From positions 1 through 35,756 of the forward strand of contig JAFRXH010000031.1 of the NCBI GenBank assembly GCA_017437785.1: a stretch of 35,756 nucleotides of DNA, written 5' to 3'. Under the pieces are notes generated by a model. That model was not told where the DNA came from, ran no database searches, and worked only from the letters and a program-made list of their open reading frames with translations. The DNA is from Lachnospiraceae bacterium (lineage in GTDB: Bacteria > Bacillota > Clostridia > Lachnospirales > Lachnospiraceae). Position numbers and translations under genes: made by a program. Positions within the stretch are counted from its first letter, which is position 1, and each line of letters opens with the position of its first letter. This document shows, piece after piece, positions 1 through 35,756 of this stretch.

Positions 1-129
1 AAGAAAGTCCTGGAGGCATATCATGCCGGCGGAAAGACGGCGGACGAGATCGTAGCGTTCATACGTGCCGGCGAGGAGCCTGAGGAGCCACAAAAATCCG
101 GTAAAAAACGATTGAGGGTTAAAAAATAG
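1..129 (+). CDS. C-terminal fragment of an unidentified protein
   Basis: The reading frame is open from the first base of the window and stops at TAG 127-129, giving the last 42 residues of a protein that starts outside. The tail is charged and ends in a basic stretch (KSGKKRLRVKK). A short helical segment (KTADEIVAFIRAGEEPEE) precedes it. No family can be recognised from this much. The next gene starts 16 bases later without a visible terminator between them, so the two could share a transcript. Confidence 0.6.
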   Translation, partial: KKVLEAYHAGGKTADEIVAFIRAGEEPEEPQKSGKKRLRVKK

Positions 130-145
130 AGGAAGTTAAGAGTTT

Positions 146-2647
146 ATGAATCGCAGGATAAAGAGCGTTGTAACAGTTGTTATTACAATTATCGTTTTGC
201 TGAATGTTTTTTGGGAAGGCGGCCGCGGGAATGAAGTAAGGGCAGCGGAGCCTGCCAATGATTACTTATCGATACTTGCCATGTCGCTGGACTTTTTTGA
301 TGAAAATGCCTGCGGCAATGATGCCGGCAGTTTTGGTATAAGCTGGAGAGGTAACTGCCATACATATGATGCCAAGGCTTCCATAAGCAGGGCAGATAAT
401 TTTCCGTCAGAGTACAGCACGCTGATAGATCCGGATGGCGACGGCTGCGTTGATGTGGCGGGCGGCTATCATGATGCGGGAGATCATGTCAAGTTTAACC
501 TGACGATGGCCTTTGCGGGAAACAGTCTGGCACTGGCCGGATATCTGCATCCGGAAGTATTTAAGAATGCTTCTGCATCGGAGCATCTGCTGAAGATAGC
601 AAAACGTAATGCCGATTACCTTATGAAGACTACCTTCCTGGATAAGAATGGTGAAGTGGCAGCTGTCTGCCATGTTGTGGGAAACGGAAACACCGATCAC
701 GGTTATTGGTCCTCACCCGAGGATCAGACATATGAACGCATAACATACTGGCTTACAGCGCAGTATAACAATACGGCGGTATGCTGCGGCATGGCAGGAG
801 CGATAGCAGGTACGGCATGGCTGTACAAAGATAAAGACACCGCTTATTCAGAGCAATGCATTAAATATGCAAAGGCCCTTTTGAAGTTCGGAAAAGAACA
901 TCAGGGTAATTCTTTAAACGGTCTGGCAACTTTTTATGACACGGCAGGGTATTACGGCAGTGAGAAACTGTACGGACTTGATGAGACGGCACTGGCAGAA
1001 GCCTGGCTGTGGCTGCTGGGAGAAGGCGGAAAACCTGTATATCAACCTGACAGCGGATGCTATATTTACGAAGGCGTGTATTACGGGGATTATTATTTCT
1101 ACAGCTGGGATAAGGTCTGGCAGGGCTTTGCCGCATTGATGTATAAGAAAACCGGTGAAGCGGTATATGCGCAGGCACTTAAGGATGCATATGATAACCA
1201 GAAAGGACTTTCGCAGGATCAGTACAATACACTGGGTGTTACATGGGGTGTATCAAGATATAACTGTGCCCTTCAGATGACGGCGCTGGCACTGGCAAAA
1301 GGAGATAAGGGATCTGCATATGCCATGGCAGCAAAGTTCCAGATGGATTACATACTTGGAAATAACAGCTACGGTTACAGCTTTCTGGTGGGATACGGAA
1401 AGAATCCCACGCATATACATCACCGCGCTGCCAATCCCATGAAGGGTGAGGCTAAGTATGTGCTTAAGGGTGCCTTACTGGGAGGACCTGATGGTAACGG
1501 ATACCTTGATTATGTTGACAGTTATCAGTATACGGAGAGCGCTCTGGATTACAGCGGCTGTTTCATACTCGCATGTGCAGGTCTGGCAGAGCTGTATTCG
1601 GAAGGCAGCATAACACCGACGGGAGCTGCTACTCCTACACCTACAGCTACACTTACACCTACGGCCACATTAACGCCTACGCCGACAGTGACGGTGACGC
1701 CAACGCCTTCTGCGAATGCAACGGTGACACCAACGCCTTCTGCGAATGCAACGCCGACTATAACGGTAACGCCAACAGTAACAGCAACACCAACAGTAAC
1801 AGTAACTCCGGCAGTGACGGCAACACCCACGCCGTCGCCTTCGGTAACGATAACACCCACTCCGGCAGATATACCTACACCCACGCCTATGCCTTCTGAT
1901 GAGGAGTACGTGGTCGATGCCGGAACGTATAGACTTGCAGTTAAGCAGAAGCTGAACGCAGCTGAGCTTATGTTAAACAAGCTTGGCGATGGCGGCATAA
2001 AGCTTGTCAGATTCACTTCGGACAATAAAAAGGCGGTTTCGGTAAGTAAAAAAGGAAAAGTCAGCGCTAAGAAAGCGGCTGATAATGTAACGATAACAGG
2101 ATACCGCAGGGAAGGAAAAAAATATATTCCGGTCGCAAAGCTTGAGATTTCTGTCGTGAAACCGGTATTTGCATTTAAAGATATGGATGAGGTTAAGTTT
2201 GACTTGACATATCCGGGACAGAGTATCGATCTTAACAGTTACAATTCCGGAGTGCCTCAGGGTGCTGCTATCAACTGGACGATACCTAAAAAATGTAAGG
2301 CTGCGGTACTTGAAGGCGGGAGACTGAGAGCGGTAAAGAACGGAACGGTCAAAGTAAGCTGCCTGATAGGTGACGCAGGATATGCAGCTAAATACAGCGC
2401 GGTCATAAAGATCAAGATACCTAAGCTTTCGGAAAGCATAAAGCTTAAACAGGGAAAAACAAGATCCGTAAGCATAAAGAATGTAAGCGGATATACGGAT
2501 GTAAGATGGGAGGGCGCTCCGGGACTGGTTATTACGGATACCAAAGATATACGCAAAGTAAAGATAAGTGCTGCATCAGCCGGTGAATATGAACTTAAGG
2601 CATTCGTTGACGGACAGGTTTATATCTGCCATGTCAACGTGCGGTAG
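146..2647 (+). CDS. Secreted GH9 endoglucanase with Thr/Pro linker and Ig-like C-terminus
   Basis: This is a secreted cellulase of glycoside hydrolase family 9, an inverting enzyme that cuts beta-1,4-glucan. Residues 1-34 are a signal peptide with a hydrophobic core (VVTVVITIIVLLNVF). The catalytic (alpha/alpha)6 domain covers about 38-480. It has the family hallmark GGYHDAGDHVKF with Asp110 and Asp113 (catalytic base region), the His motif NPTHIHHRAANP, and the general-acid Glu464 in YTESALDYSG. Residues 487-584 are a Thr/Pro linker, typical of Butyrivibrio-type surface enzymes. The remaining 250 residues look like bacterial Ig-like (BIG2-type) modules, judged from SDNKKAVSVSKKGKVSA. I see no dockerin, CBM or LPXTG sorting signal, so attachment is unclear. 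An AGAGGAAG ribosome site lies 10 bases before ATG 146. The TAG stop sits inside a small hairpin that may end the transcript. Confidence 0.93.
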   Translation: MNRRIKSVVTVVITIIVLLNVFWEGGRGNEVRAAEPANDYLSILAMSLDFFDENACGNDAGSFGISWRGNCHTYDAKASISRADNFPSEYSTLIDPDGDGCVDVAGGYHDAGDHVKFNLTMAFAGNSLALAGYLHPEVFKNASASEHLLKIAKRNADYLMKTTFLDKNGEVAAVCHVVGNGNTDHGYWSSPEDQTYERITYWLTAQYNNTAVCCGMAGAIAGTAWLYKDKDTAYSEQCIKYAKALLKFGKEHQGNSLNGLATFYDTAGYYGSEKLYGLDETALAEAWLWLLGEGGKPVYQPDSGCYIYEGVYYGDYYFYSWDKVWQGFAALMYKKTGEAVYAQALKDAYDNQKGLSQDQYNTLGVTWGVSRYNCALQMTALALAKGDKGSAYAMAAKFQMDYILGNNSYGYSFLVGYGKNPTHIHHRAANPMKGEAKYVLKGALLGGPDGNGYLDYVDSYQYTESALDYSGCFILACAGLAELYSEGSITPTGAATPTPTATLTPTATLTPTPTVTVTPTPSANATVTPTPSANATPTITVTPTVTATPTVTVTPAVTATPTPSPSVTITPTPADIPTPTPMPSDEEYVVDAGTYRLAVKQKLNAAELMLNKLGDGGIKLVRFTSDNKKAVSVSKKGKVSAKKAADNVTITGYRREGKKYIPVAKLEISVVKPVFAFKDMDEVKFDLTYPGQSIDLNSYNSGVPQGAAINWTIPKKCKAAVLEGGRLRAVKNGTVKVSCLIGDAGYAAKYSAVIKIKIPKLSESIKLKQGKTRSVSIKNVSGYTDVRWEGAPGLVITDTKDIRKVKISAASAGEYELKAFVDGQVYICHVNVR
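1691..1750 (+). repeat. 30-bp tandem duplication inside the linker
   Basis: Bases 1691-1720 and 1721-1750 are the same 30-mer with one G/A difference. It encodes TVTPTPSANA twice. The surrounding linker (1602-1897) is a looser array of ACN-CCN codons, so it is a likely site of length variation between strains. Confidence 0.85.
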
Positions 2648-2666
2648 CAAAAATGCTACTGATTTT
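2642..2666 (+). terminator. Weak hairpin terminator overlapping the GH9 stop codon
   Basis: CGGTAGC (2642-2648) pairs with GCTACTG (2655-2661) around a six-base loop, 7 bp with one G-U pair, followed by ATTTT. The GH9 stop codon TAG lies in the left arm. The short U-run makes it a weak candidate. Confidence 0.4.
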
Positions 2667-2710
2667 AACTGGACATGGAAACTGATATGTGGTATAAGTG
2701 AATAGATGGC

Positions 2711-2800
2711 GGGGGAAGAAACCCATGATAAAAAACGCAAGCCGTCTGGGGTAACAAGTTAATACAGGTTACAAGGGGGAGGACACCCATGATAAAAAAC
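2711..2800 (+). repeat. Duplicated ribosome-site/start-codon segment with 9-codon upstream ORF
   Basis: A 26-base segment (GGGGGA, then ACCCATGATAAAAAAC) occurs at 2711-2736 and again at 2775-2800 with two mismatches, offset by 64 bases. Each copy holds a ribosome site and ATG ATA AAA AAC. The second copy starts the 333-residue gene. The first opens a mini-ORF (2725-2754, MIKNASRLG, stop TAA). It may be a leader peptide or simply the scar of a small duplication. Confidence 0.7.
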
Positions 2801-3790
2801 ATTCTTGTGACAAATCATAATGGTGACATTATCGGCGCAACCTACCCGAAGCGGGCAAGGGGCCTTATAAAGAGCGGACGTGCGAAACAGATCGATGAGG
2901 GTACTATACAACTCACTGATGCTGTATGTGCGGACGCTTTTTCTGTTAATTATATGGAGGATAAAAAAATGGCTAATGTTATAGAATTCAGAGCAAGAGG
3001 TTTTAAACTTGATGAGAACATCGCTAACGGAAAGGGAACCAGACTGATGGTTACCGAGTGCGGCGAGAGCGTAGAGTGCTTTGAGGTGGCACAGGGAGGC
3101 ATAGCTACCGGCATCACAAAGACAGCAGAGCTTGAGAAGGACAAGGATTATGTGTTCCGCTTTGCTATCAAGAGCCAGTTCGTACGTGCGGATGTGGCAG
3201 AGAGCAGCGTTTCCATCTACTTCAAGGAGCCCGGTGACGGATACACCTATCCCATCGACAGAGCGGATAAGAACCGCTTCAAACCCGCTGTATGCAAGAA
3301 GACCGATGACGGCATCTTCCGTGTATTTGAGCTTCCCTTTAACAGCGGTGATGATACGAGCTGCACTATCAGCATACAGCTGCATGATATGACAGCCTGG
3401 ATCTATCCCGCAAAGGATAATGATGCATACAGCGCACTCCAGGATATCGATTACGATCAGTTCAGACAGGACGAGATACACAACATTGCGAAGACTCTGA
3501 ACAATATCGGCGGATCCATCGGCGGTACATTAAATGACATCGGCGGCACTTTGGGAGATACCCTTAACGGTATCGGCGAGTTCGCAGTGGGCGTAGGTGA
3601 TAAGATCACCAAGGCTGTGACGGATGTGTTCTCCAAGTCTGCAGACAAAGAGGCTGCTGAGGAATGCCCTAAGGAGGAAGAGGCTGAGTGCAAAGTTACT
3701 CCTGCTGAAGAGGTTAAAGAGGAAGTAAAGGAAGAAGTCAAGGAAGAGGAAAAGGAAGACAAACCCGAAACCGCTGAGCCTAAAGACTGA
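2789..3790 (+). CDS. Uncharacterised protein: RRXRR-like N-terminus, acidic tail
   Basis: The function is unknown. Residues 1-45 (NHNGDIIGATYPKRARGLIK, then SGRAKQID) match the short 'YPKRAxGLVKxGRA' segment common at the N-terminus of Clostridial hypothetical proteins and reminiscent of RRXRR domains. Residues 61-225 form a beta-rich globular region. Residues about 236-262 are a Gly/Asp/Asn repeat (NNIGGSIGGTLNDIGG), possibly an amphipathic or phage-tail-like segment. The last 45 residues are a Glu/Lys/Val repeat (EEVKEEVKEEVKEE). A second good start exists inside the gene: ATG 2969 (MANVIEF) follows GGAGG (2956-2960) at 8-base spacing. The cell may therefore make a 273-residue form, or the N-terminal 60 residues may be a recent in-frame fusion. 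A strong terminator follows. Confidence 0.75.
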   Translation: MIKNILVTNHNGDIIGATYPKRARGLIKSGRAKQIDEGTIQLTDAVCADAFSVNYMEDKKMANVIEFRARGFKLDENIANGKGTRLMVTECGESVECFEVAQGGIATGITKTAELEKDKDYVFRFAIKSQFVRADVAESSVSIYFKEPGDGYTYPIDRADKNRFKPAVCKKTDDGIFRVFELPFNSGDDTSCTISIQLHDMTAWIYPAKDNDAYSALQDIDYDQFRQDEIHNIAKTLNNIGGSIGGTLNDIGGTLGDTLNGIGEFAVGVGDKITKAVTDVFSKSADKEAAEECPKEEEAECKVTPAEEVKEEVKEEVKEEEKEDKPETAEPKD

Positions 3791-3799
3791 CAAGATCCT

Positions 3800-3827
3800 G
3801 CCGCGGAGCTTCGGCTCCGCGGCTTTT
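3800..3827 (+). terminator. Strong rho-independent terminator
   Basis: GCCGCGGAGC and GCTCCGCGGC form a 10-bp perfect GC-rich stem closed by a TTCG tetraloop, then TTTT. It ends the 2789-3790 gene. Confidence 0.92.
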
Positions 3828-3862
3828 ACTGTAATAAAAATGCAGCGGAAAGTATATGGTAT

Positions 3863-4813
3863 ATGGAAAAGCGTGAACTGATAAGAGTATTTACGGATGA
3901 GGCGGTTACCGCATGCATACCGGTGGGCTGCGGGCACATAAATGACAGTTATCATGTCTGCACCATTAAGAATGAATATATACTGCAGAGATTGAATGCA
4001 AAACTGTTTGCCGGTAGTACAAAGGCATTGGAACGTAATTACATTCTTTACAGGGATGCATGTCGGGAAAATAAGAACAGGACGGGAGAATGGGAGGTGC
4101 CGCACTGGTTAAGCTGCAGTGCAGGCAGTTTTTTATATACAGATGAAGAGGGTGCATGCTGGAGGATGTATGAATACATTAAAGGAAAAACGCTAACGGC
4201 ACCCTTTGACACGGAAGATATCAAAGCTTTCGGTAATGGCTTGTCTAAGCTGCATTTTATACTGGAACAGATGAAAGAAACGCCGCAGGGAGTACTTAAT
4301 GAGCTTCACGATACACGCGGCTATTACAGGGATTATGAAAAGATAAGGGAATCAGCTGATGAGTCTTTACACGACAGAATGCTTGAGGCTATAATTGAAC
4401 GTAAAGCGCAGCGGATCTTAGATATCAGCCTTCCGGGAATGTCCGTGATACATGCGGATGCAAAGATCGGCAATGCGTTATTCCGCGGCGGCAGTATGAT
4501 ATCCATGATAGATCTGGATACTATCATGCAGGGAGCGCGTCTTCTGGATATTGCCGATGCGTTACGGTCATGCTGTATGAGCGGAGGAGCGTTTGACAAA
4601 ACTTTGGCGGATGTATTTGTTAAGGCTTATCAGGGATCAGGATATGCACGGCTTTCAAAAGAAGAATGCGAAGCACTGCCGGAGGCGTTTAAGCTTATAT
4701 GCTATGAGCTGGGACTCAGATACTATACGGATCATCTGAACGGAGGAATATACTTTAAGCAGGAGTATCTCGGGCAGGATCTGGATAAAGCAAAAAAACT
4801 GCTTTTAGGCTGA
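3863..4813 (+). CDS. APH-fold sugar kinase, N-acetylhexosamine 1-kinase-like
   Basis: This 316-residue protein has the aminoglycoside-phosphotransferase/choline-kinase fold. The N-terminal lobe carries GHINDSYHV and YILQRLN, the pattern seen in NahK-type N-acetylhexosamine kinases. The catalytic loop is HADAKIGN (His197, Asp199, Asn204), the variant of HxDxxxxN used by NahK relatives. The metal-binding motif is MIDLDTIMQG (Asp217/Asp219). By family it should transfer phosphate from ATP to a small hydroxylated substrate, probably the anomeric hydroxyl of a sugar, in the cytoplasm. The substrate cannot be read from the sequence. GGAAAG precedes ATG 3863 by 10 bases. It sits 25 bases upstream of the alpha/beta hydrolase, so the two are probably co-transcribed. 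Confidence 0.8.
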   Translation: MEKRELIRVFTDEAVTACIPVGCGHINDSYHVCTIKNEYILQRLNAKLFAGSTKALERNYILYRDACRENKNRTGEWEVPHWLSCSAGSFLYTDEEGACWRMYEYIKGKTLTAPFDTEDIKAFGNGLSKLHFILEQMKETPQGVLNELHDTRGYYRDYEKIRESADESLHDRMLEAIIERKAQRILDISLPGMSVIHADAKIGNALFRGGSMISMIDLDTIMQGARLLDIADALRSCCMSGGAFDKTLADVFVKAYQGSGYARLSKEECEALPEAFKLICYELGLRYYTDHLNGGIYFKQEYLGQDLDKAKKLLLG

Positions 4814-4838
4814 TCATAAATATTGGGAGAAAGCTAAT

Positions 4839-5780
4839 ATGACGAAGAGAAGCGAATACAAACATATTTCCGGCACCGACGGTCTTGAACTGGCTGTCAT
4901 GAGGATAGAGCCTGATGATCCATCGGAGGTAAAGGGCGTTCTGCAGCTGGTACACGGTATGAGTGAGCATAAGGAAAGATATGCCGGTTTTATGCGGTAT
5001 ATGGCCAAAAGAGGATATATCTGTGTTATACATGATAACAGGGGACACGGCAGCAGCGTGGAGAATATCGATGATCTGGGATATATGTATGAGGGAGGAT
5101 ATGAAGCGCTGATCGAGGATATTCATGAGATAACGCTTGAGACCAAAGAATATGCTAAAAAGCTCTGCCCGGGTACGGAATTAAGATATGCTCTGCTTGG
5201 TCACAGCATGGGCTCTCTGGCGGTAAGATGCTATATAAGAAAATATGATGCCGATATAGACAGGCTCTGTGTACTGGGATGTCCGTCAAAGCTTGGAGGG
5301 ATGAGAGCAGGACTGGCGACAGCAGAGGTTCTTTCGCTTTTGTTTGGGGAGAGATCAAGATCTTCGATCATGGATGGTATAGTGTTCGGGGCGGTTGATA
5401 CCGGACGCTTCAATAATGAAGGCATTGAAAATGCCTGGCTGTGCTCGGATGGTGAGGTTACCCGGGAGTACAATAAAGATCCCTATTGCGGTTTTAAGTT
5501 CACGCTCAACGGATACATCAATCTGATAAAACTGTCTATACTTACTTATACAAAAGGCGGCTTTGCACTGAATAACAGGCAGCTGCCGATAAGATTTTTT
5601 TCCGGCAGCGATGACATATTCGGCATATCCCGTAAAGATATAGCAAAGGCTATGGGGCTGTTAAAACACGCAGGGTATGAAAATGTGCGTGGCCGTGTCT
5701 ATCCGGGTATGCGGCATGAGATATTAAACGAGCCAAAGCGCTTAAGGGTCTATAAAGATATTTATGAATTTCTGGAATAA
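4839..5780 (+). CDS. Alpha/beta hydrolase, monoacylglycerol-lipase-like
   Basis: This is a 313-residue cytoplasmic serine hydrolase of the Hydrolase_4/lysophospholipase group. The oxyanion region is LQLVHGMSEHKERY. The nucleophile elbow is GHSMGS (Ser123). The acid is in FFSGSDDIFG (Asp258 or Asp259), and the base is His293 in YPGMRHEILNEP. The N-terminal NRGHGSS motif is typical of monoglyceride lipases. By family it hydrolyses a carboxylic ester such as a monoacylglycerol or lysophospholipid. It has no signal peptide. GGGAGAAAG precedes the ATG. No terminator separates it from the kinase upstream. Confidence 0.85.
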   Translation: MTKRSEYKHISGTDGLELAVMRIEPDDPSEVKGVLQLVHGMSEHKERYAGFMRYMAKRGYICVIHDNRGHGSSVENIDDLGYMYEGGYEALIEDIHEITLETKEYAKKLCPGTELRYALLGHSMGSLAVRCYIRKYDADIDRLCVLGCPSKLGGMRAGLATAEVLSLLFGERSRSSIMDGIVFGAVDTGRFNNEGIENAWLCSDGEVTREYNKDPYCGFKFTLNGYINLIKLSILTYTKGGFALNNRQLPIRFFSGSDDIFGISRKDIAKAMGLLKHAGYENVRGRVYPGMRHEILNEPKRLRVYKDIYEFLE

Positions 5781-5808
5781 GATCTTTGTTTTTCATCATG
5801 GTGTATAT

Positions 5809-5837
5809 TTGACGTAAATGAACGTGAATGCTATGAT
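5809..5837 (+). promoter_or_regulatory. Sigma-A promoter of the Y-RNA array
   Basis: TTGACG (5809-5814) and TATGAT (5832-5837) are separated by exactly 17 bp. The expected transcription start falls at about 5843-5845, which is the first base of the closing helix of the first RNA (5844). This fit supports an RNA that begins at its own basal stem. Confidence 0.75.
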
Positions 5838-5843
5838 TATCCT

Positions 5844-5970
5844 GTCGGCAGCTAAGCGGATTTACTGCTATTTGGGCCGGGTGATGCAGGTTAGATCCCT
5901 GCCGGTTTCTCCGGAAACCGTAGCTTAATGTTAAAGCCCCCGGAATGCTCAATCCGATGATATCGCCGGC
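5844..5970 (+). ncRNA. YrlA-type Y RNA with a complete permuted tRNA-like module
   Basis: The basal helix is GTCGGC (5844-5849) with GCCGGC (5965-5970), then AGCTA opposite GATATC. A second helix pairs CGGATT (5857-5862) with AATCCG (5951-5956). Inside is a circularly permuted tRNA. Anticodon-stem strands are CCGGG (5877-5881) with CCCGG (5939-5943). The variable loop is TGAT. The T-arm is GCAGG/CCTGC with 7-base loop TTAGATC (5891-5897). The acceptor stem is CGGTTTC (5903-5909) with GAAACCG (5914-5920), exactly 7 bp, capped by TCCG (a cUNCGg tetraloop). T8-A9 follow, then the D-arm GCTT/AAGC with loop AATGTTA (5927-5933). Known YrlA RNAs share this plan: a Ro-binding stem plus a tRNA mimic. 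The conserved tertiary bases U8-A14, U54-A58 and G18-U55 are all present. Confidence 0.85.
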
Positions 5971-5975
5971 AAAAG

Positions 5976-6033
5976 GGGCATAGCTAGCAAGGCTTACTTC
6001 ATGTCGGGAGAATAGCATTGCGATAACATGCCC
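5976..6033 (+). ncRNA. Second RNA of the array: small Y-like hairpin
   Basis: It repeats the basal module of the first RNA without a tRNA-like insert. The closing helix is GGGCAT (5976-5981) with ATGCCC (6028-6033). AGCTA (5982-5986) lies opposite GATAAC (6022-6027). The inner stem is GCAA with TTGC, a G-A mismatch, then GCT with AGC. TTACT starts exactly 7 bases after AGCTA, as in the other two copies. The primary sequence of the helices differs while pairing is kept, which argues for selection on structure. No separate promoter is visible, so it is probably processed from the array transcript. Confidence 0.6.
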
Positions 6034-6040
6034 GGCATAT

Positions 6041-6118
6041 GTCGGCAGCTAGCCGCGTTTACTTCGGCTTCCACGGTGGGGTTACCTCACCAAACCAAAA
6101 CGCGGCAATATCGCCGGC
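6041..6118 (+). ncRNA. Third RNA of the array: Y-like hairpin
   Basis: The closing helix is GTCGGC (6041-6046) with GCCGGC (6113-6118), identical to the first RNA. AGCTA (6047-6051) lies opposite AATATC (6107-6112). The inner helix GCCGCGTTT (6052-6060) pairs perfectly with AAACGCGGC (6098-6106), 9 bp. TTACT again begins 7 bases after AGCTA. A terminal hairpin GGTGGG/CTCACC occupies the loop. TTTTAT follows the closing strand, so a fraction of transcripts could end here. The rest would continue 27 bases to the start codon of the TerD-fusion gene. Confidence 0.65.
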
Positions 6119-6144
6119 TTTTATCGGCATCGGAGGATAATACG

Positions 6145-8214
6145 TTGGAGAGACAGTTTAAGGAATATTTATTTCAAAAACATCTTCTTGTAAGTGAAGG
6201 ATCTGTTTTAGAGCCTCATTCATTTGAGACTCTTTTTGCATTGGCCAATCTGTTTAATATTTCCGTAAAGTCCGGTAAAGAACTGGCACAAAAGGATATG
6301 ATATCCCTGGCAGCCGATCAGCTGGGACAGAGAGTGCCGGATCCTTTTTATAAAGGGTTTCCGCAGAGTGTGCGTGAGCTTACAAAAGATCAGCTGCTTT
6401 TTGACCAGCTGGTCCACTATTCCGTGACTTATGGTTTCGGTAATTTTTCTGAAGCAGGGCATTCAGTGTTTGAACAGACATTTGAGAGAATGGCTTTTAA
6501 AGAAAATTGTGAGATAAGAGAGTTTGATATAATAAGCGAGGAAGAAGCGGTTAAGAAAATGGCCGGATATGTTGATGGCCTGCTTTCTTCAACGAGACCG
6601 ATAAATGACACTCAATTCGGACTGATACGGGATTTCATTACGATATACCGTTACAATATTAAAAACTGCAGTTCCAAAAATACGGCGGTACGTCTTATCA
6701 CCGAACTGCGAACTTTAAAATTTGCGCGCTTTCTTATGCTGTCGGACGTTATCAAATTGCTTGATATGGTCTTATACACCGGATACGGTCAGGAAGACCT
6801 GCGCAGCCTTAATCTGAAAAACAAAGACAGGAAGCTGATAAGTGCTGTGATAGACGAGCTTTTTGCGTATTCGCGCTGCGATATTGATACCTGTTATGAA
6901 AAGAAAGATATATGGTGCGGTCTGCTGCATCATATCCATTACCGTCCCAAGTGCGATAAGGCTAAGGAATTTGTTAAAGCCATGCGCAGTAAAGGGAACT
7001 TATCGGCATATTCGGCTTTCGAAAAAGCCATGAATGAAGGTGATATACGCGGAGCGGTAAAGACTCTTAAAGAGAAAAAAGGATCGGGAGCAGTGCTTCG
7101 CAATCTTAATTATATCGTAAGCCGTATCGTTAAGCCCGAGGATCTGAGCTTTGTACTGGAGTCGGTCGGCACAAAGAACAATATCATCCTTATGCAGCTG
7201 CTTTTGAATTATACAAAGGACAGGGAGATTGAAAGAAGTGCAGGCAGGAGTTTCCGTTTTATAAAACACGGTACCATGCGTATACATGATGAGACAGATG
7301 AAGAAATGTCACGCAGAAGATCGATGCTCAGCATGGGTCAGTATAAGGCCATATCTATATTCATGGATGAAAATCTACGTGCAAATCTTAAAGGGAAACT
7401 TGGCAGGGTCTATGTGGATGAGACTATGAAGAAGATCGCGCTTCCGCTTCAGGAGGCATCTTCGAACGGAGGCTACGGAGTGCTTTCCAAAGGATCGAGG
7501 ATCACCGTTCCCGCAGGAAAGAAGATACGTGCATTTACATATTGGGAAAAGGTTGACGATATAGATCTGTCTGTTATCGGTATGTCCGCAGACGGCCGGC
7601 AGACAGAGTTTTCATGGAGGACCATGGCCGATAAGCAATCCGATGTGATCACTTTCTCCGGAGATGAGACCAGCGGTTATAAAGGCGGATCGGAGTTCTT
7701 TGATATAGATATAGACAGATTTTTAAAAAAGTATCCGGACATCAGATATCTTGTTTTCTGCAACAATGTTTTTTCGGGAAGTAATTTTGACAAGTGTTTC
7801 TGCAAAGCGGGATTTATGATGCGTGATCTGATCGATTCGGGAGCGGTATACGAGCCAAAGACTGTCAATACCTCTTTTATCATTGATTGTCCGTCTACTT
7901 TCGCTTATCTCTTTGCACTGGATCTTATCAACAGGGAGATGATCTGGCTGAATGTGAGCAGGGCAGGTAATACAACGGTAGCCGGTGAGAGCAGACTTCT
8001 TTTCCTGATGGATTATTTTGATACCGTTAAAGTACTTAATGTCTACCGATTCTTTGAGATGATGGCTAGCGAGATGACGGATGATCCGTCTGCAGCCGAT
8101 ATCATTGTATCCGACAGGCCGGAGTTTATGGATGTAAACGGAAATGTATACGGTTCAAAAGAGCTGATACGCAGTTACGATCACGAAAGACTTCTTAAAC
8201 TGATGAACAGCTGA
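6145..8214 (+). CDS. Large helical protein with C-terminal TerD-like domain
   Basis: The start is taken as TTG 6145 (LERQFKEYLF) because CGGAGGA lies just before it. The in-frame ATG at 6028 would run through two structured RNAs. The product is 689 residues, cytoplasmic, without signal or membrane segments. Residues 1-415 are alpha-helical and repeat-like (for example SDVIKLLDMVLYTGYG and GAVLRNLNYIVSR). Residues about 420-457 (LGRVYVDETMKKIALPLQEA, then GVLSKGSRITVP) are the connector I associate with large TerD-fusion proteins. Residues about 458-590 resemble a TerD domain: IRAFTYWEKVDDIDLSVIG, ITFSGDETSG, FFDIDIDRFLKKYPDIRYLV. TerD domains often bind calcium and occur in stress and RNA/DNA-conflict systems. 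I see no vWA/MIDAS motif, so this is not a standard Ro60. Its position behind Y-like RNAs suggests it is their protein partner. Confidence 0.7.
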   Translation: MERQFKEYLFQKHLLVSEGSVLEPHSFETLFALANLFNISVKSGKELAQKDMISLAADQLGQRVPDPFYKGFPQSVRELTKDQLLFDQLVHYSVTYGFGNFSEAGHSVFEQTFERMAFKENCEIREFDIISEEEAVKKMAGYVDGLLSSTRPINDTQFGLIRDFITIYRYNIKNCSSKNTAVRLITELRTLKFARFLMLSDVIKLLDMVLYTGYGQEDLRSLNLKNKDRKLISAVIDELFAYSRCDIDTCYEKKDIWCGLLHHIHYRPKCDKAKEFVKAMRSKGNLSAYSAFEKAMNEGDIRGAVKTLKEKKGSGAVLRNLNYIVSRIVKPEDLSFVLESVGTKNNIILMQLLLNYTKDREIERSAGRSFRFIKHGTMRIHDETDEEMSRRRSMLSMGQYKAISIFMDENLRANLKGKLGRVYVDETMKKIALPLQEASSNGGYGVLSKGSRITVPAGKKIRAFTYWEKVDDIDLSVIGMSADGRQTEFSWRTMADKQSDVITFSGDETSGYKGGSEFFDIDIDRFLKKYPDIRYLVFCNNVFSGSNFDKCFCKAGFMMRDLIDSGAVYEPKTVNTSFIIDCPSTFAYLFALDLINREMIWLNVSRAGNTTVAGESRLLFLMDYFDTVKVLNVYRFFEMMASEMTDDPSAADIIVSDRPEFMDVNGNVYGSKELIRSYDHERLLKLMNS

Positions 8215-8235
8215 TAAGCTAAAGACAGCGAAAAA

Positions 8236-8279
8236 AAAGGGGATGGTCTTATGGGAGCATATGACCATCCCCTTTCTGT
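8236..8279. terminator. Bidirectional terminator between convergent genes
   Basis: AAAGGGGATGGTC (8236-8248) pairs perfectly with GACCATCCCCTTT (8263-8275) around a 14-base loop. The plus strand continues into TTTCTGTTTT. On the minus strand the stem is followed by eight T residues (complement of 8231-8238). It serves both the TerD-fusion gene and the minus-strand hydrolase. Confidence 0.92.
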
Positions 8280-8296
8280 TTTGTATACGCAATGTT

Positions 8297-9718
8297 TTAA
8301 GGTACTATGCTTACAGGCTCGTAGCGGATCCGGAGTGTGGGCATCTTAGTCATGGCAGCGTAGTAGTTAACGTCCCAGTCATCACGCCCGTCGTCTGTAT
8401 TTACACCTTCCGAAGGTGTAGCAAAGAATTTAAGATCAAGATCGGTGGGGCCGCTAAGCGGTTTATCAAAAAACGCTTCCATCAGATCTACGCATTTGGT
8501 TCCCGGAGCCTTATAAAACCAGCGCCCGTTCAGTTCCATCATAAGGCTTAAATCTTCTTCAAAATAAATCTCGCAGAATTCCGGATTGGCTTCAAAGTGT
8601 ATATCAAGAGCCAGACCTTCGGAATCTTCTGCGCCGCCCCAGCGGAATTTAAAAGGCAGCTGTGTTTCACCGTCTTTTATGACAGGTATCTGGTAGTAGG
8701 GATCGGCCATTATCTCTTTATAATCCTTAAGTATGGGCTGCGCGATCCCGGCGTTTTTATTATTGGGGTCTTCTATCTCAAGTCCCAGACGGCCGCGGTC
8801 GCGGAACTGATAGAAGGTTATTGAATCAAACCAGTCGGCTTTATCATTTTTTATATGCTCCAGAAAACGCTTAAGTGTCTCACCCTGATGCAGGGGACCC
8901 GTAACATCTCCGTCTGCGTTTAATTCTCCCGATATCATGGGCTTGTTCTGGCCTGTTATCTTACGAAGACGCAGGGATGTGTTTTTAAAGTCATTGTATG
9001 TTTTTTCGGTGGGCGTAAATGTATGCCTGCCGCCGTCATCTTTTTCGGCGATATCATAGGGCCAGCCGTAATGCAATGCAAGATAACGGTCGGCGCTCCA
9101 TATATCGGCGGCCTTGTATGCCTCTATCAGATCTTCCTCACGTTCCACGCTTTTATCTTCGGATTCAGCGAAGCCTGCGCAGAGTATGGTCTTAACATTG
9201 GGGGCTTCTTCTTTTATGATCGAATTAAAGCGTACAAAGAAATCGCCTATCTCTTTAAAGCTGAATCTTTTATTGTGAGTGAACCAGTTGCCGGTGCATT
9301 CATGATTGATGCGAAGGCGCATACGCCCGTAAGGCTTAAGCTGCTTAGCGAAACTGCGCAGGGTATCATCGTCCAGTGAGCAGTCGATGGTGATGGTAAG
9401 AGTTACATCCTGACCGTGACGGCGTATATCCTTCATGTACTTAAAGGGTTCGTCGTTAACGCCGAAGGGGAAGTAATCATCGTAGGGATAGTCCCACGCA
9501 AAGGAAACCTCCATATCTTTGCAGGCCTCTGAGATACGTGCGGGCCACTCTTTGTCCTTGGGATAATAGGTATACATCAGATTGATGTTTCTGTGGGGAC
9601 GGCCCAAAAGGTGCAGTATGTAGTCCTGATCCACATATTCGCCGCGCTCGCTTCCGTCTGACAGATCCAGAGCCAGCGGAGCTTTTCCTAAATGTATAGC
9701 ATGCAGGGTTTCGCTCAT
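8297..9718 (-). CDS. Putative GH26-like TIM-barrel glycoside hydrolase
   Basis: The 473-residue protein has no signal peptide, so it probably acts on imported oligosaccharides in the cytoplasm. The segment RLRINHECTGNWF places a Glu (E140) in the position of the acid/base of clan GH-A enzymes, similar to HEMNGxWF of GH26 mannanases. The likely nucleophile is Glu265 in KPMISGELNADG. Residues about 345-473 appear to be a beta-rich C-terminal domain. The family assignment rests on these two motifs only; another GH-A family or an unclassified relative is possible. The start ATG (9716-9718) has AAAGGAG upstream, and a promoter lies at 9753-9781. The gene diverges from the SAP/SNF2 operon and ends at the shared terminator. 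Confidence 0.65.
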   Translation of the reverse strand: MSETLHAIHLGKAPLALDLSDGSERGEYVDQDYILHLLGRPHRNINLMYTYYPKDKEWPARISEACKDMEVSFAWDYPYDDYFPFGVNDEPFKYMKDIRRHGQDVTLTITIDCSLDDDTLRSFAKQLKPYGRMRLRINHECTGNWFTHNKRFSFKEIGDFFVRFNSIIKEEAPNVKTILCAGFAESEDKSVEREEDLIEAYKAADIWSADRYLALHYGWPYDIAEKDDGGRHTFTPTEKTYNDFKNTSLRLRKITGQNKPMISGELNADGDVTGPLHQGETLKRFLEHIKNDKADWFDSITFYQFRDRGRLGLEIEDPNNKNAGIAQPILKDYKEIMADPYYQIPVIKDGETQLPFKFRWGGAEDSEGLALDIHFEANPEFCEIYFEEDLSLMMELNGRWFYKAPGTKCVDLMEAFFDKPLSGPTDLDLKFFATPSEGVNTDDGRDDWDVNYYAAMTKMPTLRIRYEPVSIVP

Positions 9719-9752
9719 TTCAGTCTCCTTTCAGATATATACTTTGTCTGCT

Positions 9753-9781
9753 ATTATAGCGTACAAGCGTAGATCATACAA
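9753..9781 (-). promoter_or_regulatory. Promoter of the minus-strand GH26-like gene
   Basis: On the minus strand, TTGTAT (complement of 9776-9781) and TATAAT (complement of 9753-9758) are spaced 17 bp, about 30 bases before the ribosome site. Confidence 0.7.
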
Positions 9782-9790
9782 TGGTTTTTA

Positions 9791-9819
9791 TTGTCACGAT
9801 ATTTGCCGGATGATATAAT
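9791..9819 (+). promoter_or_regulatory. Promoter of the SAP-like/SNF2 operon
   Basis: TTGTCA (9791-9796) and TATAAT (9814-9819) with a 17-bp spacer. It rules out an upstream TTG at 9791 as the translation start, because that codon is the -35 box itself. Confidence 0.85.
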
Positions 9820-9880
9820 TAAACGATATGTTTTCCGGAAGCAGTCCGGCAGGAAACGCTATATTCTGAAAGGATGTTTT

Positions 9881-11530
9881 ATGCGGCAGAAAGATAAAAA
9901 GAAAGAAAAGATAATGGCGTTCAATATCATCGTGGCCAGGAGTAATCCCCTGGTGATGAGAAAGCTTAATATACGTTCTTCATATACCGTAAAGGAATTT
10001 TGCGATGCTGTCTGTATAGCCCTTGGGATAGCTCCCGTGGACGCAGAACTGAATGTGGAGGGCTCCCCCGGTGATAAGCTGGATAAGCTTTTTTCGGAAA
10101 ATGACAGGATAGAGCTGATATTGCCAAAGAGTGAAGGTAAAAATACAAAAGCGCATCTGGATATTTACGTGGACAGGACAGAAGCTGACGAAGATATACC
10201 TGAGGATACCGATGTACCTTTTGTGTCAACATACACTCATATGAACCTTCCTGCCGATATGTGGGATGTGAGGGATATAAACAATATCCTGCTCGATCTG
10301 GAAGCCGGAGCCGGTGCTGTTCAAACCGGCAATATGCAGTTTTATGCAAAGGACCTTGAGTATGTTCAGAAGAAAACGATCAATGCACTCCGCAGACGCT
10401 TTGCACCGGAGACCGCAGAGAAAGAGGTCAATAATGCCATAAAGCTTCCGATGAGACAGCTTATCGGACATAATAAACTGGACGTGCTTAAGGATATATG
10501 CGAGAAAAATCATATATATCTTTATGCCGGTACGCGCAAGGCTGAGGTGGTGGAACGGATATGCTATTCGTTTGACAGGGACAGGCTCTCTGATCTGATC
10601 AGGGATATGAATATATTTGAGTATCTGTGTTTCAGGGATTACCTTCTGGATGAGAGTGATACAAGATATGACAATACCGTCGAAGAGGAACTTGCAAGGC
10701 TTTATGATAAGGGGCTTATCACTTATATTCCTCAAAAAGGCTATTGCATAGCGGCGGAACTGGCAGAGATATTTGAGGGATCATTTTCGACGCCAAAAGA
10801 AGAAAAGCTTATAAAGGATAAATATATCCGTACTGCTTCGGCGGTGTGCGGATCGCTGTACGGGGTATTTGACAGGGAGATGTTTGATGCGGTCCTTGAC
10901 GGTCTTAAGGCGGATATGCTGACGGATGAAGAAAGAAAGCGTGCTTTTGCCGAGCTCGGTATTAGAGGAGATATCAATAATCTTACGAGGATGGATAATG
11001 AACGATACTGCTGTAACGACAGTAAGCTTAAACAGAGTGTCATCGAAAGGGTGATCGCAAGAAGGAACGGTTCAAAGCAGATATTCATACCGGATAAGGA
11101 GTTTATAAAAAAACTGATCAAAACCGGGCCTGAGCTTGGTAAAAAGAGCAGGGAAAGCCTTGCCCTGCTGATCACAAAGCACAGATATTATCATTATTAC
11201 GGAGAGATGAATACCAGGGATATACTTAAAGCCGTGGCGCGCAGCATTCACTGGGGAGAAAGTACGGAGGATACGGTAAAGATTGTTGAGGACAGTCTGT
11301 ACAGGCATCTTCAATGGCAGAGCAGGAGTACTGTAAATGATGTGAAGCTGCAGATAACAAAGATAGTGGAGACTGAAGAGAAGAACATCCCTTTGGTGGG
11401 ACTTAACGGTTTTTCTCTTAACAACTGTCCTAAGGAAATGAAAGAGTATTATCTGATGCTTAAGGAGAAGCAGGAAGCCGAGATGCAGGCGCGCATAAGA
11501 AAAGCTGCTGCTTTGAAAAAGAGGTATTGA
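9881..11530 (+). CDS. Uncharacterised protein with SAP-like segment, partner of SNF2 helicase
   Basis: The start is ATG 9881 (MRQKDKKKEK), preceded by AAAGGA at proper spacing and downstream of the promoter. The product is 549 residues and cytoplasmic. Residues about 14-80 (FNIIVARSNPLVMRKLNIR, YTVKEFCDAVCIALGI, NDRIELILPKS) look like a small alpha/beta domain, possibly related to pRiA4b ORF-3-type folds. Residues about 197-227 (HNKLDVLKDICEKNHIYLYA, then GTRKAEVVERI) match the helix-extension-helix of SAP-like nucleic-acid-binding domains. The rest is helical and ends in a basic, coiled segment. Its stop overlaps or nearly touches the helicase start, so the two are translationally coupled. 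A nucleic-acid-linked role with the helicase is an inference. Confidence 0.7.
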   Translation: MRQKDKKKEKIMAFNIIVARSNPLVMRKLNIRSSYTVKEFCDAVCIALGIAPVDAELNVEGSPGDKLDKLFSENDRIELILPKSEGKNTKAHLDIYVDRTEADEDIPEDTDVPFVSTYTHMNLPADMWDVRDINNILLDLEAGAGAVQTGNMQFYAKDLEYVQKKTINALRRRFAPETAEKEVNNAIKLPMRQLIGHNKLDVLKDICEKNHIYLYAGTRKAEVVERICYSFDRDRLSDLIRDMNIFEYLCFRDYLLDESDTRYDNTVEEELARLYDKGLITYIPQKGYCIAAELAEIFEGSFSTPKEEKLIKDKYIRTASAVCGSLYGVFDREMFDAVLDGLKADMLTDEERKRAFAELGIRGDINNLTRMDNERYCCNDSKLKQSVIERVIARRNGSKQIFIPDKEFIKKLIKTGPELGKKSRESLALLITKHRYYHYYGEMNTRDILKAVARSIHWGESTEDTVKIVEDSLYRHLQWQSRSTVNDVKLQITKIVETEEKNIPLVGLNGFSLNNCPKEMKEYYLMLKEKQEAEMQARIRKAAALKKRY

Positions 11531-11532
11531 AA

Positions 11533-14500
11533 GTGGAATTAAGGGATTATTTCAGAGCTTTTACCGATGATGAGCTGGTCAGGGGGGCCGAGCTGTATTA
11601 TGCCGGTGATATTTCCGATATAAGCATTCATACGGATGCATTGCTTAAAAAGGCGGACTGCGTCGAGGTGAAAGGCAGCTGGACGGACAGCTCTTATAAA
11701 ACCGACGGCAGTAAGAGCTCCGAGGAAAGACATTCTTATATAAAGATAAATACTGCTGTGAATATACCGTGCAGCTTAAGATGCAGCTGTGATGAGTTTA
11801 GTGCCAATCTGTACGGCTGCGCACATCTTGCGGCACTGCTCACAGCATATATGGCAGAGGTAAACGGTGAAGATGTTTTTTACGGATCGCGTCTGGAAAG
11901 CATGTTAAAGAGCGTGGCAAATGTTTCGGATCCGTTTGCGCCAGGGGTGCTCAGACGGACTGATGACCGTCTGCTTTCGATCCTTAACGATACGGAAGAT
12001 ATGGCACTTCCGCAGTGGAATAATGACAGGGCGGTAAGGGCAAAGAACGGTCTCTGCAGCGTGGAATGCGCTCTTACGGTGATGGATAAAGAGCGTGTTT
12101 TATTGGACATTAAAGTGGGATCAGGCAGAAAGTACCTTGTAAAGAATATAATGGAGTTCATGGAAGCTTATAAGTATGAAAGAGCTTATTCCATAGGAAA
12201 AGAAGAAATTACACTATCACCGGCCATGTTTGACAGCTACAGCAGAAGTCTGATCGACCATCTTTTGTGTGCAGTCTATTCGGATGATGAGGGTGCGGGC
12301 GGAGTCAGGGTATTCAAAAGCCGTAACCCCAGAGATGAGAGATATCTGATCTTTTACGGGCAGCAGCTTGACGCTCTTATGGAGATACTGGATGCGCATA
12401 GTGTGACGCTTAACGAAGTAGGTGGCGCGGAGGTACGTCTTAAAAGAAAAGGCTTAAAGGGTATACTTAAAAAGAAAGCATACGGTGCCTCGCTGTCGGT
12501 CGAACCCCTTGAGCCCATTGCCGTGACGGGAGCATGGATGTATCTGGGGGATGAGCAGGGGATATTCAGGATAGGGATCGCTTCGCCGCAGCAGCTTAGG
12601 GAAGCAAGGGCTCTTACCGGCATGGGCGAAGGAATGTATATAAGGGAGTCGGATATAGGCAGGGTGCTTAACAGATTATCACCCTTTTTCAGGGATTACG
12701 GTGAGCTTGTCTGTAAGGGACTCGAGGCAGAGGCTTATGAGAAGGAAAAACCGGAATTTGAGTTCCGTCTGGATTATTCGTCCCATGAACTGTCATGTGA
12801 GCCTTATGCGGTGTATCCCGTGCAGGATTTTAAATGCCATCTTTTTGATGATACTTCGGACCGGGCAAGAAGGAACGGTGCGGGTGAGGCGGCTGCAGCA
12901 GAGTATCTCACCGAGCTTTTTGACAGGATGGATGAAAAAAGCTTTATATTGTATTCGAAGCTTGATGAAGAACAGCTTTTTGATTTCATGAAGGATAATC
13001 TGCCGGCACTTGAAAAGCTTGGCAGCGTGTATTCTACTGAAGCAATTAAAAAGCGCCGCGTACGCTTCCTGCCAAAGATCAAGGCTAGTATAAAACTTGA
13101 GAATGGCGGTCTGCTAATGTCGGTCAGCAGTGATGATATTTCAGACGATGAGATGTTCGAGATCCTGCATGCGTATAAGAGGAAGAAAAAGTACTACCGC
13201 CTTAAGAGCGGTGAGTTCTTATCCCTGCAGGATCAGGAAGACAGGATCTGGGAAACCGTATCCGAGCTCTTTGATAATTACGGGGATAAAGATCCCGAAA
13301 AGATAAAGATACCTCTATACAGGGCTCTGTATCTGCAGGAGTCAATGGAAAAGAGGGATGATGTTTATTTCGAAAGCTCGGCAGAATATGTGAGCCTTTT
13401 AGAAAAGATGGATCCGGAATGTTATAAGGATCTTAAAGCGCCGAAGAGTCTTGCAAAGATAATAAGACCTTATCAGCTGGAAGGTTACCGCTGGATAAAG
13501 CTTCTTAAGGGCTGCGGCTTCGGCGGGATCCTCGCTGATGATATGGGACTTGGAAAAACACTGCAGGTTCTTTCTTTCCTATTGTCGGAAAAGGCTGAGG
13601 GCAAAAGCGGTGATGAGCTGAGGACCATTGTTATCTGCCCTGCATCCTTAGTCTATAACTGGAAGAGAGAGATAGAGACATATACCAAAGAACTGAATGT
13701 GGCAATGATAACCGGAACCGCACAGGAGAGGGCGGAATTGATAAGCTCATCATCGCAGGCTGATATATGGGTGACATCCTACGATCTGTTAAAGCGTGAT
13801 ATTGCCAGATATGAAGGGATCGTATTTGCAAACGAAGTGATAGACGAGGCGCAGTATATCAAGAATCAGAATACACAGGCATCCCAGTCCGTACGCCTTG
13901 TTAACAGCTCCTTCCGTCTGGCGCTCACCGGTACTCCCATAGAGAATCATCTTGGAGAACTCTGGAGCATCATGGATTATCTGATGCCGGGATTTTTGTA
14001 TAATTATACGGGATTCCAGAAGACATACGAGCTCCCCATCGTTACGGACAATGATGAAAAAATGCGGGAGCGCCTGCGGCGTATGGTACATCCGTTCATC
14101 CTGAGGCGGATGAAAAAGCAGGTGCTTAAGGAACTTCCGGATAAAATGGAAGAGACGATATATGTAAGTCTTGATCAGGATCAGAAGAAGCTGTATACAG
14201 CCAATGTCAAAAAACTCAAAGATGAGCTGAACGCAGTGAGCAGCAAGGAGTTTAAGAGCGGAAAGATGCAGTTTCTGGCACAGCTCACTCTGTTACGCGA
14301 ACTATGCTGCGATCCGACCCTGCTTTATGAGGATTATAAGGGAAGCAGTGCCAAGCTTGAGGCCTGCCTTGAACTTATCAGGCAGAGTATAGACGGCGGG
14401 CATAAACTGCTTTTGTTTTCGCAGTTTACATCCATGCTTGATATTATCTGCCAAAAGCTTGATAATGAAGGTATAGCATTTCACAGGATAGATGGCGGTG

Positions 14501-14856
14501 TGAGTAAGGAAAAGCGCATGCAGATGGTTGATTCCTTTGCAAATGATGATGTGCCGGTATTCTGTATATCCTTAAAGGCGGGCGGAACCGGACTTAATCT
14601 TACGGCAGCGGATATAGTGATACACTACGATCCATGGTGGAACCAGGCGGCCCAGGATCAGGCGACCGACCGTACGCACCGTATAGGACAGACCAAAACG
14701 GTGAACGTATACGAACTGATAGCGCAGGATACGATCGAGGAGAGGATACAGAAGATAAAGGAAAGTAAATTAAAACTGGCGGATGATATCCTTTCCGGAG
14801 GAGAGATAAGTTCGGCAGGTTTTGACAAGGAAGAGATGCTTAAACTTTTATCATAA
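11533..14856 (+). CDS. SWIM zinc-finger SNF2-family helicase/ATPase
   Basis: This is a Swi2/Snf2 ATPase that should translocate on double-stranded nucleic acid. GTG 11533 is preferred as start: AAGAGG (11519-11524) is 8 bases away, while the in-frame TTG 11527 is only 2 bases from it. The SWIM finger is C84-x-C86-x9-C96-x-H98 (CSCDEF...GCAH). A long unassigned middle (about 100-640) follows. The SNF2 core has Walker A ADDMGLGKT (about 668-676), motif II in VIDEAQYIKNQ (DEAQ instead of DEAH), motif III LTGTPIENHLGELWS and LRRMKKQVLKELP. The helicase C domain has LLFSQFTSMLDII, KAGGTGLNLTAA and TDRTHRIGQ. Overall 1,108 residues, usual for bacterial SWIM-SNF2 proteins. Their cellular role is not established. 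Confidence 0.93.
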   Translation: MELRDYFRAFTDDELVRGAELYYAGDISDISIHTDALLKKADCVEVKGSWTDSSYKTDGSKSSEERHSYIKINTAVNIPCSLRCSCDEFSANLYGCAHLAALLTAYMAEVNGEDVFYGSRLESMLKSVANVSDPFAPGVLRRTDDRLLSILNDTEDMALPQWNNDRAVRAKNGLCSVECALTVMDKERVLLDIKVGSGRKYLVKNIMEFMEAYKYERAYSIGKEEITLSPAMFDSYSRSLIDHLLCAVYSDDEGAGGVRVFKSRNPRDERYLIFYGQQLDALMEILDAHSVTLNEVGGAEVRLKRKGLKGILKKKAYGASLSVEPLEPIAVTGAWMYLGDEQGIFRIGIASPQQLREARALTGMGEGMYIRESDIGRVLNRLSPFFRDYGELVCKGLEAEAYEKEKPEFEFRLDYSSHELSCEPYAVYPVQDFKCHLFDDTSDRARRNGAGEAAAAEYLTELFDRMDEKSFILYSKLDEEQLFDFMKDNLPALEKLGSVYSTEAIKKRRVRFLPKIKASIKLENGGLLMSVSSDDISDDEMFEILHAYKRKKKYYRLKSGEFLSLQDQEDRIWETVSELFDNYGDKDPEKIKIPLYRALYLQESMEKRDDVYFESSAEYVSLLEKMDPECYKDLKAPKSLAKIIRPYQLEGYRWIKLLKGCGFGGILADDMGLGKTLQVLSFLLSEKAEGKSGDELRTIVICPASLVYNWKREIETYTKELNVAMITGTAQERAELISSSSQADIWVTSYDLLKRDIARYEGIVFANEVIDEAQYIKNQNTQASQSVRLVNSSFRLALTGTPIENHLGELWSIMDYLMPGFLYNYTGFQKTYELPIVTDNDEKMRERLRRMVHPFILRRMKKQVLKELPDKMEETIYVSLDQDQKKLYTANVKKLKDELNAVSSKEFKSGKMQFLAQLTLLRELCCDPTLLYEDYKGSSAKLEACLELIRQSIDGGHKLLLFSQFTSMLDIICQKLDNEGIAFHRIDGGVSKEKRMQMVDSFANDDVPVFCISLKAGGTGLNLTAADIVIHYDPWWNQAAQDQATDRTHRIGQTKTVNVYELIAQDTIEERIQKIKESKLKLADDILSGGEISSAGFDKEEMLKLLS

Positions 14857-14922
14857 TGAAACAGATATGCCGCCGGACGGATGCGGACGGCAGCATGTAT
14901 AGTTTATTATAGGAGAAGAATG

Positions 14923-16002
14923 ATGGCGATAGAAGTCAGATCGATAAAATGTCCGAATTGCGGAGCGGCGGTTTCGTATGATGATAACAGCAAGACCGTT
15001 AAGTGTGAGTTCTGCGGCGGCGTTCTTGATATGACCGAAGTTTACGGCCCCAAGATGGATCGTGAGCGCGATGATATGCAGGATAAGCAGATAAAGCAGA
15101 TCATGAACAGCATGAATAAAACAGACACGCAAAGGCGCGATTCGGATATCAAAAAGACAAGGAAAACCATACTCACCGTACTGGCCGTGATGGGCGGTAT
15201 CTATGTGGGGATGATGCTGCTCACGGGAATTGCCAGTGCCATTGTTGTTGCCGTAAGGGTGGGGGAAGCAAAAAAAAGCGTTACTCAGGCAACGAAGACA
15301 CAGGAGATAGATCCGTTTGATAAATTAGATATAACATACAGCGGAGTCAGCGGACGCGCGACAGCCAGGCTTTCCGATGCAAATACCTATCTGGTATCGC
15401 ATATTGAAAAGAAAACTACCGCTATGGAAAACTTAAGTAACGGGGATACCGTGACCGTTACATACAGAGATGACAGCGTAGCCGACAGTAATACCACTTA
15501 TAAGCTTACACGTACGGAAAAGACTTTTACGGTGGAAGGTCTTGACGAATATGTAAGTGATATCAGTGTTGTAGGTGATGAGGATCTGGAAACACTAAAA
15601 AAGAATGCGGTCGCACTGGCAAAGTCGGAATGCGAAACCGATCTTGACAGTTTCCTGCCGGGTACCTTTGATATATGTGCGATCTACTCCATGATAAAAA
15701 AGGATTATTCGGATCAGGTGACTGTATTTGTGGTGGCCTTTGACTACAACGCGGACGAGGGAGTCAGGAGAGGATATTATATGGCCAAATATCCCGATGT
15801 TACGGCACTTGCGGATGGATCATACAGGATAAATTACAATCCCGGGACCTATATCTACAGCAGGGAATCGTATTTTCAGGGATTTTCCCTTACATCCGGC
15901 CATTCCACCTGGGATGCGACTTATGCGGATGTATATCTTAACAATAAGGCCGACTGGAATGTTTATGAGAATTATAAAAACGATGAGCTTATCGGGGATT
16001 GA
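14923..16002 (+). CDS. Zinc-ribbon membrane protein with extracytoplasmic domain
   Basis: ATG 14923 lies 7 bases after AGGAG (14911-14915); the adjacent ATG 14920 is a weaker choice, and an ATG at 14881 lacks a ribosome site. Residues 1-40 are a zinc ribbon (CPNCG and CEFCG). A charged helical stretch follows, then one membrane helix at about 75-105 (LTVLAVMGGIYVGMMLLTGI). The remaining 250 residues should lie outside and show no family I recognise; there are Tyr-rich segments near the end (YMAKYPDV, YNPGTYIYSRESYFQGF). Proteins with an N-terminal zinc ribbon, one helix and an outer domain are common in Lachnospiraceae and mostly unstudied. The helicase gene ends 66 bases upstream with no clear terminator. 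Confidence 0.75.
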   Translation: MAIEVRSIKCPNCGAAVSYDDNSKTVKCEFCGGVLDMTEVYGPKMDRERDDMQDKQIKQIMNSMNKTDTQRRDSDIKKTRKTILTVLAVMGGIYVGMMLLTGIASAIVVAVRVGEAKKSVTQATKTQEIDPFDKLDITYSGVSGRATARLSDANTYLVSHIEKKTTAMENLSNGDTVTVTYRDDSVADSNTTYKLTRTEKTFTVEGLDEYVSDISVVGDEDLETLKKNAVALAKSECETDLDSFLPGTFDICAIYSMIKKDYSDQVTVFVVAFDYNADEGVRRGYYMAKYPDVTALADGSYRINYNPGTYIYSRESYFQGFSLTSGHSTWDATYADVYLNNKADWNVYENYKNDELIGD

Positions 16003-16027
16003 ATATCTTTGACCGATAAAGTATAAT
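15999..16027 (+). promoter_or_regulatory. Promoter of pgi
   Basis: TTGAAT (15999-16004) and TATAAT (16022-16027) with a 17-bp spacer. The -35 box overlaps the stop codon of the preceding gene. Confidence 0.65.
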
Positions 16028-16089
16028 CTCTGTCAGAAATTTCGGGCAGCTGTGCCCTGAAGAATATAACAAACATGGAGGGTCAAAAA

Positions 16090-17670
16090 ATGATCGAATG
16101 GAAAAATCTGAATACGCTTTCTTCCTATAAGGAACTGGGCGCAAAGCCGAAGGTAAGTTTAAAAGAAGTGATGAGCGGTGCATCGGGTGCGGAACGTGTT
16201 AAGAAGTATACGGTACCCATGGCTGCAGGTCTTGATTATAATTATGCGGCAAAGGCTGTAAATGACGATATCGTTGATGCTCTGGCAAAGCTTGCTGATG
16301 AGGCGCAGCTGACAGAGAAGTTTGAGGCGCTGTATAACGGTGAAGTGATAAATACCGGAGAAAAGAGACTGGTACTCCATCAGCTTACCCGTTCCCAGCT
16401 GGGAAATGACGTAGTCAAAGACGGTGTCAATAAGAGAGACTTCTATGTTGCGCAGCAGAAGAAGATAGCTGATTTTGCAAATGACGTGCATGCGGGAAAG
16501 ATAGTAAACGGGGCCGGAGAGAAGTTTACTACCGTTGTACAGATAGGTATAGGCGGATCGGATTTAGGTCCCCGTGCCATATATATAGCTCTGGAGAACT
16601 GGGCTAAAAAGACCGGAAACTTTAATATGGAAGCTAAGTTCATCAGTAACGTTGATCCGGATGACGCAGCAGCTGTGCTTCAGGGGATCGATGTGGCGCA
16701 TTCACTCTTCGTGCTGGTATCAAAATCAGGCACCACGCTGGAGACCCTGACCAACGAATCTTTCGTTAAAGATGCGCTTAAGAAAGCCGGCCTGGATGCG
16801 TCAAAGCATATGGTGGCAGTTACCAGCGAAACTTCACCGCTTGCCGGAAACAGCGATTATCTTGATGCTTTCTTTATGGATGATTTTATCGGCGGAAGAT
16901 TTTCTTCCACCTCGGCTGTGGGCGGAGCTGTTCTTTCCCTGGCATTCACACCGGATGTATTCGCACGTTTCCTGGACGGTGCGGCTAAAGAGGATAAGCT
17001 GGCAACACAGAAGGATGTCCGTAAGAATCCCGCTATGCTGGATGCATTGATCGGCGTATATGAGAGGAATGTGTTAGGTTTCCCTTCAACCGCGCTGCTT
17101 CCTTATTCACAGGCACTTTCACGTTTCCCCGCACATCTTCAGCAGGCTGATATGGAATCCAACGGAAAGAGCGTTAACCGCTTCGGCGAATTCGTGGATT
17201 ATCCTACAGGTCCCGTTCTCTTCGGAGAGCCCGGAACCAACGGCCAGCATTCATTCTATCAGCTGCTTCATCAGGGAACCGATATCATTCCACTGCAGTT
17301 CATCGGATTTAAGGACAGCCAGCTGGGAGTGGATGTTGATATTCAGGGCAGCACCAGCCAGAAGAAGCTGTGCGCAAATGTTGTTGCCCAGATAATAGCA
17401 TTTGCCTGCGGTAAGGATGATGAGAATAATAACAAGAAATTTGCCGGAGGCCGTCCTTCCAGTATCATAATAGGACAGCAGCTTACGCCTGAGTCAATGG
17501 GCGCACTGCTTTCACACTTCGAGAACAAGATAATGTTCCAGGGATTCTTATGGAATGTAAACAGCTTTGACCAGGAAGGCGTTCAGCTGGGCAAGGTACT
17601 TGCAAAGAAAGTTCTGGCACATGATACCGAAGGTGCGCTTAAGGAGTACAGTGATCTGTTTGAGATCTGA
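16090..17670 (+). CDS. pgi: Glucose-6-phosphate isomerase
   Basis: This cytoplasmic glycolytic enzyme interconverts glucose 6-phosphate and fructose 6-phosphate. ATG 16090 (MIEWKNLNTL) is chosen because GGAGG at 16077-16081 serves it at the right distance; ATG 16075 overlaps that ribosome site. The product has 526 residues. SIS-domain signatures are clear: VVQIGIGGSDLGPRA, SKSGTTLETLTN, VTSETSPLAG and GGRFSSTSAVG. The conserved C-terminal active-site region is FLWNVNSFDQEGVQLGK. It has its own promoter just upstream. The hydrogenase-like sensor gene starts 13 bases after its stop, so the two may be co-transcribed. Confidence 0.97.
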   Translation: MIEWKNLNTLSSYKELGAKPKVSLKEVMSGASGAERVKKYTVPMAAGLDYNYAAKAVNDDIVDALAKLADEAQLTEKFEALYNGEVINTGEKRLVLHQLTRSQLGNDVVKDGVNKRDFYVAQQKKIADFANDVHAGKIVNGAGEKFTTVVQIGIGGSDLGPRAIYIALENWAKKTGNFNMEAKFISNVDPDDAAAVLQGIDVAHSLFVLVSKSGTTLETLTNESFVKDALKKAGLDASKHMVAVTSETSPLAGNSDYLDAFFMDDFIGGRFSSTSAVGGAVLSLAFTPDVFARFLDGAAKEDKLATQKDVRKNPAMLDALIGVYERNVLGFPSTALLPYSQALSRFPAHLQQADMESNGKSVNRFGEFVDYPTGPVLFGEPGTNGQHSFYQLLHQGTDIIPLQFIGFKDSQLGVDVDIQGSTSQKKLCANVVAQIIAFACGKDDENNNKKFAGGRPSSIIIGQQLTPESMGALLSHFENKIMFQGFLWNVNSFDQEGVQLGKVLAKKVLAHDTEGALKEYSDLFEI

Positions 17671-17683
17671 ATAGGATAAAAAT

Positions 17684-19618
17684 ATGGGTCTGGTAAAAAC
17701 AAACGAAAAATGTATCGGATGTAACAGATGCATAAGGACATGCAGCTGTATAGGTGCCAATATAGCGGTGGCTAAAGAGAGGGGAAACATCATAGAAGTT
17801 GACCCTGATAAATGCATCGCCTGCGGTGCCTGTATAGACGCATGTGAGCATGGCGCAAGGGAATATATCGACGATGTGGAGAGATTCTTTGCGGATCTTG
17901 CGCGCGGTGTGAAGATATCCGTACTGATAGCACCGGCATTTCTTGCCAATTATCCCGGTGAATATGATAAGTATCTTGGTATGCTTAAAAAACTGGGGGT
18001 CAACCGTTTTATCAGTGTATCGTTCGGCGCGGATATCACAACATGGGCATATATAAAGTATATTACGGAGAATAATTACTACGGAGGTATATCCCAGCCC
18101 TGTCCTGCAGTGGTGGGGTATATCGAGAGGTATCTGCCGGAATTGCTGCCCAAGCTCATGCCGGTCCAGAGTCCGATGATGTGTGCGGCGATATATGTAA
18201 AAAAATATCTTAACGAGAGTGACAAGCTGGCTTTTATCAGTCCCTGTATAGCGAAAAAGAATGAGATAGACGATCCGAATAATAAAGGGATCGTATCCTA
18301 TAACCTGACATTTTCAAAGCTTATAGCATATCTTAAGGAACATCCCGTAAAAGGAGCCGCACCTTATAAAGATGAGATAGAATACGGTCTGGGTTCGATC
18401 TACCCCATGCCGGGCGGCCTTAAGGAAAATGTCTACTGGCTGCTGGGAGAAGATGCATGCATACGCCAGATCGAGGGCGAGCACCATATGTATGAATATC
18501 TGCGCAGAAACAAAGACCGTCTTAAGCGCGGCGATACACCGTATGTATTTGTTGATGCGCTTAACTGCACCAACGGATGTCTGTACGGTACCGGTGTTGA
18601 TAACAGAAAGACTCTCAATGAGGATGTATTTATCAATATCCAGAAGATACGCAGGGAAAGCAAGAACGACTCGAAAAGATCGGCCTGGGGCAGGAATCTG
18701 ACGCCCCAAAAGAGGCTGGAAGCTTTAAACAGACAGTTTGCAAAGCTTAAGCTTGAAGATTTTATCAGAAAGTATACCGACAGAAGCCGTGACTGTGCAT
18801 ATCGCATCCCTAAAGATTCCGAACTTGAAGAGATATATAAGAATCTTAAGAAGAATACATATGCCGACCGCCATATAGACTGCGGCTGCTGCGGATATGA
18901 CAGCTGCCGTGAAATGGCTATCGCCATAGCAAACGGCTTCAGTCATCATCTTAACTGTGTACATTATATAAAGGACAGGGCTTACGAAGAAAAAGACAAG
19001 GCCGTTGCGCTGGCAGATGAAGTAAAGCAGGCACATATGGAGATGAGTGAGAAAAAAGAGTCTCTGGGTGCCGGTATAAACGAGAATTTTGACAAACTGG
19101 TCGAGGCTATCGGGCTGATAAAGAAAGCCAGTGAAGAAAATGCAAGCCAGACAAGCGGTATTACCAGTTCTATGGCTGAAGTGGAGAAGTTTACACAGGA
19201 TCTGAAAGAAGTGCTTTCCACTATAGGGGAGTGCCTTGGAAGACTGGATTCGAACAACGCAAATGTTATAGCGATATCGAGTAAGACTAATCTTCTGGCA
19301 TTGAACGCTTCTATAGAAGCGGCCCGTGCGGGTGAAGCGGGCAGAGGTTTCGCCGTGGTCGCAGAGGAGATCAAGATACTTGCGGAGAATTCTAAGGTCA
19401 CTGCCGATGACAGCAATAAGAATAACAGTGACATCAAGCAGATACTGGGAAGACTGGTATCCGAGTCAGAGCATCTTTCAGAGATAGTGGGAAGCGTTAA
19501 CAGCCGTTCGGAAAATCTGGTAGCATCTTCGGAGGAAACGGCAGCATCGGTAGATATGATGAGATCGGTAACACAGAACGTTGAGGAGTCGTTAAAACAG
19601 CTGCTTGAGTCGTTCTGA
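17684..19618 (+). CDS. Sensory [FeFe]-hydrogenase fused to an MCP signalling domain
   Basis: This is a 644-residue soluble protein. Residues 10-60 hold two [4Fe-4S] motifs ([11 protein letters not shown] and [11 protein letters not shown]). Residues about 75-350 are an H-cluster domain with reduced motifs: L1 QPCPA (Cys140), L2 SPCIAKKNE (Cys188), L3 NCTNGC (Cys295, Cys299). These resemble group C sensory hydrogenases (HydS) rather than catalytic HydA. Residues about 398-420 are a further Fe-S domain (CGCCGYDSC). Residues about 450-644 form the methyl-accepting chemotaxis coiled coil, with the hairpin tip [20 protein letters not shown] and [18 protein letters not shown]. No membrane helix is present. 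By inference it senses hydrogen or redox state and signals through CheW/CheA-type partners, none of which are in the window. A good terminator follows. Confidence 0.88.
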
Positions 19619-19638
19619 GTGACATGCTTTATCTTAAA

Positions 19639-19666
19639 AACACCTCTTTTACGGAGGTGTTTTTTT
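19639..19666 (+). terminator. Rho-independent terminator after the hydrogenase-MCP gene
   Basis: AACACCTC (19639-19646) pairs with GAGGTGTT (19654-19661), loop TTTTACG, then a run of T residues. The A-run on the left makes it usable on both strands. Confidence 0.92.
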
Positions 19667-19738
19667 ATTTTTTCAAAATGTAAGCACTTTCAACAAAAAA
19701 ATAAAAAAAATACTATTAAAAAATTCGCAAATTAACAT

Positions 19739-19765
19739 TTTACAAATCGCTTGAATTGATATAAT
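19739..19765 (+). promoter_or_regulatory. Promoter of the GntR-ABC sugar uptake operon
   Basis: An extended -10 element TGATATAAT (19757-19765) has TTTACA (19739-19744) at a 15-bp spacing or TTTTAC at 16 bp. The upstream 60 bases are very A/T-rich, like an UP element. Confidence 0.65.
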
Positions 19766-19778
19766 ATGTATTCATACC

Positions 19779-19796
19779 ATACTTGTATACAAGTAT
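19779..19796 (+). promoter_or_regulatory. 18-bp perfect palindrome, probable GntR operator
   Basis: ATACTTGTATACAAGTAT is an 18-base perfect inverted repeat. Its core TTGTATACAA is the classical site type for FCD-subfamily GntR regulators. It sits 13 bases after the -10 box and before the GntR start codon, so binding would block initiation and give autoregulation of the whole operon. Confidence 0.8.
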
Positions 19797-19841
19797 ACCA
19801 TGCTCGTCTATCGGCAGAGCGGTAAGTAATGAGAGGGTACA

Positions 19842-20519
19842 ATGAAAATCTATTCTAAGTTTTCGCGGGAGACAGCCAGGGATTATGCCCTGAGAGTTCT
19901 TAAGGAAAACATCCTGTCGCTTGACTTAAAGCCGGGAACCGCGATATCGGAGAATGAGCTTTCGGCTGAGCTTAACCTGTCGCGGACGCCTGTAAGGGAA
20001 GCGATAATCGAGCTTGCGAAGGCATATCTGATCGAGATCTATCCCCAGAGGGGAAGCTTTGTTTCACTGATCGATCCCAAGATGGTGGAAGAAGCAAGGT
20101 TCTTACGTAAGATAACCGATATCGCAGTTATCAAAACAGCTTGCGATGAGATCGATGAAGACGGGATCGCACTTTTAGAGGATAATGTCTCGCTGCAGGA
20201 GTATTACCTGTCCAAGGGAATGACGGATAAGATATTCGAATTGGACAACCAATTTCATAAGAATATATATGTTGTCGCCAAAAAAGACATCATATATGAG
20301 ATCCATTCGACATTGATGATCCATTTTGACAGGGTCAGAAATCTTTCGGTGGCTACAGTAAAGGACTTTAAGGTGGTAGGCGATCATCGCAAGATGCTCG
20401 AGGCTATCAAAGCGGGGGATAAAGAGACTGCGGCAGAGCTTGTTGACAAGCATCTTGGCAGGTATCAGATAGATGAAAAAGAAATAAGAAGTAAGAAACC
20501 TGAGTACTTCAAGGTTTGA
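19842..20519 (+). CDS. GntR-family (FCD) transcription regulator of the sugar operon
   Basis: This is a 225-residue DNA-binding protein. The N-terminal winged helix-turn-helix at about 10-70 shows the family pattern PGTAISENELSAELNLSRTP followed by VREAIIELAKAYLIEIYPQRG. The C-terminal helical FCD effector domain (about 75-215) keeps the metal/ligand positions, with FELDNQFHKNIY and DHRKMLEAI. By family it binds a sugar acid or sugar derivative and releases DNA. It is the first gene of an operon with two permeases and a solute-binding protein, and a perfect palindromic operator precedes it. The effector is probably derived from the imported sugar, which is not identifiable here. Confidence 0.92.
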   Translation: MKIYSKFSRETARDYALRVLKENILSLDLKPGTAISENELSAELNLSRTPVREAIIELAKAYLIEIYPQRGSFVSLIDPKMVEEARFLRKITDIAVIKTACDEIDEDGIALLEDNVSLQEYYLSKGMTDKIFELDNQFHKNIYVVAKKDIIYEIHSTLMIHFDRVRNLSVATVKDFKVVGDHRKMLEAIKAGDKETAAELVDKHLGRYQIDEKEIRSKKPEYFKV

Positions 20520-20529
20520 GGAGGTCAAA

Positions 20530-21489
20530 GTGATCAGATTCAGAAAAAAGAAAAAAGTAGAAGTTCCTCATAAGAAGTTAGACTTCAAACTGTATATCAA
20601 AAGATACTGGCAGCTGTATCTTTTGCTGGTGATCCCGCTGGTATACCTGCTGGTGTTCAAGTACAGCCCTATGTATTACGTTATGATAGCCTTCAAAAAG
20701 TACAGTATCGTACAGAAGGTATCAGAGATGCCCTGGGCTAAAAACCACGGCTTTGAGTACTTTATCAAGGCATTCAGGAACAAGGATTTCATCTATGCAC
20801 TTAGGAATACGATCTTCCTTAACCTGCTGGATATAATCGTGGGCTTCCCCGTTCCTATCATATTCGCCCTGCTTCTTAACGAGCTGCGTTTGAAGTTCTT
20901 TAAGAAAACGGTGCAGACGATCGCTTACATGCCCCATTTCCTTTCATGGGTCATCATTTACGGACTTGCACTTCAGCTGTTCACACCTTCGAGCGGTCTG
21001 GTGAACATGCTGATACAGAAGATGGGCTTTGCGCCGGTACACTTCTTAGACAGTGAAAAAGGATGGGTGGCGACATACATAGGCCTGGGTGTATGGCAGT
21101 CCTTCGGATGGAACTCCATCATTTATCTGGCTGCTATCTCTGGTATATCACCCGAGCTCTATGAGGCTGCTGCAGTGGACGGAGCCAACAGATGGCAGAA
21201 GATGTGGAATATAACACTTCCCTCCATCAGACCTACCATAGTAGTGCTTCTGATACTGGCACTTGGTAACGTGCTGGGATCCAACTTCGACAGACCTTTT
21301 GCATTGCAGAATAATGCGGTGCTCAAGCAGGCAGAAGTTATCTCGACTTTCGTGTATAAAAACGGTATTAAGGGACTTCAGTTCTCACTGACCACGGCTG
21401 TGGGTCTGTTCCAGTCCATCGTAAACGTTATATTCCTGTTACTCGCCAACTGGTTCTCCCGTAAGATGGGCGAGCGCGGAATTGTGTAG
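20530..21489 (+). CDS. ABC sugar transporter permease, LplB-like
   Basis: A 319-residue inner-membrane permease of the CUT1 (oligosaccharide) ABC family, closest in look to the LplB/YtcP-type. GTG 20530 is the start; GAGGAGG directly follows the regulator stop, giving tight coupling. A first membrane helix (LYLLLVIPLVYLLVFKY) precedes about five more. The cytoplasmic EAA loop that contacts the ATPase reads EAAAVDGANRWQKMWNITLP. It should form a heterodimer with the next gene product. No ATPase gene lies in the operon, so a shared MsmX/MsiK-type ATPase must be encoded elsewhere. Confidence 0.93.
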   Translation: MIRFRKKKKVEVPHKKLDFKLYIKRYWQLYLLLVIPLVYLLVFKYSPMYYVMIAFKKYSIVQKVSEMPWAKNHGFEYFIKAFRNKDFIYALRNTIFLNLLDIIVGFPVPIIFALLLNELRLKFFKKTVQTIAYMPHFLSWVIIYGLALQLFTPSSGLVNMLIQKMGFAPVHFLDSEKGWVATYIGLGVWQSFGWNSIIYLAAISGISPELYEAAAVDGANRWQKMWNITLPSIRPTIVVLLILALGNVLGSNFDRPFALQNNAVLKQAEVISTFVYKNGIKGLQFSLTTAVGLFQSIVNVIFLLLANWFSRKMGERGIV

Positions 21490-21498
21490 GAGGGTGCC

Positions 21499-22398
21499 AT
21501 GAAGATCAATGTTGACGATACAAGCAGAGAGATACATTCATTAAAAACAAGGATAGGAGACTGGGTGATCATTTTTGTCTGCGTGATCATAGCTCTTATA
21601 TGTCTTATACCTATGATCAACCTTCTGGCCAGATCCTTATCGGGTTCCGATTATCTGGTCAAGCATGAAGTATATCTGTGGCCCAAGGGATTCAATTTCG
21701 ATGCATATGTTACGGTATTTAAGGATCCCAAATATCTTAAGGCTTTCGGATGGACCGTACTGCTTACAGTGATCTGTACCGTATTGAGCCTTGTAATGAC
21801 AACGCTTTGCGCATTCCCGCTTATCTTCAGTGAGCTCAAGGGAAGAAGTGTGATAAATGCTTTCATCACGATAACAATGTTCTTTAATGCAGGTACCATA
21901 CCTAACTACCTGCTCATGCAGAACCTGCACCTTTTGGATAATCCGCTGGTGCTGATAATTCCGGGATGTTTAAGCGTATACAACATGATAATACTGAGAA
22001 GTTTCTTCTACGGCATACCGGATTCACTCAAGGAATCCGCAGAGCTGGACGGAGCAAGTTATTTCACGATACTTACCAAGATATATCTTCCGCTTTCAAA
22101 GCCTGTTCTCGCAACACTTGCGCTTTTCTATGCGGTAGGAAGATGGAACGGTTATTCCGATGGACTTATGTATATGAAGGATAAGAACTTCTTCCCCTTA
22201 CAGCTGCTTCTGTATAACATCCTTAATAACTTAAGTCAGGTTGAGGTTGCTACACAGGAGGGTTTCTCCACACCGGGACTTCATGAATCTCTTAAGGCTG
22301 CGATCGTTATGTTCTCTACGATCCCCATTCTTTGCATCTATCCCGGATTGCAGAAGTACTTCATCCAGGGTGTTACCCTTGGAGCTGTAAAGGAATGA
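21499..22398 (+). CDS. ABC sugar transporter permease, LplC/YtcP-like
   Basis: A 299-residue second CUT1 permease, starting 9 bases after the first one with GGAGG in between. Membrane helices include WVIIFVCVIIALICLIPMI and the pair around VLLTVICTVLSLVMTTLC. The EAA loop is ESAELDGASYFTILTKIYLP. The C-terminal YFIQGVTLGAVKE is the typical ending of this subfamily. Together with the LplB-like protein it forms the translocation channel for a mono- or oligosaccharide. Confidence 0.93.
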   Translation: MKINVDDTSREIHSLKTRIGDWVIIFVCVIIALICLIPMINLLARSLSGSDYLVKHEVYLWPKGFNFDAYVTVFKDPKYLKAFGWTVLLTVICTVLSLVMTTLCAFPLIFSELKGRSVINAFITITMFFNAGTIPNYLLMQNLHLLDNPLVLIIPGCLSVYNMIILRSFFYGIPDSLKESAELDGASYFTILTKIYLPLSKPVLATLALFYAVGRWNGYSDGLMYMKDKNFFPLQLLLYNILNNLSQVEVATQEGFSTPGLHESLKAAIVMFSTIPILCIYPGLQKYFIQGVTLGAVKE

Positions 22399-22408
22399 TC
22401 AATGTGTT

Positions 22409-22430
22409 TTGACGGCAATGACGCCGTTAA
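22409..22430 (+). promoter_or_regulatory. Intercistronic stem-loop before the binding-protein gene
   Basis: TTGACGGC pairs with GCCGTTAA (8 bp, one G-U) around AATGAC, without a T-run. Such hairpins between permease and binding-protein genes often protect the downstream mRNA and raise binding-protein levels; that role is inferred here. Confidence 0.55.
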
Positions 22431-22460
22431 ATATAAGCCTATAAAGGAGGAAAGCAAAAA

Positions 22461-24182
22461 ATGAAAAAGAGACTTTTGTCAATGCTTCTTGCCGGAACTA
22501 TGGTGGTTTCAATGGCAGGTTGTACAAGCGGAGGCGGTGATGCAGAGCCTACCGGTGTTGGTACTCCCGATCCCGAAACACCAGTAACCCAGCAGACCTA
22601 CGAGGAAGACCACAATGAGATCGAAGGCGGAAGCGCTTCTGAGCTTACAGACGGAAAGTTTGCAGAGACCAGAAAGATCACCGTTGAGGTTTATGACCGT
22701 GGTAACGATGGTGGTACAGATCCTACCAACAACATGTATACCGATTATATCAAGAAAGGTATGCTCGAGGATCACAACGTAGAAGTTGAGTTCGTATCAG
22801 TAGGCCGCTGGTCAGAGGTTGATGATATCAATAACCTTCTGGCAGCCGGTACTGCTCCTGATATCTGCTTAACCTATTCTTACCCTACCATCCAGACCTA
22901 TGCAGACATGGGCGGTGTTATCGATCTTCAGAACCTAGTGGTAGATAACAAGAACGATCTGCCTCATCTCTGGGATTGGCTGGGAACCACCAATATGTAC
23001 TGGGATAAGAGCGTAACCGACGGTACTCTTTGGGCTCTCGAAGGAAAGCGTGCAAACAACAACCGTATCGTAACCTTTGTTCGTCAGGACTGGCTTGATA
23101 AGCTTGGTCTTAAAGAGCCCACTACTACAGAAGAGTTCCACGATATGCTGGTTGCGTTCAAGGATAATGCAGACACCCTGCTTGGCGCAGATGCTGCAAA
23201 GATGGTTCCTTTCTCATGCTCGGTAGACGTAGGCTGGAGAGCAGCTCTTATTATCGAATCCAAGATGGATCCCAACATCAGCGATAAGGAACTGTATGTA
23301 AACGGCTTTGATGACAGAAAGCTTACCCAGAACGGTACCAAGGACGCTATGAAGCTCCTTAACGGCTGGTTCAACGAAGGCCTTATGTGGGACGAGTTCA
23401 TTCTTCATGATGGCGATACCGCAGAAGATGATATGATGAAGGCAGGTTATGTAGGTGCATTCATGCATAACTGGGATTATCCTTTCCGCGGTGGTGAGGA
23501 TTCCATCAACGCTAACCTTAAGAGGATCGTAGGCGATGATGCTAAGTTCGTTGCAGTTGACTGTTTCGAGGCATCTAACGGCGAATACATTAAGTACTGC
23601 GACTCTACCGCAGGTGACAGAAAGATCTTCTTCCCTACTACCAACGATGAGCCTCTGGCTTCACTGCTTTACCTTGACTGGATCTCCGATCCCGTACACA
23701 TTGAGTACCTGCAGTGCGGTGATGAGGGTGTGACCCACACCGTAAACGCTGACGGATCTTATTCATTCATGACTGCTACAGGCGATCCTATAATGAACTC
23801 CGGTCAGAACATCGATATGACCATTACATGTAACGGACTTAATCTTTCCACTCCTGAGCTTACACTTAAGTCTATGTACAATAACTATCCTCCCTGCGAT
23901 CCCGAGGATGTTAAGAAGGCTAATGATGTAGCTAACAACGGCAAGAAGCCCGCTAAGAACTCCAAGATCACTACCATCGAAGCTGAGACCGGTATGGGCG
24001 AAGCTCTTAACTCAAAGAGAAACGTTCTCTATGATAACGTTCTTTCCTGCAAGCCCGAAGAGTTCGATGCTAAGTGGGAAGAGTACATGAGCGATTACCT
24101 TACCTCAGGCGGACAGGCTATCATCGATGAGCGTACCGAAGCTTGGGAGAAGCTCTACGGCGATAAGGTTACTCTTGAGTGA
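22461..24182 (+). CDS. Extracellular sugar-binding lipoprotein of the ABC system
   Basis: A 573-residue solute-binding lipoprotein. The signal peptide MKKRLLSMLLAGTMVVSMAG is followed by Cys21 (lipobox MAGC), so it is anchored to the outer face of the membrane. A Gly/Ser/Thr/Pro-rich tether follows. The mature part has the large size and layout of LplA-type (family 1) sugar binders, for example LLAAGTAPDICLTY and LWALEGKRANNNRIVTFVRQ. AAAGGAGGAAAG is a strong ribosome site. The codon choice is noticeably more uniform than in neighbouring genes, in keeping with high expression. It probably captures a plant oligosaccharide or uronide, which is not determinable from sequence. Confidence 0.92.
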   Translation: MKKRLLSMLLAGTMVVSMAGCTSGGGDAEPTGVGTPDPETPVTQQTYEEDHNEIEGGSASELTDGKFAETRKITVEVYDRGNDGGTDPTNNMYTDYIKKGMLEDHNVEVEFVSVGRWSEVDDINNLLAAGTAPDICLTYSYPTIQTYADMGGVIDLQNLVVDNKNDLPHLWDWLGTTNMYWDKSVTDGTLWALEGKRANNNRIVTFVRQDWLDKLGLKEPTTTEEFHDMLVAFKDNADTLLGADAAKMVPFSCSVDVGWRAALIIESKMDPNISDKELYVNGFDDRKLTQNGTKDAMKLLNGWFNEGLMWDEFILHDGDTAEDDMMKAGYVGAFMHNWDYPFRGGEDSINANLKRIVGDDAKFVAVDCFEASNGEYIKYCDSTAGDRKIFFPTTNDEPLASLLYLDWISDPVHIEYLQCGDEGVTHTVNADGSYSFMTATGDPIMNSGQNIDMTITCNGLNLSTPELTLKSMYNNYPPCDPEDVKKANDVANNGKKPAKNSKITTIEAETGMGEALNSKRNVLYDNVLSCKPEEFDAKWEEYMSDYLTSGGQAIIDERTEAWEKLYGDKVTLE

Positions 24183-24219
24183 TCCTGATTGTACATGTAA
24201 TACAAAATGAGTTATAATG

Positions 24220-24254
24220 ATGGTGCTCTGCGTTAAGCAGGGCACCATTTTCTT
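24220..24254 (+). terminator. Terminator of the sugar uptake operon
   Basis: ATGGTGCTCTGC (24220-24231) pairs with GCAGGGCACCAT (24237-24248), 12 bp with one G-U pair, followed by TTTCTTT. A TATAAT box at 24213-24218 with TTGTAC 18 bp upstream could place a promoter just before this hairpin. Confidence 0.85.
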
Positions 24255-24261
24255 TATATCG

Positions 24262-24370
24262 CAGAGCCGCCGAAAGGAATATGTCAGCTAAAGCTGACCG
24301 GCGGCTCGCGGGCGAGTAGGGTGCGATTCCATCTTCCCTACTCGATTACACAGAGCCGATGAAAGGAATA
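24262..24370 (+). promoter_or_regulatory. Structured leader with duplicated 20-mer, riboswitch-like, before GH25 lysozyme gene
   Basis: CAGAGCCGNNGAAAGGAATA occurs at 24262-24281 and 24351-24370. The first GAGCCGCC (24264-24271) can pair with GGCGGCTC (24300-24307), enclosing hairpin GTCAGC/GCTGAC. The second GAGCCG (24353-24358) can instead pair with CGGCTC (24302-24307), enclosing the 9-bp hairpin CGAGTAGGG/CCCTACTCG (24313-24344). ATTCC in that hairpin loop (24326-24330) is complementary to GGAAT of either copy, a possible pseudoknot over a GAAAGGA ribosome-site-like sequence. Two exclusive folds are the mark of a switch. I do not recognise a known class; lysozyme genes in Firmicutes are often under c-di-AMP (ydaO) control, but the ydaO core motifs are not evident. 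Confidence 0.55.
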
Positions 24371-24386
24371 ACAAAAGCAGAGATTT

Positions 24387-25718
24387 ATGAAGATTTTTAA
24401 GATAGTGGTGATAAGCGGGATAGGGGTGGTATGTGCACTGGCTTTGGGTGTGCTGCTGCTTCATTTTCTTTATCCGCCGGAAAAGACGGACAGGAAAGAG
24501 GATGAATATGAGACAGTCAGTGCGGATGAGGTAGCGGTGCTGGCTATAGCAGAGTCGGAAGCAGTGAATATATTTGAAGATCCTGCGGAAAGCGCTGAAG
24601 AAACCGTATCCGAAGATGAGGCAGAAACCGTATCCGGAGATATAACGGGCAGCGTGTCTGAAAACGAAGAGCCTGCGGTATCGGATAACGGGGCCGTAGC
24701 AGCGGTGGAAGGAGAGATAGTTTCGGTGTCTGCGGATGAAGCACCCCAAGAGCCGGAAGAAGAGCCTGCAGAACCCACACCGGAGCAGGCGCACGATGAT
24801 ACACATGAAGATACAAGAGCACCGTTTTTCCTGACATATAACGGCTCACCCGTGATAAAACTGGGTGATACTTTTAACATACATAAATATATGGGCTATG
24901 CGGACGATGTGGACCGCAATGTGGACCTGGAAGTTACCGGGGAAGTAAATACCGCGGCAGAGGGAACCTATCCCCTCTCTATCACGTTGCGTGATGATGC
25001 CGGGCGCAGTGTATCACAGAAGATGAATGTAAAGGTCGTGGCTGAACTGCCCGGATCTTCCGGAGGCGGAGGGAATAAGGAGGAATTCTCCGACTTCATA
25101 AGCAGATACAAAACAGAGGAAACCAGCGTGGGTATAGATATATCCAGATGGCAGGAGACGGTTGATTTTGAAAAGGTGAAAGCAGCCGGCTGTGAATTTG
25201 TATATATGAGGATAGGCGGCCGTGATGACGGCGAACTCTATACTGACAGGTATTATCTTAACAATATAGCCGGTGCAAAAGCCGCAGGGCTTAAAGTGGG
25301 CATATACTGGCATGCGGAAGAGGGAAATGCACAACAGGTTAAGGAAAGCGTGGATTACCTGATGGGAGTGCTTAACGGTGTTGAGCTGGATTTTCCCATA
25401 GCGTATGACTGGGAAGATTTCCTTAACTTTGAGAACTACGGTATGAACATATATGATCTTAATAATAATCTGGATGTATTTGTCAGTGAGATAAACGCAA
25501 GGGGATATAAAGCATGTTTATACAACAGCAAGTATTATCTTGAGACGGTATGGAGCAGTGCGGCTAACCATCCCCTGTGGCTGGCCCATTATGTTTCTTC
25601 TACAAACTATCAGGGGAATTTCTTCATGTGGCAGCATGGCTGCACCGGAAGGATAGACGGGATAAACGGTGACGTCGATCTGGATGTGCTCTATAACAAT
25701 GCACTTGCGCAGCTGTGA
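24387..25718 (+). CDS. Membrane-anchored GH25 lysozyme with Ig-like domain
   Basis: This is a 443-residue cell-wall hydrolase. An N-terminal membrane helix (VVISGIGVVCALALGVLLLH, residues about 6-25) anchors it. Residues 30-150 are an acidic Ser/Glu/Ala spacer. Residues about 150-222 resemble a DUF5011-type bacterial Ig domain (LGDTFNIHKYMGYADDVD, EGTYPLSITLRDDAGRSVS). The GH25 barrel covers about 245-443, with VGIDISRWQ (Asp251) and YDWEDF (Asp341, Glu343) as catalytic residues. By family it cuts the beta-1,4 bond between N-acetylmuramic acid and N-acetylglucosamine. The ATG 24387 has only a weak adjacent ribosome site (GCAGAG); the stronger AAAGGA is 19 bases away, inside the structured leader, which hints at regulated translation. 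Confidence 0.92.
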   Translation: MKIFKIVVISGIGVVCALALGVLLLHFLYPPEKTDRKEDEYETVSADEVAVLAIAESEAVNIFEDPAESAEETVSEDEAETVSGDITGSVSENEEPAVSDNGAVAAVEGEIVSVSADEAPQEPEEEPAEPTPEQAHDDTHEDTRAPFFLTYNGSPVIKLGDTFNIHKYMGYADDVDRNVDLEVTGEVNTAAEGTYPLSITLRDDAGRSVSQKMNVKVVAELPGSSGGGGNKEEFSDFISRYKTEETSVGIDISRWQETVDFEKVKAAGCEFVYMRIGGRDDGELYTDRYYLNNIAGAKAAGLKVGIYWHAEEGNAQQVKESVDYLMGVLNGVELDFPIAYDWEDFLNFENYGMNIYDLNNNLDVFVSEINARGYKACLYNSKYYLETVWSSAANHPLWLAHYVSSTNYQGNFFMWQHGCTGRIDGINGDVDLDVLYNNALAQL

Positions 25719-25757
25719 GGAGGATGTGGAAAGAGTCACTGATCGTTATAAACATAC

Positions 25758-25785
25758 TTGCAATTTTATGCGCTTGTGCTATAAT
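25758..25785 (+). promoter_or_regulatory. Promoter of the thrS T-box transcript
   Basis: TTGCAA (25758-25763) and TATAAT (25780-25785), spacer 16 bp. The start of transcription would be near 25792, just ahead of stem I of the T-box. Confidence 0.8.
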
Positions 25786-25791
25786 CACCCT

Positions 25792-26022
25792 TAATACAGC
25801 GTTGACGGAGACCAAGTCCGTGCAGCCCGCGATACAGAGAGATACCGGTGCTGAGAAGGTATCATGCGGATACGGAGGAGACCGCTCCCGAGCTTCATGT
25901 GAGAAAGTTTTTAGACATAAACATGACGATCATTCCGGCGTTAACGGATACAAAGAGTAAAAGTCAAGGTGGAACCGTGCTTATCAAGGCACCCTTGGAT
26001 GATATCCGGGGTGCCTTTTTTT
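25792..26022 (+). promoter_or_regulatory. T-box riboswitch, threonine specifier ACC
   Basis: Stem I can be traced as GGAG (25807)/CTCC (25885), TCCGT (25817)/ACGGA (25872), CCGC (25827)/GCGG (25866) and GATAC (25831)/GTATC (25859). The apical part has the usual AGAGA and GGTGCTGAGA. The internal loop between ACGGA and CTCC is GGAGACCG, placing the specifier codon ACC (Thr) at 25881-25883 followed by a purine. The T-box sequence AAGGTGGAACCGTG is at 25966-25979. The terminator AAGGCACCC/GGGTGCCTT follows. Uncharged tRNA-Thr (GGU) would stabilise the antiterminator and let RNA polymerase reach thrS. Confidence 0.93.
25986..26022 (+). terminator. T-box regulated terminator
   Basis: AAGGCACCC (25986-25994) pairs perfectly with GGGTGCCTT (26009-26017), followed by TTTTT. 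It competes with the antiterminator formed by the T-box sequence. Confidence 0.93.
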
Positions 26023-26063
26023 GCACAGGGCCGCTGCTTAAATTACACAGAAAGGAGCAGATA

Positions 26064-27851
26064 ATGAAGATCATTTACAAGGACGGAACGGTGGGGGAGT
26101 GCCCCGAAGAGGAGGTAACGCATGTACTGCGTCACTCTGCGGCGCACATAATGGCACAGGCTATACAGAGATTGTATCCTGAAGCGGATTTTGCATACGG
26201 ACCCGCTACGGAAAGAGGTTTCTATTATGACGTGGATCTGGGCGATAAGAAGCTGAGCGATGAGGATCTGCAGGCTATAGAAGCCGAGATGAAAAAGATC
26301 ACCAAAGAGAATCTTCCGTTCAAGTCCTTTATATTGGACAGACCGGAAGCTATCAAGCTCATGCATGAGCGTGGTGCCAAGTACAAGGAGGAGCATATCG
26401 GCGATCTTCCCGATGACGCCGTGATAAGCTTTTTCCAGCAGGGCGATTATATCGATATGTGTATAGGGCCTCACATTACTTATACCAAGGCTCTTAAGGC
26501 ATTCAAGATAACCGGACAGAGCGGTGCATACTGGAAGGATGATGCAAAGAATAAAATGCTTACCCGTATCAACGGTGTGGCTTTTGCATCGGCCGAGGAA
26601 CTTGCCGAATATGAGAAGCAGGTTGAGGAAGCCAAAGCCCGTGATCATCGTAAGATAGGTAAGGAAATGGGACTCTTTATGACGGATGATCTGATCGGTA
26701 AGGGCCTGCCTATGTTCCTTTCAAGAGGATACACGATATGGCAGGAGCTCGAGAACTATATCCGCCAGAAGGAATTAAAGCTGGGATATCAGCATGTGCT
26801 CACTCCCTGCGTTGGAAGCGTACAGCTGTATCAGACCAGCGGACACTGGGATCACTACAGAAAGAATATGTTCCCGCCCATGGAAGTTGAAGGAGAGACT
26901 TTCGTGCTGCGTCCGATGAACTGCCCTCATCATATGATGATCTATGCTAACAAGCCTCACAGCTATCGTGAGCTGCCCATACGTATAGGAGAGATCGCAC
27001 ATGACTTCCGTTTTGAGGCCAGCGGTACACTGAAAGGCATAGAGCGTGTGCGCCATTTCTGCCAGAATGACGCGCATCTGTTTGTAACGCCCGATCAGAT
27101 AAAGGAAGAGTTCTCAAAGGTTGTTGATCTGATCCTGGATGTGTATAAGGACTTCGGCATCACGGATTACCGCTGTGTACTTTCGCTTCGCGATCCCGCA
27201 GATACCGAGAAGTATTATCCTGATGATGATATGTGGAATAATGCAGAGGATTCACTTCGCCATGTTCTTAACGATATAGGTCTTGAATATACCGAAGAGA
27301 TAGGTGAGGCAGCATTCTACGGGCCCAAGCTGGACGTAAATGTTAAGCCTGCCGTAGGCGCGGAGATAACACTCTCCACCTGCCAGCTGGATTTCTGCCT
27401 GCCGCAGAAGTTCAACCTTAAGTATATCGACAGTGACGGAACGGAGAAGACCCCTGTGGTGCTGCACCGCGCTATCATGGGAACACTTGACCGCTTTATG
27501 GCATTTATAATCGAGCAGACAATGGGTAAATTCCCGACCTGGCTGGCTCCTTTACAGGTTAAAGTACTGCCTGTCAGCGAGAAGACCAATGAATATGCCG
27601 CTAAGGTAAACGAAGCACTTCAGAATGCGGGCGTGCGTACCCTGCTCGATGACAGAAATGAGAAGATAGGATACAAGATCCGTGAAGGACAGCAGGTAGA
27701 CCGCGTACCTTACATGCTGATACTGGGTCAGAAAGAGGCTGAAGAAGGTACCGTGAGCGTGCGTAAGCGTGACTGCACGGAGAATGAAGTGATGAGCCTT
27801 GACGCCTTTGTCGAAAAGGTTACCGAGGAGATCCGCAACAAGGTGAGGTAA
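26064..27851 (+). CDS. thrS: Threonyl-tRNA synthetase lacking the TGS domain
   Basis: It charges tRNA-Thr in the cytoplasm. ATG 26064 is preceded by AAAGGAG and lies after the T-box terminator. The product has 595 residues, shorter than the roughly 640 of E. coli, because the N-terminal TGS domain is reduced to a vestige (MKIIYKDGTVGECPEEEV). The editing domain begins at once with RHSAAHIMAQA (HxxxH) and includes CIGPH. The class II core has motif 2 region FRFEASGTLKGIERVRHFCQ, the zinc ligand in RPMNCPHHM, and motif 3 LHRAIMGTLDRF. The anticodon-binding domain is about 495-595. TGS-less forms are common in related Clostridia. Confidence 0.97.
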   Translation: MKIIYKDGTVGECPEEEVTHVLRHSAAHIMAQAIQRLYPEADFAYGPATERGFYYDVDLGDKKLSDEDLQAIEAEMKKITKENLPFKSFILDRPEAIKLMHERGAKYKEEHIGDLPDDAVISFFQQGDYIDMCIGPHITYTKALKAFKITGQSGAYWKDDAKNKMLTRINGVAFASAEELAEYEKQVEEAKARDHRKIGKEMGLFMTDDLIGKGLPMFLSRGYTIWQELENYIRQKELKLGYQHVLTPCVGSVQLYQTSGHWDHYRKNMFPPMEVEGETFVLRPMNCPHHMMIYANKPHSYRELPIRIGEIAHDFRFEASGTLKGIERVRHFCQNDAHLFVTPDQIKEEFSKVVDLILDVYKDFGITDYRCVLSLRDPADTEKYYPDDDMWNNAEDSLRHVLNDIGLEYTEEIGEAAFYGPKLDVNVKPAVGAEITLSTCQLDFCLPQKFNLKYIDSDGTEKTPVVLHRAIMGTLDRFMAFIIEQTMGKFPTWLAPLQVKVLPVSEKTNEYAAKVNEALQNAGVRTLLDDRNEKIGYKIREGQQVDRVPYMLILGQKEAEEGTVSVRKRDCTENEVMSLDAFVEKVTEEIRNKVR

Positions 27852-27887
27852 ACTGATCATTAGAGAAAGATTTTTGAGGTGATCATT

Positions 27888-29024
27888 ATGGAAGAAAAGA
27901 AGCAGAGTTCTGCGGGGATAATAATCTGTCTTGTCATAATGGCTTTGCTGGCGGGAGCCTGGGTCGTCATATTTGTTATAGGTACCGGGCCTGCCAGAAA
28001 GTTCGACAAAATGAATGAGAAAGCCCTTATGTGCATCAACAACAGAGATTATGAAGGGGCTGTGGATGAATACCGGGAAATGCTTAAGATAGCACCGGGT
28101 AATGATAGGGCCTTAAGCGGACTTAACCGTGCATATGCCATGTGGGCAGATTATCTTGAAAGTGATGGCGAGCCTGAGCTGGCAGCAGAGGTTTTGGAAG
28201 AAGAAGTGGATTATCTGGCGGAGCTTAACGAGACTGTAGATTCCAAAAGGATAAGCAGGATGATACAGGAGGTTGAGCAGAATGCAAATGACATTCTGGC
28301 AGATGATACTCAAAAGCCCGATCCTTTTGCGCAGCCGACTCCCGATCCCGGTGATCCCACACAGCAGCGTCCGGCTGATGATCCGACTGTATTGCTGGGA
28401 GCGGCATACGATTACATGGGCAAGGGTGATTACAGCGGTATGCTGCAGGTTGACGGCAGCACGCAGGCTGATGAACTGGTAGCGCAAATGAAGCAAAGAG
28501 GTCAGGATGTATTTATCTTCGGGGATGATTACAGCGGCGAGAAGGATTTTACGGGACAGGCTGTCGGCCTGTATATAATCCCCGACGGGTATTACTTCTA
28601 CTACGGTGATTATACGGATGGCGAGCGCAGCGGTTTCGGTACCAGCTACTGGAAGAATGGTGACGGCACCTATGAGATGTATCAGGGATACTGGGATAAT
28701 GACGCACCGAACGGTACGGGAACTATTACCAACAGGGACGATTATAACAATACAACGACAATGGTAAGCGGTACTTTCCTGGATGGACATCAGGACGGAG
28801 ATATGAGTATAGACGTGGTCGATGCCTGGGGAAAGATAAGCCATGGAGAGTATAAAGCCACGGATGGTGATGCACCGGAGATCAAGGTATCAGGAAGTGA
28901 TCCGGTATTTGATTCTTACGTTGATTACGGATATATACCGTATGTGCAGCTTGATGACGGTACGGTACAGTATTATCCGGCAGATACCGAGCGCCTGGGT
29001 GCGCTGGGATACCGCAGAAGATAA
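27888..29024 (+). CDS. Membrane-anchored TPR/MORN-repeat protein
   Basis: ATG 27888 (MEEKKQSSAG) follows GAGG by 8 bases. The 378-residue product has one N-terminal membrane helix (IIICLVIMALLAGAWVVIF), then a TPR-like helical segment (NRDYEGAVDEYREMLKIAPG), a Pro/Asp/Gln-rich spacer, and MORN-like repeats at about 230-300 (YYFYYGDYTDGERSGFGTSY, YQGYWDNDAPNGTGTI). MORN repeats commonly mediate contacts with membranes or proteins. The exported part probably acts at the cell surface. The biological role is unknown. The gene starts 36 bases after thrS and ends at a terminator, so it may be read through from the T-box transcript. Confidence 0.8.
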   Translation: MEEKKQSSAGIIICLVIMALLAGAWVVIFVIGTGPARKFDKMNEKALMCINNRDYEGAVDEYREMLKIAPGNDRALSGLNRAYAMWADYLESDGEPELAAEVLEEEVDYLAELNETVDSKRISRMIQEVEQNANDILADDTQKPDPFAQPTPDPGDPTQQRPADDPTVLLGAAYDYMGKGDYSGMLQVDGSTQADELVAQMKQRGQDVFIFGDDYSGEKDFTGQAVGLYIIPDGYYFYYGDYTDGERSGFGTSYWKNGDGTYEMYQGYWDNDAPNGTGTITNRDDYNNTTTMVSGTFLDGHQDGDMSIDVVDAWGKISHGEYKATDGDAPEIKVSGSDPVFDSYVDYGYIPYVQLDDGTVQYYPADTERLGALGYRRR

Positions 29025-29031
29025 CACTCTT

Positions 29032-29064
29032 AAATGAGGGACATAAAAGCCCCTCATTTTTTTT
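29032..29064 (+). terminator. Rho-independent terminator after the MORN protein gene
   Basis: AAATGAGGG (29032-29040) pairs with CCCTCATTT (29051-29059), followed by TTTTT. A TATAAT box at 29078-29083 just downstream probably belongs to the next gene, though its -35 is poor. Confidence 0.92.
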
Positions 29065-29145
29065 GTCATTTATCCGATATAATGATTACAGAGCACGGCG
29101 CCGTGATAATTCTCTGAATAACAATTTCATAAGGAGGGTGTCTTT

Positions 29146-30168
29146 ATGATCATTGATTCCGGAAGTATCAGTATGGGATCAACGCGCAGCTACACGTCCA
29201 AAAGCGTATCGGTATCGCTTGCGGGCTGGGCACAGAGAAAAGTAAGGACGCCGGCGCTGCTTACGGATTCAAGGGAGATGTTCCGTGATCAACTGAATGC
29301 GCGGTATTCTTCACGTATGTCAGCGTCAAAAAGCGGCGTCAGAGGCGACGATGCAGCGCAGTTTGAAAAGCTGCGGCAGAAGATGCTTTATGAATTCCTC
29401 TCAAGGATACACGCCATGTTTTATGGTGAAAGTAACGGGAGAGAAAGTAAGAGTTACGGAGCAAGCAGCGGACTGAGCTTTAGTTCCTACAGTTCTTACT
29501 CTTATGAAGAGACTGAGGAAACAAGCTTTAGCACAAAGGGAAAGGTGAGATGCAGAGACGGAAGAGAGATATCGTTTGATATCGATCTGTATATGGGCAG
29601 ATCATTTCGTGAGTATATTGAAGAAAGAAGCGAATATACGCTATCGCCTGTAGCAGCCCTGTGCGATCCGCTGGTGATCAACCTTGAAAGCAATATTGCG
29701 GGCGTATCCGATACAAAGATACGTTTTGATCTGGATGCAGACGGTGTAGTGGATGAGATATCGCGTCTTAATGCAGGCAGCGGATATCTGGCACTGGATC
29801 AAAACGGTGACGGCAGGATAAACGACGGCGGTGAGCTTTTCGGGACAAAAAGCGGAGATGGATTTTCGGATCTTGCAGCTTATGATGAGGATGGCAACGG
29901 ATGGATAGATGAAGCCGATCCTGTATTTAACAGGCTGAAGATATGGATCACGGATGAGAACGGAAAAGAGATACTCTATAGTCTGAAAGACAAGGGAGTA
30001 GGAGCGATATATCTGGGTAATGCGGATACGTCATTTGACCTTCGATCCGCAGATAATGTAACAAATGCGAGGATACGCAAAAGCGGTGTGTTTCTTTATG
30101 AAAACGGTGCAGCCGGTACGGTGCAGCATCTGGATCTGGCTAAAAGATCATTGACTTTGCGTGCGTAG
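29146..30168 (+). CDS. EF-hand-like calcium-binding protein, function unknown
   Basis: The 340-residue protein starts with MIIDSGSISMGSTRSYTSKS, a family-typical Ser-rich N-terminus without a classical signal peptide. A Ser/Tyr-rich stretch is at about 105-125. Three Asp/Asn/Gly loops at about 195-265 (DLDADGVVDEI, DQNGDGRINDGGELFG, DEDGNGWIDEADPVF) look like EF-hand or dockerin-type calcium sites. The arrangement resembles conserved Firmicute proteins often labelled hypothetical. Whether it is secreted by a non-classical route or stays inside cannot be decided here. AAGGAGGG precedes the ATG at a good distance. Confidence 0.78.
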   Translation: MIIDSGSISMGSTRSYTSKSVSVSLAGWAQRKVRTPALLTDSREMFRDQLNARYSSRMSASKSGVRGDDAAQFEKLRQKMLYEFLSRIHAMFYGESNGRESKSYGASSGLSFSSYSSYSYEETEETSFSTKGKVRCRDGREISFDIDLYMGRSFREYIEERSEYTLSPVAALCDPLVINLESNIAGVSDTKIRFDLDADGVVDEISRLNAGSGYLALDQNGDGRINDGGELFGTKSGDGFSDLAAYDEDGNGWIDEADPVFNRLKIWITDENGKEILYSLKDKGVGAIYLGNADTSFDLRSADNVTNARIRKSGVFLYENGAAGTVQHLDLAKRSLTLRA

Positions 30169-30188
30169 CATAAATGTGATATTATAAG

Positions 30189-30224
30189 GGGCGGCAGTTT
30201 TGCTGCCTCTTATTTTTGACTTAT
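30189..30224 (+). terminator. Imperfect terminator before ddl
   Basis: GGCAG and CTGCC form the core stem around TTTTG, extended by imperfect pairing of AAGGGGC with TCTT, followed by ATTTTT. It follows the EF-hand-like gene by about 20 bases. Confidence 0.65.
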
Positions 30225-30244
30225 TAAAAGGAGTGACTGATTTA

Positions 30245-31270
30245 ATGAAGATAGTGGTTTTGGCAGGAGGTACCAGTACCGAACGTGAAGTGTCACTGGT
30301 TTCCGGCAGGGAAGTGTATCGTGCTTTGAAGAGCCGCGGCCATGAGGTCGTACTGCTCGATGTTTTTTTAGGCTGCCCGGAAATAAAGCCCGAAGAAGCT
30401 TTCAGCTTGGACCGTGACTGGTCGGAGGGGATAAAAGATATAGGTGAGGAGAGCCCCGATCTGGAGAAGATCCTGGCTATGCGTCCTGACGGAGCAAAGC
30501 ACTTCTGCGGCCCGAAAGTTTTTGAGATCTGCGAACTGGCAGATATGGTCTTTCTGGCACTGCACGGAGCAGGCGGAGAGGACGGAAAACTTCAGGCGAT
30601 GTTTGAATTAAACGGCATACCCTATACCGGGACCGATCATTCCAGCAGCGCGGTGTGCCTGGATAAAGGACTCACCCGCGCCATACTCGCGTATCACTCT
30701 ATCCCTGTGCCGGAGGGGCAGGAAGTCTATCCCGGAGAAGAACCGGAAAAGGTGGATTTTCCGGCAGTGGTAAAAGCTTCAAACGGCGGTTCTACAGTAG
30801 GAACATACTTTGTTGAGAATGAAGTTGAACTGGAGGAAGCTGTAAGGAAAGCACGTGAGCTGGATCCCCATATAGTGATCGAAAGCAGGATATCCGGTCG
30901 TGAGTTCACCTGTGGGCTCCTTGACGGAAAGGCCCTTCCGCTGGTAGAGATACTGCCTAATGAAGGCGATTATGATTATAAGAACAAGTATCAGGTTGGA
31001 AAGACGACGGAGATCTGTCCCGCGCCTCTTGATGAAAAAGCCGCGCGTCATATACAGGATCTGGCAGAGAAGGCATGGAAAGCCCTGCATCTTTCCGTAT
31101 ATGCAAGGCTTGATTTTATGATGGATAAGGCGGGCAATGTATACTGCTTAGAGGCCAATACCCTTCCCGGAATGACGCCCACATCGCTTATCCCCCAGGA
31201 AGCAGCTGCCGTAGGCATCGACTTCCCCGGCCTGTGCGAGAAGATAATCGAGATATCGCTCAGAAAATAA
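30245..31270 (+). CDS. ddl: D-alanine--D-alanine ligase
   Basis: It joins two D-alanines using ATP in the cytoplasm to feed peptidoglycan synthesis. ATG 30245 (MKIVVLAGGTSTEREVSLVS) follows AAAGGAG by 11 bases; no ribosome site supports a longer form. The product is 341 residues. Family marks are the GGTSTEREVS phosphate-binding start, FLALHGAGGEDGKLQ, YTGTDHSSSAVCLDK, and the ATP-grasp metal-binding end LEANTLPGMTPTSLIPQEA. It lies directly before murF, the gene that uses its product, separated by 93 bases carrying two tandem hairpin repeats. Confidence 0.96.
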   Translation: MKIVVLAGGTSTEREVSLVSGREVYRALKSRGHEVVLLDVFLGCPEIKPEEAFSLDRDWSEGIKDIGEESPDLEKILAMRPDGAKHFCGPKVFEICELADMVFLALHGAGGEDGKLQAMFELNGIPYTGTDHSSSAVCLDKGLTRAILAYHSIPVPEGQEVYPGEEPEKVDFPAVVKASNGGSTVGTYFVENEVELEEAVRKARELDPHIVIESRISGREFTCGLLDGKALPLVEILPNEGDYDYKNKYQVGKTTEICPAPLDEKAARHIQDLAEKAWKALHLSVYARLDFMMDKAGNVYCLEANTLPGMTPTSLIPQEAAAVGIDFPGLCEKIIEISLRK

Positions 31271-31352
31271 AACCGGGGGGACGTACCTCGTGGTTTTTCC
31301 GGTGAAACAGAAAACCGGGCATAACATAACTCTTGGTTTTTCCCGATGAAAT
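31269..31352 (+). repeat. Two tandem ~42-nt hairpin-forming repeats between ddl and murF
   Basis: The units are 31269-31310 and 31311-31352. Each begins AAAACCGGG and ends TGGTTTTTCC(G/C)G(G/A)TGAAA. In each, AAAACC can pair with GGTTTT, giving a hairpin with a T-run inside its right arm. The first unit overlaps the ddl stop codon. They could modulate read-through from ddl to murF. Confidence 0.65.
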
Positions 31353-31363
31353 GAGGAGTATAA

Positions 31364-32620
31364 ATGAAAGCACTTACTATCGAAAACATCTGCCGCGCCT
31401 GCGGCGGAGAGCTTATCGGAAACGCGGCAGATGACAGAGAGGCAAGCTGTGTGGTAATTGATTCCAGAAAGATGGAACCCGGCGGAGTCTTTATAGCTAC
31501 AAAGGGAGAGCAGGTAGACGGGCACAGCTTTATACCGCAGGTCTTTGAAAATGGCGCGCTTGCTGTTGTGTGTGAGGAAGCGCCGGCAGATGCGGCCGGA
31601 CCCTGCATAGTGGTCAGGGACAGCTTTAAAGCGCTTACAGCCATTGCTGCATTTTACAGGAAGCAGTTATCCTGCAGGTTTATAGGTATTACCGGAAGTG
31701 TCGGTAAGACCAGCACTAAAGAAATGACTGCCGCAGTGCTTGGGCAGAAATATAAAGTGCTTTACACGGAAGGTAATTATAATAATGAGATAGGCGTGCC
31801 GCTGACCATCCTGCGCATAAGGGAGGATCATGAATGCGCGGTGGTGGAGATGGGCATCAATCACTTTGGAGAGATGAGCCGTCTTACGGCGCTGGTACAT
31901 CCCGATATAGCGCTCATCACCACGATAGGTGAATGCCATCTTGAAGCATTGCATGACCGAGACGGCGTGTTGAAAGCAAAGACAGAGATATTCGAAGGCA
32001 TGAGCGATGACGGTATCGCCGTGCTTAACGGAGAGGATGATAAGCTGAGGAGCGTAAGCAGAAAAGGCACGGTGTTTTATTCGCTTGACGACGGCCTTGA
32101 TACTTCATTTATCCCGGGCAGACATATGCAGCTTAATGCACACGGTGCGGCGGCAGTGGGGCGCCTTCTGGGAGTTGATGATGATAAGATAACGGAAGGC
32201 TTAAAGGGCTTTCAGGCCATGAAAGGCCGCGGCGGCATTGTAAAATGTCCTGACTATAATGTGATCGACGACTGCTACAATGCCAACCCCACATCGGTAA
32301 AAGCTTCGATAGACATGCTTTGCGAAACTTTTGCTTCCGGGCGGGTAGCGATACTTGGAGATATGTTTGAACTGGGTAAGAATGAGGCTGCATTTCATGC
32401 ATCAGTCGGAGCTTATGCAAAGGAAAAGGGCGTTGAAGAACTGATCGCCGTCGGTGCTTTATCAAAGAATATGGCGGAGGCATTCGGGGATGCCCGGTAT
32501 TATGAAAGCACGGATGCTTTGATCGCCGCCCTTCCCGGAATGGATCTTAAGGGGAAAATTATACTTGTAAAGGCTTCGCACGGAATGCATTTTGAAAAAG
32601 TTATAGAAGCGCTCACATGA
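31364..32620 (+). CDS. murF: UDP-MurNAc-tripeptide--D-Ala-D-Ala ligase, short form
   Basis: It adds D-Ala-D-Ala to the UDP-MurNAc tripeptide, the last cytoplasmic step of muropeptide assembly. The substrate-binding N-terminus has VIDSRKMEPGGVFIA. The P-loop is GITGSVGKTSTKEM. The central domain keeps EGNYNNEIGVPLTIL and VVEMGINHFGEM. The C-terminal ligase domain has IDDCYNANPTSVKASI and GDMFELGK. At 418 residues it is shorter than the usual 450. About 30 residues seem to be missing between VFYSLDDG and FIPGRHMQLNAHGAAA, where family members have an extra beta segment. All catalytic motifs remain, so it is probably active. TGAGGAG precedes the ATG. Confidence 0.95.
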   Translation: MKALTIENICRACGGELIGNAADDREASCVVIDSRKMEPGGVFIATKGEQVDGHSFIPQVFENGALAVVCEEAPADAAGPCIVVRDSFKALTAIAAFYRKQLSCRFIGITGSVGKTSTKEMTAAVLGQKYKVLYTEGNYNNEIGVPLTILRIREDHECAVVEMGINHFGEMSRLTALVHPDIALITTIGECHLEALHDRDGVLKAKTEIFEGMSDDGIAVLNGEDDKLRSVSRKGTVFYSLDDGLDTSFIPGRHMQLNAHGAAAVGRLLGVDDDKITEGLKGFQAMKGRGGIVKCPDYNVIDDCYNANPTSVKASIDMLCETFASGRVAILGDMFELGKNEAAFHASVGAYAKEKGVEELIAVGALSKNMAEAFGDARYYESTDALIAALPGMDLKGKIILVKASHGMHFEKVIEALT

Positions 32621-32623
32621 GCC

Positions 32624-32673
32624 TGTCATCCTGAGCGAAATAACTTGTCATCCTGAGCGAAGCGAAGGATCTT
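32624..32673 (+). repeat. Dispersed repeat TGTCATCCTGAGCGAA, two copies
   Basis: Copy 1 is 32624-32639 (TGTCATCCTGAGCGAA). Copy 2 is 32646-32673 and continues with GCGAAGGATCTT. Related copies lie near 34067-34082 and at 35126-35202, always between genes. Confidence 0.85.
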
Positions 32674-32690
32674 ATTATGGAGGTATCTAT

Positions 32691-34058
32691 ATGGACTATG
32701 ACGTACTCATAATCGGAGCCGGACCGGGGGGGATATTTTCGGCATACGAACTGGCAAAGCTTAAGCCGGGCCTTAAGATAGCTGTATTTGAAAGCGGTAA
32801 TCCGCTTGAGAAGCGCAAATGCCCTATCGACGGCGATAAGGTTAAAAGCTGTATCGGCTGTAAGCCCTGCTCGATAATGAACGGTTTTGGCGGTGCGGGG
32901 GCTTTTTCCGACGGCAAATATAATATAACCAATCAGTTCGGCGGTACGCTGTATGAGTATATAGGCAAGAATAAAGCCATCGAACTGATGAAATATGTTG
33001 ATGATATAAATATGAGCCACGGCGGCAAGGGTACAAAGCTTTATTCCACCGCAAATACCGAGATAAAGAAGCTCTGTCTCCAGAACGACTTACATCTTTT
33101 GGATGCCTCCGTTCGTCACTTGGGCACTGATGTTAATTACATCGTGCTGGGGCAGCTGTTTGCCGAGCTCAAAGATAAAGTGGACTTTTATTTCCTATCG
33201 CCTGTAGAACATGTAAGGATGATCGACGGCGGTTACAAAGTGGAATTAAAAGACGCTTCTTATACAGGTGAGAAGTGCATTATATCGGCCGGGCGCAGCG
33301 GCAGCAAGTGGATGGAGACCGTATGCAGCGAGCTTGAGATACCCACAAAGAGCAACCGCGTGGATATAGGCGTGCGTGTTGAGCTTCCCGCAGCGGTATT
33401 TTCGCATCTTACGGATGAGCTTTATGAAAGCAAGATAGTATACCGTACCGCTAAATACGGCGATCTGGTGCGTACTTTCTGTATGAATCCCAAAGGCGCA
33501 GTGGTCAATGAGAATACAAACGGCATCGTTACAGTTAACGGCCACAGCTACGAGGATCCTGAAAAGCAGACGGAAAATACCAATTTTGCGCTGCTGGTGG
33601 CTAAGCATTTTTCGCAGCCTTTTAAAGACAGTAACGGTTACGGTGAGAGCATAGCAAAACTTTCAAACATGCTGGGCGGAGGCGTTATAGTGCAGCGTTT
33701 CGGGGATCTGATAACCGGGCACCGTTCCACTCCTTCGCGTATCAGCGAGGCTTTCATCACCCCTACGCTAAATGCCACTCCCGGTGACTTAAGTCTGGTT
33801 ATGCCCAAGCGTATACTGGACGGTATCATCGAGATGATCTACAAGCTCGATAAGATAGCTCCGGGTACTGCTAATGATGATACCCTGCTCTATGGCGTGG
33901 AAGTCAAGTTCTACAATATGGAAGTCGAGATAGATGAAAATCTTGAGACTCTTCACAAGGGCCTGTTTATAATCGGCGACGGCAGCGGCATCACACATTC
34001 GCTCTCACATGCCAGCGCCAGCGGCGTGCATGTGGCAAGGGTGATCTGCGGAGCTTAG
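32691..34058 (+). CDS. FAD-dependent dehydrogenase (COG2509-like)
   Basis: The 455-residue cytoplasmic flavoprotein has an N-terminal Rossmann dinucleotide fold (MDYDVLIIGAGPGGIFSAYE, Gly9-Gly14). A Cys pair cluster follows (RKCPIDG, CIGCKPCSIMNGFGGAGAFS), typical of uncharacterised FAD-dependent dehydrogenases. The C-terminal FAD-binding segment is GLFIIGDGSGITHSLSHASA. The substrate is unknown. Four cysteines in the first 70 residues could bind a metal or act in redox chemistry. TATGGAGG precedes the ATG. It follows murF by 70 bases containing two dispersed repeats, with no terminator. Confidence 0.85.
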   Translation: MDYDVLIIGAGPGGIFSAYELAKLKPGLKIAVFESGNPLEKRKCPIDGDKVKSCIGCKPCSIMNGFGGAGAFSDGKYNITNQFGGTLYEYIGKNKAIELMKYVDDINMSHGGKGTKLYSTANTEIKKLCLQNDLHLLDASVRHLGTDVNYIVLGQLFAELKDKVDFYFLSPVEHVRMIDGGYKVELKDASYTGEKCIISAGRSGSKWMETVCSELEIPTKSNRVDIGVRVELPAAVFSHLTDELYESKIVYRTAKYGDLVRTFCMNPKGAVVNENTNGIVTVNGHSYEDPEKQTENTNFALLVAKHFSQPFKDSNGYGESIAKLSNMLGGGVIVQRFGDLITGHRSTPSRISEAFITPTLNATPGDLSLVMPKRILDGIIEMIYKLDKIAPGTANDDTLLYGVEVKFYNMEVEIDENLETLHKGLFIIGDGSGITHSLSHASASGVHVARVICGA

Positions 34059-34066
34059 CAACCTCA

Positions 34067-34082
34067 GGAAGCGAAGGATCTT
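34067..34082 (+). repeat. Partial copy of the dispersed repeat
   Basis: GGAAGCGAAGGATCTT matches the right end of the repeat at 32646-32673. It lies 9 bases after the oxidoreductase stop codon. Confidence 0.7.
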
Positions 34083-34122
34083 CCGGTTTTTGCATATAGT
34101 ATAATTCCTAAAAATGGTACAA

Positions 34123-34152
34123 AAGGGTGATATACACTATCACCTTTTTTTT
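34123..34152 (+). terminator. Rho-independent terminator
   Basis: AAGGGTGATA pairs with TATCACCTT around TACAC, followed by a T-run. It ends the ddl-murF-oxidoreductase stretch. Confidence 0.85.
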
Positions 34153-34205
34153 ATATAATAAATGCGATAATATCCGGTGCATCGTGATATTCACGAAAGC
34201 ATATC

Positions 34206-34484
34206 ATGCATAAGGAGGGGGAGATAAAAAGACTGTTGGTATGGCTGCTTACATTGGCAATGTGCTTTTCGGACATAGGAAGCACAGGCCTTAAGGTGAT
34301 GGGATTCCCGGTATTATTCCGAAAGCTTTAATTATAATACGTATGGATATTACGGGGTTGGGACCCGGAAGAAAAACGTGATCAGTACCACAAAGCCTGC
34401 ACGCTATTGGTTGCGTAGTTATAAAAAAAGCCGAGTGATAATACGGATTGTGGAGATATCGTCACGGTAAAAGTTGAAGAATGA
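34206..34484 (+). pseudogene. Decayed gene for a small secreted protein
   Basis: AAGGAGGGGGAG (34210-34221) is a strong ribosome site, but the codon where a start should be is ATA (34224), not ATG. What follows reads as a signal peptide (KRLLVWLLTLAMCFS). The frame then hits TAA at 34329. Shifted frames carry on with YYSESFNYNTYGYYGVG and, near the end, SDNTDCGDIVTVKVEE before TGA 34482-34484. A 41-residue ORF from ATG 34206 is still open, but it would be translated through its own ribosome site. Start loss plus at least two frameshifts indicate a relic. The parent protein is not identifiable. Confidence 0.6.
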
Positions 34485-34502
34485 TACCAACCGGAGTATA
34501 AT
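34474..34502 (+). promoter_or_regulatory. Promoter of the fumarase beta-subunit gene
   Basis: TTGAAG (34474-34479) and TATAAT (34497-34502) with a 17-bp spacer. The -35 box lies in the last codons of the pseudogene. Confidence 0.65.
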
Positions 34503-34517
34503 ATCTTTAAATATGAG

Positions 34518-34554
34518 TGCAGGATCCGGATATAGCGATTCGGATCCTGCATTT
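34518..34554 (+). promoter_or_regulatory. Perfect 11-bp hairpin in the 5' leader
   Basis: TGCAGGATCCG (34518-34528) pairs perfectly with CGGATCCTGCA (34541-34551) and is followed by TTTC. It lies about 10 bases after the predicted transcription start and 28 bases before the start codon. It could be a weak terminator, an attenuator or a stabilising 5' hairpin. Confidence 0.6.
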
Positions 34555-34579
34555 CACTGATAAAACGATGGAGGATAAA

Positions 34580-35107
34580 ATGGAATATCGTTTAAATGCG
34601 CCTTTTGCGCAGAAAGATCTGGATAGATTAAGAGCGGGAGATATGGTATATATCAGTGGTACGATCTATGTGGCGCGTGATGCCGCACATAAGCGTATGT
34701 ACGAAGCTCTGCAGCGCGGAGAAGAGCTGCCTGTGGATGTGAAAGGACAGACCGTTTATTATATGGGCCCTTCGCCCGCGCGTGAAGGTCAGGTGATAGG
34801 ATCAGCAGGCCCCACAACCGCAAGCCGTATGGATAAATATACGCCTTCTTTGCTTGATCTGGGCTTAAACGCAATGATAGGAAAAGGAAAGAGATCGCAG
34901 GCGGTAAAGGATTCGATGAAGAAAAACGGCGCGGTATATTTCGCTGCGATAGGCGGCGCGGGCGCGCTGCTTTCCAAAGCGATAACTTCCGCAGAAGTAG
35001 TGGCATATGACGATCTTGGAACGGAAGCGTTACGAAAGCTTACGGTTTCGGAGTTTCCTGCTATAGTAGTGATAGATACGGAAGGAACGGATCTGTATCT
35101 GAAATGA
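34580..35107 (+). CDS. Class I fumarase/tartrate dehydratase beta subunit, orphan
   Basis: The start is ATG 34580 (MEYRLNAPFAQ), 5 bases after GGAGG (34570-34574). The 175-residue product matches the C-terminal (beta) part of class I [4Fe-4S] hydro-lyases: RLRAGDMVYISGTIYVARDA, YYMGPSPAREGQVIGSAGPT, TASRMDKYTPSLLDLGL, MIGKGKRS. By family it works with an alpha subunit that carries the iron-sulfur cluster, to hydrate fumarate to malate or act on a related acid. No alpha-subunit gene is adjacent: the upstream space holds a pseudogene and its own promoter. The partner must be encoded elsewhere, or downstream function has been lost. Confidence 0.88.
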   Translation: MEYRLNAPFAQKDLDRLRAGDMVYISGTIYVARDAAHKRMYEALQRGEELPVDVKGQTVYYMGPSPAREGQVIGSAGPTTASRMDKYTPSLLDLGLNAMIGKGKRSQAVKDSMKKNGAVYFAAIGGAGALLSKAITSAEVVAYDDLGTEALRKLTVSEFPAIVVIDTEGTDLYLK

Positions 35108-35125
35108 TGACAGTGTACATTCGCC

Positions 35126-35202
35126 TGTCATCCGGAGAGCCGGCCTACCTGTCATCCGGAGAGCCTATCCGCGTGTCATCCTAAGCGAAGCGAAGGATCT
35201 TT
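35126..35202 (+). repeat. Cluster of three dispersed-repeat copies
   Basis: TGTCATCCGGAGAGC occurs at 35126-35140 and 35150-35164. A longer copy TGTCATCCTAAGCGAAGCGA runs on with AGGATCTTT at 35174-35202. Spacing is 24 bases. The set matches the family seen after murF. Confidence 0.85.
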
Positions 35203-35222
35203 CTCAAAATACCAACTTTCGC

Positions 35223-35251
35223 TTGACAAGAACATTTATTTGAAATATAAT
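35223..35251 (+). promoter_or_regulatory. Consensus promoter of tRNA-Ser
   Basis: TTGACA (35223-35228), 17-bp spacer, TATAAT (35246-35251): a perfect sigma-A promoter about 40 bases before the tRNA. Confidence 0.93.
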
Positions 35252-35290
35252 TACTTTCGCTTTCAATTAAATAAGCAGTGCAAGTAATTC

Positions 35291-35378
35291 GGAGAAGTAC
35301 TCAAGAGGCCGAAGAGGCGCCCCTGCTAAGGGTGTAGGTCGGGTGACCGGCGCGAGGGTTCAAATCCCTCCTTCTCCG
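35291..35378 (+). tRNA. tRNA-Ser (anticodon GCU)
   Basis: The acceptor stem GGAGAAG (35291-35297) pairs with CTTCTCC (35371-35377), discriminator G. The D-arm is CTC/GAG. The anticodon arm CGCCC-CTGCTAA-GGGTG carries GCT at 35325-35327, reading AGC/AGU serine codons. A long variable arm, as in all serine tRNAs, precedes the T-arm GAGGG-TTCAAAT-CCCTC. CCA is not encoded. Confidence 0.97.
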
Positions 35379-35380
35379 CT

Positions 35381-35402
35381 GGCAGCCAGCAGGCTGCCTT
35401 TT
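35381..35402 (+). terminator. Terminator of tRNA-Ser
   Basis: GGCAGCC and GGCTGCC form a perfect 7-bp stem around AGCA, followed by TTTT. Confidence 0.92.
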
Positions 35403-35733
35403 GACTTTAGGAGGCTGATTTACATAAAATATTTCCTTATAATAAGGAAGATATAGTAGTAAAAAGGCCCGGCGAACCACCAAATCTGGTTACACAAAAA
35501 AAGATTAAAAAAAATCAAAAAAAGTGTTGACAGATAAAACCTAAAGTGCTAATATCTAAAAGTCGCACGCAAGAAGGTAAAAAAACAAAGCCCTTGCAAA
35601 GCGATAAGAACCTTGATAAATAAACAGCTATCCAACCCCGAAGATTTCTGAAACAAGAGAAATTTTTGGAACAAGAACGATTTAGTAAATCAATGGATTT
35701 TTAGCCAGTTTAAACTGGCTGGGAATAAAAACT
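35403..35733 (+). promoter_or_regulatory. rRNA operon promoter and leader
   Basis: No gene is seen here. The rRNA promoter is TTGACA (35527-35532), 17 bp, TAATAT (35550-35555), preceded by a strongly A-rich UP-like stretch. The leader includes GAACCTTGATAAATAAAC (about 35609-35626), similar to the antitermination/processing region of Firmicute rRNA leaders. The 18-base perfect palindrome AGCCAGTTTAAACTGGCT (35703-35720) lies 13 bases before 16S rRNA. Upstream, TTCCTTA/TAAGGAA (35433-35449) forms a small hairpin. Confidence 0.85.
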
Positions 35734-35756
35734 TATTTAGAGAGTTTGATCCTGGC
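35734..35756 (+). rRNA. 16S ribosomal RNA, 5' end only
   Basis: AGAGTTTGATCCTGGC (35741-35756) is the universal 5' region of bacterial 16S rRNA (position 8 onward in E. coli numbering). The mature 5' end is therefore placed near 35734. The gene continues beyond the window. Confidence 0.96.

Follow-up and report, generated by a model that had tools for sequence, protein, structure and literature searches.

Y-like RNAs coupled to TerD-fusion proteins of the MXAN_6230/SCO0854 superfamily: a probable, undescribed bacterial ribonucleoprotein

Three Y-like RNAs lie in tandem (5843-6119) ahead of a gene for a TerD-fusion protein in a Lachnospiraceae bacterium, and such RNAs and proteins very probably form an undescribed ribonucleoprotein together. 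The partnership rests on conservation and covariation of the RNA, on its coupling to the protein family at the genome level and on an occasional linkage to RNA-repair genes; from these we infer physical binding of the RNA by the protein, the part played by each module and the function of the particle. The window, that is the whole stretch of DNA analysed, is a contig of 35,756 nucleotides (JAFRXH010000031.1) and its relevant features are collected in Table 1. To our knowledge, bacterial Y RNAs are known only with Ro60/TROVE partners; Chen et al. reportedly describe them as tRNA mimics.

Table 1. Features of the Y-like RNA array and the adjoining gene in the window
Feature	Position	Strand	Basis
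Sigma-70-like promoter match, TTGACG-17-TATGAT; possible array promoter	5809..5837	+	weak: one site, shuffles 1.0
Y-like RNA 1, tRNA-mimic type	5843..5972	+	YrlA alignment 31.4 bits, copy table, fold z -2.18, covariation
RNA 1, lower stem	5843-5849/5965-5971		
RNA 1, helix 2	5855-5861/5952-5958		
RNA 1, internal loop AGCUA / GAUAUC; apical UUACUGC	5959-5964 (3' strand of loop)		
RNA 1, permuted tRNA-like module	5886..5933	+	YrlA alignment, fold, consensus helices 3-5
Module, T-arm	5886-5902		
Module, acceptor-like hairpin	5903-5920		
Module, D-arm	5921-5933		
Y-like RNA 2, short type	5975..6034	+	R1 54.6 bits; fold z -2.98
Y-like RNA 3, short type, apical loop with hairpin	6040..6119	+	R1 57.7 bits; fold z -3.48
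Shine-Dalgarno GGAGG	6132..6136	+	sequence
Gene, 689-aa protein, MXAN_6230/SCO0854 superfamily, TTG start	6145..8214	+	NF041916 E 4.6e-29; homologue starts
N-terminal part, mostly helical, residues 1 to ~415; proposed RNA-binding part	6145..7389	+	AlphaFold model
C-terminal beta-rich TerD-like region, residues ~419-689	7399..8211	+	secondary structure, NF041916, Pfam TerD

All three units are built on one frame, GCTA-N7-TTACTTC (TTACTGC in unit 1), followed by the complement of N7 and then by GATATC/GATAAC/AATATC. Their folds are more stable than those of dinucleotide shuffles (z -2.2, -3.0 and -3.5 for RNAs 1 to 3), in line with the three tandem structured RNAs that an earlier note on this DNA had described; the R1 scores of RNAs 2 and 3 are not independent, as both belong to the training set of that RNA model. 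The same note saw a promoter whose predicted start coincides with the first helix; shuffles give 1.0 such site, so that the single promoter-like match is no evidence by itself, and a promoter and terminator scan stayed at chance level.

The RNA folds are kept in homologous loci, with compensatory changes. In the alignments, one of which consists of 29 long copies with window RNA 1 included, 12/13 and 23/30 helix pairs covary strongly and standard pairs make up 93.9% and 97.6% of the pair cells, while the observed covariation score was reached by none of 500 shuffles. For 81 genes, those of 80 loci plus that of the window, upstream stretches of at most 800 nt contain 130 copies of the motif with no more than one mismatch; mononucleotide shuffles contain 0.47 on average, and a chance origin is thereby ruled out. 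The antisense strand gave 0 and the rest of the loci 9 in 636 kb, both strands counted. When the GATATC-like motif, instead of pairing, was used to fix the 3' strand, 119 of the 131 copies could be anchored (12 had no anchor); in 85 of these at least 6 of the 7 positions pair, where shuffled partners give a mean of 24.4 such copies.

The permuted tRNA-like module (T-arm, acceptor-like hairpin, D-arm), which is a YrlA hallmark, is present only in the long copies, 29 of them aligned. It raises the possibility that the RNA diverts, as a tRNA decoy, anticodon nucleases or other effectors that cut tRNA, the protein being the sensor or antidote of a conflict system; a decoy role of this kind is proposed for the YrlA tRNA-like domain in a passage of PMC7790460, and repair enzymes lie near a few of the loci. 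However, 93 of the 131 copies are short and devoid of the module, and the first copy is of the tRNA type in only 27 of the 67 loci with copies. Thus, the constant part is the basal stem and not the mimic, and the decoy reading appears unlikely.

Coupling of the RNA to the protein was followed both locally and in whole genomes. The motif is found in 65 of the 76 upstream regions of homologous genes, and in 8 of the other 11 the same genome has an R1 match, two of these eight being contig breaks beside an array. R1 (E <= 0.05) recovered 5/6 protein carriers, G000 and G031 among these five being part of its training set, and 0/54 non-carriers (Fisher p 1.1e-6, whole genomes). The carrier G021 was missed in the whole-genome searches and has a local match only (25.5 bits), while in L053 and L029 the gene is present and no RNA was detected. 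By both counts homologues do co-occur with the RNA and, the folds being conserved as well, the earlier reading of the locus is supported overall. The carrier loci include Eubacterium uniforme ATCC 35992 (L062) and, for the sister RNA described below, Niallia taxi (L176).

The array had been called the leader of the gene, and a strict version of this claim is that the RNAs are cis-acting only, as 5' structures through which the protein or a tRNA-related signal regulates expression of the gene itself. The upstream position in 65/76 regions is what a cis element would predict; moreover, in the loci L145-L173, which carry the sister RNA described below, the RNA is upstream in 29/29, and in many of them the last hairpin finishes near the start codon. 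In contrast, the gene and a three-RNA array occupy different contigs in G025, where the array stands before an unrelated gene; in G578 a single RNA lies directly 3' of the gene, and sequence resembling a promoter and a terminator can be made out around it by eye; the RNA is downstream of the gene in Niallia, Variovorax and G138; and in G580 the array heads a gene row 2.5 kb upstream. A leader would also need neither a tRNA mimic nor several copies per locus (L023 has four). Since the array in some loci follows the gene or sits on a separate contig, the RNA is more than a leader. A purely cis-acting role is therefore quite improbable, although autoregulation may be an additional one.

The closest known RNA is YrlA. 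The top Rfam match in 5760-6200 is YrlA (RF02553) at 5842-5975, with 31.4 bits (E 5e-5 for 441 nt), and its alignment follows RNA 1 in YrlA order, namely basal stem, T-arm, acceptor-like hairpin and D-arm. The YrlA architecture attributed earlier to the first RNA is thereby confirmed as YrlA-like, at a score below the curated cut-off of 69 bits, which L003 does not reach either (42.7 bits). No family attained its cut-off within the array region when the whole window was searched with Rfam, and YrlA did not reach the gathering threshold in any of 10 loci with long copies. The conserved internal loop of the YrlA basal stem is the part that binds Ro. This loop differs here, the Rfam consensus 3' strand being aAaAcUuG as against GAUAUC in the window, and RAUAUC is conserved in relatives.

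Translation is assigned to the TTG at 6145, behind GGAGG, and homologues align from about the same residue. NCBIfam NF041916 (MXAN_6230/SCO0854 RING domain-containing protein), whose one-line description names no RNA, matches 60/60 aligned members; the window protein scores 101.2 bits (E 4.6e-29), far under the equivalog cut-off of 600 bits, with residues 287-610 on model positions 388-711 and the N-terminal part outside the match. A profile comparison of 20 members with 8 distant Bacillota members gave E 1.7e-50 over 591 columns, and homology to this superfamily is clear. Pfam TerD (PF02342) is found at E <= 0.1 in 3/60 members (best E 0.0026), while the window protein has no Pfam family, TerD included, at this threshold. 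Together with the secondary structure and NF041916, this agrees with the TerD-like C terminus proposed in the earlier note. The absence of a MIDAS motif was also correctly noted, as D-x-[ST]-x-S does not occur in the window protein while 4/4 canonical Ro60 proteins have DxSGS.

A divergent TROVE domain had been offered as one alternative for the helical N terminus. The whole protein was modelled by AlphaFold (mean pLDDT 83.4) and compared with the PDB by Foldseek; among the 50 matches listed of 483, the TROVE domain 9kop had the highest probability (0.89, E 0.077, TM 0.19-0.25), and human Ro60 9nen had probability 0.51 (E 0.31). A TROVE-like fold is thus suggested by the model; sequence profiles do not detect it. 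Pfam TROVE (PF05731) is not among the families listed (25 of 26) for 60 members, and it has 0 matches in the window genome and was found in 0/6 protein carriers among relatives; PDB sequence searches with six- and 60-member profiles returned nothing useful. An hhalign comparison of 60 members with 4 canonical Ro60 proteins reached a probability of 12 over 53 columns (E 0.0025, calculated for that one comparison), and with 7 Ro60 proteins the probabilities were 0.2-3.7, reversed controls giving 0.1-0.2; neither result is significant. We therefore do not call the protein TROVE. That the RNAs belong, as ordinary YrlA RNAs, to a canonical Ro60/Rsr and adjoin the gene by chance would fit the YrlA-like architecture but is already contradicted, and highly improbable, in view of the missing Pfam TROVE in the six carriers, the different internal loop, the lack of a cut-off match in the 10 loci with long copies and the coupling of the RNA to the TerD-fusion protein across genomes.

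A sister RNA was first spotted by eye in remote family loci, where Rfam gave nothing relevant (8 loci), and was then modelled as R3. Its internal loop is CUAU / GCUYU and its apical sequence CUUCCUUC. In another order of the phylum, R3 is found in 51/51 carriers, including 20/20 from outside the extracted loci, and in 1/98 non-carriers; in G712 the sister RNA was found and the protein was not detected. Further cases occur in Niallia, Variovorax and Streptomyces. Among five distant carrier loci of the window's own order, R1 has no match and R3 is present in two (G138, G219); R3 found none in L106, L107 and L108.

RNA-repair genes (RtcB, an RNA-ligase-like gene with a kinase-HD gene, rtcR) are neighbours in a minority of loci. 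RtcB is encoded in the extracted flanks of 5/80 loci, which are not all independent (L014 and L019 are alike), and two of the RtcB proteins were confirmed by Pfam. One gene row comprises the array, an RNA-ligase-like gene (weak match, below cut-off), a kinase-HD gene and the family protein, and in Variovorax rtcR belongs to a divergent gene group that adjoins the family gene. In the window, six neighbouring proteins were scanned and none matched a Ter family. We put a role of the particle in RNA repair at roughly even chances.

The system resembles Ro60 (Rsr)/YrlA and the rsr-yrlBA-rtcBA operon in the bulged basal stem formed from the two ends of the RNA, in the distal permuted tRNA-like module of the long copies, in the several RNAs per locus and in the linkage of some loci to RtcB, rtcR or an RNA-ligase-like gene. 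It is unlike YrlA in the internal loops and apical sequences of both RNA types and in that most copies lack the tRNA module, while the partner, not TROVE by sequence, has a TerD-like domain in place of vWA/MIDAS. This C-terminal beta domain is like TerD of Ter stress systems but is fused to a large helical region. According to passages of two papers, TerD may sense a nucleotide-like signal (PMC7159879, PMC7824862). Among the titles and abstracts listed in literature searches, none linked these RNAs to the MXAN_6230/SCO0854 TerD family.

In the particle that we propose, the protein with its helical N terminus and TerD-like domain would bind the basal bulged stem of a dedicated Y-like RNA family, whose frame consists of a lower stem, the internal loop AGCUA / RAUAUC, helix 2 and the apical UUACUUC. 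The permuted tRNA-like module, carried by one RNA copy in many arrays, may recruit or distract tRNA-handling enzymes, as YrlA does in Ro60/Rsr, and the TerD-like domain, at the vWA position of Ro60, might respond to calcium or a nucleotide-like signal. Such a particle would most likely work in the surveillance, repair or protection of damaged RNA, tRNA included. It is likely, in our judgement, that the MXAN_6230/SCO0854 TerD fusions form a second widespread class of bacterial Y-RNA-like ribonucleoproteins, with at least two RNA subfamilies that have their own recognition loops, and that this class replaces Ro60/Rsr in RtcR/RtcB-type repair, a TerD-like domain substituting for vWA in signal input. 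If this is true, the Y-RNA strategy of a tether stem with an optional tRNA mimic would be more general and occur in several bacterial phyla, the uncharacterised MXAN_6230/SCO0854 family and TerD-fusion proteins would gain a concrete biochemical role, and Ter stress biology would be tied to RNA repair.

In the window, the three tandem structured RNAs that the earlier note had placed before the TerD-fusion gene (5809-8214) were recovered as three units, all folding better than shuffled sequences (z -2.2, -3.0 and -3.5 for units 1, 2 and 3). All three are built to one plan: the lower stem leads through an internal loop (AGCUA on the 5' side; GAUAUC, GAUAAC or AAUAUC on the 3' side) into a second helix, whose apical sequence is UUACUUC or UUACUGC. 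The YrlA architecture proposed for the first RNA holds for the order of its modules but not at the level of the Rfam cut-off: among Rfam 15 families YrlA matches the array best, and the alignment at 5842-5975 displays a T-arm, an acceptor-like hairpin and a D-arm in the permuted order of YrlA, with a sub-threshold score of 31.4 bits (cut-off 69). No YrlA at this cut-off was detected in 10 further loci searched. The genome measures 3.2 Mb in 107 contigs, of which the window is C86; the nearest named relatives carry Lachnospiraceae labels, many being of rumen or gut sample origin. Three genes upstream of the array, an ORF (2789-3790) displays a weak RRXRR-like N-terminus, below cut-off, and an unassigned remainder.

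Shorter RNA units of the window array and the gene that follows
Feature	Positions
Y-like RNA 2, shorter unit	5975-6034
Y-like RNA 3, shorter unit	6040-6119
TerD-fusion gene (+)	6145-8214

In order to follow the RNA beyond the window, a six-protein alignment was scanned against genome contigs and 80 of 147 relatives were retained, giving with the window 81 upstream regions (76 of at least 150 nt, 5 shorter). The motif GCTA-N7-TTACTTC, at fixed spacing and with at most one mismatch, is present in 65 of the 76 longer regions; all 81 contain 130 copies, when compared to 0.47 in mononucleotide shuffles, 0 in antisense and 9 in 636 kb elsewhere in the loci. A slightly looser rule yields 131 copies, namely 31 of the tRNA type (30 loci), with the permuted tRNA-like module of window RNA 1, 93 short copies without it and 7 other long ones. 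When the 3' strand was placed by the motif alone, 85 of 119 anchored copies paired at six or more of seven positions, versus 24.4 (maximum 39) with shuffled partners. Compensatory two-sided changes that keep the pair were observed at 12/13 pairs in 47 short copies, picked by us from 87 passing a pairing and motif filter, and at 23/30 pairs in 29 long copies; the covariation score was reached by 0/500 shuffles and was lost when the partner was slid. Because pairing guided the choice and cutting of these copies, the cleaner evidence is that of the motif-anchored test. In loci L081 and L083 a variant whose second helix is longer was spotted by eye; it is missed by R1, our model of the window-type RNA.

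Several neighbours of the array were recorded as well. A small helix-turn-helix-like protein with common TPQAIYKWQ letters, possibly a regulator, is encoded upstream of the array, 0.2-0.6 kb before the gene, in L023, L027, L038 and L058, and two stretches of one long cluster of tRNA genes flank array and gene in L035 (3056-5180 and 8228-8940). In locus L005 (genome G021; 4225-4750, minus strand), by eye, a tmRNA gene is preceded by what appears to be a further, incomplete tmRNA 5' end; tRNA-like pieces separate it from the TerD-fusion gene with two Y-like units.

The RNA goes with the protein, and not merely with the 5' end of its gene. The co-occurrence survey proposed in the earlier note bears this out: among 60 relatives six carry the protein, and R1 (E <= 0.05), whose training set includes genomes G000 and G031 and excludes G001, G025 and G030, matched 5/6 carriers and 0/54 others (p 1.1e-6). 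The sixth carrier, G021, gave no R1 match in whole-genome searches and 25.5 bits when its locus was searched alone. In a 295-genome sample of the window's order, R1 was found in G000 only; it was absent from five further genomes with distant family members, while R3, the model of a sister RNA, matched two of these five loci (G138 and G219). For 8 of the 11 longer regions without the motif, R1 (E <= 0.1) matches within the genome; contig breaks adjoin the array in the motif-less L008 and L022, and no RNA was detected in L053 or in L029, which is truncated by a contig end. In G025 the array, complete with three RNAs, is on contig C9 ahead of a DUF218/LRR gene, and the protein gene is on C35 behind a NUDIX-like gene. 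The RNA lies just downstream of the gene in the genome of L041, flanked by what we read as promoter-like and terminator-like sequences, and in that of L043 it stands first in a row of genes, 2.5 kb upstream. In the genome of L042 it sits among other genes on a separate short contig, at a distance that the assembly does not fix, and the planctomycete-labelled assembly of L085 has a weak R1 match (32.9 bits) on another contig. In that of L036, RNA and gene are on separate contigs that both end, in our reading, in transposase-like sequence, so that an insertion may merely part them.

The 689-aa window protein lacks a MIDAS motif, in agreement with the earlier note, which saw no vWA/MIDAS motif. 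Its AlphaFold model (pLDDT 83.4, pTM 0.82) predicts mostly helical residues ~1-415 and a beta-rich remainder. A likeness to Ro60 is only suggested: in the best 50 of 483 Foldseek rows the structure ranked first by probability is a TROVE domain, 9kop (0.89), yet its E is 0.077, human Ro60 (9nen) ranks tenth (0.51, E 0.31), and none of the rows listed is significant by E-value. Profile comparison gave no support for TROVE, and Pfam TROVE matched 0/6 carriers among the relatives.

All 60 of 60 relatives of the window protein match NCBIfam MXAN_6230/SCO0854, and comparing profiles of 20 relatives and 8 distant Bacillota members was unambiguous (E 1.7e-50). Upstream of such genes, in 29/29 loci (L145-L173), lies the sister RNA, of the same architecture with different conserved letters: lower stem, CUAU, second helix, CUUCCUUCUA, complement, GCUYU, lower stem. 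Double changes occur at 11/16 pairs in 36 copies, one of five measures (pair types) not being above shuffles. In the order of G395, which has large genomes, R3 was found in 52/149 and the protein family in 51/149, with an overlap of 51 that takes in 20/20 carriers outside the genomes with fetched loci. The one extra genome, G712, has its R3 match at C1:2159683-2159756 (E 5.8e-13) and no detected family protein. R3 matches also lie downstream of the gene in Niallia (48.6 and 47.5 bits, just past the gene end at 5185), G138 (35.7 bits) and Variovorax (27.3 and 23.8 bits), and upstream in Streptomyces (21.8 bits). Similar units were seen by eye on Deinococcus and Hymenobacter plasmids, with uneven folding support (Deinococcus, z -3.5 for one and none for the other as cut; Hymenobacter, z -9.1 for one hairpin and -0.9 for the tRNA-like one); the R3 search did not find them, and these phyla are leads. 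In the Hymenobacter locus a tRNA-like sequence upstream of the family gene (L178:3664-3779; Rfam tRNA 51.7 bits), whose fold alone is no better than shuffles, has a Y-like hairpin with GCUUCCUUC apparently replacing the anticodon arm. In the Deinococcus locus the family gene is followed after ~2 kb by one annotated as TerB family (L177:8094-8513).

Among the titles and abstracts listed by the paper searches, a coverage outside which most subscription journals fall, none describes this RNA-protein pairing; it may have been mentioned before, e.g. in work on Y RNAs or on Ter systems. Two papers (PMC7790460, PMC8394870) place Salmonella rsr and Y RNAs within an RtcR-controlled RNA repair operon, and have the basal stem of YrlA tether Rsr and its tRNA-like domain PNPase. 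Within the flanking DNA retrieved (at most 6 kb), 5/80 loci (L013, L014, L019, L038 and L062) have RtcB-like genes, two of the proteins being confirmed with Pfam. A four-gene group ending with rtcR is oriented divergently from the Variovorax family gene, which has the two sister-type RNAs further downstream. The row in the genome of L043 (G580) comprises the RNA array, an RNA-ligase-like gene, a P-loop kinase weakly matching HD and the family protein. The ligase-like gene (L130:6107-7396) consists of two ORFs in different frames, either a broken gene or an assembly error; PF09511 is weak in one (E 0.0049, below cut-off) and gave no match in the other. By analogy, the best reading is probably a Ro60-like particle built with another protein. 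In such a particle, we infer, the helical region of the protein would bind the basal stem, the tRNA-like module may act as recruiter or decoy, the TerD-like domain would provide the signal input, and the whole may serve RNA repair.
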